Of a DNA stretch of 42,847 bases, positions 1 to 42,847 are shown piece after piece (position 1 is the stretch's first letter; each line of letters opens with the position of its first letter). Under the pieces are notes generated by a model. The model was given only the letters and a program-made list of their open reading frames with translations, made no database searches and had not been told where the DNA came from. Both the position numbers and the translations under genes were made by a program. The stretch comes from a virus. The stretch is from positions 1 through 42,847 of IMG/VR virus record IMGVR_UViG_3300037357_000053. One strand, 5' to 3'.

Positions 1-392
1 CTCAGGTAGGCGCCGCTCAGGTAGGCGCGGCGCAGGTCGGTGCCGCTCAGGTCGACGCGGCGCAGGTAGGCGTCGCTCAGGTTGGCGTCGCGCAGGTTGG
101 CGCCGCTCAGGTTGGCGTCGCGCAGGTCGGCGCCGCTCAGGTTGGCGTCGCTCAGGTCGGCGCCGCTCAGGTTGGCGTCGCGCAGGTAGGCGCCGCTCAG
201 GTCGGCGTCGCTCAGGTCGGCGCCGCTCAGGTTGGCGTCGCTCAGGTAGGCGCCGCGCAGGTAGGCGTCGCTCAGGTTGGCCCCTGCTTTCAGCGCACCC
301 AGTAAACACGCTCTACTATCCTCGTATTTTCCGCCGTGGATAACCTCACCCGTCCATCTGTTTTTGATCTCGATTTTCACGTCAAATCTCAT
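1..392 (-). CDS. Pentapeptide-repeat protein, C-terminus cut by window edge
   Basis: The minus-strand frame reads without a stop from an ATG at 392 to the window edge, about 130 residues. After a 36-residue head ([13 protein letters not shown]...) it becomes a regular array of A-N/D/Y-L-S/R-G/D units such as [10 protein letters not shown] and AYLRD. This is the A(D/N)LXX pentapeptide repeat, which folds as a right-handed quadrilateral beta-helix. An AAAGAGAG SD precedes the ATG. Some family members mimic DNA and protect gyrase, but most phage copies have no known role. It is the last visible gene of the leftward early operon. The DNA repeat (about 15-bp units, two alternating types) fills 1-280. 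Confidence 0.85.
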
Positions 393-410
393 CTCTCTTT
401 CTGTGTATCC

Positions 411-460
411 CCTCGCCTCAGCTCGCGTCTTGCGATGCCATTTTCGCGTCTGAGGCGAGG
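411..460. repeat. Inverted repeat, 11-bp arms
   Basis: CCTCGCCTCAG (411-421) and CTGAGGCGAGG (450-460) are perfect inverted arms around a 28-nt loop. It lies between two leftward genes, just upstream of the pentapeptide-repeat gene. There is no U tract, so it is more likely an mRNA hairpin or protein site than an intrinsic terminator. A second, looser pair (GGGGTGA/TCACCCC) lies between 472 and 522. Confidence 0.5.
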
Positions 461-528
461 GTGTTTGCCGGGGTGACTCCACTGAGCAGATTGCGACCGT
501 TGGTGTCCGGCGCTCACCCCGACAAAAG

Positions 529-978
529 TCAGAACCGCTTCCGTTTCTTCGACGGCTTCTTGATCTTGAGCAGGGTCGTTTCTGTGTCTATCTTGCGCTT
601 CGCCGATGCAATAACCGCCTTGCCTGCCGCGCCCGTCTTGTCACTAAGCGCCTGAAGCTGCTTCGTGGATGGCGATTGCGTTATCACCATCCATAGATCA
701 TCTTCGCCCACCGCGCAGTTTTTAAGGCTCTTCAATGTGGCAGAGTCGTACTGCGTGAGCAGCTTCAATGATATGGTTATGAGGTGGTCGCCGATCTCCG
801 CCTCAGTCACTCCGCGCTCTACCAGCCGCTCGACAAGCGTTTCCTGGGCATTCTTGCAGGCATCAGACACCCGCGCCTTTTCCTGCCGAAGATCGAGGAT
901 ACGTGCTACCAGGTCGATGTCGGACAGTTCCGGTCCATCAACTTCTCTGACGATCTCTTTCATGGATACCTGTGCCAT
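529..978 (-). CDS. Hypothetical early protein, helical with basic tail
   Basis: 149 residues, ATG with a good AAGGAG SD. Residues 20-60 look helical and charged. A short predicted beta stretch ([10 protein letters not shown]) follows, and the C-terminus is very basic ([12 protein letters not shown]), which suggests nucleic-acid contact. The plan of an N-terminal helix, a small hairpin and a helical end is loosely like several phage helical accessory proteins, but no family is recognised with confidence. It follows the OB/SSB-like gene in the same leftward operon, so a role in DNA metabolism is possible. Confidence 0.7.
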
Positions 979-981
979 TTC

Positions 982-1083
982 TTACTCCTTTTCGTTTTGA
1001 TTGGGGCCCGTTTCGGCGGATCGAACGCCCCCGTCCCCAGGGTGCGACCCCGGAGTGCTCCCATTGAGCTTCATCTGGGCCAT
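982..1083 (-). CDS. Possible 33-residue ORF
   Basis: ATG at 1083 opens a 33-codon frame ending at TAA 982-984. It fills the gap between the hairpin at 1113-1149 and the next gene, whose SD lies in its last codons. The product is rich in G, S, P and E with no recognisable motif, and its SD is weak (GGGGA at long spacing). It could equally be untranslated leader. Confidence 0.25.
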   Translation of the reverse strand: MAQMKLNGSTPGSHPGDGGVRSAETGPNQNEKE

Positions 1084-1112
1084 GAATTGCCGGTCCCCGT
1101 TGCTCGGTGGTG

Positions 1113-1149
1113 GTCACCAGCCGGGTTGTCGCGGAGACCGGCTGGTGAC
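1113..1149 (-). promoter_or_regulatory. Strong hairpin, third copy of GCCGG/CCGGC element
   Basis: Perfect 12-bp arms GTCACCAGCCGG (1113-1124) and CCGGCTGGTGAC (1138-1149) enclose a 13-nt loop, 1 nt past the stop of the gene ending at 1151. The core reads GCCGGGTTG, then 8 extra bases, then ACCGGCT. This is the 16-bp element at 4499 and 8176 with an 8-nt insertion in its loop. There is no U tract on the leftward strand, so it looks like an RNA stability, processing or binding element rather than a classical terminator. Confidence 0.55.
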
Positions 1150-1150
1150 G

Positions 1151-1894
1151 CTATGCTTTCGGTGTTGTGTCGGCTCCAAAAGGTGAGTCATCATCGTTCG
1201 TAACCACATCAGCATAATCTGCGCGAATTGTCTGAATAACGGCCTTTGCCTGGTCGGTATTGAGTTTCGCAGGCACGATAGGCGAGCCAACCGCCTTTGT
1301 GATAATCGCTTTCAGGGTCGGCTTGTCAAATCTAAGCCCAGTGCATAGCCCGGCGATCTCGTCGTTCTGCTTTTGTGTGATCGGGCCTGCGGCCTGCGCT
1401 TCCTCGCCCCACTCATCGTCGCCATCATCGGCATCAGGGCCTACGGCGAACTCGCCGGGGGCGCGAACTGGTGCCAGTGTTTGCCCTTTAACTGGCTTGA
1501 ATGCACCCAGCGAATTCTTCTCGCCCTCGTCAATAACAGTGAGCCACATCTGGCGGCCCATGAGGTCCTTTGGTTCTACGTTCTCGCCGTCCTCAGCAGG
1601 GCGACCAAAAGCAGCCTCCACGATCTTTGCGAACTTAGACCGGCAGTCTTTGGCTCGCGTGGGGTCTTGGAGAATGAGCTTCTGACTGCAAAAGACCGTA
1701 ATCTTCTTGCCGACATACTCCTTGTCCACAAGGCGCGGGTTGTCTATGAATTCGCAGCTGAACATATACTGATCATCTTCAAACCTCTTCGGCCAATTAT
1801 CAGCCGGGTTAGTTGTGGACTTGTAGTCCACGAACTGAACTAGGTAGTCATTTGTCTTGTATACTATGAACTTTCCAACTTCTGCTACTGGCAT
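1151..1894 (-). CDS. ssDNA-binding / recombination-associated-like protein
   Basis: 247 residues, ATG with AAAGGAG SD. The N-terminal half (about 1-130) is beta-rich and resembles the OB-like phage proteins that act as SSB substitutes: FIVYKTNDYLVQFVD, then YVGKKITVFCSQKLIL, then LMGRQMWLTVID. An acidic linker (about 150-165) follows. Residues 170-230 (ITQKQNDEIAGL ... LNTDQAKAVIQTI) resemble the small helical module at the C-termini of phage recombinases and SSB-like proteins. Near the end, DDDSPF resembles the acidic SSB tip, but eight residues follow it. Likely role: coating or recombining phage ssDNA. The family assignment is inference. Confidence 0.5.
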   Translation of the reverse strand: MPVAEVGKFIVYKTNDYLVQFVDYKSTTNPADNWPKRFEDDQYMFSCEFIDNPRLVDKEYVGKKITVFCSQKLILQDPTRAKDCRSKFAKIVEAAFGRPAEDGENVEPKDLMGRQMWLTVIDEGEKNSLGAFKPVKGQTLAPVRAPGEFAVGPDADDGDDEWGEEAQAAGPITQKQNDEIAGLCTGLRFDKPTLKAIITKAVGSPIVPAKLNTDQAKAVIQTIRADYADVVTNDDDSPFGADTTPKA

Positions 1895-1896
1895 TT

Positions 1897-2190
1897 TTAG
1901 TTCTCCTTTATTGTTTGTTTGCCAATATGTTTCTCAACAGCTGCGCAGTGCTTGCACGAAGTAGATTCACGCCACGCGGGACATGTGCAGGTGCCCTCGT
2001 AAGCATCTACCCGGTAACTTCGGGCCGGGTCGTTTGGGTGATCGCACTGATAAAGATCAGTGTCTCCTAACATGCGCACGATGTAGAACTCCTCTACCGT
2101 TTTCGCTCGCACCGCCGCCGCGCGTTGCCGCTTGATGGCGGCGTCAAGCGTGTTGCCTGTCGCCGGAGCCGCGCCCGCTCGCCTACTCAT
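1897..2190 (-). CDS. SWIM zinc-finger protein
   Basis: 97 residues from the ATG at 2190. This start has an AGGG SD about 9 nt upstream and overlaps the previous stop by 8 bp; longer in-frame starts up to 2226 lack an SD. The C-terminal half contains C-T-C ... C-K-H (YEGTCTCPAWRESTSCKH), the CxCx(n)CxH signature of SWIM zinc fingers, which bind DNA or protein. The N-terminus is Ala/Arg-rich. It ends 2 nt before the SSB-like gene and is probably co-translated with it. SWIM proteins often accompany recombination factors, which fits the neighbour. Confidence 0.75.
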   Translation of the reverse strand: MSRRAGAAPATGNTLDAAIKRQRAAAVRAKTVEEFYIVRMLGDTDLYQCDHPNDPARSYRVDAYEGTCTCPAWRESTSCKHCAAVEKHIGKQTIKEN

Positions 2191-2479
2191 AGCTTTCATC
2201 CCTGTAAAGCTCCGAGTCATAGTCATCGTGGATATTGTCCGCAGGATCGTGGTCGTCGTGGACGTTCACCGCTCCTCGCGGCCTACCGATAAATTGCCGT
2301 TCAGCCTGGCCCTCCTCCTCGCGCTGCGGCTCCTCGTTCGCGTCCAGTGCCGCGCTGAACGCTGCAAGGCGTTTGTCGAAGTCCGCGAGCGCGGAGTCCA
2401 GTCGTCGCCGTTCGAGTTTGCCCACAGCCGGGCATATGCGCTCGATAGTCTCAATGTAGTCTGATTGTCTGCTCATCAC
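2183..2479 (-). CDS. Hypothetical acidic early protein
   Basis: 98 residues. The start overlaps the upstream stop (ATGA type). Residues 10-60 look like a charged helix or coiled coil (RICPAVGKLERRRLDSALAD...). The last third is rich in D, H, E and Y (NVHDDHDPADNIHDDYD), possibly metal-binding or disordered. No family recognised. It sits in a chain of tightly overlapping small leftward genes. Confidence 0.6.
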   Translation of the reverse strand: MMSRQSDYIETIERICPAVGKLERRRLDSALADFDKRLAAFSAALDANEEPQREEEGQAERQFIGRPRGAVNVHDDHDPADNIHDDYDSELYRDESYE

Positions 2480-2688
2480 TGCACCTCTTTCCCGGCTTCC
2501 GCGAATCCGACAAGGATTCTCACCTTGGCTGAAGTTCGCGCTTCGGTCAAGCCGTTTTGCTCTCGTCTTTTTTCAATCGCCCGCTCGGTTTCGATCTCCT
2601 CCGCGCGGGCATCGCGCTCAATCCGCACAGGGCAGGTAGAGCAGGAATCGTTCGGATAGCGGCACGGATCACAAGGATTGTAGGTCAT
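2476..2688 (-). CDS. Small zinc-ribbon protein
   Basis: 70 residues. The N-terminus carries two CxxC pairs (C6/C9 and C16/C19 in CDPCRYPNDSCSTCP), a likely zinc knuckle. A charged helical region follows (RIERDARAEEIETERAIEKRRE). The start is separated by 1 nt from the stop of the membrane peptide upstream, and its end overlaps the next gene by 4 nt. Function unknown. Confidence 0.6.
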   Translation of the reverse strand: MTYNPCDPCRYPNDSCSTCPVRIERDARAEEIETERAIEKRREQNGLTEARTSAKVRILVGFAEAGKEVQ

Positions 2689-2832
2689 TTACTTCGGCCC
2701 TCCCGCCATAATCACGATAACGGCCCCAAGCATCGCCGCCACGGTCACAAACCACACAGAGTCGGCTAATTTCCCTAACCGCGTTGTAGATGCCCACCAG
2801 CGCGAAATCTCGCGCACGAAGTCACGATACAT
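2689..2832 (-). CDS. 47-residue single-pass membrane protein
   Basis: ATG at 2832 follows the upstream TAA (2834-2836) by 1 nt; the frame ends at TAA 2689-2691. The product has an amphipathic basic N-terminus (MYRDFVREISRWW) and one hydrophobic segment (about residues 28-43: FVTVAAMLGAVIVIMAGG) ending in GPK. The tight spacing on both sides supports it as a real gene. It could be a small holin-like or superinfection-exclusion peptide; the early-operon position favours host-envelope modification over lysis. Confidence 0.6.
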   Translation of the reverse strand: MYRDFVREISRWWASTTRLGKLADSVWFVTVAAMLGAVIVIMAGGPK

Positions 2833-2833
2833 G

Positions 2834-3646
2834 TTACTCGTCTGCATCAGGTGCCTCCTTTAGGTACTGGCGAATCATCTTAATTTGCTCTGCCGCCGCC
2901 CATGCCGCATCTACCGCCGACGTTGCCGACGTTGCCGCCGACCTTGATCTATCCGACCCGTCTAACCAGGCCGCCGACCGTGCCGACGCCCTTGCCGCCG
3001 CCCATGCCGCCGACCTTGCCGCATTTACCGCCGACCGTGCCGACGCCTCTGCCGCCGACGTTGCCGACGCCTCTGCCGCCGACGTTGCCGCCGACCTTGC
3101 CGCATCTACCGCCGACCGTGCCGCATCTACCGCCGACGTTGCCGACGCCTCTGCCGCCGACGTTGCCGACGACCATGCCGCATCTACCGCCGACCGTGCC
3201 GCCTCTACCGCCGACCGTGCCGCCTCTACCGCCGACCTTGCCGCATCTACCGCCGACCGTGCCGACGCCCCTGCCGCCGACGTTGCCGCCGACCATGCCA
3301 CATCTACCGCCGACCTTGCCGCCAACCTTGCCGCCTCTGCCGCCGACCTTGATCTATCCGACCCGTCTAACCAGGCCGCCGCCCACGACACAAAACTGTC
3401 TTCTCGATATACCTCCAGCACGGCTCTGATAGCGAGTTCCGCAAAGCAGCAGGCAAGATGGTGGAGCCCATGTGCCGGTATCAATTCCGCGCGCAACACA
3501 CCCCAGATTTTATCATCATCGCATATGTTCAGGTCCAGGATTTCCAACGCGGTTAATGCCTCGCGTCCGTCCCATAACCCCTCAAGAGTCTGCAAGCCGT
3601 AACACGCGCCCGCCTCGCACATTGCACGCGCCGTCATACTAAGCAT
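2834..3646 (-). CDS. Alanine-rich heptad-repeat protein
   Basis: 270 residues. About 1-85 form a normal globular head (MLSMTARAMCEAGACYGLQ...). Residues 90-245 are a low-complexity array of seven-residue units of the type D/E-A-A-R-S-A-V, with Trp, Thr and Glu variants. A short non-repetitive helix ends it (EQIKMIRQYLKEAPDADE). The repeat should form a long helix or helical solenoid. Similar Ala/Arg/Trp-rich repeat proteins occur in phages without known function. The GC-rich 21-bp repeat also keeps frames open on the opposite strand; the head, the end and the tight spacing to neighbours identify this frame as the gene. Confidence 0.7.
   Translation of the reverse strand: MLSMTARAMCEAGACYGLQTLEGLWDGREALTALEILDLNICDDDKIWGVLRAELIPAHGLHHLACCFAELAIRAVLEVYREDSFVSWAAAWLDGSDRSRSAAEAARLAARSAVDVAWSAATSAAGASARSAVDAARSAVEAARSAVEAARSAVDAAWSSATSAAEASATSAVDAARSAVDAARSAATSAAEASATSAAEASARSAVNAARSAAWAAARASARSAAWLDGSDRSRSAATSATSAVDAAWAAAEQIKMIRQYLKEAPDADE
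2933..3381. repeat. 21-bp tandem repeat array flanked by 44-bp direct repeats
   Basis: Inside the alanine-repeat gene, imperfect 21-bp units (gccgac/gccgcatctacc type) run through most of this span. An identical 44-bp sequence encoding A-W-L-D-G-S-D-R-S lies at both edges (2933-2976 and 3338-3381, offset 405 bp). This suggests growth by unequal exchange. Confidence 0.75.
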
Positions 3647-3860
3647 TTTGCGCCTCCTCCGGCTCGGGCACCACGCCGGGGATTAGTGTGTCGTTAATAA
3701 CACGCACGTAACAAGCGCGGTGAAACTGGCCGCCGGGAATGTATATCATAGTCCCGTTGTCAACAACGCCCTGAATTGTAACCCCAGGTGCATCGATCAT
3801 TTCGGCTTGTGTGCCGTCCTGGCCACACATATCACATTCGTAAATCTCTCGTTTGCTCAT
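3639..3860 (-). CDS. Small zinc-finger-like protein
   Basis: 73 residues from the ATG at 3860, which has an AGGAG SD; a longer in-frame extension to 3989 lacks one and overlaps the HTH gene. C9-x2-C12 (CDMCGQ) and H47-x2-C50 (HRAC) could form one zinc site. The middle (GVTIQGVVDNGTMIYIPGG) looks like a small beta sheet. Function unknown. It lies 22 nt downstream of the HTH regulator, and its end overlaps the alanine-repeat gene by 8 nt. Confidence 0.65.
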   Translation of the reverse strand: MSKREIYECDMCGQDGTQAEMIDAPGVTIQGVVDNGTMIYIPGGQFHRACYVRVINDTLIPGVVPEPEEAQNA

Positions 3861-3882
3861 TTCGTTTCGCTCCTCTCTCGCT

Positions 3883-4104
3883 CTAGTCGCTCGCCGGGGC
3901 GGAGCCAACCATCTTTCTCGGCTTGCTCCGGTTCGCGCTTGACTCTGCGTTGATCTGCTCCAGGTCGGCGGGCAATGCCGACATATCATACAGTCGTTTT
4001 CCGCCGTTCAGTCGGCAGGTTACGCGCCCCTGGCGCGCATATTTGGCCAGTGTGTGCGGGTGGATTCCCGCACGTCTCGCAGCTTCGTTCACATTCAATT
4101 CCAT
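3883..4104 (-). CDS. MerR/excisionase-type HTH DNA-binding protein
   Basis: 73 residues. The start is the ATG at 4104 with a GGAGG SD; the TTG five codons upstream lies within that SD region. Residues 3-45 (LNVNEAARRAGIHPHTLAKYARQGRVTCRL-GGKRLY) match a winged HTH of the MerR / HTH_17 type: helix, turn, recognition helix, then a basic wing ending in R-x-Y-D. The tail is basic. It has its own promoter (4133-4161) and is first in its sub-operon, so it is probably an early regulator of the leftward genes. Confidence 0.75.
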   Translation of the reverse strand: MELNVNEAARRAGIHPHTLAKYARQGRVTCRLNGGKRLYDMSALPADLEQINAESSANRSKPRKMVGSAPASD

Positions 4105-4132
4105 CGCTTCTGCCTCCAATCGTTAATAATGG

Positions 4133-4161
4133 ATTATACCACGTAACACAGGTTTACGCAA
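4133..4161 (-). promoter_or_regulatory. Sigma70-type leftward promoter before the HTH gene
   Basis: Read leftward: -35 TTGCGT (4156-4161), 17-bp spacer, perfect -10 TATAAT (4133-4138), with the HTH ATG 29 nt downstream. The -10 context CGTGGTATAAT also occurs at the other HTH gene promoter (15371-15400). Confidence 0.7.
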
Positions 4162-4199
4162 TCCCTATTTTACCGGCCTCGCTTGCGGGGGGGTGGTGG

Positions 4200-4484
4200 T
4201 CACCGTGACACCTCTTCTCCCCACCACTCGTGCGTGTTGTCGGCGTTAACGATCTGCTCGACCCGTGCTTGCAACACATCGAGGCGATCAGCGAGCAACT
4301 CTTCTTCGTAGCTGCAAGCAGGATCTGAGGTTGCATTGAAAATGCTCGACGTTTCCTCATCGCTCATGAACGTGTAAAGCAGCCCTTTTCGCTCGACAAC
4401 AGCCCAGGTGCCTCCGAACTGCCCTTCTGGTGTCGCGGCGTACAAGCCTGTTTCTCTGTTGATTCCAAATTGCACTCTGCTCAT
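4200..4484 (-). CDS. Hypothetical early protein, first gene of leftward operon
   Basis: 94 residues, ATG with a strong GGAGGAG SD. The N-terminal half looks beta-rich (VQFGINRETGLYAATPEGQFGGTWAVVERKG); the C-terminal half is an acidic helix (YEEELLADRLDVLQARVEQIV) ending in WWGEEVSR. No family recognised. It is the first product of a near-perfect sigma70 promoter and probably among the earliest and most abundant phage proteins. That position is typical of host-takeover or anti-defence proteins, but nothing in the sequence shows which. Confidence 0.65.
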   Translation of the reverse strand: MSRVQFGINRETGLYAATPEGQFGGTWAVVERKGLLYTFMSDEETSSIFNATSDPACSYEEELLADRLDVLQARVEQIVNADNTHEWWGEEVSR

Positions 4485-4498
4485 TTTCGTCTCCTCCT

Positions 4499-4514
4499 GC
4501 CGGGTTGACCGGCT
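4499..4514 (-). promoter_or_regulatory. GCCGG/CCGGC hairpin before SD
   Basis: The 16-bp sequence GCCGGGTTGACCGGCT (plus-strand reading) forms a 5-bp stem with a 5-nt loop, ending just upstream of the SD of the gene starting at 4484. The identical 16 bp occurs at 8176-8191, and an expanded copy at 1120-1143. The two exact copies are read in different frames, so they are conserved as RNA or DNA rather than as peptide. Confidence 0.6.
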
Positions 4515-4553
4515 GACTATTATTATCGGATTGTGTCCTAATCAACTATACCC

Positions 4554-4582
4554 ATTATATCATCGGATTATGCGCCTGTCAA
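4554..4582 (-). promoter_or_regulatory. Consensus sigma70 leftward early promoter (copy 1)
   Basis: Read leftward: TTGACA (4577-4582), 17-bp spacer, TATAAT (4554-4559), both perfect consensus. The 31 bp at 4531-4561, spanning the -10 and early leader, are identical to 8259-8289 at the second early promoter. A TTTTGCA-type tract lies just upstream of both -35 boxes. Confidence 0.9.
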
Positions 4583-4622
4583 GGGGGTTTTGCACTTTTC
4601 TTAAAATATTTTTCGGCGTGAC

Positions 4623-4651
4623 TTGACACCGAGCGCGCGGGGCGGTAACAT
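4623..4651 (+). promoter_or_regulatory. Rightward early promoter
   Basis: TTGACA (4623-4628), a 17-bp GC-rich spacer (4629-4645), then TAACAT (4646-4651). An AT-rich tract (4595-4612) sits upstream like an UP element. It is divergent from the leftward promoter 40 bp away. Transcription would start near 4657-4658, exactly at the first arm of the structured leader. Confidence 0.75.
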
Positions 4652-4657
4652 GGGGGC

Positions 4658-4783
4658 GTTCACGTTGAGTGCCTGGGGAACACCCAGCTTTTAAGATGTC
4701 CCGGCCCGTTCCTCCTTCCCTGGCACAGCGTGAACAACTGTACCCTGTTGAAAAACGGGCCGGGGTAATATTGGACGGGGAGG
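4658..4783 (+). promoter_or_regulatory. Structured 5-prime leader (candidate attenuator/riboswitch)
   Basis: Outer stem: GTTCACG (4658-4664) with CGTGAAC (4729-4735), continued by GTGCC (4669-4673) with GGCAC (4722-4726). Inside, TGGG (4674-4677) pairs with CCCA (4683-4686), followed by CTTTT. An 11-bp perfect pair, CCCGGCCCGTT (4700-4710) with AACGGGCCGGG (4754-4764), has one arm inside and one outside the outer stem, so it forms a pseudoknot or a competing fold. CCTCC (4711-4715) can pair with the SD core GGAGG (4779-4783). The predicted RNA 5-prime end coincides with the first arm. A 42-codon ORF (ATG 4696) without SD also crosses this region. Confidence 0.55.
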
Positions 4784-4787
4784 GATT

Positions 4788-5885
4788 ATGGAAATACAAC
4801 CGTGGAAAGAGATTTGCGATCTGATACCCCCACTGTCAGCAGCCGAGCGCAAGCGACTGTTGGCGAGTCTGTTGAAGCAGCACGTGGATATTCCCGTAAT
4901 CACAATGGCGGATGGGCGCATAATCGACGGCCACCACCGATGGGAGCTCGCGCCCGACAAATGCAGGATTGAGATTCTCGATATAGGTGAGGCCGAAGCC
5001 TTTGATCTGGCCGTCCAACTAAACATTGCTCGCCGAAACCTCAGCCCTGAGCAGCTACAACCGCTGATAGGATTCCTGCGCGGTCAAGGCAAAACCCAAG
5101 CCGCAGTAGCCGAAGCGGTGGGGGTGAGTCAAAAAACCGTTTCAAACGTTGAGAATACAAGTGATAGTAAAAATACTAATGCTTGTATAGATCAGCGTGT
5201 GTCGGTTCCGAAACAAGCATACTCAGCCATAGCCGAGCGGGTTCGATCAGGCGAGCCACAAGCGCAAATTGCCGCCGATCACCATATAACTCAACAGAGA
5301 GTGAGTCAAATCGCCACTCTGGTAGAATCCCGCGCGAACGTGCCGGACCCCGTGACCGGCGAAGTGCCGATGCCAGATCAGAAGTTCCGCTGCATAGTCA
5401 TCGACCCGCCCTGGCCGATGCAGAAAATCGAACGCGAGAAATATCCCAACCAATCCCAAACACTCGACTACCCGGTTATGAGTCTGGATGAAATAAGCAG
5501 CCTACCTATTGGCGAATTGGCTGACCCTGCCGGGTGTCACCTCTATCTGTGGGTCACTCAAAAGTTCTTGCCTTCGGGTTTCTGTCTGTTTGACAATTGG
5601 GGCGTCAAATACCAGTGTCTGCTGACCTGGGTTAAGCCGTCTGGATTCACGCCATTCTCCTGGATGTACAACACTGAGCATGTGCTGTTTGGCCGGATTG
5701 GAAGCCTACCGCTAGACAAGCTCGGCCTGAAATTATCGTTTGATGCCCCGGTAACAAGACACAGCGCAAAGCCGGATGTATTCTACGACCGTGTGATTCA
5801 AGCAAGCCCCGGCCCGCGACTCGAAATGTTCAGCCGCCAAAGACGAGACGGGTTTACGTGCTGGGGAAACGAGGTGCAGGAATGA
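4788..5885 (+). CDS. ParB-like/HTH/MT-A70 adenine-N6 DNA methyltransferase fusion
   Basis: 365 residues, GGGGAGGG SD. Residues 35-85 are a ParB/Srx-like domain (DGRIIDGHHRW, 42-52). Residues 97-120 form an HTH (GKTQAAVAEAVGVSQKTVSNV), and a second HTH-like part lies near 150-175. Residues 198-360 are an MT-A70 family methyltransferase with the catalytic D206-P-P-W motif (IVIDPPWP) and LYLWVTQKFLP and HRW-free SAM-fold strands. It should methylate adenine N6 in DNA, probably to protect phage DNA or mark promoters. It heads the rightward early operon, with the structured leader upstream and an ATGA overlap to the next gene. ParB plus MTase fusions are known from phages. Confidence 0.88.
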   Translation: MEIQPWKEICDLIPPLSAAERKRLLASLLKQHVDIPVITMADGRIIDGHHRWELAPDKCRIEILDIGEAEAFDLAVQLNIARRNLSPEQLQPLIGFLRGQGKTQAAVAEAVGVSQKTVSNVENTSDSKNTNACIDQRVSVPKQAYSAIAERVRSGEPQAQIAADHHITQQRVSQIATLVESRANVPDPVTGEVPMPDQKFRCIVIDPPWPMQKIEREKYPNQSQTLDYPVMSLDEISSLPIGELADPAGCHLYLWVTQKFLPSGFCLFDNWGVKYQCLLTWVKPSGFTPFSWMYNTEHVLFGRIGSLPLDKLGLKLSFDAPVTRHSAKPDVFYDRVIQASPGPRLEMFSRQRRDGFTCWGNEVQE

Positions 5886-6475
5886 ATGGCCGGGTCAAAG
5901 AGGACTTTGAGCGCGGGCGAAAACATCTGGATTATATCAAGCGAGTTTTGGGTCAATACCTCATTTCGGAGGCGCCGTTTAAGGAGGATGTCCAGCACAA
6001 TACCGACCTGATTGTTTTGACGCTCAAACCCTATCGAATCGCGTGCCGAGTGCGCACATACGAATATTTCGAGCGATACCCCAAAGAATTTACGATCCGA
6101 TCTTCACGGCCCAGCGGGGTAGAAACAGAACTACAGAAAATGCTTAGCGGTTGGGGTGATTATATCTTCTACGGATTCGAGAACAAAGATAACTCATCAC
6201 TCTGTGCATGGATTTTGGGTGACCTGGATATTTTCAGGCTGTACGTCAAAAGCTACTCAGAGGATCACGGCGGCAAATTGCCGGGTGTCGAGATTCCAAA
6301 CTTTGACGAATCCTCTAAGTTCCGGGCGTTCCGGCTCGTGAATATCCCGGTCAACTTTCTGTTGGCTCAGAAACAAGCGCCTGTTGTTATGCCAGATATT
6401 GACCTATACCGCAGCCGTAGGTCGGCGAAACCAACACCCAAAACAGAGCCGAGTCTGTTTGAGGTGTCCTCATGA
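5882..6475 (+). CDS. Hypothetical protein coupled to the methyltransferase
   Basis: 197 residues from the ATG at 5882, which overlaps the methyltransferase stop (ATGA) and has an AGGA SD; the longer frame from 5858 is not needed. Residues 30-70 contain D-x14-R-x-R (NTDLIVLTLKPYRIACRVRTYEYF), and 75-95 contain FTIRSSRPSGVETELQK. The D ... (R)xR/E pattern is reminiscent of small restriction-nuclease-like (PD-(D/E)xK) folds, but no full active site can be assigned. Tight coupling suggests it works with the methyltransferase or acts on the same DNA. The C-terminus (KPTPKTEPSLFEV) looks disordered. Confidence 0.65.
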   Translation: MNGRVKEDFERGRKHLDYIKRVLGQYLISEAPFKEDVQHNTDLIVLTLKPYRIACRVRTYEYFERYPKEFTIRSSRPSGVETELQKMLSGWGDYIFYGFENKDNSSLCAWILGDLDIFRLYVKSYSEDHGGKLPGVEIPNFDESSKFRAFRLVNIPVNFLLAQKQAPVVMPDIDLYRSRRSAKPTPKTEPSLFEVSS

Positions 6476-6735
6476 TTTGTCAAATAGGCTCGGTACGGAT
6501 AATCCAGGGCAACAACAGGCACGATTTCGCGGCGGCCATCGAATTAGCCGAGCTATTGCGTGATATGGTGGACGCGGAGTTTATGCCTTTGTCCTCAGCC
6601 GAAGAATTCGTATGTCGTTTCGCGGTGCTCCACGGCATGCGCCACGAGACTGTGTGGCTCGATGAGTCAAACAACCTGGAGGTGCACTGGGATGGCAACC
6701 GGCAGGATGCTACGCAAGTCCTTGAGTCTGTGTAA
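6472..6735 (+). CDS. Hypothetical early protein
   Basis: 87 residues, start ATGA-coupled to the previous gene. It appears to be one alpha/beta domain (AAAIELAELLRDMVDAEF ... HETVWLDESNNLEVHWDG). No motif recognised. Its last 44 nt overlap the start of the replication-initiator-like gene, whose SD lies within it. Confidence 0.6.
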   Translation: MICQIGSVRIIQGNNRHDFAAAIELAELLRDMVDAEFMPLSSAEEFVCRFAVLHGMRHETVWLDESNNLEVHWDGNRQDATQVLESV

Positions 6736-7402
6736 ACAGTGTCGGGGCATTAGTCTGTTCTCTAATTGGCTATTCACTTGGCTAATTCCTCATGCCGATG
6801 ATTTCGGGCGAATGGTCGCGGACCCTGAAATAATACAGGCTCAAGTATTTCCCTTGTTCCGCTCTATCCGACTACTGCCCACCACTGCGCAGGAATCGCC
6901 TATCACGCCGGAACTCATCGCTGAAGGATTGCAAGAACTGCAGGCGGCGAACCTCATAATCCTCTACGGAACTTCAGAAGAATCATATTTGGTTTTCCCA
7001 AAGTGGGAGGTTCACCAGACGGGCCTTCATCGCCGCACAGCGTCACAATTCCCGGAACCTCCCGGAAGTTCCCGGAAGTTCCCGGAAGTTCCCGGCCAAG
7101 AACGCGCGCGTGCGCGGAACGGAACAGAACAGAACATGAACAGAACAGAACAACAACATGCGGAAACTGCTCAACAAAAAGATACCTGGGTGCCACCCGG
7201 TCCAGAAGGGAAGGGAGCTGCTGTTTCTTCTCAGACTGTTCCAGAGGGAAGGGAAGGGAACGGGAAGCGAGAGCCGCCGGACTTCGCTGCACTCGCGGCC
7301 AAAGCCAAGGCCATTGTGCCGGAGGATAAGCCGCCGCCGGAACCCTCGCCACCTAACCCAGTCAAAACCATCGGCGAACTCGCGGAAAGGATGCGGATGT
7401 AA
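6692..7402 (+). CDS. Replication initiator / replisome-organizer-like protein
   Basis: 236 residues from the ATG at 6692, chosen for its GGAGG SD at 9 nt and because family members begin with a short basic stretch like MATGRMLRKSLSLCKQ. Residues 1-100 (LFTWLIPHADDFGRM..DPEIIQAQVFPL..., IAEGLQELQAANLIILY, YLVFPKWEVHQ) match the winged-helix N-terminal domain of phage replisome organizers / DnaD-like initiators. The rest is low-complexity and Pro/Glu/Gln-rich. Such proteins bind an origin and load helicase. The gene contains the tandem repeats at 7051-7152, as lambda O contains its origin. It ends in a TAATG overlap with the next gene. Confidence 0.7.
   Translation: MATGRMLRKSLSLCKQCRGISLFSNWLFTWLIPHADDFGRMVADPEIIQAQVFPLFRSIRLLPTTAQESPITPELIAEGLQELQAANLIILYGTSEESYLVFPKWEVHQTGLHRRTASQFPEPPGSSRKFPEVPGQERARARNGTEQNMNRTEQQHAETAQQKDTWVPPGPEGKGAAVSSQTVPEGREGNGKREPPDFAALAAKAKAIVPEDKPPPEPSPPNPVKTIGELAERMRM
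7051..7152 (+). repeat. Iteron-like tandem repeats, candidate replication origin
   Basis: A 10-bp unit, CCCGGAAGTT (first copy CCCGGAACCT), repeats at 7051, 7061, 7071 and 7081, with a partial unit at 7091. After a GC palindromic stretch (7102-7116), a second cluster of AACAGAAC / GAACAGAAC units runs from about 7117 to 7152. Both lie inside the replication-initiator-like gene. The protein stretch they encode is low-complexity, so selection on the DNA is plausible. Confidence 0.45.
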
Positions 7403-7743
7403 TGCCTGATGTTGTTGAGGTAGTAGAAGAGCTTATTGCTGCTGGAATGGCCGAATACGACGCGGCCAACCTCGTGGATAATTGCGGGGGCCCGGCTTAT
7501 GTCTCGCGCTGGCTACATCACGCGCAAGGGCTCCCCAACGTCCGCAACGTGCCTGCATTCGTGCGCTCGATGTGCAACAAGGGCGCGCCCGTTCCGTCTG
7601 GCTCTGTCGCTGCACAAACGCCGACAGGTTCCCGTGTGCTCAAGCATTACCGCGCTTACCCCTATGCCGTTTGTCCCTGGTGCGGCGCGCTCAAAGGCAA
7701 GAATGGCTGCGAGATGTGCGCCGTGGAGGAGTGGGATGAGTAA
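7402..7743 (+). CDS. Zinc-ribbon-tailed hypothetical protein
   Basis: 113 residues, ATG overlapping the upstream TAA (TAATG). The N-terminus is helical, UBA-like in look (VVEVVEELIAAGMAEYDAANLVDNCG). The C-terminus has CPWC ... CEMC, two CxxC pairs 8 residues apart, a zinc ribbon. The position after a replication initiator suggests an accessory such as a helicase-loader or primase-like helper, but there is no catalytic motif. The stop overlaps the next start. Confidence 0.6.
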   Translation: MPDVVEVVEELIAAGMAEYDAANLVDNCGGPAYVSRWLHHAQGLPNVRNVPAFVRSMCNKGAPVPSGSVAAQTPTGSRVLKHYRAYPYAVCPWCGALKGKNGCEMCAVEEWDE

Positions 7744-7891
7744 CAGTAACACCTGCGCCCGCTGCGGCGCACAACTGCGCAATACAGCCGACATCGCGTG
7801 GACCGAAATACCCATCATGGGTATTTCGGTCCACGCTCTGTCGATGCCTGCGTGCGCCCCCAACGCTCACGCAGGCCGAAATCGTTGCTAA
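7736..7891 (+). CDS. 51-residue zinc-finger-like protein
   Basis: ATG at 7736 with GGAGGAG SD, overlapping the previous gene by 8 nt; stop TAA 7889-7891. It starts MSNSNTCARCGAQL, one CxxC, with further Cys/His near the end (MPACAPNAHAG). Its middle codons (WTEIP ... GISVHA) are encoded by the 39-bp palindrome at 7797-7835. The stop overlaps the stop of the convergent leftward gene (CTAA). It may be a true gene or an ORF created around the palindrome. Confidence 0.45.
   Translation: MSNSNTCARCGAQLRNTADIAWTEIPIMGISVHALSMPACAPNAHAGRNRC
7797..7835. repeat. 39-bp perfect palindrome with 1-nt centre
   Basis: CGTGGACCGAAATACCCAT (7797-7815), central C (7816), then its exact reverse complement (7817-7835). 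The arms are 19 bp. It lies 53 bp before the convergent stops at 7888-7891. No U tract follows on either strand. It could form a cruciform or a very stable RNA hairpin. Confidence 0.85.
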
Positions 7892-8160
7892 TTCGCCGGG
7901 GTGGATAATGCCTCAGCAAATCCAGCCCAATCAACCTCACCCCAATCAACCCAATCAACCTCACCCAAATCCGGATCCTCACCCTCTGCTGATACAAAAT
8001 AGCCGGGCCACCGCGATATTGATCCGTCTGCGGCCAGCACGATTTTCCCCAGCGCAGAATCATCCAAGTCAACCAGATTAGACAAATATACCCACTCGTC
8101 GTCGCCGAACTCGTCGCCGAACTCGCCGTGCACTCTCAAATCCTGCCATCGTGTTTTCAT
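7888..8160 (-). CDS. Small, highly acidic early protein
   Basis: 90 residues from the ATG at 8160 (AGGAG SD). A second good start lies in frame at 8232 (AAGGAG SD) and would add 24 residues and translate through the hairpin at 8176-8191. By eye there are about 21 Asp/Glu against 5 Lys/Arg, with repeated acidic/aromatic units (GEFGDEFGDDEW and GEVDWVDWGEVDWAG). Such composition is typical of DNA-mimic inhibitors (Ocr- or Ugi-like in charge, not in sequence). It is transcribed alone from a perfect sigma70 promoter between the early and late rightward units. The function is inferred only from charge and context. Confidence 0.6.
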   Translation of the reverse strand: MKTRWQDLRVHGEFGDEFGDDEWVYLSNLVDLDDSALGKIVLAADGSISRWPGYFVSAEGEDPDLGEVDWVDWGEVDWAGFAEALSTPAN

Positions 8161-8175
8161 TTCGATTCTCCTCTC

Positions 8176-8191
8176 GCCGGGTTGACCGGCT
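8176..8191 (-). promoter_or_regulatory. GCCGG/CCGGC hairpin, second exact copy
   Basis: GCCGGGTTGACCGGCT, identical to 4499-4514. It sits 15 nt upstream of the ATG at 8160, overlapping the approach to its SD and downstream of the alternative start at 8232. It may decide which start is used. Confidence 0.6.
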
Positions 8192-8281
8192 TCATTTCTC
8201 CACATTCGATTGTCGGTAGTTGTCGTTTCCATATTCGTCTCCTTCTGCTATTGTCGGCTTGTGTCCTAATCAACTATACCC

Positions 8282-8310
8282 ATTATATCCCAGGTTTACT
8301 TACGTGTCAA
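8282..8310 (-). promoter_or_regulatory. Consensus sigma70 leftward early promoter (copy 2)
   Basis: Read leftward: TTGACA (8305-8310), 17-bp spacer, TATAAT (8282-8287). It shares the 31-bp block 8259-8289 with copy 1 (4531-4561). Confidence 0.9.
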
Positions 8311-8371
8311 GGGGTATTTTGCAAATAATCCAAGTTTTTTTTCGAGCACACCCGCAGCGCCGAAAACGCAG

Positions 8372-8396
8372 TTGACAAGAGGGGGATAAAATCCCC
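8372..8396. promoter_or_regulatory. TTGACA box plus GGGGAT/ATCCCC inverted repeat
   Basis: TTGACA at 8372-8377 has no acceptable -10 at normal spacing. Just after it, GGGGAT (8382-8387), AAA and ATCCCC (8391-8396) form a perfect inverted repeat. It lies between the divergent promoters of the acidic gene and the terminase operon. It could be an operator; a second GC hairpin (GCGGC ... GCCGC, 8400-8413) follows. Confidence 0.35.
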
Positions 8397-8439
8397 AAGC
8401 GGCGCGGGCCGCAACCGCCAGCCGCGATGCGCCCGCCCC

Positions 8440-8468
8440 TTGACAAACGGCAGGATTCGGGGTAAATT
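8440..8468 (+). promoter_or_regulatory. Rightward promoter before the terminase genes
   Basis: TTGACA (8440-8445), a 17-bp spacer, then TAAATT (8463-8468). A predicted start near 8474-8476 puts an AGGAGG (8475-8480) at the very 5-prime end of the RNA, 29 nt before the first gene. This is the only clear promoter found before the structural block. Confidence 0.65.
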
Positions 8469-8509
8469 GATTGCAGGAGGTAGGTTGCTGACAGCCTAGA
8501 TAACAGCCG

Positions 8510-8845
8510 ATGGCGGGTTATAATTTCCCATTAACAAGCGAGCAAGCATCAAGAGCGAGTAAGTTGCGCAAAAACCGGCGCGGCGGACCAACGCCCGACG
8601 CGTTCCGGGCTCTCTGTCGATCATATTGCGAGGCAGGCACCGAGGTATTGGCCGAGATCGCGGGCAACCCGAAAGCTAGCGAGCAAGCGCGCATCGCCGC
8701 CATAAAAGTGTTGGCCGATCGGGGTTACGGCCAAGCCTCGCAGGACATAACATCCGGCGGCGAGAAAATAGACACGCGGTCAGCCGTTATCCTCATGCCG
8801 ATTGCGGCGGTTGCGCTGCCTGCACTGCCTGCACCAAAGGAGTAA
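8510..8845 (+). CDS. Terminase small subunit-like protein
   Basis: 111 residues. The N-terminus is basic (SRASKLRKNRRGGPTPDAFRALCRSYCEAGTEVLAEIA); residues 45-75 contain SEQARIAAIKVLADRGYGQ. This pattern is typical of small phage packaging proteins placed before the large terminase, with a basic head and a helical repeat that ends in ADRGYG. It would recognise the packaging site and load the large subunit. The ATG lacks a nearby SD; an AGGAGG lies 29 nt upstream, and an in-frame TAA blocks any earlier start. The large subunit starts 3 nt downstream. Confidence 0.65.
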   Translation: MAGYNFPLTSEQASRASKLRKNRRGGPTPDAFRALCRSYCEAGTEVLAEIAGNPKASEQARIAAIKVLADRGYGQASQDITSGGEKIDTRSAVILMPIAAVALPALPAPKE

Positions 8846-8847
8846 CA

Positions 8848-10434
8848 ATGCTGGCTCCGTGCCCTAAATGCTCCGAAATCATCGACCAACAACCGGGTGA
8901 GTTCGATTGCCCGGTGTGCGGGTTCCCCAGTTTCGTCATTGCTCCCCAGCCCGGTCCCCAAACCCAATTCCTGCAAACCGCTGGCGTGGACATCGTGGGC
9001 TATGGCGGCGCTGCGGGCGGTGGTAAATCGTTTGGCCTGTTGCTGGAGTGTTTGCGTCACTCAGATAACCCTAGATTCGGGGCTGTGATATTCCGCCGGA
9101 CGTGTCCTCAGATCACCAATGAGGGCGGTTTGTGGGATGAGTCGCGTGAGCTTTACAGCCACATAGCGGGGGCAATATCGCGGGCGGGCGATATGATGTG
9201 GGAGTTTGCGAGTGGGGCGCGGGTACGGTTCCACCATTTGCAGCACGAGGATAGCGTATACGATCACCAGGGTAGCCAGATTGCGCTACTCGCGTTCGAT
9301 GAGGCAACCCATTTCACCGAGTTCCAGTTTCGTTACATGCTCAGCCGCAACCGTTCCGTGTGTGGCGTGACCCCCTATGTGCGGATGACATTCAACCCGG
9401 ATGCGGGGTCGTGGGTCAAGGTGTTGTTCGCGCCCTGGGTAGACAAGGCGTTTCCCAACCCTGCCGAGCCTGGTGATGTCCGCTGGGTGACGTGGGTCAA
9501 CGGTGCGGTCACGTGGGTGGACCCCGACAAGCCGGTGCTGGGCGGCGACACCCCGAAGTCGATCACATTCATATCCTCGCGGGTTTACGACAACCAGATT
9601 TTGACGGACGCTGACCCCGGATACCTGGCAAACCTCATGTCACTACCGCCGGTGGAGCGCAGGCGACTCCTCGATGGCGATTGGGATATACTCACCGATA
9701 GATTTTTCGAGATGTGGCAATCGCGCCGGGCGGATGGTTCGCCGTGGCACGTAGCTCCTGTCACGAGCGTCGCCCTCAATAATAAGTTCTACCTCGGCAT
9801 TGACTATGGCTACGCGGCCCCGTGGTCGGCTCATTTGGTGGGGTTTGACTATGATGGGCGGTGCACGGTCTGGCGGGAGTGTTACGGTGAGGGCAAGCTC
9901 GCGTCCGAGCAGATAACCGATCTGGTGGCGATGCTGCGGGCAAACGGCGTGCCGGAGGGCGTGACGGCCTACACGGGACACGATTGCTTCGCCGCTCAAC
10001 GCGGGGCTCAGGGTCGGATGGAGCCGATAGTTGACATCTACCGCCGGACGTGCAAGGAGATGGGTTATAAGATCAGCTTCGTGGAGAGTGGCCGGGACCC
10101 GGTGACCCGTGCTAGTCGATGGCGGGAGTATCTGTCGGGTGTGTCGCCGTGCGAGGGCTGGCCGGATGGCAGGCCGGATATTCAGATCGACGCCTCGTGC
10201 AAGGATTTGATTCGTACGCTACCGCTGCTGACAAACGACAAGCACAAGCCGGAACAGGTGGACACGACGCAAGAGGATCACGCATTCGACGACGTTGGGA
10301 ACGTGCTTACGAGCAGGCCTAGGGCTGCGACGCGTCCCGTGACCACCGTTCCGTTCAATCCGCGCGACGTGTTCGCGCTGGACAAGGCAGCGGCGCAGAA
10401 ACCAAAATACGATGAGTTCGGACTGCCGATATAG
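8848..10434 (+). CDS. terL: Terminase large subunit
   Basis: 528 residues, AAAGGAG SD. Residues 5-24 are a fused zinc ribbon (C5-x2-C8 and C21-x2-C24), unusual for this family. Walker A is GGAAGGGKS (53-61, K60) and Walker B is LLAFDEATHF (D151, E152). The RNase H-like nuclease begins at about 315 (LGIDYGYAAPWSAHLVGF, D319 as first metal ligand). The protein is the packaging motor: ATP-driven translocation into the prohead plus genome cutting. The length fits the family. It lies between the small subunit and the sigma-region-4-like gene. Confidence 0.93.
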   Translation: MLAPCPKCSEIIDQQPGEFDCPVCGFPSFVIAPQPGPQTQFLQTAGVDIVGYGGAAGGGKSFGLLLECLRHSDNPRFGAVIFRRTCPQITNEGGLWDESRELYSHIAGAISRAGDMMWEFASGARVRFHHLQHEDSVYDHQGSQIALLAFDEATHFTEFQFRYMLSRNRSVCGVTPYVRMTFNPDAGSWVKVLFAPWVDKAFPNPAEPGDVRWVTWVNGAVTWVDPDKPVLGGDTPKSITFISSRVYDNQILTDADPGYLANLMSLPPVERRRLLDGDWDILTDRFFEMWQSRRADGSPWHVAPVTSVALNNKFYLGIDYGYAAPWSAHLVGFDYDGRCTVWRECYGEGKLASEQITDLVAMLRANGVPEGVTAYTGHDCFAAQRGAQGRMEPIVDIYRRTCKEMGYKISFVESGRDPVTRASRWREYLSGVSPCEGWPDGRPDIQIDASCKDLIRTLPLLTNDKHKPEQVDTTQEDHAFDDVGNVLTSRPRAATRPVTTVPFNPRDVFALDKAAAQKPKYDEFGLPI

Positions 10435-10448
10435 GGGGGGGGCAAGGG

Positions 10449-10874
10449 ATGGCACTACTCGACCCGCAGGAGCTGATAGCTGACAGACTGCTGAGGCAGG
10501 CGCGTGCGGCGACTGACCCGGTGTATCCCGCGCACCCCGAGCCGACGTTCTACCGCCGTATCCGGCGCCACGAGATGCTGTGCGGACTGGATGTGGGGCG
10601 GGTGGAGTTTGTCGCGCACTACCGGCCTGTCGATCTTACGCTGATTTCGCGGCGTGCAGGACTGACGGGGCGGCAACGCGAGATACTCAACTATCGCAGG
10701 ATGGGGTATAGCTACCGGGACATCGCGCGTCAATGCTGCGTAAGTTACAAGACTGTTTACCGCGATATGAGGGATATGATCCCAAAACTCTGCGCGAACA
10801 GATGCGATGACCTCGTGGAGTTGCTCTGCAGCGTGTTCGGTCGCTCGGCTGTCTACGACGCGCTGGGGTTGTGA
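10449..10874 (+). CDS. Sigma-70 region 4-like HTH protein
   Basis: 141 residues, start 14 nt after terL. Residues 72-107 (LTGRQREILNYRRMGYSYRDIARQCCVSYKTVYRDM) are a classic sigma region 4 / LuxR-type HTH: L-x-x-R-Q-R-E-I-L, then G-x-S-x-x-D-I-A and a recognition helix VSYKTVYR. The N-terminal 70 residues are basic and of unknown fold, and no region 2 is present. It may bind a -35 element or act as a late activator. A separate region 2-like protein is encoded at 22898, so the two could form a split sigma factor. Confidence 0.75.
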   Translation: MALLDPQELIADRLLRQARAATDPVYPAHPEPTFYRRIRRHEMLCGLDVGRVEFVAHYRPVDLTLISRRAGLTGRQREILNYRRMGYSYRDIARQCCVSYKTVYRDMRDMIPKLCANRCDDLVELLCSVFGRSAVYDALGL

Positions 10875-10877
10875 AAT

Positions 10878-11201
10878 ATGGCGACAAACTACCAAATAAT
10901 CGAACTGTCAGACGAGTACGTTGCACGCCTCAAGAACTACTACTCTCCTAGTTCTATGGTACACGCGGGTGTGCATTGGTTATGTGATAAGGTTCAGTAT
11001 CACGGTATTGCCAACGCGGGTATTGATTGCCGTGGTAAGATTTACAAATGGAGTTATGATTATATTAGAGCAGGTGTAAAACTCACCAATTCAGGGTTCA
11101 AGTGTGAGAGACATGCAAAGGAGTGGATGGCATCTCGGCACGAATGTCCATCAAAGCCCTCTCGCTACAAACGCAAGCCCCGTGAGTTTGTGGTTTGGTG
11201 A
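10878..11201 (+). CDS. Hypothetical basic protein
   Basis: 107 residues, starting 3 nt after the sigma-like gene. It has a mixed alpha/beta look (YQIIELSDEYVARLKNYYSPSSMVHAGVHWLCDKVQYHG), four or five Cys/His residues spread through it, and a basic Lys/Arg/Pro C-terminus (KPSRYKRKPREF). The DNA here looks more AT-rich than in the terminase gene. No family recognised. Confidence 0.6.
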   Translation: MATNYQIIELSDEYVARLKNYYSPSSMVHAGVHWLCDKVQYHGIANAGIDCRGKIYKWSYDYIRAGVKLTNSGFKCERHAKEWMASRHECPSKPSRYKRKPREFVVW

Positions 11202-11272
11202 GCGTGAATGTCCGCTTTTGGCCGCGAACTGTCCGAATGAGTGTTAGTGCAATTTTTCTGGAGGTAATTCTG

Positions 11273-11380
11273 ATGGCATGGTCGACTAAGAAAAAGACGA
11301 TGATACCCGGTATGGTGGACCCGATGGCGAAGTCGAAGGCGCTGAAGAAGCCGAAGAAAACCAAACGTCTGAAGAAGTAG
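11273..11380 (+). CDS. 35-residue lysine-rich peptide
   Basis: ATG at 11273 with a perfect GGAGG SD at 8 nt; the longer in-frame ORF from 11195 lacks one. The sequence starts MAWSTKKKTMIPGM and ends in a Lys-rich run (KKPKKTKRLKK). It may bind nucleic acid or be a small head-associated peptide. It is followed by the terminator-like structure at 11404-11472. Confidence 0.55.
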   Translation: MAWSTKKKTMIPGMVDPMAKSKALKKPKKTKRLKK

Positions 11381-11403
11381 TCCCGCGCCTCTGGGCGGCG
11401 CTT

Positions 11404-11472
11404 GTCGAGTAGCCCGGCGTTTCTCCTTCCTTTCGTGCTTGGGGCGCTGTTTTACTCGACGCCCCACTTTTT
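11404..11472 (+). terminator. Terminator-like hairpin with competing stem
   Basis: GGGGCG (11441-11446) and CGCCCC (11460-11465) form a hairpin followed by ACTTTTT, resembling an intrinsic terminator. An alternative 8-bp pair, GTCGAGTA (11404-11411) with TACTCGAC (11453-11460), shares base 11460 and straddles the first hairpin, so the two folds compete. The next SD starts 2 nt after the U run. Confidence 0.5.
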
Positions 11473-11486
11473 CAAGAGGTGATGAT

Positions 11487-11675
11487 ATGCCGTTAAAACC
11501 AGGCAAGAGCAAACGCGTTGTGAGTTCCAACATCTCGGAGTTCCACAAGGGCAAGACGTTCGCGCACACGGCGGCGAAGTTCGGCAAAGCGAAGGCAAAC
11601 GCCCAGGCAATAGCCGTGGCACTTGAGACTGCACGGAAGTCCAGGAAGAAAGCGAAATTGGCGGTTCTGCAATGA
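11487..11675 (+). CDS. Small basic protein, DUF6496-like
   Basis: 62 residues from the ATG at 11487 (GAGGTGA SD); the longer frame from 11439 would translate through the terminator-like hairpin. MPLKPGKSKRVVSSNISEF ... AKANAQAIAVALETARKSRKK resembles a widespread small phage family whose members read as K-x-G-K-S-x-K-x-I-S-x-N-I ... Q-A-x-A-I-A-L-x-x-A-x-K. Role unknown; often found near head genes. The next gene overlaps its stop (ATGA). Confidence 0.65.
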   Translation: MPLKPGKSKRVVSSNISEFHKGKTFAHTAAKFGKAKANAQAIAVALETARKSRKKAKLAVLQ

Positions 11676-11917
11676 ATAGTCTCGGCCGCGTGATAATCGA
11701 AGATCAGGGCAAGGCCGTTCAGGTCCGGTTTGAACGTCTGCAAGGCCGTTGGTGGCGTCGGTGGGTGACTACTCGCGTATTGGGTTTGTTCCCCACGTTG
11801 CCGCAGGCGTGTAAGGCCGTGACTGATTTATCGTGGCAGGCAACTCCTCACACGAGTATGCCGAGGCAGCAGAGGCGGGCAAAGGCGCGGGAAGCGGCGA
11901 AGGTGATGGTCAAATGA
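11672..11917 (+). CDS. Hypothetical basic protein
   Basis: 81 residues, ATGA-coupled to the previous gene. A beta-like N-terminus (SLGRVIIEDQGKAVQVRFERLQGRWWRRW) is followed by a basic tail (PRQQRRAKAREAAKVMVK). No family recognised. Coupling on both sides supports it as real. Confidence 0.55.
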   Translation: MNSLGRVIIEDQGKAVQVRFERLQGRWWRRWVTTRVLGLFPTLPQACKAVTDLSWQATPHTSMPRQQRRAKAREAAKVMVK

Positions 11918-12108
11918 CAACCCCCCTCGTTGAAGAAAAGATCGGCCTTGTGCGTTCATCTTGCTGTAACGCAGCGATGTGGTCACTGATTTACCTGGTT
12001 GGTGGGAATAAGTATGCTCTGATGTGCCCGAACTGTAAGCGGATAGCCCAGCACATCGAGGTCACGGGGCCGGATATGTTCACTCAGATGGAGGAGCGCG
12101 AGCAATGA
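11914..12108 (+). CDS. Zinc-ribbon protein
   Basis: 64 residues from the ATG at 11914, overlapping the previous stop (ATGA), with an AAGGTGA SD. It contains CC (residues 18-19) and CPNC about 20 residues later, separated by hydrophobic strands (AMWSLIYLVGGNKYALM): a single zinc ribbon. The tail is acidic. Possibly an RNA- or protein-binding helper; function unknown. Confidence 0.6.
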   Translation: MTTPLVEEKIGLVRSSCCNAAMWSLIYLVGGNKYALMCPNCKRIAQHIEVTGPDMFTQMEEREQ

Positions 12109-12293
12109 GTTGCACTACACGTAAGAAAAAGAGCCTGACCCGCAAAGGCATACGAATAGCCAACAAGTTCATTCATTGGTTTTGTAATACCCACCGAATG
12201 CGTGAACCTGCCAGAATTGAGGATGTCGAGAAGTTCGAGCGTATTTATGCTCTTGGAGATTCGATATCGCCTCCACTGAGGTTCACGCAATAA
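12105..12293 (+). CDS. Hypothetical small basic protein
   Basis: 62 residues, ATGA-coupled. The N-terminal half is strongly basic (SCTTRKKKSLTRKGIRIANKF); the rest is mixed (FCNTHRMREPARIEDVEKFERIYALG). It is the last of five coupled small genes between terL and the portal. No family recognised. Confidence 0.5.
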   Translation: MSCTTRKKKSLTRKGIRIANKFIHWFCNTHRMREPARIEDVEKFERIYALGDSISPPLRFTQ

Positions 12294-12295
12294 AC

Positions 12296-12320
12296 TACCC
12301 CGCCGCAAGCTGACGGGGTA
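12296..12320 (+). repeat. Intergenic hairpin TACCCCG/CGGGGTA
   Basis: 7-bp perfect arms (12296-12302 and 12314-12320) with an 11-nt loop, 2 nt after a stop codon. No U run follows. It separates the coupled small-gene block from the next gene. Confidence 0.5.
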
Positions 12321-12338
12321 TCCAGCCGCAGGACTATA

Positions 12339-12656
12339 ATGACGCCTCTCGACATAATCTTAATCGTGATAGCCGCCCTCTCTTGGGTGGCTTTTTTAAT
12401 GCGTGAATATCAGTCAGATCGAAAAATCGAGCGGCTCCTCGACCGTATCCAGGCGGGCAATCCCGACGCATCGGCTGACAAGCGCAGGCGTGACGCAGAG
12501 CGTGCGAAAGCCGATGCCGAGCGCAAGGCGGAAGAACAAGAATCTGACAAGCAGATGCAGGCGGTCGCGGACTTTCAGGTCAAACTCGACATGGAGCTTG
12601 CGCAACTAAGCGCGGACGCTCAGGGCGCTACAATCAGACTCGGCGGTGGTAATTGA
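12339..12656 (+). CDS. Membrane-anchored coiled-coil protein
   Basis: 105 residues. Residues 4-21 form a membrane segment (LDIILIVIAALSWVAFLM); residues 22-90 are a highly charged helix or coiled coil (DKRRRDAERAKADAERKAEEQES). The layout resembles i-spanin (Rz) or a phage membrane-tethered scaffold. The gene is far from the lysis cluster and directly before the portal, with a TTGA overlap to it, so a head-assembly role is also possible. Confidence 0.55.
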   Translation: MTPLDIILIVIAALSWVAFLMREYQSDRKIERLLDRIQAGNPDASADKRRRDAERAKADAERKAEEQESDKQMQAVADFQVKLDMELAQLSADAQGATIRLGGGN

Positions 12657-14656
12657 GACTCGACATTCCATTCTTCTCCCGTCGTGCGGGTGTAGGCAAT
12701 ACCACGGATATTAGCGGCGAGAAGCCGGACGGCGATCAGCTTACCTCTGCGGTGGCGGGGACTGATGCGCGCGGGTCGGTGAGCGATGCCGAGACCATCG
12801 GTGAGCTTGAGCTTGCCTACCAGAGCGCGGACACGGCGCGTCGCAAGTTCGAGCCTGTGGTATTCGGTAACTACGCGCTGTATGCAGGTCGAGCTTACGA
12901 TGGGTTTGCGAGTGACATCAGCCGATACCGCAACATGCCGATAGCGCCGGTAGGTGGCGGTAAGGGGCGAATGTCTAGCAACCAAATCCTGCCCTATGTG
13001 CGTCAGGCAACCTCGATTTGCGCAGGGGCTATACCCAAACAGCGAGCCATTGCGAAGACTGCGAAGAAAGCCGACATCGAATCGGCTCGACTCGCTACAG
13101 ACTACATCGAAGCGCGGTGGTATGACGACGACGAGGCGACGCTCCGCTTTAATGAGATTCTTAACCTGATGACCGGGGGCCGCGTGCTTCGGCGCACCTA
13201 CTGGGACCCGGATGCAGGCCGCGAGGGTTTACGTGGCAATGGCGAGACTCCGGGCGAGGGCGATATTGTCACAGAGTATTTGGACTTCTGGCACTACCTG
13301 CTTCCGCCGTGGACCGACTGTCTGACTTGGCCGCCGGATTGGGTTATACAGGCCGATGTTTACGACTGCGACCAGATAAATGATATGTTCCCCGGTAAGA
13401 AAGTGGGGCCGGAAGGCCTTGCCTATTCCTGGGCACTCGTTGATCGGCTTCTGGTGCAGGTGATTGGTGGTAAGGAGCTACGTGCCACTCCGACCAGGCA
13501 GAATGCAGCGGTCCTCAAGCAGATGTTTATGAAGCCGACCCGCCACTATCCCAACGGCAGGTATTACATTTGGGCAAATGACGTTCTTTTACGTGAAACA
13601 GATTTGCCGGGCGGTAAGGATATATTCTTCCCACTTGAACGTGTTGACTGGTTCCCGGTTCCAAGCAGGCTCTACCCGATGTCCATGATAGAGTGCCTAG
13701 AGCCGCTTCAGAGGCAGTACAACGGCATTATTAGTCAGTGGGTAGAGATCAACGCGCGAAAGCTACGCGGCGACCACATTGTCATCGGTGAGCGGCCGGA
13801 AGAGATTATAGACAAAGATACCGGGGTAAAGACCCTTGTTTTCGCCCCTGGTTCTGATATGAAGTTTTTCCCTTATGATATTGACACTTCGCTTTCGCAG
13901 GTTCAGCTTGAGCAGATCGTAGTCGATATGCGCAACATTGTGGGTATTCACCCGCCGACGCAGGGGATCAGACAGGGCAAGACAACCCTCGGTGAGACTC
14001 AGTTGCTTCAACAGGCGGACATGCAGGGCTTCGACTCGGTTATCAAGGGCTGTGCGCGGTCCTATGCCTCTGTGGACTTCATGAAGGTTCGGTTGATGGC
14101 TGATAACGCCGTAAATCAGCGCGAACTCTCGATACCGACCGAAGAACTGGCTCCCAAGACATCGAAGTTCTACGGCAAGCACCTTCAAGGCGTGAAGGGC
14201 ATCATACCTTCTTCGATACCCAATCTGACGCCAATCCAGATTGAGGAGAAGCGCACGCAACTTGCGGAGACGAAGTGTTGGGGTCCCTATGGCGACCCGG
14301 CGCACGGCATTTCGGTGGCGGAGGATATGCTTGCTAAACAGACCATAGCGCGGGCGTCGGGGATACCGGGCATAGAAGACGAAATGGACAAGCTCGGGGT
14401 GCCTTACGAAGACCTGGTCGCGGCTTGCGCGTCGATCTACGCGGTCAAGGTGCGGATGGAAGTGCTTCAGGCGAATATGCAGATACAACTGGCAACCGAC
14501 CCGCAGGCGTTGCTCAACGCGGCGCTTAAGGCAGGAGCGAAGTTGCCGATGCCGGGGTCTCCGGGTGGTCCGGGACAACCAGCGTTGCCTCCTGGTCAAG
14601 GTGCGCCTCCCGGTCCGCCGCAAGGACAACCGGGGCCGCAGATGGCGATGGCCTAG
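12653..14656 (+). CDS. Portal protein
   Basis: 667 residues with a TTG start overlapping the previous stop. Visible features: a long helical N-terminal half (ELELAYQSADTARRKFEPVVFGNYALYAGRAYDG), conserved-looking portal core (YLDFWHYLLPPW, RVDWFPVPSRLYPMSMIECLEPLQRQYNGIISQWVEI), a helical crown region (NIVGIHPPTQGIRQGKTTLGETQLLQQADMQGF), and a Pro/Gly/Gln-rich tail (about 630-667). The portal dodecamer sits at one capsid vertex and is the channel for DNA packaging and ejection. Size and position after terL fit a P22-like portal. Its stop overlaps the convergent HTH gene by 4 nt. Confidence 0.85.
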   Translation: MRLDIPFFSRRAGVGNTTDISGEKPDGDQLTSAVAGTDARGSVSDAETIGELELAYQSADTARRKFEPVVFGNYALYAGRAYDGFASDISRYRNMPIAPVGGGKGRMSSNQILPYVRQATSICAGAIPKQRAIAKTAKKADIESARLATDYIEARWYDDDEATLRFNEILNLMTGGRVLRRTYWDPDAGREGLRGNGETPGEGDIVTEYLDFWHYLLPPWTDCLTWPPDWVIQADVYDCDQINDMFPGKKVGPEGLAYSWALVDRLLVQVIGGKELRATPTRQNAAVLKQMFMKPTRHYPNGRYYIWANDVLLRETDLPGGKDIFFPLERVDWFPVPSRLYPMSMIECLEPLQRQYNGIISQWVEINARKLRGDHIVIGERPEEIIDKDTGVKTLVFAPGSDMKFFPYDIDTSLSQVQLEQIVVDMRNIVGIHPPTQGIRQGKTTLGETQLLQQADMQGFDSVIKGCARSYASVDFMKVRLMADNAVNQRELSIPTEELAPKTSKFYGKHLQGVKGIIPSSIPNLTPIQIEEKRTQLAETKCWGPYGDPAHGISVAEDMLAKQTIARASGIPGIEDEMDKLGVPYEDLVAACASIYAVKVRMEVLQANMQIQLATDPQALLNAALKAGAKLPMPGSPGGPGQPALPPGQGAPPGPPQGQPGPQMAMA

Positions 14657-15156
14657 CGGCGATTCTGCTTTTTGAGCCATTCGTCATAAGGTTCCCATCC
14701 AACAGGCAGGAGTTTTCTTGGTGTAGGCGACGGTGATGCGGGTGGCGCAGTGACAGTATGAACTTTCTGCAATTCACGCTCAAACACATCAGACAGATAG
14801 AGGTCTGGTGTTCGCTGGGGCTTTCCGCCTAAGTTCGGCAGTAAATGTCCGGCAATTGGTATTCCTTCCTCTATTTTGTGTTGAAGATTTATTAGAAAGT
14901 CTTGGTCTTCGGGGGTTTGGAAATCCAGAGCATCAACTTCGTAATCTTCTAGTTCTCTTGGCTTGCGTCTGTTTCTGAATGCTTTGCCAACAAGACTTTT
15001 GAGCGATTCTTCAAACTCCTTTATCGGTATGCGCACAATATCGGGCGTGATTCTTACGGAGTGTATTTCTTTGGTTTCTATCATTTTGTAGATGTAAATG
15101 GTAGAAACACCTAGGCACTTTGCGGCTTCTTTTGCGGTCAAGACTAGGGTTGGCAT
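14653..15156 (-). CDS. HTH_17/excisionase-type DNA-binding protein with long tail
   Basis: 167 residues from the ATG at 15156 (GAGGCGAG SD); the in-frame GTG at 15174 is less likely. Residues 2-50 (TLVLTAKEAAKCLGVSTIYIYKMIETKEIHSVRITPDIVRIPIKEF) are a MerR/excisionase-like winged HTH. Residues 60-167 are charged with a Pro-rich stretch, and no catalytic motif is seen. It is antisense to the late operon, its stop overlaps the portal stop (CTAG), and it shares an operon with the second HTH gene. Base use is visibly more AT-rich than the flanking head genes. Confidence 0.7.
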   Translation of the reverse strand: MPTLVLTAKEAAKCLGVSTIYIYKMIETKEIHSVRITPDIVRIPIKEFEESLKSLVGKAFRNRRKPRELEDYEVDALDFQTPEDQDFLINLQHKIEEGIPIAGHLLPNLGGKPQRTPDLYLSDVFERELQKVHTVTAPPASPSPTPRKLLPVGWEPYDEWLKKQNRR

Positions 15157-15335
15157 GACTCGCCTCGAAGCCACTTATCAATTGCTGCCTTTGAGTATCT
15201 GATCTGTTTTCCTATTCTGACGGAAGGAAGTGTGCCATTATATGTTGCTTTGTAGACGGCATATCGGCTTACCTTTAGGAGTTTTTGCATTTCATCTATT
15301 GTGTAAACTTCCGAATCTGAAGTGCTGTCATTCAT
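15144..15335 (-). CDS. Small excisionase-type HTH protein
   Basis: 63 residues from the ATG at 15335 with AAGGAG SD; the longer frame to 15476 would read through the promoter. VYTIDEMQKLLKVSRYAVYKATYNGTLPSVRIGKQIRYSKAAIDKWL is a canonical HTH_17 excisionase/MerR-like domain. Such proteins direct recombination or repress transcription. Together with the gene at 14653 it forms a two-gene leftward unit with its own promoter inside the late operon, as expected for a moron. Confidence 0.8.
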   Translation of the reverse strand: MNDSTSDSEVYTIDEMQKLLKVSRYAVYKATYNGTLPSVRIGKQIRYSKAAIDKWLRGESCQP

Positions 15336-15370
15336 AACCAATCTCCTTGAACTGATACGAGATAACATAT

Positions 15371-15400
15371 TATACCACGGCTTACAGGCTATTCTCAAAC
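15371..15400 (-). promoter_or_regulatory. Leftward promoter of the HTH pair
   Basis: Read leftward: TTGAGA (15395-15400), 18-bp spacer, TATAAT (15371-15376), with the ATG 36 nt downstream. CGTGGTATAAT matches the promoter of the other HTH gene at 4133-4161. Confidence 0.7.
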
Positions 15401-15465
15401 GAGGATAGCCTTTTGCAATTACGCTGACTCCTGCGGTAAGTGGAGGAAACCATGAAAGGACTACG

Positions 15466-16500
15466 ATGTTACTCAAACTCGTGAACCGTTACTTTGAATC
15501 TGCTGAGATTCCTGGTGGCGGTGGGGCCGCTGCCCCAGTGGAAACCGCTCAACCAGCGCAGGGTGCGCCTGCCGAACTGAGCGCGGCTGACGTCATTGCT
15601 CAAGCCGGCGCTCCGCCGTTAAAGGAGTTAGAGCCAGCGCCAGTTGAACCAAAGAAAGATGATTTGCCTGTCGAAGCCTTACCGACTGATCCCGGTTGGC
15701 TACAAAAGCGACTGAGCCGCGCGTCGGAACAACGGCGCGAACGAGACACGAAGATTGCCGAACTGGAAAGCCAGATCGCTTCGCTTAAGACTCAGCCCGC
15801 ACGACAGGAAATGCCTGAACCGCCAAAGCCGGAGGTCGCTCCTCCAACGGGCCGATACTTCAAGAACCCGGATACCGGAGAGCTTGTAAGTCTTGTCCAT
15901 GACGAAAAGGGCAACCTTGTCCTGGACGAATACGGCCAACCGACGTTCGAGACCAAAGACCCACAATTCGCCTCGTATGAGGAGAAGCTTGCGGCTCTTG
16001 AGGCTCGAATCGACACAGGCGGAAAGGCAACGCAGGCCGAGTTGCAGGCGAAAGCGCAGGCTGACGCTGATGCCGAATACTACAACTTTGTAGATGGCGC
16101 AACCTCGGACTTACTGAACAATTACCTGCCGATTGGCACGCCCGAAGCGCCGGGTCTTTTCAGTGCAGAAGATCACAAGCAGTGGGGCGCGTTCATTCAG
16201 TGGCAGGCAGCCCAGGAATTAGGGCCTTTGGCTCGGCAGTTAGCCGCCAAGGGTGAACGACTACCCGACGATGTGGTTGTCGCCAAGCTTTCGGAACTCT
16301 CAAAACAGGTTTCCGATCGCGAAGGCGAGCGCATCAACCGTATTCTAAAATCAAATCTTGCGCATCGCGAGAAGAAACCAGTTCCGGCAGGTGGTTCCCC
16401 TGTCCTCAAGGGTGACGATTGGTCTCAGATGTCCGACAAAGACAAACGACTCCGAAGAGAAGCCCTGGCCGAGGAAGCAATTGCCAGCCTGAAACACTAG
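15466..16500 (+). CDS. Scaffold-like protein
   Basis: 344 residues, ATG with AAAGGA SD. A 10-codon ORF (ATG 15452) with a better GGAGG SD overlaps its start and may couple translation. The protein is acidic, Ala/Pro/Glu-rich, with a coiled coil at about 80-110 (LQKRLSRASEQRRERDTKIAELESQIASLK), further helices, and a charged C-terminus (KDKRLRREALAEEAIASLKH) as in scaffolds that dock to coat protein. The position between portal and coat gene fits. No catalytic motif is visible. Confidence 0.65.
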   Translation: MLLKLVNRYFESAEIPGGGGAAAPVETAQPAQGAPAELSAADVIAQAGAPPLKELEPAPVEPKKDDLPVEALPTDPGWLQKRLSRASEQRRERDTKIAELESQIASLKTQPARQEMPEPPKPEVAPPTGRYFKNPDTGELVSLVHDEKGNLVLDEYGQPTFETKDPQFASYEEKLAALEARIDTGGKATQAELQAKAQADADAEYYNFVDGATSDLLNNYLPIGTPEAPGLFSAEDHKQWGAFIQWQAAQELGPLARQLAAKGERLPDDVVVAKLSELSKQVSDREGERINRILKSNLAHREKKPVPAGGSPVLKGDDWSQMSDKDKRLRREALAEEAIASLKH

Positions 16501-16534
16501 ACTCTCTCTTTGCGCAAAGCAAAGGTGGTAAATT

Positions 16535-18304
16535 ATGAGCGCTGATATGCTATCCGCGCTGAACAACATGGCTCTTCCTGAGTATCAGGAGGGTGTAATT
16601 TCCGAGTATATCGAAGACGTTGACCTTATGATGCGTCTGCGTGATCGGGTCAACGAGTCGAAGTTCGACGCTGGCGGCCTGTTGACCTTTGCCGCTGAAA
16701 CGTTCTTCCCGATTGCTGGTGGGATTCAGGTGGAAGGCGCTAACGTGCCCGCGTCTGGAACACATCAGTATCAGAAGATGACTGTTGATACTCACAGGAT
16801 TGAGAATCCTGGCTCTGTGACTGACCAGGTTATGCGCAGGCTCGCGACTGCGGGCAAACAGGCGTTTGCCGATATGCCCGACAGGATTATCAAGAACGTT
16901 CGGCGCGGCCTGTCTATTCTGACTAACGGAGTGCTGCATGGCGACGGAACCGGCAGGCTCGGTATCGCCGTTGGGTATGCTTCTGGCGTCCATTATACCG
17001 ATGGTGGCGGCAATGCTCACACTGATGGTCTATGTCTCTGGCTCGGCAACCATCGTGCGCAGTTTGGCTGGCCGGGAACCCAGATGCTTGTTCCGGGTAT
17101 GGTTATCGACGTTGTCGAATACAACCCCGGCCAGGCTGGACATGGCGCGGTGAAGATTCGCCAGGGCGTCATTCAGTTCGTTAGCGGAATGACTTCTGTT
17201 TCTCCAACAATGGGCCAGTGGATTGCCGCAACAAACGGACCTGCGGCGATGGGTCTGGACGCTAATTACTGGCCTGGTGGCACGACCCATGCGGCTACGG
17301 CTATTGCGTCCAGCGCAAGTAACCCGTTGACCTCTGTTGTGAACAACGGAGCGCAGGCTTACGCTTCAACTGATGTGTTCCCTTACATCATCTTGGCTCT
17401 GGCTAGTAACTCGGGGCCGGCCTGCAACACGACTGGCGCATTCAACGGGAACGCTTCACTCTCCGTTACCGCTCCGGCGATTGCCGACCTGGGCTTCGAT
17501 GTGCTGTTCATGTCTAACTCCTGCTTTACTTCTGCGGGCGTTTGTTCGCTGACAGCAAGCGGCGGGCCAAGCAATGATGTTTGGTATCAGTCCGAAGGCC
17601 TGCTATCTCTTATAGACAATGGAGCGACTGCCGCAACGTTGGCAACCAACGCTACTACACAGAACGTTTCGTGGACCTACAACGGTACGCCTACAACGGT
17701 GTCCGTGACTGGGGCTGCGCTTACGTGCGAACCGATAGCTGGCTGCTGGCGGTCGGTGTTCCAGAACCTTACTCGCACGTCCTACCCGATGCTGTGTTCT
17801 CAAGTGCTTACCGCTGACCTTTGGGGCGGTGGTATCGCTGGGGCCGATCAGCCGTGGGACTTGTCAGTTATCACCTATGTTCTCGACCAGGTGGAGAAGT
17901 ATGGCCGTGCCGGGGCGCAAATTACAGCGATGTATATGACCCCGAACATGTGTAGTCAGCTTGCACTCAAAACCACGCTGACTGAGACGCCGTTCACAAC
18001 CGTTGGCGGCAACGGACTGCTGAAGCCTGGTAGATTCGTGAACTCATTTAACTACAAGGGCCGGAAAATCCCGATCTTCGAGATTTCCACCCTTGCAGAG
18101 CACACGATCTACTTCGCCGATGAGAACAAGTGGACTTGGGAGGAGCACATCGCTCCTCACTTCCGAGACTACAACGGTTCTTCGCCGTGGTTTGAGCCTG
18201 GCAACCGCAACCTCACTTACGAGTGCTGGATGGAAACAGAGTTCAACATCAAGGCGGAACGCTGCGACTGCTCTGTGGTCTTGAAAGACCTCGCTTACAA
18301 TTAG
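16535..18304 (+). CDS. Major capsid protein with large insertion
   Basis: 589 residues, AAAGGTGG SD. The N-terminal part (LPEYQEGVISEYIEDVDLMMRLRDRVNES, ETFFPIAGGIQVEGANVPASGTHQYQKMTVDTHRIE) and the C-terminal part (GRFVNSFNYKGRKIPIFEI, YFADENKWTWEEHIAPHFRDYNG) look like an HK97-fold coat split by a region from about 170 to 430. The insertion is beta-rich, Ser/Thr/Ala-rich and contains many Cys residues. Coat proteins usually have 300-430 residues, so the extra domain is probably surface-exposed. The position after scaffold and the following stable hairpin fit the main coat gene. Confidence 0.75.
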   Translation: MSADMLSALNNMALPEYQEGVISEYIEDVDLMMRLRDRVNESKFDAGGLLTFAAETFFPIAGGIQVEGANVPASGTHQYQKMTVDTHRIENPGSVTDQVMRRLATAGKQAFADMPDRIIKNVRRGLSILTNGVLHGDGTGRLGIAVGYASGVHYTDGGGNAHTDGLCLWLGNHRAQFGWPGTQMLVPGMVIDVVEYNPGQAGHGAVKIRQGVIQFVSGMTSVSPTMGQWIAATNGPAAMGLDANYWPGGTTHAATAIASSASNPLTSVVNNGAQAYASTDVFPYIILALASNSGPACNTTGAFNGNASLSVTAPAIADLGFDVLFMSNSCFTSAGVCSLTASGGPSNDVWYQSEGLLSLIDNGATAATLATNATTQNVSWTYNGTPTTVSVTGAALTCEPIAGCWRSVFQNLTRTSYPMLCSQVLTADLWGGGIAGADQPWDLSVITYVLDQVEKYGRAGAQITAMYMTPNMCSQLALKTTLTETPFTTVGGNGLLKPGRFVNSFNYKGRKIPIFEISTLAEHTIYFADENKWTWEEHIAPHFRDYNGSSPWFEPGNRNLTYECWMETEFNIKAERCDCSVVLKDLAYN

Positions 18305-18349
18305 TGGCATAGGGGAATTGTGACCCGTCCTTGCAATTCCCCAACCACT
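18303..18349 (+). terminator. Long hairpin after the coat gene
   Basis: AGTGG (18303-18307) pairs with CCACT (18345-18349), and GGGGAATTG (18312-18320) with CAATTCCCC (18334-18342), starting at the coat stop codon. There is no U run, so partial terminator or 3-prime-end stabiliser for coat mRNA are the likely roles. Confidence 0.55.
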
Positions 18350-18369
18350 GCCTTAAAGGAGGCAAAAAA

Positions 18370-19227
18370 ATGAAACGACTACTTTGCATCGGGCTTTTGC
18401 TGATGCTTTGCTTGCCGAGTTTCGGACAGATGAGCGGTTCTTCGCTTAGTTATATGAGTGTGGGCGGTGGATTGGTCAGTGGTCACGGCGTAGCCATTAA
18501 AGGGCAAACCGGAGTATTTGCAGGACTTGCAACAGCAGGCAGCATCTTCTCAATGGGAGATGTTCTGATTGGTGGAAGTTACAACTATACAACGGCGGCA
18601 CTTTCTTCGCCGAAGTTCAAGATCACGGCGGCGAGCGGGAATCTAGCCATAGCTACGAATATGTTCACAGTGGCGGGGGCTAGCGGCAATACGTTTGTGG
18701 CGGGAACACTGGCGGTAACGGGTGCGACAACACTAACTGGGGCCATAACCCATACAGGGGCTGTGACGAACTCAAGCACGGCTGTCGGGCCGGGTGCTGG
18801 CGATGTGGTCTACAACAAATACCAGCGCATCGCTGTTTTTGCAATTAACACCGCTTCCACGACCGGCATACCTCTCCTCGCGGCTGTATCTGGCCGCACC
18901 TACAGACTAATAAACGCCACAATCTCAGCTTATGGCGGCGCAATGACTTCTACTAATGCAACTTCGCTTGAAATCGTGAGCGATCCGGCGGGAACGCCTG
19001 TCATTCTATTTCAGGTGTTGAAGGCTCAGTTGGTTAGGGAAACCACGGCGGGTGTGGGGCTTAATATTATGAATCCCATGTCTGCGAGCAACGTCCTTCT
19101 TGCTGATAATGCTTCGTTTGTCGCGCAGGTGGCGAACAAAGGCATATCGCTTATGACAACAGGGGCAAGCGTAGACTGGGCTACTGCAATAGGCGTAGAC
19201 GTGTGGCTCACTTACGCTGTTGATTAG
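18370..19227 (+). CDS. Signal-peptide-bearing beta-rich protein (decoration/fibre-like)
   Basis: 285 residues from the ATG at 18370 with a perfect AAAGGAGG SD. Residues 1-20 are a textbook Sec signal peptide (MKRLLCIGLLLMLCLPSFGQ, probable cleavage after SFG). Residues 30-150 are short Gly/Ala/Thr repeats (NTFVAGTLAVTGATTLTGAITHTGAV) like phage fibre or head-decoration proteins. Residues 160-285 form a beta sandwich-like domain. Position after coat suggests a virion protein, yet the signal peptide predicts export. Either the leader is a phage-specific anchor or the product acts at the cell surface. Confidence 0.6.
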   Translation: MKRLLCIGLLLMLCLPSFGQMSGSSLSYMSVGGGLVSGHGVAIKGQTGVFAGLATAGSIFSMGDVLIGGSYNYTTAALSSPKFKITAASGNLAIATNMFTVAGASGNTFVAGTLAVTGATTLTGAITHTGAVTNSSTAVGPGAGDVVYNKYQRIAVFAINTASTTGIPLLAAVSGRTYRLINATISAYGGAMTSTNATSLEIVSDPAGTPVILFQVLKAQLVRETTAGVGLNIMNPMSASNVLLADNASFVAQVANKGISLMTTGASVDWATAIGVDVWLTYAVD

Positions 19228-19238
19228 ATTCTATGCCG

Positions 19239-19258
19239 GGCCGGGGTATGTCCCGGCC
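19239..19258 (+). repeat. Intergenic hairpin GGCCGGG/CCCGGCC
   Basis: 7-bp perfect GC arms (19239-19245 and 19252-19258) with a 6-nt loop, between two rightward genes and 10 nt before the next SD region. It could act as an mRNA processing or stability element; no U run. Confidence 0.5.
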
Positions 19259-19279
19259 TGAGTTCTTAGGAGGACTATT

Positions 19280-19864
19280 GTGGCTTCATTCAAGACAAAG
19301 TTTGTAACGAATACCGGGAACACCGTGCAGCATATACGTTCCGAGGCGTTTCGGCACATAACGGCGCTGGCATCCTCCGAGGGTATGCTGACAATCGAGG
19401 GGATAACGGCATCGGTCAAGCCGTGCGTGACTGTGGAGATTCCCCCTGGGGTCTATGAGGGTCTCGGCAATGCGGGGGGCTTGTGGCGTAATAAGGCTTT
19501 TAAGTTGGTGCAGGGTTTTCCTGAAGGGTCGATGCTGCAGAAGCAGGGCGAGAACTATATCTGTCCCCAGTGCGGCGATGTAGTGGGTACTGCCGCTCAA
19601 CTCGGCAGGCACATCGTCTTCAAATGCAAGATTAGGCCCGCTGTAGCGGCTCCTGCGGTCGTAGAGGAGCCTTTGGTGACTACAGAGCCGTCCGAGCCGG
19701 AAACCGCGTCAGAAACGCAAGCTACGGCGTCAGTGGACGCAACTCCAGTCGTAGACAAGCCCGTGGAGGCTATTCCTGAGCCCGTAGCGGCTCCTGTGGT
19801 AGAAAACCCGGCTCCTGAGCCAGTTGTGGTCCAACCTGCGCCAGAATCGCCGTCAGGAGCGTAG
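19280..19864 (+). CDS. Zinc-finger structural protein with Pro/Glu/Val-rich tail
   Basis: 194 residues, GTG start with GGAGGAC SD. The N-terminal 90 residues look beta-rich (SFKTKFVTNTGNTVQHIRSEAFRHI). Residues 94-115 contain CPQCGDVVG ... GRHIVFKCK, a C2H2/C3H-like zinc site. Residues 120-194 are low-complexity Pro, Ala, Glu and Val (VVENPAPEPVVVQPAPE), probably an extended linker or tail. It sits among head-completion genes. Function unknown. Confidence 0.6.
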   Translation: MASFKTKFVTNTGNTVQHIRSEAFRHITALASSEGMLTIEGITASVKPCVTVEIPPGVYEGLGNAGGLWRNKAFKLVQGFPEGSMLQKQGENYICPQCGDVVGTAAQLGRHIVFKCKIRPAVAAPAVVEEPLVTTEPSEPETASETQATASVDATPVVDKPVEAIPEPVAAPVVENPAPEPVVVQPAPESPSGA

Positions 19865-19901
19865 TCGATGAGAGCCTTTAGGTTTGTTTGGAGGTAGCGG
19901 T

Positions 19902-20528
19902 ATGACAGGTTATTCTCAAAGAGATTGGTCTGATGTAGCCCAGGTGGTAAACGATACGCTTCGGCGTGAAGGGGTGGCGATAGACGCATCCAACACTACG
20001 GCACCGACTTTGAATGATGCATTAAGGCTTGGAAGCGCCGCGCTTGATCTGATGTCGCGCAAGGCGAAGCTCTACGCGCCCGTGACGATACCCGGTTCTT
20101 CGCTCACGCTCAGTGACGGGCTGATTCTTATTCCTCAGTCAGTCGTGCGCATCGAAAAGGTTCATTGGGGCAGTGATTGGGACAACGATAGGCGAATTGG
20201 TGGGTGTCGTGAGGAACCGAGAGTCGAAGGTAACTATCTCCGTGTTCCCAGTGATACGAGCGATATTTCTCAGCTATCACTTGAAACGATCAGCTACCTG
20301 CCGAACTTTACTGCGGATGAAACGACGACGACTACGCCTCTGACGCCACTCGTCTACGTGCCGCAGGAGTTTCAACTTCTGCCAGCTGACTATATTTTGT
20401 GGAAACTACCGGCTATTGACCAGGCCGCGCAAGCTCGAAAGGCTGAGTTTGGCGCAAGTTGGGCCGCTGGTCTTGCTGAATGTATACGAATGATGATGAC
20501 GCGCGGTGCGCAAGACTATTCGTTCTAG
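19902..20528 (+). CDS. Head-tail adaptor candidate
   Basis: 208 residues from the ATG at 19902 (GGAGG SD); the in-frame TTG at 19884 is upstream of the SD. The protein has an N-terminal helical part (WSDVAQVVNDTLRREG ... LNDALRLGSAALDLMSRKAKL), a beta middle (PGSSLTLSDGLILIPQSVVRIEKVHWG) and C-terminal helices (AADYILWKLPAIDQAAQARKAEFGASWAAGL-like). This mixed plan and the position fit the gp4/gp6-type connector adaptors, which is inference from order and length. Confidence 0.5.
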   Translation: MTGYSQRDWSDVAQVVNDTLRREGVAIDASNTTAPTLNDALRLGSAALDLMSRKAKLYAPVTIPGSSLTLSDGLILIPQSVVRIEKVHWGSDWDNDRRIGGCREEPRVEGNYLRVPSDTSDISQLSLETISYLPNFTADETTTTTPLTPLVYVPQEFQLLPADYILWKLPAIDQAAQARKAEFGASWAAGLAECIRMMMTRGAQDYSF

Positions 20529-20537
20529 GAGGCTATT

Positions 20538-20993
20538 ATGAGACTATCACGACAAGAAACGGGCTTACGGGGGACGCTCTTTCACGGAGCACCCATAGCG
20601 CCAATATCACTTTATGGCGTGGCTTATGCAGACGTGAATGTAGACGCATACCGGCGTCTACTGCTTCAGTCCGATGTGGCTTCAACCCCATCGGCGAAAC
20701 TCTATTATCGAATAGATCATAGCGCGACTTGCGCTAACGACACGTTGGCGAACTTCAAGCCTGAAGGATTTTTGACCTACGGCGGCGATGTCAAAGACTT
20801 GTGGATATCGCCTCGCTCTGGCAGTCCGCCCTCGCCTGCGCTGTCAGGCAGTATCGGCGGGACATTCCCGGCAGTTGACGCAACACCGGAATACCTGCAC
20901 TTGCTTCTTGTGACTAATGCGGGTGTGCCGATAATCGGCGGTGTAGCTGACCAGGCTCTTATCACGAACTCAAAGGACTATGCTGATGTTTAA
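20538..20993 (+). CDS. Hypothetical structural protein
   Basis: 151 residues, AGGAGG SD. It is beta-rich (TLFHGAPIAPISLYGVAYADVNVDAYRRLLL, ARLYYRID-like strands, LWISPRSGS). Its last 8 nt overlap the lipoprotein gene start. No family recognised; it is probably a minor virion or tail-completion protein by position. Confidence 0.5.
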   Translation: MRLSRQETGLRGTLFHGAPIAPISLYGVAYADVNVDAYRRLLLQSDVASTPSAKLYYRIDHSATCANDTLANFKPEGFLTYGGDVKDLWISPRSGSPPSPALSGSIGGTFPAVDATPEYLHLLLVTNAGVPIIGGVADQALITNSKDYADV

Positions 20994-22518
20994 GAGAATC
21001 ATATTCGTTCTGGTATTGTTTCTATTGTGCGGTTGCGCGGTGGCTGATAACAATATGGCTCCAATTCCACAGCCTCCCGCGAACGTGCTTTCCGTGCCGA
21101 ACCAATACCCCACCGTGCAGGCGGCGGTCAACGCGGCGGTCGCTGCTGGGGCGAGCGCGAGCAATCGTTACAAGATTATGATTTCTCAAGGCTCGTGGAC
21201 AATCACGGCACCCATTGTCATGTATCCGGGTATTGATCTTGTAGGTAGCGGTATGTATGCTACAACGCTCACCGGGAACTTCCACGGCGCTATTATTACC
21301 CCATCTAGCGATTGTTCCATTCAAGATATTGGAGTGATTCAAAATAACACAGATGTAGGCTTTAACGGATGGACGGATGGCGCTTACGGTTACACGATAT
21401 GCCGTCTATCGACCGTGGCAGGCGATCCGATCAACAACCTTGCGATACGCAGATGCTACCTGGCAAACAAAAATAATACCGCTATCCACCTCACGTCGAA
21501 CGCGACTACCGGTGGAAAATACACCACGAACATACCCATTATTAATAATATGGTGATAGACGGTTGTATCGTATCTGCCCCACGGTTCGTTATGGTGGAA
21601 CAAGCCAGCAACTGCCAAATCACAAATAATATCGTTACTTGCCACGACTCGCTAGAAGACGATGACATATCAGGCGACATGCGCACGGAGTCGATTCTAT
21701 CAATGTCAACTCACAACCAGTCAGATACAAGCGACTTCAATCTAATTGTTGACAACACGTTCGATATGACTTACAACGCAATATACGGTAGCGCTCCGAT
21801 GGAGTGCGCATTTTTAATAAGTGGCGACGGCAACAAGATTCTGAACAACAGTGTACGGATGCAGCAGAACTACGGGGCGACGGATACGAACCTTTGCGCG
21901 ATCTATATATCTATGGGTCTCACTACCAGCGCATCCCTAGCTCTCAGCACACCTGCGATGGATGATTTTGTTCTTCAGAACGTTGTCGAGGGAAACTATA
22001 TAGACGTAGGAACAAACTCTACCAATGATTTGTCTGGCACGATAGTGCAAATTATACGCCTCTATGTTACGCGCACCTACGATAGCGCTCTGTTGTTTGA
22101 GCGTAATGTAGTGCATTCGCGTTGGTATAACGCGTCTCCGACGACCCGGATACAACTAACAGTAGATCCAGGTGGTAGCACAGGCATTTGTACTATAAAT
22201 ATGCGCGACAACATCTTGCTGGACTGGGCTGGCAACGCTGTTACTCCGGCGATGGATATTCTTGGAACAGGGGCCTCCGCTTTCGTGACGGTCAACTCTG
22301 ACGTACGCACAGGCAGTCATGCATTGGCGGCAGGCTCTTATACAGTCGCGGATACAGCAGTTGATGCGAATACCCGAATAAACCTGCAAACGCTGACTCC
22401 GGGTGGCACACCGGGGGCGTTATATGTGTCCTCGAAAACCGCTGGAACCGGCTTTGTAATAGAGTCTACGAGTTCAACGGATACATCTACTGTGGAGTGG
22501 ACCGAGACTGAATATTAG
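20986..22518 (+). CDS. Lipoprotein-signal right-handed beta-helix protein (pectinesterase/lyase-like)
   Basis: 510 residues from the ATG at 20986 (AAAGGA SD at 9 nt; another ATG at 20980 is in frame). MFKRIIFVLVLFLLCGC is a lipoprotein-type signal: basic start, hydrophobic core, L-C-G-C lipobox with an unusual Cys at -2. The mature part opens with NVLSVPNQYPTVQAAVNAAVAAG, typical of pectinesterase/pectate-lyase-like proteins, followed by many Asn/Ile-rich beta-helix rungs (IIGNNI-like: NNMVIDGCIVS, CQITNNIVTCH, GNKILNNSV). The fold is a parallel beta-helix as in tailspikes and polysaccharide-degrading enzymes, but here with an export or anchoring signal. Confidence 0.7.
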   Translation: MFKRIIFVLVLFLLCGCAVADNNMAPIPQPPANVLSVPNQYPTVQAAVNAAVAAGASASNRYKIMISQGSWTITAPIVMYPGIDLVGSGMYATTLTGNFHGAIITPSSDCSIQDIGVIQNNTDVGFNGWTDGAYGYTICRLSTVAGDPINNLAIRRCYLANKNNTAIHLTSNATTGGKYTTNIPIINNMVIDGCIVSAPRFVMVEQASNCQITNNIVTCHDSLEDDDISGDMRTESILSMSTHNQSDTSDFNLIVDNTFDMTYNAIYGSAPMECAFLISGDGNKILNNSVRMQQNYGATDTNLCAIYISMGLTTSASLALSTPAMDDFVLQNVVEGNYIDVGTNSTNDLSGTIVQIIRLYVTRTYDSALLFERNVVHSRWYNASPTTRIQLTVDPGGSTGICTINMRDNILLDWAGNAVTPAMDILGTGASAFVTVNSDVRTGSHALAAGSYTVADTAVDANTRINLQTLTPGGTPGALYVSSKTAGTGFVIESTSSTDTSTVEWTETEY

Positions 22519-22897
22519 CAAGCAGGGCTTGTGTGACCTGCACGCAGGCGGGTTAGCACCACGGTCATCACGACCAACGGAACGCTTATTGTGGGGGCTT
22601 TCGTGGCGATAGGCTGCTGCTGTGTGGGGCGTAGTGGTTAGCAGCTCTCCGCACGAAGCCCATGGCTGAGGGTTATAACATTTATAGCCTTTCAGTGATC
22701 CGCAGCCCGAGCGAGTAAAGCCGAATTTCAGTATTGCGGTTCCGCTTCGTGCGGAATCCTGCGGGAACCCTGCAATGTGACAGTATGAAATTGCTTACTT
22801 GCAGAATCACAGGAAAGTGACGGTATGAATGTCGATGCAATCGACATATTGTTCGGATATGTCGATTTTGGAGGGAAATTTCGACAGATGAGAGCAC
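22519..22897 (+). other. 379-bp intergenic region with structured elements
   Basis: No convincing gene was found. Several hairpins are visible: TTCCGC/GCGGAA with loop TTCGT near 22744-22756, inside a wider GGTTCC ... GGAACC region, and the repeats described at 22777-22867. A 39-codon ORF (ATG 22825 to TGA 22942-22944) with an AGGAAA SD crosses into the sigma-like gene in another frame and has no recognisable motif. No tRNA fold was found. Confidence 0.6.
22777..22867 (+). promoter_or_regulatory. Direct repeats and competing hairpins before the sigma-like gene
   Basis: GTGACAGTATGAA (22777-22789) and GTGACGGTATGAA (22817-22829) are direct repeats exactly 40 bp apart. TGTCGAT (22830-22836) pairs with ATCGACA (22840-22846). 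The overlapping AATCGACATAT (22839-22849) pairs perfectly with ATATGTCGATT (22857-22867). The two hairpins exclude each other, and the second ends 2 nt before GGAGGG. Confidence 0.5.
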
Positions 22898-23170
22898 ATG
22901 GCACTTTGGGCTGTACGCGAATACCGGGGAATGCCGGATTATGACGACGTGCTTCAAGAGGCGCGAATCGGATACTGGCAAGCCGAGCAGACGTGGAAGC
23001 CGGAAAAGGGCAAGCTGAGCACCCACGCGAAGCACAGGATGTGGAGTCGGGTAAAGCACTACCTGCGAGACTATTTGAGTCTGATCAAGATACCCGCTTA
23101 TCAGCAGGAGCGGGGGACCGACTATCCGAGCGTGATGCTCTTGAGTGATGTGGAGGATGTGTGGCTATGA
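22898..23170 (+). CDS. Sigma-70 region 2/3.0-like protein
   Basis: 90 residues. DDVLQEARIG (16-25), a middle KPEKGK-LSTHAKHRMW (34-49), and LIKIPAYQQE (62-71) align with sigma70 region 2.1-2.4 and the start of region 3 (compare DLIQEGNIGL, FSTYATWWIR, IRIPVHMIE). It ends right there: no region 3.1 or region 4. The predicted product would bind the RNA polymerase clamp helices and the -10 element. The start is chosen because an in-frame stop lies three codons upstream; its SD (GAGAG) is weak. The stop overlaps the metallopeptidase start. Its possible partner is the region 4-like protein at 10449. Confidence 0.7.
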   Translation: MALWAVREYRGMPDYDDVLQEARIGYWQAEQTWKPEKGKLSTHAKHRMWSRVKHYLRDYLSLIKIPAYQQERGTDYPSVMLLSDVEDVWL

Positions 23171-23508
23171 GCAACAACCTGACGCGGGGTTTACCTACCA
23201 CAAAGTTACGGGTCGGTCCACTAGATTATGAAGTCCGATGGGTTGACGCGAACTGGCGAGCATCTGCGAATTGTGTTGCGTGCTGTGACAATGAGACCCA
23301 GATCATTACGCTTTACGAGGGGCTGACGCCCTCGCAGTTGCCGTGTTCGTTCGTCCATGAGGTCGGTCACGCGCTGCTCTACGCTGCTCGATTTACGCAG
23401 GAGCCGGATATAACCGAAGAAGTGGCTTGCAACCTCGCAGGCTATATGATCACTGGATTCTGGCGGGACAACCCAGAAGTGTTTAAGTGGTGGAGTAGCT
23501 TGCTATGA
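23167..23508 (+). CDS. Zincin metallopeptidase-like protein (HExxH)
   Basis: 113 residues from the ATG at 23167 (GGAGG SD at 10 nt, ATGA overlap upstream); GTG 23161 is an alternative. SFVHEVGHALLY places H64-E65-x-x-H68, the zincin motif. A downstream Glu-rich helix (ITEEVACNLAGYMI) could give the third zinc ligand, as in ImmA/IrrE-type proteases. The short beta N-terminus (LRVGPLDYEVRWVD) matches small phage metallopeptidases. It may cleave a repressor or process a virion protein. ATGA-coupled to the next gene. Confidence 0.7.
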   Translation: MSNNLTRGLPTTKLRVGPLDYEVRWVDANWRASANCVACCDNETQIITLYEGLTPSQLPCSFVHEVGHALLYAARFTQEPDITEEVACNLAGYMITGFWRDNPEVFKWWSSLL

Positions 23509-24011
23509 GTGATCAGTTTGACGGCACACAGGATTTCGACCCGAATACGGAGATTGCGCGCGACTTCGACGGCTGCTGCGGTCAAGGATGCGCTTCAGCG
23601 TTGATGACTGTGATCTTCGCGGCGTTTATGCTACTCGTGACGTATTGTCACGTGTTCAGCTCGACACCGCCAGGCACGGTCATCACGATTCACGCCAGCG
23701 CGCAGGGGCAGACGGCGACGGCTAACCTTTTCGTCGTTAACAGCCTACCGCCGGTATTCGTAGTCGCGGGCAGGCCGTTTCCCGGCACTCGATTCTCGTG
23801 GGTCGACAGCCCGAGCAGGCAACGCATGTCGGGGGTGGAGCTTATCGGCAACCTGATCGGCCTGAACGATGGCTCGATCATCAGCGACTCGTGCCTGCCG
23901 CCTGCGCTCAGTCCGATGCCGGGCAACGCGCCCTTGCCAGCGCCGCCAGCGGCGAGCACCGATATATTGCCGATTGTGCCGAAGGTTAAGAGTTTAGGAG
24001 TGGGGCAATGA
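23505..24011 (+). CDS. Single-pass membrane protein, unknown
   Basis: 168 residues, ATGA-coupled. Residues 1-27 are acidic with CCGQGC; residues 30-50 form one membrane segment (ALMTVIFAAFMLLVTYCHVF). The rest is exported-side-like, Ser/Pro/Val-rich with a Pro-rich end (GNAPLPAPPAAS). This could be a spanin-like or envelope-interaction protein. No family recognised. Confidence 0.55.
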   Translation: MSDQFDGTQDFDPNTEIARDFDGCCGQGCASALMTVIFAAFMLLVTYCHVFSSTPPGTVITIHASAQGQTATANLFVVNSLPPVFVVAGRPFPGTRFSWVDSPSRQRMSGVELIGNLIGLNDGSIISDSCLPPALSPMPGNAPLPAPPAASTDILPIVPKVKSLGVGQ

Positions 24012-24079
24012 GAGCTTTACGAGGTATAGGTTTCGCGCTGATGGTAGCGGCGATCCTCGGCCTGACAGGAGCGAACTGA
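24008..24079 (+). CDS. 23-residue hydrophobic peptide
   Basis: ATG 24008 overlaps the previous stop, and TGA 24077-24079 overlaps the next ATG (TGATG), so it is coupled at both ends. The peptide MRALRGIGFALMVAAILGL... resembles a signal peptide or single membrane helix alone. It may be a coupling leader for the following 1022-residue protein or a tiny membrane peptide. Confidence 0.4.
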   Translation: MRALRGIGFALMVAAILGLTGAN

Positions 24080-27000
24080 TGGCGAATACCCTCAAAGGCA
24101 CAAGTAACTTCCGGCGCGGGCTGACGACGCTGAAACGGGTTGACCCCAACAGTAGCGATTCCAACACGCGCACTATTGACGGCCTGCCCACCAGTAGCGG
24201 GGCTGTTATGAAGACCATCGACGGGTTCTTCACTGATGACGGAACGCTTGCGCCTCAGCCGGGCTCGGCGAAGAAGTCTGCGAATGGACTTTATACTGGC
24301 ACGACGTACCGCCCGTTGATCTTTCGCATGGCCGATGGAACGCGCTCGATGATAGCAGGATGCGGGGGACCCCCCAGCATCCAGCAGGAACCATTCACTC
24401 TCGACATGACAGAGTCGACTAACGACTGGGTGGGTGCAGGCGTTTCGACACACGATGCTTTGGATATTGCGCTTATAGATAATTCGCGGTTTGCCAAGTG
24501 CCGAGAACAGGTATTGATTCCCACCGAGGCAGGCATTATGCGGCTGGAACCGCTTGCCGTCAAAGGCGGCGAACAGACAACCGCGTATCTCCTCGGTATG
24601 AAGTCACCGTATGACGATTATGCGGACAACAGCGGGCCGACCGTAACGCTCACTAGGCAGGGCACCGTGGTAGATAACTGCGAGACGGCGTGGACGGGAT
24701 TAGTAACTCCGGGAGTTGGAGGACAGTTTACGCTAACTCTTTCCACTGATGGAAAAGGCACCATAGTTGCCGCTACGGTGGGTTCCAGTGGTGGTTTGGG
24801 TTATGGCGTTGGCAATGTGTTTGACGTAATTGGAGGTAACAATGACGCACAGCTTCAGGTTACGGGAGTGGCGGCTGGGGCCATAACTACTCTCGCGGTT
24901 GTAAATGGTGGCTCTGGATATACCAATGCGACACCCACTTCGATTGAATTGGTCACTAGCGTCAATTGCACGTTGAATACCCAACATGTGCGGCAAGGTT
25001 CTAACTCGGCTGGCATATCTCTTGTAAACTACTCGCCTTCTTCTTACGCGGCAGGTCGCACTTTGGCTTCAACCGTCGATATTTCCAGCGCTGATTACAT
25101 TGTGGCGTGGATATGGCTGGATAATCTGACATCTTTGTCTTGTAATCAAGGTGTACAAGGCATTATTTGGCCTGCGGCTTTTTCGAGCGCGGGGCTAGGC
25201 TTGCACTTTTATGACAACGCGGGAACACCCAAAGAGTGCGGTTGGGCCGAGATTCCAGTTCTTCAACAGGGGTGGAATTGCTGTGTAATGCGTTTCCAAT
25301 ATCCTGGCGAAACCGGAGATAGGACCAATCTTAAGTCCATCTATCTTGTTGCGGAAGAAGATTGGGCACACGCATTCGATACCGTGAATATTATGCTGGA
25401 CGATATTCGAGCGGTTACAGCAGCGCAGCTCGGTGCCTGGAACGGGATTGGCACCGTTGACATAACAATGCCCACGGTTGCCCCGCAGGGGATCACGTTC
25501 CCTGGCTACAACCAACAATATGTCTACGCTTATGGAACTCAGATAGCAAAAGAGAGCGGTGAAACGCTCAACTGGACTATTGGAAACCCGTCGATTATTA
25601 CCGATCTCACACAAGGCGTGCTCTCGCCCGATATTCCTCTTGGCCCGGGTGATCTCGTAGAAGTCGTCTGCAATGGTCACACTGCCAGTGCCGATTGTGG
25701 CGCGACTGACATCTTTGTCTACCGCCGAAGCTACCAGATATTGAACAATGGTCAAGTTGGCGGGGCTCAATTTGCCGAGGTCGGCAAGGTTGCCTGGGCG
25801 TCGTCCGCGACACTCACTGACACCGGCGCACTCTCCACCGACTACGATGAAACGGTAGGCAGACCGCAGTATGCCGAGTTTGACCACGATATGCCTTCTC
25901 TGGCGAAGTATCTGCTTGTGGCCGATGGCCGCGTATATGGCCTTAATCTTGGGTCTCGGCCGTGCGGAATCGAGGTATCCACTTACGAATACAACTCATA
26001 CTTCCCCACGACAGTTGATTCAACGTCACCCGAAGGCAACGGCGAGGACTTGGGCGAGAACTTCGCAACTACGGCAAATGAAGGCCGAGGCTGGGGCAAG
26101 CTTGGTTCCCAGAAGATAGTGTTCTATGACAATGAGTTCGGCATCGTACAGGGAACGAACTGGGGGCAGGGTTGGCAGTATGTCAGAGTCGCGCAAATTG
26201 GGCTTGTAGATTGGAACTGCGAAGCCGACTGCGAGACGTGCGTTGTGTGGCTCGCCAGCCAAGGATTTCAGCGCTACTCCGGTGGTATGCCGGTGGATAT
26301 TTCGATTGACAGGGTAGATCATACCGACATCGACCTAAGTAAGTATCACGAAGCGGTCTATCTCAACCACAAGTATATCTTCTTTGCTTACAAGATCAGT
26401 GACGGGAATCCGTATCTCTGGATGTATGACGTTATGCGCGATGGATGGGTTATCCGGTCGGCACAGCCACTCATCGGTCTTGCCGCCGATCAGGACACGA
26501 ACTTCGGGGAATTGTGGGGGATCGAGGGCTTGGGCGGCTACGCTGTGCAGTTGATGGCCCCAAACACGTGGACGGATTTCAACGGCGCAAGCGGGGTTAG
26601 CGGCACGGGAAATCTTGTTCCCGGCTTCGTTAATGCCAGACTGGTTATTACCAATTCGGCTGTAACCTCTAATTCTGTAGTGACTGTAGCATATACGAGC
26701 GGTTCGGGACCGGGAAATCTCTCAGTCTCCGTGACTCCTGGCGTTGGGTTTACCATCTTGAGCAGCGACGAAGCCGACTCCAATAGCGTGACCTGGACAT
26801 GGGCTACTGAATATGACCCAATCACATTCAACGCCATGACTCAGAATTGGATGCTCACGCCTCCGATTCAGGACTTGGGCCAGAACGTAGTTGACCTTGA
26901 CATCGACAGTTTCGACGACACGAACTCAGTCACCGTTGATTTGGTTATCACGAGCCTTGCGGCTGACGACTCCGCAGCGCCCGTCTCAACATCCAAAACG

Positions 27001-27147
27001 ATAACCGTCAATCCGGGGTCGGCTCGTTACCGAGTTCCCGTTGATATTCGAGGTTATGCTATCGCAGTGCAGGCAACATACACGACTCCTTATCCTCCAA
27101 CAATTCAGAGCATTTTTGTGGAAGCGCCGGGGGCATCGTCGAAATGA
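24079..27147 (+). CDS. Large beta-rich tail/stabilisation protein
   Basis: 1022 residues. The N-terminal KRVDPNSSDSNTRTIDGLPTSSGAVMKTIDGF and later repeated blade-like stretches (TVGRPQYAEFDHDMPSLAKYLLVADGRVYGLN, WQYVRVAQIGLVDWNCEADCETCVVWLASQGFQRYSGG) suggest a propeller-like tail or DNA-stabilisation (P22 gp10-type) protein. About residues 200-350 look like a jellyroll/CBM-like domain interrupted by a Gly-rich segment (KGTIVAATVGSSGGLGYGVG, GGSGYTNATP) common in phage adhesins. The C-terminus has Ig-like strands. Position before the tailspike supports a virion tail role; the exact class is inference. Confidence 0.6.
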   Translation: MANTLKGTSNFRRGLTTLKRVDPNSSDSNTRTIDGLPTSSGAVMKTIDGFFTDDGTLAPQPGSAKKSANGLYTGTTYRPLIFRMADGTRSMIAGCGGPPSIQQEPFTLDMTESTNDWVGAGVSTHDALDIALIDNSRFAKCREQVLIPTEAGIMRLEPLAVKGGEQTTAYLLGMKSPYDDYADNSGPTVTLTRQGTVVDNCETAWTGLVTPGVGGQFTLTLSTDGKGTIVAATVGSSGGLGYGVGNVFDVIGGNNDAQLQVTGVAAGAITTLAVVNGGSGYTNATPTSIELVTSVNCTLNTQHVRQGSNSAGISLVNYSPSSYAAGRTLASTVDISSADYIVAWIWLDNLTSLSCNQGVQGIIWPAAFSSAGLGLHFYDNAGTPKECGWAEIPVLQQGWNCCVMRFQYPGETGDRTNLKSIYLVAEEDWAHAFDTVNIMLDDIRAVTAAQLGAWNGIGTVDITMPTVAPQGITFPGYNQQYVYAYGTQIAKESGETLNWTIGNPSIITDLTQGVLSPDIPLGPGDLVEVVCNGHTASADCGATDIFVYRRSYQILNNGQVGGAQFAEVGKVAWASSATLTDTGALSTDYDETVGRPQYAEFDHDMPSLAKYLLVADGRVYGLNLGSRPCGIEVSTYEYNSYFPTTVDSTSPEGNGEDLGENFATTANEGRGWGKLGSQKIVFYDNEFGIVQGTNWGQGWQYVRVAQIGLVDWNCEADCETCVVWLASQGFQRYSGGMPVDISIDRVDHTDIDLSKYHEAVYLNHKYIFFAYKISDGNPYLWMYDVMRDGWVIRSAQPLIGLAADQDTNFGELWGIEGLGGYAVQLMAPNTWTDFNGASGVSGTGNLVPGFVNARLVITNSAVTSNSVVTVAYTSGSGPGNLSVSVTPGVGFTILSSDEADSNSVTWTWATEYDPITFNAMTQNWMLTPPIQDLGQNVVDLDIDSFDDTNSVTVDLVITSLAADDSAAPVSTSKTITVNPGSARYRVPVDIRGYAIAVQATYTTPYPPTIQSIFVEAPGASSK

Positions 27148-29360
27148 GTATACCAAAGATAACAGACCGTTCACACGAGATTGTTGACCCGAACCTGCGC
27201 AACGTCCAGCAGCAGATGGTAAAAGAGATCAACACCGCGCTCGCTGCGAATGCAGGGGTGAGCCCGGTGGCGGCAACGGGTAGCTCTACCAGGAACAGTC
27301 CTACCGCGCAACCCATTCCGTGGGTGACGCCTCAGCAGTTCGGCGCGGCGGGCGATGGCGTTCGCGACGACACGACGGCGATTCAGGCGGCGCTGAACGC
27401 GAGCAAGTGGGTATTGGTTCCCACAGGGACGTATCTTATTAGCAGCAGTCTTGTTGTGAGGTTGGGATCAACTATTCGGGGCGTACCCTACTGGTCGCAA
27501 CTGCACTTCACCGGAACAGGGCCATGTCTTCAGATCGACAATACGAGCGGCGGCGGGGCTGACTATGATGGATGCACGATCTCTGGACTTTGGCTTAATG
27601 GACCCGGTGGCAGTGGGGCAAGAGGTATTGAGGGCAAGTATAACGATTCGGCCCATTGGATTGCTTACGGCCGGTTTTCCGATATCCTGCTTCAAAACTT
27701 CCAAATCGGCGTAGGTGGTGCGTTTCTCACTCACCTCATCGAACATTGCCATTTTTACAACAATCTGACTGGCATCTACATTACGCCGGGAGCGCAGGCG
27801 AACAACTGGACAATTCGAGACTGCGATATACGAAGTAACGTGACCGGTATAATCACTGCGGGAAGCGGGGGAAGGGTAATCGACTGCGATATTGAGGCTA
27901 ATTCCACTTGCGCCATAGTGGTTGCGCAGGAAGATGTGGAGATCGTGCGGTGTCATATCGAGCCACCGTCCGGCGCGACCGGCATTCGCTTCGAGGGAAG
28001 CGGGTCGGTCTATGACGGACAGGGCCGTCTTGATGGCGGAGCGGTGTGGCTTGTCGATAACACGTCTATTGCCATTGAAATTGACGGTCCTAATGCTCGT
28101 CGAATAACGCTGGACTCTGTGATTATGATACAGGGCCTGACTGGCGGTGTATTCTTCGCTGTTACTCCTGGCACAACGGGCACGCCGACAGGTCTGATTC
28201 GCGCTATCGACTGCCAATATCTCGACTCGAACTCTAACCCGATTGGATCTCCGTCTTTACCTAGCTGGTCGGGGTTTAGCAGCTTCACTTTGCCACCCAT
28301 TCCGTGGGTGACGCCTCAGCAGTTCGGGGCTCGCGGCGATGGCACGGGTGATGATACGGTGGCGTTCCAGGCGGCGTTGAACGCGAGCAGATGGATTCTC
28401 GTGCCTGCGGGGACTTACCCGATAAGCGCATCGCTCACGGTGCGGTCGGCAACACGAATCGTGGGCGCGGGCAGATGTTGTGCGTTTGTGAAGTCCACTG
28501 TGGTTGGCCCGCTGTTCTCGCTAGCTCTGGTGACGTGGCCTTCATTCGACCCGGTCAACCCGAATATCACCGGTGTGATAGAGATTATGGACCTTGCGCT
28601 ATCGGGGCCGTGGATGGGCGGTGCGCCGGACGCTACTACGGCGATAGCGTGCAGCACGGCAAATGGTGATGGAAGCGCGTTCTCGACGTTCAGTCGGCTG
28701 AACGTGACCGCATTCAGCGAAGGTATCAACGGCAACTGCACAACCGGGCTTGTCTCAGATTGTGCTTTCCTGGGATGCAACTACGGAGTCCATGTCGGAG
28801 TCACGGTCGGTGGGCTTACTTGCAACTTCGTCACGATCAATAATCGGTGCGTATTCAACGGCTGCAAGAGTGCAGGAATCTTCTTCGACGGGAGTGCCAA
28901 TGGCATCGTTGCTGACTGCGATCTGGAGAATGGCGCTGCTGGAGCCGGAATCAAGAACGCTGGCGGCGGGATTATTGTCGACAACTGCCATATTGAAGGA
29001 ATGTTGGACGGTCTCTACCTGGGCGGTGAATGCTATTGCCGTAACTGGACATTTATCGGCGGCTGCACTCACGGGGTTGAGATTGACCCGGCGAACACTT
29101 TGTCTGTAACTCTGCGAGATGTGCAGTTTGGCACAGGGTCAGCCGTCAACACGCGTGATATCCACGCAAACGGCACTTACCCGTCTATCCCAACTGGGCT
29201 GATTCGCGCTATCGACTGTACTTATGGCACGATTCCGACCGTGGGCGCTCACAACTTTATGGGCGGCGGACTGCCTGCCACGAGCGACTATCCGTTCTCT
29301 GCGACACCAGACATTCCTGACTATACCAACTGGCATAACTTCACTGAGAAAGACTACTAG
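27144..29360 (+). CDS. Tailspike with tandemly duplicated beta-helix module
   Basis: 738 residues, ATGA-coupled. After a helical adaptor (1-50), two homologous pectate-lyase_3-like modules follow. Each begins PIPWVTPQQFGA and GDG...DDT (57-76 and 385-404), continues AALNAS-W-LVP-GTYPIS, passes through beta-helix rungs (IRDCDIRSN, VIDCDIEAN, IIVDNCHIEG), and ends with GLIRAIDC (about 350 and 684). The offset is 328 residues (984 bp), and 33 bp at the module starts are identical (27311-27343 and 28295-28327). It should bind or cut host surface polysaccharide; active-site residues cannot be assigned by eye. Confidence 0.78.
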   Translation: MSIPKITDRSHEIVDPNLRNVQQQMVKEINTALAANAGVSPVAATGSSTRNSPTAQPIPWVTPQQFGAAGDGVRDDTTAIQAALNASKWVLVPTGTYLISSSLVVRLGSTIRGVPYWSQLHFTGTGPCLQIDNTSGGGADYDGCTISGLWLNGPGGSGARGIEGKYNDSAHWIAYGRFSDILLQNFQIGVGGAFLTHLIEHCHFYNNLTGIYITPGAQANNWTIRDCDIRSNVTGIITAGSGGRVIDCDIEANSTCAIVVAQEDVEIVRCHIEPPSGATGIRFEGSGSVYDGQGRLDGGAVWLVDNTSIAIEIDGPNARRITLDSVIMIQGLTGGVFFAVTPGTTGTPTGLIRAIDCQYLDSNSNPIGSPSLPSWSGFSSFTLPPIPWVTPQQFGARGDGTGDDTVAFQAALNASRWILVPAGTYPISASLTVRSATRIVGAGRCCAFVKSTVVGPLFSLALVTWPSFDPVNPNITGVIEIMDLALSGPWMGGAPDATTAIACSTANGDGSAFSTFSRLNVTAFSEGINGNCTTGLVSDCAFLGCNYGVHVGVTVGGLTCNFVTINNRCVFNGCKSAGIFFDGSANGIVADCDLENGAAGAGIKNAGGGIIVDNCHIEGMLDGLYLGGECYCRNWTFIGGCTHGVEIDPANTLSVTLRDVQFGTGSAVNTRDIHANGTYPSIPTGLIRAIDCTYGTIPTVGAHNFMGGGLPATSDYPFSATPDIPDYTNWHNFTEKDY

Positions 29361-29370
29361 GGGCATTATC

Positions 29371-30114
29371 ATGAGCATATTTTCTAACATTATAGGTGCA
29401 TTCACAGGTTCGGACTACTCGAATGCAGCAAACCAATACGCGAATCAGATGACGGGTATCAACAACCAGGTCAACGCGACCGCCGCGCCGTATATCTCGC
29501 AAGAGCAGCAGTATTTGACCGGCTATCTTCAGCCTCAAATGACGGCCCAGAACCCGGCCTTGCTTGCTCAGCATAACGCGAACCTCGGCGCTATCGGGGC
29601 AAACACGCAGGCGGGCGAGAACTCCGCATTGAACTACTGGAGTCAGTTCGGCGATACCGGGCGGGGTCGTGGCGAGGCTCAGAGAGTGGCCCAATCAGGA
29701 CTCGGCGCGACTCTCGGAGAGAATACCGGATATGGTATAAATACCATAAACGCACAGAACAACGCCGCAAACAACTATTGGAGCGGGCTTGGGCAGGTCG
29801 GCAATTTCGCTACGGGTATAGCGGAAAGCAACGCAGGCCGGTCGCAGAGCGGCGCGCAGGCGCAAATGCAGGGCACGGATATGGCCGACCAGACATTAGG
29901 GCAGACGGTAGGTGACATCGGCGGTATGGCGCTCGGAATGTTCCCGAACGCGATGGTCGCGCCGGGGTCGAGCCAGAATGCGCTCAACTCGGCTAAGAAG
30001 TGGGCACAGGCGATGTGGCAATACCAGCCTACTGCACCGTATTGGCATGCTAATCCGGGCGGTGGAAGCGATTACGTGCCTCAGCCTGCTTCGCCGTATG
30101 GACCTTACACTTAG
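29371..30114 (+). CDS. Internal virion/DNA-ejection-like protein, small
   Basis: 247 residues from the ATG at 29371; the ORF upstream in frame overlaps the tailspike gene. It starts MSIFSNIIGAFTGSDYSNAANQYANQ. The protein is Asn/Gln/Ala/Gly-rich and helical (NAGRSQSGAQAQMQG) with a hydrophobic segment (about 190-207, TVGDIGGMALGMF) and a Pro/Tyr tail. This composition is typical of small ejection proteins (P22 gp7, T7 gp14-like) that form a membrane channel. It starts the run of ejection-type genes. Confidence 0.55.
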   Translation: MSIFSNIIGAFTGSDYSNAANQYANQMTGINNQVNATAAPYISQEQQYLTGYLQPQMTAQNPALLAQHNANLGAIGANTQAGENSALNYWSQFGDTGRGRGEAQRVAQSGLGATLGENTGYGINTINAQNNAANNYWSGLGQVGNFATGIAESNAGRSQSGAQAQMQGTDMADQTLGQTVGDIGGMALGMFPNAMVAPGSSQNALNSAKKWAQAMWQYQPTAPYWHANPGGGSDYVPQPASPYGPYT

Positions 30115-30123
30115 GAGTAACTT

Positions 30124-31479
30124 ATGCCAACATCTCCAATGGATGCAATAGCCGAAGTCGTTCTCGGTCAACAGGCGACTCGGCAGAAACAGCAAGAGTC
30201 GATGAAAGACACCTTGCTCCCGCAGCAACAGATGGCGAGTCAGCAGCAGTTTGAAATGCAGCGTCAGCAGTATTCGGAAGCCCAGGCGAACGCGCGTCAG
30301 CAGGCGTTGTTGGCGCACGAAGATAAGACTGCTCAAGAGCGAGCCGACGAAGCTATTCTTAAAGAGAACTTCGATGTTTACTGGGGCCTTGTTCCAGGTG
30401 GTCTAGGCCCAGAAGGAAGACACGAAGTTGGACGCGCTGGAATACGGTGGAACAGTCCCACTTTTATGGGAGACCTTGGTGATTATGAGAGGAAGATCGG
30501 TGTAGCTGTTAGGACGCCGAAATACAGGGAGCAGGCGGCGGTTCCAGGACAAGACGCCATTCCTGCCAGTGGCGGTATTCAGCCGGGCGCTCCTGGCCTT
30601 GACCCGACTCAGCCGATGGGCGGCATTGTGCCCACGCAACCGATGGGGCCGGAGATTCCCGGCAAGCCCGCCGTAGCGGCGCAACCTGCCCAACAAGTCC
30701 CTGACGGCTTTACTGAGACTCCGGGGCGGCACTTGGAGACGCATGAAGAATACGAGAATGCCGAAAAGGAGAAAATCGCAGGGGTAGCACAGGCAGAAAA
30801 AAAGAAGACAGATAACCGAATGCTCTACCAAAGTGATATTACGCGATTGACGCCCATGGTAAAAGAGTCTGTTGAGCGTGGAGAAGCGGATACTCTTGCC
30901 GGCACTCAGTTGCGTCATCAATTGTATCACGCGACAAAGATGTTGGAGATGTTGGGTAATCCCGCAAGTGGGCCAGGCGGCCCTACTGAATCCGATGTCG
31001 ATATGTCTCAAATGCCTAAAGGTTGGCCTTACACTTCTTCCGAGACTACCAAGCAGAAAGACATGGAAGCTGATACTCAGCGTCGTCTAAAACAAGCCGA
31101 CTCTCGAATAGCCCAAGCGAATACTCGTGAAAAACGAATAGCTGCCAAAAATCCGGCAATGAAGCCAAATGCGTTTATGACCAGTTTTGGCACGTCGCTT
31201 CCTTCGCTCGATGAAGACGTTAAATTAGCACGGACCGAGGTTAACACAGCCGCCAAGAATTTCGGCGCTGGACTGCCACAAGCTAAACAGCATCTTGAGT
31301 CGGCAGTATCCAGAAAGGAGCAGGGTCTTGACGAATACGCAAAGGCGGCGGGCGGCGGCAAGCAGGGCGGCGGCAAGCGAAGTATTGCCGGTTTGACTAC
31401 TGAACTGAAAGCGGCTGGCAAATCACAGGCTTACATCAAGGCGGCGGTCAAAAACGCAAGAGCGGCAGGGTTACAATAG
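30124..31479 (+). CDS. Internal virion coiled-coil protein
   Basis: 451 residues, TAGGAG SD. Residues 15-90 are Gln-rich helices (QQATRQKQQESMKDTLLPQQQMASQQQFEMQRQQYSEAQ region). The middle is Pro/Gly-rich (about 145-195, with GQDAIPASGGIQPGAPGLD), and the C-terminal third has charged coiled coils (ADTQRRLKQADSRIAQANTREKRIAAK) and a Gly/Lys end. The next gene starts at GTG overlapping the stop. It resembles the medium ejection protein (P22 gp20 / T7 gp15 position), by order and composition only. Confidence 0.5.
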   Translation: MPTSPMDAIAEVVLGQQATRQKQQESMKDTLLPQQQMASQQQFEMQRQQYSEAQANARQQALLAHEDKTAQERADEAILKENFDVYWGLVPGGLGPEGRHEVGRAGIRWNSPTFMGDLGDYERKIGVAVRTPKYREQAAVPGQDAIPASGGIQPGAPGLDPTQPMGGIVPTQPMGPEIPGKPAVAAQPAQQVPDGFTETPGRHLETHEEYENAEKEKIAGVAQAEKKKTDNRMLYQSDITRLTPMVKESVERGEADTLAGTQLRHQLYHATKMLEMLGNPASGPGGPTESDVDMSQMPKGWPYTSSETTKQKDMEADTQRRLKQADSRIAQANTREKRIAAKNPAMKPNAFMTSFGTSLPSLDEDVKLARTEVNTAAKNFGAGLPQAKQHLESAVSRKEQGLDEYAKAAGGGKQGGGKRSIAGLTTELKAAGKSQAYIKAAVKNARAAGLQ

Positions 31480-34217
31480 TGGGCGATTACGACGACATCA
31501 TAGCTCAGACCGACAAGCAGTTGGGCAAACAAGCGGGCACTGGCAAGCCTGGCAACTATGACGCGCAGATTGACGCTCTGGCCGACAAGCATGGCATAGA
31601 TCGCGGAATGGCTCACAGGTGGATTCAGGCTGAGAGTGGGGGCAATCCTCGTGCGGTTTCCAAGGCAGGCGCGAAGGGTCTGACTCAACTCCTTGACAGT
31701 ACCGCACAGTCGGTGGGCGTCAAAGACAGCTTCGACCCTCAGCAGAACCTCGAAGGCGGATTCAAGTATCTCAAGAGCAAACTTGATGAGTTCGGCGGCG
31801 ATCCGGCGAAGGCGTTCGCGGCGTACAATGCGGGCGACACGAGAGTTAGATCAGGGCGTCCTCTACCCCAAGAGACTCAAAACTACGTGAGTAAGATCGT
31901 GGGCAGTAGCAAGACAACGGGCAAATCGGATTATGCCGACATTATCGCAATGACGGACAATCAGATGACCCAACCCACCGCCCGCTTCCGCACTCAGCGA
32001 ATCATAGACTACATGAACAATAGCTTTGACCATGGGTTAGGGCCTGCTCAGATGAAGATCATTCACCCCGACTTCGCGCGAGGGGCCATTGACAACGCAC
32101 ACGCCGATTGGCTGAAACAGAAACAGGCGAAGCATCAAGCAGTCCGAGACTCGCCTTTCCAGCAAGCTGTCGCTATGCTCAAGGCGTCTGCCGAAAACAC
32201 GCCATATACCGATCCCAGCACTGGGGCGATTGACTATGCGCGAAAAGCGGCTGACGTGAGAGCTAAACAACCACAGCAAACATTTATCGGCCCGGCAGAA
32301 GGTTCGCCGGGTAACTATTACAGTCCCAAGCCGATGGGCGTTTTTACTGCCGCACGTGGGAAAGATATACTCCAAAAATCAGCGCAAGTCGTCCCAGGTG
32401 CAGCATCTGAAGCACTGAGAGGTATTGCCGACCCCATTATTGATTTTATTGGTAAAGCCGCAACTGATACCGGCCAAGTAGGGACTATGGCTGGAGACAC
32501 CCGCGAAGCGGTAGACAACTTCGTTGGTAGTGTGGGCGCGCTCAGCTCCTACTTTATCCCTGTGCTCGGACAAGCTGCGGGTGCAGTTAGCTTGGTTTCA
32601 ATGGCCGCCTCTCCCATGGATGCAATTTATGGCTTGCTCGAACCGTGGAAAGACCCAGTTCAGACAGTGCGCGAGGGCAAAGGGTTGGACTTGCTGACAC
32701 TGCCGATTATACTTCATGGCGCATTGCACGGGGCAGGTGGCGGCGAAGCCGGGAGTGCTGATCCGACTGCCTCACTTCATGAGGTTGTTGACAATATTGC
32801 GGATAACCACGCATTCACTCCCGAAGAACAGGCGCAACTCCACACGACTCTTGACGATGCGATCAACGCTGAAGCCACTCAGCAGCCGCAGGAAGCCCCT
32901 GTCGCCGCCGAGCCGACTCCTGAGCCGTCCGCGCCAGCAACCGCGCATGTGACTCGCGAGTCAATATCGGCGAAATTGGACACAGCCGATGAATGGGGCG
33001 TAACTCTTGGGCACACCCCAGAAGGATATTTACTTGATGCTTCTCCGGCTCGCGGAGGAGGGTGGGTTGTGTCGGTAAGCAAGAACACAAGATCAGACGG
33101 ATCAGGGTCGTATGCAGTAATCCCAGGGACAGAATCCCACTTGCCCACAAAGGAAGCCGTAATAGACTATGTGCTCGACCTTAGTAGCAAGCCGTCCGCG
33201 CCAGCGGACGCGCCAGAATCGCAAGCGGGGGCAGAATACGAGGGCAGTGTCAAGCCAACTGCGACCAATACGAAGCCGAATGACGTCCAATTAGCAGTCG
33301 CTCGACACAAGGGGCAACCTGTCTTAGACTTGCACGAGAATCCTACTGGTTGGGTGATGATAAAAGGTGAAGGTAACGGGCCAAACAGCAACTTGGTTCA
33401 ACTCGTTCACCCGACAGAGGATATAGTCCATACGTTCGCCAGCGACTTACCTAAAGGACACGGCTACGCAGGCATACAAGCTGCTCAAAAAGCGCAATCA
33501 TTTGCCATTGACAACCCTATCGAAAAGGTTCCTGTTCCTACATCCGGCGAACTAGTAGTCAAGCCTATTTACACCTCCTCCTCTCCGCAAACGGGGGGCG
33601 GGGCGAAAGGATTATCAAATGAAACAAAGACTACTATTCCTGTATCTTCAGATATATTGGAAAATCGACCTGTGGAGAATGGACCGGGCGATGAAAAAAA
33701 TTATGAAGATGAACTTGCCAAACAGCCTGGAGAATCCGTCGCTGAATGGTGGCAACGATTCTCCAGAATTAGGGCGCAGATACCCGAAGCGTCCCGCGTA
33801 AACTACGTGCAGCCATTTGAGGTAAAGCGTGGAGAGTGGACTCATGAACACGCAATGACATACGGGCCAATGTCTGGCAAAGACATTCTAGCGGCTGGTG
33901 ACAAATACGGCAGAGACGCGGGGCACTACGTTGCGGTTAAGACTGCACAAGATGCCGGAATACCCGTGTCCACCGACGTGCTTAAATCGTTTGGTATAGA
34001 CGCGGGCGGGTCTCCTGCGCCCGCTGCCGAGCCGCCGAAGCTCGAACTCACGGGGAGAAGAACGGCGAAACAGGTTGAGAGTATTGTCGCTGATGCCGAT
34101 GGCGATACAGTGCAAGAGAAGTTTAAGAACCACTACAAGGAGAATGCACTTCACGATTTCAAGGAATCTATGAACGAATACTTTGATCGGATAAGGTGCG
34201 GAGGGCTTGTAGAATGA
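31479..34217 (+). CDS. Internal virion protein with lytic transglycosylase (SLT) domain
   Basis: 912 residues, GTG start overlapping the previous TAG. Residues 28-140 are an SLT domain: AHRWIQAESGGNPRAVSK with catalytic E52, GAKGLTQLL, then LEGGFKYLKSKLDEFGGDPAKAFAAYNAGD. It would cut peptidoglycan during genome ejection. Later parts: a hydrophobic span about 335-390 (SVGALSSYFIPVLGQAAGAVSLVSMAA) and Pro/Ala/Ser-rich linkers. Two conserved-looking alpha/beta segments lie around 500-560 and 590-680. The size and SLT position recall T7 gp16-like ejection proteins. Confidence 0.82.
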   Translation: MGDYDDIIAQTDKQLGKQAGTGKPGNYDAQIDALADKHGIDRGMAHRWIQAESGGNPRAVSKAGAKGLTQLLDSTAQSVGVKDSFDPQQNLEGGFKYLKSKLDEFGGDPAKAFAAYNAGDTRVRSGRPLPQETQNYVSKIVGSSKTTGKSDYADIIAMTDNQMTQPTARFRTQRIIDYMNNSFDHGLGPAQMKIIHPDFARGAIDNAHADWLKQKQAKHQAVRDSPFQQAVAMLKASAENTPYTDPSTGAIDYARKAADVRAKQPQQTFIGPAEGSPGNYYSPKPMGVFTAARGKDILQKSAQVVPGAASEALRGIADPIIDFIGKAATDTGQVGTMAGDTREAVDNFVGSVGALSSYFIPVLGQAAGAVSLVSMAASPMDAIYGLLEPWKDPVQTVREGKGLDLLTLPIILHGALHGAGGGEAGSADPTASLHEVVDNIADNHAFTPEEQAQLHTTLDDAINAEATQQPQEAPVAAEPTPEPSAPATAHVTRESISAKLDTADEWGVTLGHTPEGYLLDASPARGGGWVVSVSKNTRSDGSGSYAVIPGTESHLPTKEAVIDYVLDLSSKPSAPADAPESQAGAEYEGSVKPTATNTKPNDVQLAVARHKGQPVLDLHENPTGWVMIKGEGNGPNSNLVQLVHPTEDIVHTFASDLPKGHGYAGIQAAQKAQSFAIDNPIEKVPVPTSGELVVKPIYTSSSPQTGGGAKGLSNETKTTIPVSSDILENRPVENGPGDEKNYEDELAKQPGESVAEWWQRFSRIRAQIPEASRVNYVQPFEVKRGEWTHEHAMTYGPMSGKDILAAGDKYGRDAGHYVAVKTAQDAGIPVSTDVLKSFGIDAGGSPAPAAEPPKLELTGRRTAKQVESIVADADGDTVQEKFKNHYKENALHDFKESMNEYFDRIRCGGLVE

Positions 34218-35473
34218 AACTCTCCGAAGTGACAGCATGCATAACAGATCAAGGGATATTCGCTGACTTGGCATGCACTCTTGCCCGCGATTATGGCAAG
34301 GTTTATTATTCGCCTGAATGCAAATCGGCTTTTCAGAGAATCAATCAAGGGTGGATAGGCAAAGGACTACCAGGTGTTACTCTTACTAGATCGCCGTTTG
34401 CGGTAAGGCACGAGGCTAATTTGTTCATCTTCCCAGACATCAACTATGGCGATGAACAAGAAACTCTTGTCGAGATGGGCAAGCGCGTGTGGGGATCACG
34501 CACCGGCGAAGAACTGGAGCTTGACCGCGTTTTCGCAAAAGAGAAGATGGCCGATCTCGGTCTGCCTGTTGGCGAATACGAGGTTGTAAAGGGTGTGGAC
34601 GCTGCCCGTGAGTTCCTGAAAGTTCATCAGAACTGGCACGTGAAAATATCGCGGTGGCGCGGTCATCGGGAAAGCTGGAAGTCGAAGAGCTTCGCATTCT
34701 CACGGTGGATACTTGCCGACCTCGAATACCAGTGGGGGCCATTCGCGGATAAGTTTCCGATTATCCTTGAAAAGAACCTGCCGAGTAGAATTGAACTTGC
34801 CATTGACACCTACTTCGCTGGTGGCTTGTTTCCTGATAAGGCTCTCGTGGGCTTTGAAGTAAAGGATATGGGTTACGTCTGCAAGGTAGAGAACTACGCG
34901 GACATTGATGAGTCCATTACCCGATGTGACCAAGCCCTGATACCGTATCTCACAGAAGTGGGTTACTGCGGCAACTGGGCTTGTGAGGTGAGAATCGGAG
35001 AAGATAGAGTGCCACACCCTATTGACCCTTGTACTCGAATAGGCTCACCACCTGGCGAGTATTTTCAAGAGGCACATACCAATCTTGCAGAAATTATGTG
35101 GGAGGGCGCTGGCGGAAAGATGGTTCAGCCGAAGTTTGTAGCGAAGTGGGGTTGCGAGATTATGCTTCATTGCTCGTGGTCCGACAAGCACTGGCAAAGC
35201 CTTATCTTCCCGGAAGAATATCGGAAGTTCATAAAACTGCGCAACTGTGTGAAGGTGGACGGCGAATACCATATCATTCCGCAAGATCAGGGCGTAACTG
35301 AGGTCGGCGCTGTCATCGGCTGGGGCGCAAATATGGAAGAAGCATTCTCACGGGCACGGGAGGTTGCGGATTCCATAGAAGGTTATACTTTGGAGATACC
35401 CGAAGACTCTCTTGGCAAAGCAGAGGAATATATCAAACAAGCTCATTCGTTCGGGCTAAAGGTGCTCAGTTAA
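34214..35473 (+). CDS. ATP-grasp ligase-like protein (PurD-like fold)
   Basis: 419 residues from the ATG at 34214 (GGAGGG SD, ATGA overlap). N-terminal pre-ATP-grasp domain, about 1-95 (LFIFPDINYGDEQETLVEMGKRVWGSRTG). The ATP-grasp core has DRVFAKEKMADLGLPVGEY (about 105-125), WHVKISRWRGHRE with a candidate ATP lysine, IILEKNLPSRIELAIDTYF, and WACEVRIGEDRVPHPIDPCTRIGSPPG as the likely metal-binding end. The C-terminal IGWGANMEEAFSRAREVADSIEG resembles the PurD C-domain. The family joins carboxylates to amines or thiols via acyl-phosphate. The substrate is unknown. It abuts the AdoMet decarboxylase-like gene. Confidence 0.72.
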   Translation: MKLSEVTACITDQGIFADLACTLARDYGKVYYSPECKSAFQRINQGWIGKGLPGVTLTRSPFAVRHEANLFIFPDINYGDEQETLVEMGKRVWGSRTGEELELDRVFAKEKMADLGLPVGEYEVVKGVDAAREFLKVHQNWHVKISRWRGHRESWKSKSFAFSRWILADLEYQWGPFADKFPIILEKNLPSRIELAIDTYFAGGLFPDKALVGFEVKDMGYVCKVENYADIDESITRCDQALIPYLTEVGYCGNWACEVRIGEDRVPHPIDPCTRIGSPPGEYFQEAHTNLAEIMWEGAGGKMVQPKFVAKWGCEIMLHCSWSDKHWQSLIFPEEYRKFIKLRNCVKVDGEYHIIPQDQGVTEVGAVIGWGANMEEAFSRAREVADSIEGYTLEIPEDSLGKAEEYIKQAHSFGLKVLS

Positions 35474-35874
35474 TGGACAAGCCAGTTTTCGGCTATCAGC
35501 TACTTTTGGATTGTTACGAGTGCAAGCCTGGCGTGTGCGATGACCTCCATTACTGCTATAATTTCCTTGATGAGATTGTCGGATTCCTGGGCATGACGAA
35601 GCAGACGCCGCCGTCGATATTCGTCTCGCCGCTGGAGTTCCCCGACAAGGCGGGCTTGTCGGGATGGGTTCCGCTCATCGAGAGTCACGTTGCGATTCAC
35701 ACACTGAGCCCGAAGAACTATATCAGCATAGATATTTACTCATGCAAGCAGTACAACTCGGCGTTGACTGAGCAGTGGGTTAAGAACTACTTCGGGGCCA
35801 AGCTGATGGACTCGCAATTCATCAAGCGCGGACTCGACTATTTCTCGATACAGACGGAGGCTCCCAGTGCTTAA
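35473..35874 (+). CDS. AdoMet decarboxylase-fold pyruvoyl enzyme (SpeD-like)
   Basis: 133 residues, start overlapping the ATP-grasp stop (TAATG). The N-terminal YQLLLDCYECKPGVCDD matches the LLLDLYGC type opening of class 1b SpeD. The signature LIESHVAIHT gives the self-cleavage site E70-S71, with S71 becoming the pyruvoyl group. H76 (S+5), C91 in DIYSCK (S+20) and S63 (S-8) match the Thermotoga maritima catalytic set S63, H68, C83, S55 in spacing. Length is near the usual 120-135. It should decarboxylate AdoMet, or ornithine/arginine as reported for some phage SpeD homologues. All residues needed are present. Confidence 0.85.
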   Translation: MDKPVFGYQLLLDCYECKPGVCDDLHYCYNFLDEIVGFLGMTKQTPPSIFVSPLEFPDKAGLSGWVPLIESHVAIHTLSPKNYISIDIYSCKQYNSALTEQWVKNYFGAKLMDSQFIKRGLDYFSIQTEAPSA

Positions 35875-36241
35875 ATCCATATTGGTCGTCGTGCAGAAGA
35901 TGAAAGATTTTCGCTACAGCACCGTGGGAGACTGGCTTAATCCCACGACAGACCAGCGGATGGTGCTTGTGGCCGATCTTCCAGACGACCGTATGCGCTT
36001 CGCGCTTGCCTTGCACGAGCAAGTCGAACAAGCGCTGTGCATTCAGCACGGCGTTTCGCAGGTGGAAGTTGACCGCTGGGATTTGGCGTTCACTGGCGAT
36101 GGCGAACCCGGTGATGACCCGGCGTGCCCCTACTTCAACGAGCACGCGGCGGCGACCCAGATAGAATGGCTCTACTGTGAGCTTTCGGGTCTTGACTGGA
36201 ACGACTACGAGAAAGCGTTGGAAGAGGCTTACAATGGCTAA
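35867..36241 (+). CDS. Hypothetical protein in the SpeD/ATP-grasp cassette
   Basis: 124 residues, GTG start with GGAGG SD 6 nt upstream, overlapping the SpeD-like stop by 8 nt. Residues 40-60 contain RFALALHEQVEQALCIQHG, an HExxE-like helix. FTGDGEPGDDPACPYFNEHAAATQIEWLYCELSGLDWNDYEKAL follows, with conserved-looking His, Asp and Glu that could bind metal. Similar proteins with H-E-x-V-E ... G-D-D-P-A-x-P-Y ... H occur in phages without known role. The cassette position suggests a link to the two enzymes upstream, but it may simply be a phage helper. Confidence 0.6.
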   Translation: MLKSILVVVQKMKDFRYSTVGDWLNPTTDQRMVLVADLPDDRMRFALALHEQVEQALCIQHGVSQVEVDRWDLAFTGDGEPGDDPACPYFNEHAAATQIEWLYCELSGLDWNDYEKALEEAYNG

Positions 36242-39200
36242 AGGTCTGCCCTGTCCGCAAACAGTCGAAGGATGGAAAGAGCTTGTGGCCGGCCTCGGCG
36301 GTGAGGCGCGCGCGTCACTGGCATACTTCCGCAACAAAGGGATGCCGGACCTCGCCACCGCCAAAACGATTCTAGGCGGCTTCGAGGGCGTGGGGGGGGA
36401 GAAGAGCAACGCGCCAGCCGCGCCTACCGCGAACGCGCCAGAACCGCAAGCGGGAGCGGGGGAGCCACGACGCACACCTGCCGCGACCCCTGAACCCTCT
36501 GCGAAACCCCCCAGGTCCGGTTTCTTCGCTGACGCGCCTGACGATGTTCTCGCAGACCTTGATTACCTCAAGAAGATAGCGAAGTCCAACAAGGGCGCTG
36601 TCGGTCCCGGCGCTGGCGACTTCGACCCAGTGCGCACAGCCAAGGCTGTCCAGAATGTCGGCAAGCATATACTGAACGAGGGCGTGAAGACAGCGGAAGA
36701 GTGGAAAGACGCCGTTGTGAAAGCAGTCGGCGAGCACGTGAGGCCATACCTCGATGAAGCCTGGGCCGCGCTGAACCCCGAAGCGAAGACGGGGGGAGAA
36801 GGTGGGCACACAACTTCCATTATGAACCGGGTCGTAAAACCCGAAGCGGAAGAATATGGACTTGACCCCGTAGAACGTGAAGCTAAGAAAACGCGAACGA
36901 TAGCCCACGCGCAGGCCCAAACTTTACTTGAGGCAGACCCCGCTCATGGGCGCGATCTTGTCGCTAGTCTGATTGCAAAGAAGCGGCAGGTAACAGATGT
37001 AGAAGCCAATGTGATTGGTCTTGACCGGATGCGTATCCAAAACGAAATTAGAGCAGCACAAACCAAGGGTGAGGACACTGGACCGCTTATCAAGCAATTG
37101 CAGGACAACCAGCAGGCACGAGCTATCGGCGCACAAAACAACGCGGCTGGCCTCAAGGCGTTTGACGAGTTCATCAAAGAGGACTATTCTCTCGGCACTG
37201 GTCTTATGAACCTCCATGCCAAACTCGGTCGTGAACCGAACGCGGAGGAATCAGCAAGGGTTCAAGACCTCTCGGACAAACTTGCAGCGCAAGACAAGAA
37301 AATTGCTGAACTCGAAGCACAGGCAAAGAAACCAGCGAAAGTAACTGAGAAACCGACTGCGGCTACTCGATTCGTCCGTAACAAGGTCTTCACTCAAAGC
37401 AAGGTAGACGCGGCACGGGCGTACTTCTCGCAGACATCTCCAGGCGGTAGACTCACTGCGGGTATTGACCCTGAAGCTCTGATGCACGCTACCAACCTGG
37501 GCGGGGCTTATATCGAGGCTGGCGTCCGCTCATTCGCTGATTGGTCCGAGAATATGCTTAAGGAGTGTGGCGAAGCGATCCGACCCCACCTTGACGCGAT
37601 TTATCAGAAAGTCTCGAATGACAAGCGCGTCGCCACTGCCATTAAGACAACTACCACGCAGGCCGGTAAGTATGCGAACGCGACCGGAAAAGGCGAACCG
37701 CTTCCTAAACCGCCGCCGATTATTCCCAACAAGGAACTGATGGATGCCCGGTTTTTACGCGACGCCTACCGTGAGGAATATAACGCATTTACGAAGCCCC
37801 AGCCACCGCCTACTGCCTGGGATGCGGCGCGTGATATGTTCCGCGCTACCATATTGTCTGGTCCCGGTGTTATAGAGAAGATAGGAATGGCGACTGTCAC
37901 CAACCCCATATCCGAAGCACTCACTAAGCCAGCCGAGTTTGTTGCCGGAAGGGTTCGCGTCGGCGGTCAGCGAATGATGGACATATCTACAAGCAAAGGC
38001 AATCCCCGCGTCAGTGACGTTGTGACAAACGTTAGAGCGATGATAAGTCACGCGACATGGCACGACCTTGTGAATATGTGGCATACCGGATCGACAGACA
38101 TTACCCGTGCAGCTAATCTGAAACCTCGAAATATAGACGTGGGCGGCAGCGCAACCGTGCAAGGTGTCACCGGCAGGATATTGAATACCATCTTGAAAGT
38201 CCACGGATTAATGAAAACCCCGGTCGAGCGTGCTACTTTCGAGGAATCTCTTCGCGCTCGGACACGAAACGCGATAGGTCGGGGGCTTGACGTGCGCGAC
38301 CCTGTTGTTCAGTTAGACATAACAACAGGCGCGGCTTATGACGCCATCGGGCAGGCGTTCCTAGGTGAAAACGTGGTTGCTGATTTAATAAACGAAGCGA
38401 AAGCCAGCGCAACGCGGAAGTCGCCTGCGTTGGGATTCTTGGTTCATACTATTGCGCCGATTGCAAAGGTGTCTACCAACTTCGTAGGCAGGTCAATCGA
38501 GAACGCAGGGTTAGGATTGCCGGAAGCCGCTGTCAGGTATGGCAAGATGTGGAACGACGCTCGGACCGGTAAGGAGATAACAGACGTGCAGGCCACGAAG
38601 TTCATTAACGCAGTCAGACAGGGTAGCCTGGGCGTCCCGGTTGCCCTGGTTGGCATGGGCCTCGTCAAAGGCGTAGTGGTTGCAGGCTATGGGCAGCATC
38701 GTCCGAAAGGACAAAACGGCCAGATGTTGCCGCCTGGCAGTATCGAGATAAATGGACATCTTCTGACTCACAAGTTACTTCACTCACCGCCGATTGAGGC
38801 TATAAGCACTTGGGCAACATTTCATAACGAACTATCTGCGGGAAAACATGCTCCGATAGCAGCAGGGAAAGCCGTAGGCCATTTGGTCAAGGAAGGTCCG
38901 GCACTTTACACAATATCGGATATGACGCAGGCACTTACTACTGGTGACTTCGGGGGAATGGCGGGGGCTTATGTGCGAGGATTCATTCCGCAGGCCATTC
39001 AGCAAGTGGCGGCTGGAACGGATGTGGACAAGCAGAACCCTACAGTCAAGGATTATGCAAAGGGTATGTTTGACGCAGAAGATACAGTGCAGCGGAAGCC
39101 AAAAGGATTCACGGAACAAGTCAAAATGGGCATACCCGGCAAATACGGGCGCGGAAGCGTGCCGATGGACCCTGCCCCGATCAAAGCCGCTTTCGCGGCC

Positions 39201-39407
39201 CGCGCCAAGTCGGCGAAGCCCGAGCAGCTCGACGCACTCGCGCAATGGGGCTTTAACAATGGGCTGTTCGCCACGATGAAAGGCGCGGCGGAAGCCATAA
39301 AAGATATAAGGATGCCCGAGCGGGTCAAGGCTGCGGCGAAGGCTCGCAAGGACGCGCTGAAAGCGGATGTCGCCAAGAGGCGTGCTGCCGCAGGTATAGG
39401 TAACTAA
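36234..39407 (+). CDS. Very large internal virion / ejection-type protein
   Basis: 1057 residues from the ATG at 36234 (AGAGG SD, overlapping the previous stop). Residues 1-110 are Ala/Pro/Glu-rich. Two related helical units, about 115-185 (AKAVQNVGKHILNEGVKTAEEW) and 415-475 (ATNLGGAYIEAGVRSFADW), share the G-x-x-x-x-E-G-V-x-x-x-x-x-W pattern seen in phage polyvalent/internal proteins. Charged helices and coiled coils follow, with hydrophobic segments near 815-835 (GVPVALVGMGLVKGVVVAGYG). No catalytic motif was found. By size and place it would be the largest ejection protein, stored in the capsid and delivered into the cell. Confidence 0.6.
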   Translation: MAKGLPCPQTVEGWKELVAGLGGEARASLAYFRNKGMPDLATAKTILGGFEGVGGEKSNAPAAPTANAPEPQAGAGEPRRTPAATPEPSAKPPRSGFFADAPDDVLADLDYLKKIAKSNKGAVGPGAGDFDPVRTAKAVQNVGKHILNEGVKTAEEWKDAVVKAVGEHVRPYLDEAWAALNPEAKTGGEGGHTTSIMNRVVKPEAEEYGLDPVEREAKKTRTIAHAQAQTLLEADPAHGRDLVASLIAKKRQVTDVEANVIGLDRMRIQNEIRAAQTKGEDTGPLIKQLQDNQQARAIGAQNNAAGLKAFDEFIKEDYSLGTGLMNLHAKLGREPNAEESARVQDLSDKLAAQDKKIAELEAQAKKPAKVTEKPTAATRFVRNKVFTQSKVDAARAYFSQTSPGGRLTAGIDPEALMHATNLGGAYIEAGVRSFADWSENMLKECGEAIRPHLDAIYQKVSNDKRVATAIKTTTTQAGKYANATGKGEPLPKPPPIIPNKELMDARFLRDAYREEYNAFTKPQPPPTAWDAARDMFRATILSGPGVIEKIGMATVTNPISEALTKPAEFVAGRVRVGGQRMMDISTSKGNPRVSDVVTNVRAMISHATWHDLVNMWHTGSTDITRAANLKPRNIDVGGSATVQGVTGRILNTILKVHGLMKTPVERATFEESLRARTRNAIGRGLDVRDPVVQLDITTGAAYDAIGQAFLGENVVADLINEAKASATRKSPALGFLVHTIAPIAKVSTNFVGRSIENAGLGLPEAAVRYGKMWNDARTGKEITDVQATKFINAVRQGSLGVPVALVGMGLVKGVVVAGYGQHRPKGQNGQMLPPGSIEINGHLLTHKLLHSPPIEAISTWATFHNELSAGKHAPIAAGKAVGHLVKEGPALYTISDMTQALTTGDFGGMAGAYVRGFIPQAIQQVAAGTDVDKQNPTVKDYAKGMFDAEDTVQRKPKGFTEQVKMGIPGKYGRGSVPMDPAPIKAAFAARAKSAKPEQLDALAQWGFNNGLFATMKGAAEAIKDIRMPERVKAAAKARKDALKADVAKRRAAAGIGN

Positions 39408-39441
39408 CCCGCGCTCCTTAGCGCGTGAAACGAGGCGGTGA

Positions 39442-39894
39442 GTGGCAACAACAGCTGAACTGGAAAAAGAACTTAGAGCAACGAAGGAACGGCTTGCGCG
39501 TGTTGAACAAACACTAAAAGAGCGCGGCAATATCAATACGGCGGCGGCTGATCTCGACAAGCGACTGCGAACAGTGGAAGACACGATTCCGGCTGGCCTC
39601 AAACGAATAGAGGAAGCTATTGCTAAGATCGGCAATGGCACTTCGCCTGCGTGCATACGAGAGTCCGACAGGATCACTGCCTGCGAAAAGGAATGCAAGC
39701 GCATCAGCGATAACCACGAAGAGAGCACGAAGCACTGGGAAATTGAGTGGCGCGAACGGAAAGAAGAGATCGACGGCAAGACTACTAAGAAATCCTTAGA
39801 GCTTGCGACTGCTCGCTTGTGGTGGTCCGTGGGTCTGCTGTTTGTTGCTTACGGCGGAACGGTCGTCCTTATTCTCAATCGACTATCGCGCTAA
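39442..39894 (+). CDS. Coiled-coil protein with C-terminal membrane segment (XhlA-like)
   Basis: 150 residues, GTG start. Residues 1-110 are a charged coiled coil (ELEKELRATKERLARVEQTLKERG) with two Cys pairs. Residues 127-146 form one membrane helix (WWSVGLLFVAYGGTVVLIL) followed by a short basic end. The plan of a coiled coil then C-terminal anchor matches haemolysin XhlA-type holin accessories. It is first in the lysis cluster, just before the promoter at 39895 and the holin-like peptides. Confidence 0.6.
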   Translation: MATTAELEKELRATKERLARVEQTLKERGNINTAAADLDKRLRTVEDTIPAGLKRIEEAIAKIGNGTSPACIRESDRITACEKECKRISDNHEESTKHWEIEWRERKEEIDGKTTKKSLELATARLWWSVGLLFVAYGGTVVLILNRLSR

Positions 39895-39923
39895 TTGACG
39901 CCGCCTGCTACGCGGCATATAAT
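39895..39923 (+). promoter_or_regulatory. Sigma70-type promoter within the lysis cluster
   Basis: TTGACG (39895-39900), 17-bp spacer, perfect TATAAT (39918-39923), 2 nt after the stop of the coiled-coil gene. The predicted start (about 39929-39931) falls inside the AAAGGAGG SD of the 33-residue gene. Transcripts from here may serve 40049 onward, while readthrough RNA serves both. Confidence 0.65.
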
Positions 39924-39941
39924 TCAAAGGAGGCGAAATCA

Positions 39942-40043
39942 ATGTTCTCGCTACCGCTCAATTTTTTAGGTGTTCTCGACTTCATCGGACTTGTCGCGCT
40001 GGCGTGGCTCGTCTGTCGGGGTCTCAGTAGACTAATCGGGTAG
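39942..40043 (+). CDS. 33-residue membrane peptide
   Basis: ATG 39942 with perfect AAAGGAGG SD. MFSLPLNFLGVLDFIGLVALAWLVCRG is one membrane segment with a short basic C-terminus. It sits between the XhlA-like protein and the next membrane protein, so it is probably part of the holin/lysis set. Confidence 0.6.
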   Translation: MFSLPLNFLGVLDFIGLVALAWLVCRGLSRLIG

Positions 40044-40048
40044 GAGCC

Positions 40049-40453
40049 ATGAATGCAAAACTCGAAATGATTCTGAGGATAATCGCTTACATCGCGGGGA
40101 TCGTCGTCGCTTGGTTCGCACGATCTCCACTTACACCTAAACCAACAAGGAAGGAGGATAACGCCATGAGTGATCTTTCAGTTGCAGTAAACTGGCTCGT
40201 GAGCCGAACCGAAGAAGTGGTGACTGCGGTCAAGACCGTGCTCTCACTTGCAGAGGGCAATGTGACCACGCTCAAGGACGTGGGTATACTGCTGAAAGCC
40301 GTTGTTCCTACAAAGGACTTAGCAATCCTTACCAGCGCGTTGACGGAGTTGCAGAAGCTCGCTGCGGATGCCGTGCTGGTAGAGCCTACCAACATGGACC
40401 TTCAGACAATATCACAAGACCTCGCGGACTGTGTAGCCGCGCTCACGGGGTAA
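40049..40453 (+). CDS. Holin-cluster membrane protein with possible internal start
   Basis: 134 residues, TAGGAG SD. Residues 7-25 are one membrane segment (MILRIIAYIAGIVVAWFA). Residues 40-134 form a soluble helical domain (VAVNWLVSRTEEVVTAVKTVLSLAEG). A second ATG in frame at 40166 has an even stronger AGGAGG SD and would give a 95-residue soluble form. Two products from one frame would recall holin/antiholin pairs, but with a much longer extension. No family recognised. Confidence 0.55.
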   Translation: MNAKLEMILRIIAYIAGIVVAWFARSPLTPKPTRKEDNAMSDLSVAVNWLVSRTEEVVTAVKTVLSLAEGNVTTLKDVGILLKAVVPTKDLAILTSALTELQKLAADAVLVEPTNMDLQTISQDLADCVAALTG

Positions 40454-40461
40454 CAACCGAC

Positions 40462-40629
40462 ATGAACGCAATCGACGCCGTGGATCAGCGACTGAAAATA
40501 GTGCGCGAGTGGTCGCGGTTCTACGGCGTCGATTGCGATGAAGCCCGGATTTTCGAGGCGATGGGCTACGATCTCATTCTTAGGCTGCAGGAGGCGGAAC
40601 ATGGAACTGAATCGGCAAGCACTGATTGA
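40462..40629 (+). CDS. 55-residue hypothetical protein
   Basis: ATG 40462 to TGA 40627-40629, overlapping the endolysin start by 29 nt. It is a charged helical peptide (NAIDAVDQRLKIVREWSRFYGVDCDEARIF-like stretch) with a weak SD. The endolysin SD lies inside it. It may be real or a spacer ORF. Confidence 0.4.
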   Translation: MNAIDAVDQRLKIVREWSRFYGVDCDEARIFEAMGYDLILRLQEAEHGTESASTD

Positions 40630-41038
40630 TACGATGGAACCAACATTTGAAGGCCACACCTACGTGATGGACGCGAAACCGCCGCTTGCATCGTCACCCG
40701 GATACTGGAAAGCCGCCGATTGCAGCGGCTTCGTGCGGTGGCTCCTGTTTGGCGCGTTTCGGCTCACCGTGCCCGATGGCTCGGTAAATATTCACGAGTG
40801 GTGCGAACAGAAAGCGTTGCCTGTCTGCAAGTATTCCGAAGTCGGGCCGCTGGAGGATTCGATTCTTAGAATCTGTTTCATCGAACCGAAGGACGGTGAG
40901 GCGGGACACGTTTTTTTGCTCGTAAACGAAAACACCATTGAAAGTTACGGTGGCCATGGCCCCGGAAGGCGGCCATGGGATACCCCGATACTGCTGAAAA
41001 ACGTCAGTGCATGTTACGAACTTGGCAATCTGGTTTAG
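40601..41038 (+). CDS. NlpC/P60-like endolysin
   Basis: 145 residues from the ATG at 40601 (AGGAGG SD). AADCSGFVRWLLFG gives the DCSGFV signature with catalytic C41; GEAGHVFLLVNENTIESYGG gives catalytic H103 on the expected strand. The domain is a papain-like peptidase that cuts peptide links in peptidoglycan. It has no signal peptide and no binding domain, so release depends on the holin set just upstream. It is the last rightward gene. Confidence 0.82.
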   Translation: MELNRQALIDTMEPTFEGHTYVMDAKPPLASSPGYWKAADCSGFVRWLLFGAFRLTVPDGSVNIHEWCEQKALPVCKYSEVGPLEDSILRICFIEPKDGEAGHVFLLVNENTIESYGGHGPGRRPWDTPILLKNVSACYELGNLV

Positions 41039-41102
41039 CGAAACAAAGCCTCCGGTTGCGATGGTTTATGCTCCGACAGTCGAATCCCGCGCTCGCGGCG
41101 CG

Positions 41103-41522
41103 TTAGTCGTTAGCTATTCGTTCGATCTCCGGCAGGTCTGATGGACGCCAAACGAAAACCTCAACTTGAGCAGCTTCCAGAGCAGCTATCCAGTCGTGCT
41201 GAACCTGCGAGACTTTCCCCGTCATCGTCTTGAGTTCGGCCCATAGTAGGCAGCGATGATAGGGTTTCCACGGGCGCACACATACCAGATCGGGGAATCC
41301 CGGGTCAGACCGCCGGGAATCGTGCGTATGATACGTTTTCCATCCGGCGTCCTGAAATATCTTGACGACCTTTGCCATAAAGAGCTTTTCGGGCAGGTCA
41401 CGCGGCAACGGCTTACGAGTCGCCTCTATTTGAGCTACTCGTGCCTCTTCCTGCCTGCCACAAGCACGGCATATCGGACTGCCCAAGTCACCGACATAGG
41501 CACAACCTTTGCAATCAGGCAT
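41103..41522 (-). CDS. VRR-NUC nuclease with N-terminal zinc ribbon
   Basis: 139 residues, GGAGG SD inside the upstream gene. C4/C7 and C18/C21 (CKGCAYVGDLGSPICRAC) form a zinc ribbon. Residues 58-125 are a VRR-NUC domain: GWKTYHTHDSRRSDPGFPDL (GxPD metal site), LLWAELKTMTGKVSQVQHDWI (ELK), and a C-terminal VEVFVWRPSD. Stand-alone phage VRR-NUC proteins act as structure-specific or Holliday-junction resolvase-like nucleases. It is the last gene of the leftward run at the right edge, convergent to the endolysin. Confidence 0.82.
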   Translation of the reverse strand: MPDCKGCAYVGDLGSPICRACGRQEEARVAQIEATRKPLPRDLPEKLFMAKVVKIFQDAGWKTYHTHDSRRSDPGFPDLVCVRPWKPYHRCLLWAELKTMTGKVSQVQHDWIAALEAAQVEVFVWRPSDLPEIERIAND

Positions 41523-41724
41523 TATCAGCCTCCATCATTTGCTTTATACGTTCCAGCCTCGCGGCTTCAGCGTGCAGGCCGGCCATGCAAGCAGCGTAGT
41601 ATGCGACGTCTTGCTCGGCCCGAGCAAGACGTGTAGCGGTTACGCTTATCTGCGCTCGATTGAACGGAATAAGCGCAGCCAGTTCCTCTTTGGTGTAGCC
41701 CAAATCAACCTTTACTCGTGTCAT
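41515..41724 (-). CDS. Small helical protein, unknown
   Basis: 69 residues from the ATG at 41724, which overlaps the upstream stop (ATGA); an in-frame ATG at 41736 is possible. TRVKVDLGYTKEELAALIPF is followed by a long helix (RLARAEQDVAYYAACMAGLHAEAARLERIKQMM). No motif recognised. It overlaps the VRR-NUC start by 8 nt. Confidence 0.55.
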   Translation of the reverse strand: MTRVKVDLGYTKEELAALIPFNRAQISVTATRLARAEQDVAYYAACMAGLHAEAARLERIKQMMEADNA

Positions 41725-41948
41725 TTCATTTCCCATCCTCTTGTTTCGCGTAATGCTTGTTGCGCAAGTATCTTCGCTTCTTTAAGTGTGCTTGCGTGTC
41801 CTTTTGGAAGTTCAATATCCTCGCCTGCATCTCCAAAAACGCACCATTGCCAACCGCCCTGATCGCCAGTGTAAAAGACCCCAATGCCGTAGGCATCGGT
41901 TTGATTCCATCTGAATGCACGATATTTCTCAATTTCCCACTTGCTCAT
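41721..41948 (-). CDS. Hypothetical beta-rich protein
   Basis: 75 residues, GAGGAG SD, ATGA-coupled both sides. It reads like a compact domain: strands with Trp/Tyr (FRWNQTDAYGIGVFYTGDQGGWQWCVFGDAGEDIELP) then a helix (TLKEAKILAQQALRETRG). Similar small WxW proteins are common in phage early regions without known role. Confidence 0.55.
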   Translation of the reverse strand: MSKWEIEKYRAFRWNQTDAYGIGVFYTGDQGGWQWCVFGDAGEDIELPKGHASTLKEAKILAQQALRETRGWEMK

Positions 41949-42169
41949 GTATTCTCCTCCTCGCTTTCCTCGCTGAGCGCACGCGCGAGCCGCTTTGCCA
42001 GGCCCTCTCTGCTTGTGGCTCGCAACTCGATAGCTGCCTCTAACAGTTCATCGTCGTCGTGCCTCAGCAGCACGGTGATTCGGTGCGCAGGCCACGGGTA
42101 GGCCTGCCGCAAGAGATCGTCACGAAGAGCAGTGAGGCGGATTCTCAACGTCGTCGGTGGGGTCATCAT
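41945..42169 (-). CDS. Hypothetical helical protein
   Basis: 74 residues from the ATG at 42169 with GGAGG SD at 8 nt; the ORF upstream to 42196 is shorter on evidence. MMTPPTTLRIRLTALRDDLLRQAY ... LLRHDDDELLEAAIELRATSREGLAKRLARAL. Its first 17 residues resemble the 21-residue ORF just upstream (LRARLTALRGR). Function unknown. Confidence 0.5.
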   Translation of the reverse strand: MMTPPTTLRIRLTALRDDLLRQAYPWPAHRITVLLRHDDDELLEAAIELRATSREGLAKRLARALSEESEEENT

Positions 42170-42173
42170 AGTT

Positions 42174-42239
42174 CTAGCCTCCCTTGTGCCGCGCACAGCG
42201 CCCGCGCAGCGCCGTTAGCCGCGCGCGTAGGGGAGTCAT
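42174..42239 (-). CDS. 21-residue ORF resembling the next gene N-terminus
   Basis: ATG at 42239 overlaps the upstream stop (ATGA); TAG ends it at 42174-42176. MTPLRARLTALRGRC is similar to the start of the downstream protein (MTPPTTLRIRLTALRDD). The SD of that gene lies in the last codons here. It may be a truncated duplicate that now serves as a coupling leader. Confidence 0.4.
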   Translation of the reverse strand: MTPLRARLTALRGRCARHKGG

Positions 42240-42526
42240 AGCTTCACCAACTGGCCGTCGTAGTCCAACTCCACGGCAAACGGCTTGTTTACCCGTAATA
42301 TAACTCTGAGCACAGGACTTGAGGCAACGAATCCTTCGGCGTCGTCCTCCCACCAGACCAAATGCGAATCGCCTTTCACTTTTTGCGGGATAGGGCCATC
42401 CATTGGTGCAAACTCGCAAATGCACCCGTCTCCAGTGGATTGTCTTAAACGCATAAATCCTTTTTGACCAGGCAACTCCATGTATCCCAAACGTAACGCT
42501 CGTATTCGTGTGCCAAATGTTGTCAT
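42236..42526 (-). CDS. Hypothetical early protein
   Basis: 96 residues from the ATG at 42526 (AGGAAAGA SD, ATGA overlap); the longer frame to 42646 is the shadow of the neighbour. It is beta-rich with Cys/His in GDGCICEF and an acidic-aromatic stretch WWEDDAEGF. It ends LDYDGQLVKL. No family recognised. Confidence 0.5.
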   Translation of the reverse strand: MTTFGTRIRALRLGYMELPGQKGFMRLRQSTGDGCICEFAPMDGPIPQKVKGDSHLVWWEDDAEGFVASSPVLRVILRVNKPFAVELDYDGQLVKL

Positions 42527-42771
42527 ATCTCTTTCCTCTCCGGCATCATCTCGTCTATCGTGCGAACTTTGCGCACGCCCTCGACGGTGAGTATTCCCTT
42601 GTCCGTGTTGACACGCACGACGGCAAGACCCTCGGCCTCCAGCCACTTCAGGTGGTCAAGCAACTCCGGGAACTGTTGTAAAATAGTGGCGCTATAAGAG
42701 CACCGCCCGCCGATTCGGGAAATGTTGTGCCAGGTGTCGCTGATCGTTGTGCGCTTCGTTTTGTTGGTCAT
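42523..42771 (-). CDS. Possible winged-helix-like small protein
   Basis: 82 residues, ATGA-coupled upstream. ATILQQFPELLDHLKWLEAEGLAVVRVNTDKGILTVEG has the look of a winged helix: helix, short helix, then a two-stranded wing. The N-terminus is basic. It could bind DNA, but the HTH residues are weak. Confidence 0.4.
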   Translation of the reverse strand: MTNKTKRTTISDTWHNISRIGGRCSYSATILQQFPELLDHLKWLEAEGLAVVRVNTDKGILTVEGVRKVRTIDEMMPERKEI

Positions 42772-42847
42772 TTGACTAGCTCACTGATGTCTTTCTCCCC
42801 GATCACCTTACAGCGGAAAAGTCTGAACTTGCCGTCCGTGGCCGTGG
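42768..42847 (-). CDS. C-terminal end of a leftward gene cut by window edge
   Basis: The frame is open from the right edge to TGA 42768-42770: ...TDGKFRLFRCKVIGEKDISELVK, 26 codons visible. Its stop overlaps the next ATG (ATGA), so it belongs to the same leftward operon. If the map were joined directly to base 1, this frame would hit a stop at once. Confidence 0.55.
   Translation of the reverse strand, partial: TATDGKFRLFRCKVIGEKDISELVK

Follow-up and report, generated by a model that had tools for sequence, protein, structure and literature searches.

Background

In transcription attenuators, the antiterminator usually shares bases with the terminator. The cIII mRNA of phage lambda has two alternative structures, and type III toxin-antitoxin operons produce a terminated structured RNA, with the downstream gene being expressed by read-through. 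For a phage DNA methyltransferase the timing of expression matters, since too little enzyme leaves the phage DNA open to restriction and too much may harm the host or the virus. The mRNAs of type I toxins (H. pylori aapA3; hok) pass through successive metastable hairpins and finally have the Shine-Dalgarno (SD) sequence hidden (PMC6733600). The modification gene mom of phage Mu is held off by one inhibitory leader structure, which is opened by the zinc-finger protein Com (PMC6483171). In phages, the fusion of a ParB-like domain to a methyltransferase is common, and some of these domains bind NTPs (PMC12704722).

In this study, a leader in a 42,847-base IMG/VR virus record (the whole stretch of DNA analysed, hereafter the window) was compared with leaders of the same layout in other phages. 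These leaders look like an undescribed kind of RNA switch, a reading based on the rival hairpins in the window leader and on the presence of sequence-unrelated leaders of the same build in several phages. A literature search, covering mostly the beginnings of abstracts, returned no description of such a leader class.

Promoter, operon and probable host

Two divergent promoters were found between a minus-strand gene (4200-4484) and a plus-strand operon starting at 4788. The plus-strand promoter has 10 of 12 matches, with the -35 hexamer TTGACA at 4623-4628, a 17-nt spacer and the -10 hexamer TAACAT at 4646-4651. This promoter (4623-4651) sets the predicted +1 at about 4657-4658, where the outer stem H1 starts, and its -10 box ends 6 nt ahead of H1. 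The start of the predicted RNA at the 5' arm of an outer stem, which had been proposed in an earlier sequence-only reading of this DNA, is thus in agreement with the promoter.

The first operon gene (4788-5885, plus strand) encodes a protein of 365 aa with a C-terminal MT-A70 adenine methyltransferase domain (PF05063, E = 4e-20), confirming the methyltransferase operon of that reading. Weaker HTH-type matches were observed in the middle part of the protein, and by eye its N-terminal part is similar to the ParB-like region found in its relatives. Four further genes of this operon lie downstream (5858-6475, 6472-6735, 6560-7402 and 7402-7743, all on the plus strand), and a Pfam search gave no match for them. 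The closest chromosomal relatives of the methyltransferase in the scan were from Chloroflexota (Anaerolineae) genomes; therefore, the host of the virus probably belongs to the phylum Chloroflexota.

Several repeats were also noted in the window. A 71-nt repeat with 82% identity between its copies (4521-4591 and 8249-8319) carries the minus-strand promoter of two minus-strand genes, the one at 4200-4484 and another at 7888-8232, and its first copy contains a perfect TTGACA-17-TATAAT. It is followed by a second repeat (4490-4514 and 8167-8191), and the 71-nt pair may serve both genes as an early promoter or operator. A nearly perfect inverted repeat of 27 bp, whose loop is 1 nt, is located where the methyltransferase operon ends (7789-7843). 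Another inverted repeat, of 26 bp (88%) with a 19-nt loop (40467-40537), ends exactly where ORF 40538-41038 starts. The left end of the record (1-329) has a 15-nt tandem repeat, and a long irregular repeat series with units of 12-57 nt (2883-3395) lies inside the overlapping ORFs 2790-3602 (plus strand) and 2834-3646 (minus strand).

Parts and pairings of the window leader

Two interleaved helices, H1 and H2, and an SD-masking pairing span positions 4658-4785, all parts being on the plus strand. In H1 (the outer stem, P1), the 5' arm GTTCACGTTG (4658-4667), located at the predicted +1, pairs with the 3' arm CAGCGTGAAC (4726-4735) to form 10 bp including one G-U; by eye, the stem can be extended via a 2-nt bulge by TGCC/GGCA (4670-4673/4722-4725). 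A small hairpin, CTGGGGAACACCCAG (4673-4687; CTGGG-GAACA-CCCAG), is followed by CTTTT. The crossing helix H2 has the 5' arm TGTCCCGGCCCGTT (4697-4710) and the 3' arm AACGGGCCGGGGTA (4754-4767), the latter ending 20 nt upstream of the start codon. Its core is a perfect 11-bp crossing pair (4700-4710/4754-4764), which becomes 14 bp when extended (4697-4710/4754-4767). H1 and H2 cross without shared bases. An anti-SD segment, TCCTTCCCTG (4713-4722), is complementary to the SD region CGGGGAGGGA (4776-4785). The small hairpin with its CTTTT, the 11-bp crossing pair and the potential for SD masking had all been pointed out in the sequence-only reading, and each was found in place, as was a 42-codon ORF starting from ATG 4696 (4696-4824, plus strand).

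No match to the window leader was obtained in a DNA search of phage records, and searches through the second operon gene and the terminase detected no close relatives of the window. A search with the exact H2 pattern yielded contig L029, which was rejected; it contains a palindrome with the same core and lacks the leader layout.

The best interleaved helix pair was rated by a simple score. The window leader scored 57.5, a value reached by none of 300 dinucleotide shuffles (best shuffle, 52.0), and in each of the nine leaders tested, the window included, 0 of 300 shuffles were as good. A scan of both strands of the 42.8-kb window, in which a 60-residue ORF with a start codon and an SD was required in addition to a pair score of at least 46, gave this leader as the sole match. 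Its plain nested folding energy was unremarkable (z = -1.14; 21 of 200 shuffles folded equally well), as expected if the point of the structure is two crossing helices. An ensemble test, which used no filter for promoter, distance or score, was applied to 393 ORF leaders from the window and from seven phages that had been chosen as carriers of such leaders; its top five were all leaders of MT-A70 genes. Owing to the shortness of its probable helices, the window leader came only 15th in this test, and it belongs to the weaker members of its class.

Leaders of the same layout in other phages

Homologues of the methyltransferase were gathered from virus contigs and genomes regardless of their leaders. 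The layout, with a score of at least 53, preceded 10 of 128 distinct MT-A70-type ORFs (DPPW motif; window included) as compared with 4 of the 702 remaining ORFs of those loci (Fisher p = 3e-6). Methylases are again encoded by two of these four, namely an N6_N4_Mtase with a ParB-like N-terminus (L071) and a ParB-Dam protein (L133). Enough upstream sequence was available for 111 distinct MT-A70 genes, of which 10 scored at least 53, with a gap down to 47.5; more than 90% of the MT-A70 genes examined had no detectable leader of this kind.

Fifteen convincing leaders were picked by hand from scans selecting for crossing helices. Ten, which had been found by their score, precede MT-A70 genes (the window, L006, the second copy in L071, L100, L105, L075, L135, L035, L271 and L260). 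In L113, the leader is followed by a small ORF and directly after it by a ParB/MT-A70 gene. The other four (the first copy in L071, L133, L188 and L190) precede other genes. Whole-phage scans showed that the interleaved leaders of L188 (7738-7853, plus strand) and L190 (16272-16403, minus strand), each with a good promoter, lie upstream of a gene for an HNH endonuclease and of an unknown ORF of 82 residues, respectively, indicating that this leader type is not confined to methyltransferases. Lower-scoring possible members outside the 15 were L004, L070, L078, L093 and L127.

In 8 of the 15 leaders the -10 box ends 5-7 nt before H1, so that the first transcribed bases there are also the first of H1; for a -10-like hexamer at that spacing, the expectation was approximately 174 of 14,000 random places (about 1%). 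The 3' arm of H2 ends 11-34 nt upstream of the start codon in all 15, partly because closeness was demanded by the scan. A run of at least four T residues at the end of H2, or no more than 5 nt from it, gives 10 of the leaders a terminator-like end. No U-run follows H2 in the window, L006, L135 and L133, and L113 is borderline. A hairpin followed by a U-run before the gene, as in an intrinsic terminator, is thus a feature of these 10 and not of the window leader.

Sequence similarity between leaders was not found, except for the two L071 copies and the near-identical L078 and L081; before the MT-A70 genes of unrelated phages, both helices are rebuilt from different sequence. A search with the pattern of the L071 leaders recovered the same phage again, the one other hit, in L198, being a chance match in a coding region. 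A related leader was observed in the cultured Nitratiruptor phage NrS-3 (L308, 18570-18654). Its two interleaved helices measure 17 bp and 11 bp, the shorter one lying directly over the SD of gene NrS3_41, and NrS-2 carries the identical sequence in this region. The mechanism could therefore be tested outside metagenomes. In a background scan of seven cultured phages (312 kb), three matches of at least 51 were obtained, and NrS-3 was the convincing one; the other two, in GC-rich Mesorhizobium phage DNA, were judged to be chance.

Several candidates were dropped by eye, including L041, L001, L068 and L040, with crossing helices within GC-rich coding sequence, and L110, with tandem repeats. Others, such as L189 (4053), L275, L045, L052 and L281, were left out for having no promoter, for being coding or GC-rich, or as unexamined. 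A Nostoc contig (L142, 1850-2060; scan score, 60) has a long near-perfect inverted repeat before an ORF, which looks like a mobile element or a simple palindrome rather than a leader.

Compensatory changes between two leader copies

The L071 phage carries two leader copies, 81% identical over 137 nt, ahead of two methylase genes. Comparison of the copies revealed four pairs that had changed on both sides and were still paired (three in H1 and one in H2) and two further pairs altered on one side, with 98.1% of the cells paired. Sliding the partner by 1-3 columns as a control gave 0 double changes. In the shuffle control, 35 of 500 shuffles did as well, this control being weak because only two sequences, which are related copies, were compared. 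The double changes are good but not overwhelming evidence for selection on pairing. Compensatory changes had been named beforehand as a check on which the sequence-only reading would stand or fall, and they were found rather than absent, on the leaders of other phages.

Folding of the growing transcript

The leaders were folded at growing lengths, with nested pairs only and at equilibrium for each length, from which real kinetics could differ. Just before the 3' arm of H2 is added, H1 had a mean pair probability of at least 0.8 in 13 of the 15 leaders, the exceptions being L190 and L133, in which H1 was not the main fold. Afterwards, the probability of H2 was at least 0.9 in 14 of 15, L188 being weaker, and H2 was the stronger helix in 13. 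This predicted flip from H1 to H2 is partly built in, since the leaders had been picked by hand from scans for crossing helices.

In the window, H1 stayed at approximately 0.9 up to 4758 and H2 reached 0.96-0.99 at 4764-4778. Past 4778, pairings that include the SD took over, leaving the SD with a mean unpaired probability of approximately 0.25 (4777-4784, full leader); the SD is likewise paired in the minimum-energy fold. An alternative fold masking the SD, as in a translational switch, is thus present in the window in silico.

In three of the lower-scoring possible members (L078, L070 and L004), the alternative folds were H1 and a terminator-like hairpin followed by a U-run, the 3' arm of H1 lying within the loop or stem of that hairpin. 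No clear switch was seen in L093, and L127 exhibited only a late refolding of the SD region.

Proposed mechanism and alternative explanations

The attenuator-like character ascribed to this leader by the sequence-only reading, with competing folds and SD masking, gains support from the recurrence of the layout before MT-A70 genes and from the compensatory changes in L071. We consider it rather likely that the window leader is a cis-acting RNA switch (attenuator) operating during transcription. In the proposed sequence of events, H1, with its 5' arm made of the first nucleotides of the transcript, would form first and hold the 5' arm of H2 in its loop. Once the 3' arm of H2 has been made, the more stable H2 would displace H1. 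In most relatives, the H2 hairpin and the U-run would constitute an intrinsic terminator just before the methyltransferase gene, and transcription would end if H2 prevails with RNA polymerase positioned at the U-run. In members such as the window, which have no U-run, the RNA would move on to a third set of pairings hiding the SD. The gene would be readable or translatable as long as H1 persists and off after the rearrangement, with the balance set by some factor or by the speed of transcription and translation. We infer that in the cell H1 would delay H2, and that the ensuing termination or SD masking would change expression. Candidate triggers include feedback by the methyltransferase, transcription speed and a host factor; the reported binding of NTPs by some ParB-like domains (PMC12704722) leaves room for the idea of NTP-sensing feedback, which is speculative here.

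Part of the evidence could be read in other ways. The sequence-only reading had offered a pseudoknot or a competing fold, and the crossing helices on which both depend are present. If H1 and H2 existed at the same time as a standing H-type pseudoknot close to the start codon, ribosomes would be blocked or a protein would be bound; binding of the encoded methyltransferase, for instance, would give feedback control. In favour of this, the two helices of the window have no bases in common, its loops of 29, 15 and 18 nt are long enough, and most leaders precede modification enzymes. In 6 of the 15 leaders, however, the 3' arms of H1 and H2 are separated by 0-2 nt, the helices being 7-21 bp long, so that full H1 and H2 could hardly coexist there; moreover, the U-runs after H2 in 10 leaders suit a terminator better, and no conserved loop sequence is available for a protein to read. 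A standing pseudoknot is therefore doubtful as a rule, and we regard this explanation as unlikely. The same U-runs would suit a leader that mostly stops there as a stable structured small RNA starting at +1 inside H1, the gene being reached by read-through in the manner of type III toxin-antitoxin operons, but the absence of a U-run from four leaders including the window, the lack of sequence conservation and the several different downstream genes make this very unlikely.

Translation of the 42-codon ORF, either as a leader peptide controlling the folds or as a small protein, had been named by the sequence-only reading as the competing explanation. An ORF crosses the leader in the window and, by eye, in L006, L075, L113 and L135, but not comparably in L100, L105 and L260. 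ATG 4696 has no SD upstream, no common leader peptide or conserved short ORF was found among the leaders, and the fetched loci and phage records contained no homologue; a weak match in phage Eos (E = 0.04) lies inside an unrelated annotated gene and was rejected. This explanation is thus highly improbable. The two inverted repeats might act instead as DNA, for example as sites for the HTH or ParB-like part of the protein, in line with their position next to the promoter and with its HTH-type matches. Since the arms of H1 and H2 are unlike each other and unlike those of other leaders, and the promoter is not covered by the repeats, which are located from +1 to the SD, only a slight chance is given to such sites. 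The modest nested folding energy and the 15th rank in the ensemble test would be explained if the complementarity in the window were fortuitous and functionless there, even with the class being real elsewhere. Against this stand the shuffle result, the single match in the window, and a gene type and position, after the -10 box and before the SD, that match those of other phages' leaders; chance is accordingly given the least credence of all.

Beyond the switch proposed for the window, a wider idea is put forward tentatively. Phages of many hosts might share an undescribed leader class defined by geometry alone, in which one helix is anchored at the first transcribed base and a second, interleaving helix has its end at the SD or within a terminator. 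Selection would keep this geometry through complete sequence turnover, mainly before DNA-modification genes, and it would perhaps be read by the encoded methyltransferase or by transcription speed. A class of this type would escape both sequence-based searches and searches with nested covariance models.

Comparison with known systems

Like SAM, SAM/SAH and other riboswitches in Rfam, the window has a leader before an AdoMet-using enzyme, with SD masking. Unlike them, the leaders described here have no Rfam match and no conserved core sequence, such as would bind the ligand in an AdoMet riboswitch. At the gathering score, Rfam gave no match for the window or for 15 further loci, and in permissive scans of the window and L006 leaders the hits were to microRNA models and to a single sRNA model, each scoring far below its cut-off. 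The statement in the sequence-only reading that no known riboswitch consensus is matched was thus upheld, while the suggestion of an AdoMet-responsive riboswitch lost ground, since copies precede non-methylase genes (the HNH gene and the unknown ORF) and the conserved core is absent.

The similarity to transcription attenuators is closer, in that an early hairpin would exclude a later terminator-like hairpin, followed by a U-run in most relatives. The arms here mostly interleave without sharing bases, different from usual attenuators, the form of which is resembled by L004. Also different are the missing U-run in the window and the fact that no leader peptide, ligand or binding protein is known. 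As a putative bistable phage mRNA controlling translation, the leader may be likened to lambda cIII.

With Mu mom, the window shares a phage DNA-modification gene with a leader structure near the start codon; the available part of that account describes no crossing helices at +1 (PMC6483171). In type I toxin mRNAs (PMC6733600), the central roles fall to an antisense RNA and to pairing with the 3' end, and the SD is masked directly by the transient hairpins, whereas all helices here are in the 5' leader before an enzyme gene. Similar to those mRNAs, the window leader passes in silico through successive transient folds during transcription and ends with its SD hidden.

Follow-up and report, generated by a model that had tools for sequence, protein, structure and literature searches.

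A cassette of three overlapping plus-strand genes at positions 34214–36241 of a single virus record of 42,847 bases (hereafter the window, meaning this entire stretch of DNA) combines an ATP-grasp ligase of the PurD fold with a SpeD-like pyruvoyl-dependent decarboxylase; the two are predicted to constitute a two-enzyme phage module in which one protein makes an amine and the other links it into an amide, a reading to which we assign a probability of about one in two. The finding suggests a widespread phage chemistry that is absent from family databases and from sequenced phage isolates, and it adds a family of enzymes, probably amide ligases, for which the amine donor can be predicted.

Gene Layout of the Cassette

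The cassette genes run end to start between an SLT-domain protein on one side and a 1,076-aa protein on the other:

31479..34217, + strand: SLT transglycosylase-domain protein, probably an internal virion protein (Pfam/PHROG)
34214..35473, + strand: gene 1, predicted PurD-fold ATP-grasp amine/carboxylate ligase, 419 aa (AlphaFold model, Foldseek, invariant residues)
35473..35874, + strand: gene 2, SpeD-like protein, predicted pyruvoyl-dependent amino-acid decarboxylase, 133 aa (Pfam, structure alignment, tree)
35867..36241, + strand: third gene, small HxxxE...D...EPGD...PY...H...E protein, 124 aa (family recurrence, structure model)
36234..39407, + strand: large protein, 1,076 aa (partial DarB-like PHROG match)

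This arrangement had been described in a first-pass annotation of the sequence, whose coordinates, reading frames and residues proved right. The stop of the SLT gene and the ATP-grasp start overlap by 4 nt (junction ATGA), the ATP-grasp and SpeD genes by 1 nt (TAATG), and the SpeD and third genes by 8 nt; the third gene and the large downstream gene also overlap by 8 nt if the latter begins at ATG 36234, the start used here, whereas its longest open reading frame begins at GTG 36177. For both flanking proteins, "ejection protein" is a reasonable putative label. A terminal repeat was not found in the window record, and PADLOC returned no defense-system match.

The ATP-Grasp Ligase Family

Gene 1 matched no Pfam or PHROG family, and the PurD equivalog TIGR00877 left only a trace (E 0.0036, 16.2 bits vs. 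a cut-off of 288), which places the protein outside PurD/GAR synthetase as defined by that model. Its AlphaFold model (pLDDT 95.2, pTM 0.93) was matched by Foldseek over its full length to GAR synthetase PurD (E 3e-22, TM 0.76, 15% identity). Ligase relatives at 26–45% identity have 24 invariant residues in common, including D12, K144, R149-G150, E186, E258, D271-P272, R275, G277, P279-P280 and E282; by analogy, K144, E258, D271 and R275 are the probable ATP-grasp active-site residues. Fold and Mg/ATP residues, the latter with roles assigned by analogy, identify gene 1 as an ATP-grasp protein, as had been proposed from its core motifs. A phage GAR synthetase that raises purine synthesis, accompanied by a SpeD that raises polyamines as an independent metabolic gene, is highly improbable: PurD is the nearest fold, with acidic and basic ATP-grasp active-site residues in common, but the phage-restricted ligase lies far under the equivalog cut-off (16 vs. 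288) at 15% identity and has its own motif, DPxxRxGSPPxE, and independence of the two genes would leave their pairing unexplained.

A degenerate search of IMG/VR for this motif yielded 68 stretches, 64 of which encode ligase relatives, and profile-guided IMG/VR scans recovered 264 and 276 relatives; single-protein seeds gave no matches in viral contigs, one-sequence pattern seeds being too strict where the motif search succeeded. Among 84,980 bacterial and archaeal genomes, ligase matches occurred at just three loci, one of which is a Bradyrhizobium contig that is also present in IMG/VR, and a PDB sequence search returned no ligase relative. None of 49 ligase members had a PHROG assignment (0/49), and two stray weak matches made up their entire Pfam signal, which sets them apart from described phage amidoligase families; tblastn with three different ligase queries against 50,697 phage records gave zero matches, and no predicted viral structure matched with a TM-score above 0.48. 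On the strength of these PHROG, Pfam, tblastn and viral-structure results, the ligase is regarded as an undescribed, phage-restricted family, new to the databases searched.

The SpeD-Like Decarboxylase

Gene 2 matches the AdoMet_dc family (Pfam PF02675; E 1.2e-17, 64.6 bits vs. a cut-off of 25), and the residues S63, E70, S71, H76 and C91, which had been singled out from the sequence, align with those of the T. maritima and Aquifex AdoMetDC structures; by score and residues, the protein belongs to the AdoMet_dc superfamily (class 1b SpeD), and it is predicted to cleave itself between E70 and S71. The AdoMet_dc match of gene 2, the PurD match of the gene 1 model, and the invariant residues shared among relatives establish the cassette genes as genuine, beyond chance.

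Measured against bona fide AdoMet decarboxylases, the window protein falls short in score, motif and partner: it attains 54.5 against the NCBIfam AdoMetDC equivalog TIGR03330 (cut-off 75.65), the AdoMet motif HTWPE is changed to HTLSP with loss of the conserved AdoMetDC proline, and a search for SpeE (Spermine_synth) that detected its controls found none in the window and 14 related records (n = 15); the host may supply SpeE. Agmatinase was likewise not found in these records. The SpeD of phiN3, a proven AdoMetDC (PMC9992855), likewise lacks the conserved proline, so that a missing proline is no absolute marker and the window protein may yet have AdoMetDC activity.

Two SpeD types accompany the ligase. 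The window type has seven cassette members, six of which keep His76; outside cassettes, those nearest to it in the tree are SpeH_1 (speH_1) of the Microcystis phage MaAM05 and a giant phage protein (support 96/83). In the D-type (49 in the tree), Ser71 and Cys91 are present in 49/49 and His76 is replaced by Asp in 48/49. The D-type SpeDs thus lack a histidine held essential for processing, and with Asp in its place they raise the question of how pyruvoyl enzymes mature.

Recurrence of the Pair

Among 114 ligase loci, non-redundant at 95% identity, 56 carry a same-strand SpeD homolog no more than 1.6 kb upstream of the ligase, and in 39 of these the genes overlap or sit within 7 nt; some partnerless ligase loci are truncated by a contig end. 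The first-pass proposal of a shared pathway would have been at odds with related phages in which the two genes are never neighbors; they are neighbors in 56/114 loci. Records without a ligase-adjacent SpeD had no SpeD elsewhere in the record either (0/36), while the identical SpeD model detected SpeD in 15/15 positive control records. The reciprocal search added 21 D-type SpeD loci, every one of which carries the ligase, whereas the ligase adjoins the window-type SpeD in only 4 of 80 loci and is lacking in the other 76; 20 whole records of such ligase-less loci contained no ligase. Where the ligase is lacking, the window-type SpeD must serve a purpose of its own; conversely, neither SpeD nor PvlArgDC (see below) is present at roughly half of the ligase loci, and the ligase can therefore use another amine source. 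Dozens of other phages contain the pair, and therefore it probably reflects genuine two-step chemistry.

The genomic surroundings vary. The window cassette lies among genes for probable internal virion proteins. Many D-type cassettes have the gene for the terminase large subunit on one side and the portal gene on the other, and in the ligase clade to which the window belongs, many members come after very large proteins. In 45 other phage loci, the window-type SpeD has a DNA-methyltransferase-like gene as its neighbor.

Re-Assembly of the Pair and Exchange of the Decarboxylase

In the ligase tree, partner labels require about 14 changes. The window ligase clusters (99/97 in the careful tree) with SpeD-less ligases that often have the third gene, whereas its SpeD type elsewhere adjoins a distant ligase clade in the order SpeD then ligase; the window order, ligase then SpeD, is the opposite of that in every other SpeD-ligase pair found. 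A single clade of the ligases that accompany window-type SpeD was rejected in a 38-row tree (delta lnL 95, AU p 6.9e-5). A joint clade of the two SpeD types was not rejected (AU p = 0.295), and separate origins are not proven. Since the window joins a window-type SpeD to a ligase of an otherwise SpeD-less clade, and in reversed order, the pair was formed more than once; the window-type SpeD is independent in other phages and was recruited beside the ligase. Recurrence and re-assembly of the pair led us to reject SpeD as an accidental passenger, and they lend strong support to the earlier idea of a pathway that makes an amine and then joins it, an idea that is also compatible with a PurD-fold ligase.

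In one phage sequence, found in two contigs (loci L136, L146 and L147), SpeD is missing and a pyruvoyl-dependent arginine decarboxylase, PvlArgDC, occurs instead (PF01862, E 4.9e-45), its gene sharing four nucleotides (ATGA) with that of the ligase; the whole PvlArgDC swap comes from that sequence, and a further PvlArgDC scan returned just those same two contigs. The folds of SpeD and of PvlArgDC, which is absent from the window, are not homologous (PMC9992855). That either can stand next to members of a single ligase family suggests that the ligase depends on what a pyruvoyl decarboxylase makes.

These patterns bear on two readings that center on AdoMet. Gene 2 is unlikely to be an ordinary auxiliary metabolic gene whose product, a true AdoMet decarboxylase, feeds spermidine synthesis in the host, with the ATP-grasp gene as an unrelated neighbor; Pfam does assign it to AdoMet_dc, and phage SpeDs of proven AdoMetDC activity exist (PMC9992855), but the tight pairing recurs over 56 loci, was re-assembled, includes the replacement of SpeD by PvlArgDC, and occurs without SpeE in the 15 records, and the window protein misses the equivalog cut-off and has lost HTWPE. 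The first-pass suggestion that the decarboxylase drains AdoMet, blunting host restriction or methylation, finds little favor and is very doubtful. The methyltransferase-like neighbor makes a link to AdoMet conceivable in those 45 other loci; in the window, however, the gene sits in a late virion-gene block and not among early genes, the AdoMet-binding motif is replaced and the equivalog score too low, and AdoMet depletion would account neither for the ligase partner nor for PvlArgDC as a stand-in for SpeD.

Substrate of the Decarboxylase

A SpeD without SpeE has been called anomalous, such proteins being arginine or ornithine decarboxylases according to Li et al. (PMC10407285), who also give four marks for the ornithine type. 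In positions inferred from SpeDC-like archaeal sequences, these marks (Gln, Thr, Phe and Tyr near the pyruvoyl site) are missing from the window SpeD, which also falls outside the SpeDC-like archaeal clade; judged by its clade and by the marks at these inferred positions, it is not a SpeDC. With regard to the arginine type (SpeDA), the window protein has lost the proline, and its sister SpeH_1 in MaAM05 lies beside a canonical AdoMetDC, speE and the agmatinase gene speB, a context that PMC10407285 reads as that of an arginine decarboxylase. The PvlArgDC swap and this context favor L-arginine to agmatine as the likeliest reaction predicted for the window SpeD, with ornithine to putrescine next.

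That the ligated amine is putrescine, derived from ornithine by a decarboxylase of the SpeDC type, is accordingly a minority reading and rather improbable. In its favor, phage SpeD homologs with ornithine decarboxylase activity are known (PMC9992855), and at the Gln and Tyr positions the D-type SpeDs agree with the SpeDC-like archaeal sequences. Against it stand the clade position of the window SpeD and its lack of the marks at their inferred positions, and the identity of the swap partner as PvlArgDC. Agmatine is the amine carried forward in the model below.

Proposed Reaction Sequence

In pyruvoyl enzymes, decarboxylation proceeds by way of a Schiff base to a free alpha-amine, and ATP-grasp enzymes phosphorylate a carboxylate that is then attacked by an amine. 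Because of this chemistry, and because E-64 biosynthesis offers a precedent in which a dedicated decarboxylase and amide-forming enzymes, clustered together, put agmatine or putrescine onto an acid (PMC12568646), amine formation followed by amide formation is the simplest model. Folds, intact catalytic residues, gene layout and the recurrent, re-formed and interchangeable pairing come from the computation itself; which substrate is used, which way the pathway flows, that its product is an amide, what accepts the amine and how the phage benefits are inferred. The SpeD-like protein would cut itself before Ser71 to create the pyruvoyl cofactor and would decarboxylate a small amino acid to an amine, most likely arginine to agmatine; the PurD-fold ATP-grasp protein would phosphorylate a carboxylate and link the amine to it as an amide. 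The product, made from a late operon that adjoins genes for probable virion proteins, may be a small conjugate of the amine; alternatively, a protein or another acid may be modified. At loci without a decarboxylase, host amines would serve the ligase. The repeated pairing yields a substrate prediction that is open to direct testing, from arginine via agmatine to an amide.

The steps may also run in the opposite order, with the ATP-grasp protein coupling an acid to an amino-acid side chain and the pyruvoyl enzyme decarboxylating the conjugate to leave an amine-bearing tag. A free alpha-amine is all that pyruvoyl enzymes need, and phosphatidylserine decarboxylase is a precedent; the characterized members of PvlArgDC and SpeD, however, use free small amino acids or AdoMet, and we consider this order quite unlikely. 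For the amine-first model, the position of the cassette among virion-protein genes suggests a virion component or an early-injected molecule as a possible target, and makes a virion or injected protein an attractive acceptor. A more specific scenario can be offered tentatively: phage-only PurD-fold ligases would put agmatine or a similar amine from a partner pyruvoyl decarboxylase into an amide new to phages; a virion or ejected protein tagged with agmatine would be one example, a packaged cationic conjugate another. The decarboxylase would have been drawn independently from up to three sources. Small basic proteins adjacent to the cassette (cluster 1), presumably DUF6496-like, were considered as the protein substrate of the ligase; their C-termini are variable, and this role is hence not claimed.

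Comparison with Known Systems

Phage amidoligase clusters and neofunctionalized SpeDs are already known separately; the ligase family is new to the databases searched, and none of the papers searched joins SpeD and PurD-fold ligase genes. Phage SpeD homologs that act as AdoMet, ornithine or arginine decarboxylases (PMC9992855; SpeDA/SpeDC, PMC10407285) have in common with the cassette proteins the class 1b fold, the pyruvoyl Ser, the Glu, His and Cys, and an occurrence in phages without SpeE; no ATP-grasp partner is described in these two papers, and by comparison with the proteins presented there the window type lacks both the AdoMet motif and the SpeDC marks, and the D-type has Asp for the processing His. 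Clusters of amidoligase, ATP-grasp and glutamine amidotransferase genes in LUZ24-like phages (PMC3890496) and OM43 phages (PMC10580990) likewise encode amide-forming phage enzymes, but these ligases belong to other families (no common Pfam or PHROG), have other partners, and lie in an early or replication block, in contrast to the virion-gene block of the window; no pyruvoyl decarboxylase is described there. Outside phages, E-64 biosynthesis and the peptide-spermidine ligases YgiC/YjfC cited in the same source (PMC12568646) form amides from decarboxylase-derived agmatine or putrescine and an acid in ATP-dependent reactions; these systems are fungal or bacterial and involve a PLP decarboxylase and other ATP-grasp families. 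In the E-64 pathway, moreover, an amide bond synthetase adds the amine, whereas the ATP-grasp enzyme adds an amino acid.

The Third Gene

The third gene had been suggested as a possible part of the pathway; its recurrence near the ATP-grasp gene in 30 of the 114 non-redundant loci is in keeping with this suggestion, and no fold match or function was found that would specify a role. Members of its family keep H50, E54, D72, P88-Y89, H93 and E100, a putative metal site. Two third-gene proteins gave no tblastn matches in the 50,697 phage records, and the predicted structure (pLDDT 96.8) had no significant match among PDB folds (best E 0.33). Zinc-peptidase entries are found among its top fold matches and are suggestive only.

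Divergent SpeD Proteins

The large D-type clade of divergent SpeD proteins retained the pyruvoyl serine and the catalytic cysteine in the alignment; the processing histidine was replaced by aspartate in 48 of 49 members (L138, L110, L010, and 46 others). Within the sample examined, members of this clade occurred exclusively next to the ATP-grasp ligase. Among the reference sequences, an archaeal divergent group (L245, L251, L253, L264) showed HTYPE or DTYPE in place of HTWPE. Divergent SpeD proteins were also present in a giant phage (L265, LR756501) and in the Microcystis phage MaAM05 (L266); in the latter, two SpeD genes, speE and speB are consecutive and apparently constitute a complete route from arginine to spermidine.

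Relatives of the window-type SpeD occurred also in phages without the ligase (loci L277-L352), with a DNA-polymerase-like gene close by at loci where the adjoining gene resembles a site-specific DNA methyltransferase (45 loci).

Genes Adjoining the Ligase and Other Genes of the Window

In one clade, the third-gene family member immediately 3′ of the ligase is longer, with an added sulfhydryl oxidase domain of Erv1/Alr-like type (PF04777); at another locus, a PAPS-reductase-domain protein holds this position.

L119:8401-9084, third-gene family with Erv1/Alr-like domain (PF04777, E 4e-8)
L131:8402-9085, the same architecture
L104:4890-5585, the same architecture
L066:5519-6379, PAPS-reductase-domain protein (PF01507)

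In other phages, small basic proteins, which we take to be DUF6496-like, directly adjoin the ligase, and a similar protein is encoded in the window. It is listed here with two further window reading frames:

11439-11675, small basic protein beginning MPLKPGKSKRVVSSNISEFHKGKT, resembling DUF6496-type proteins
36177-39407, large protein bordering the cassette, whose match to phrog_10089 (DarB-like antirestriction proteins) is partial, at E 4.6e-19
4788-5885, open reading frame with PHROG matches of two kinds, ParB-like and DNA methyltransferase
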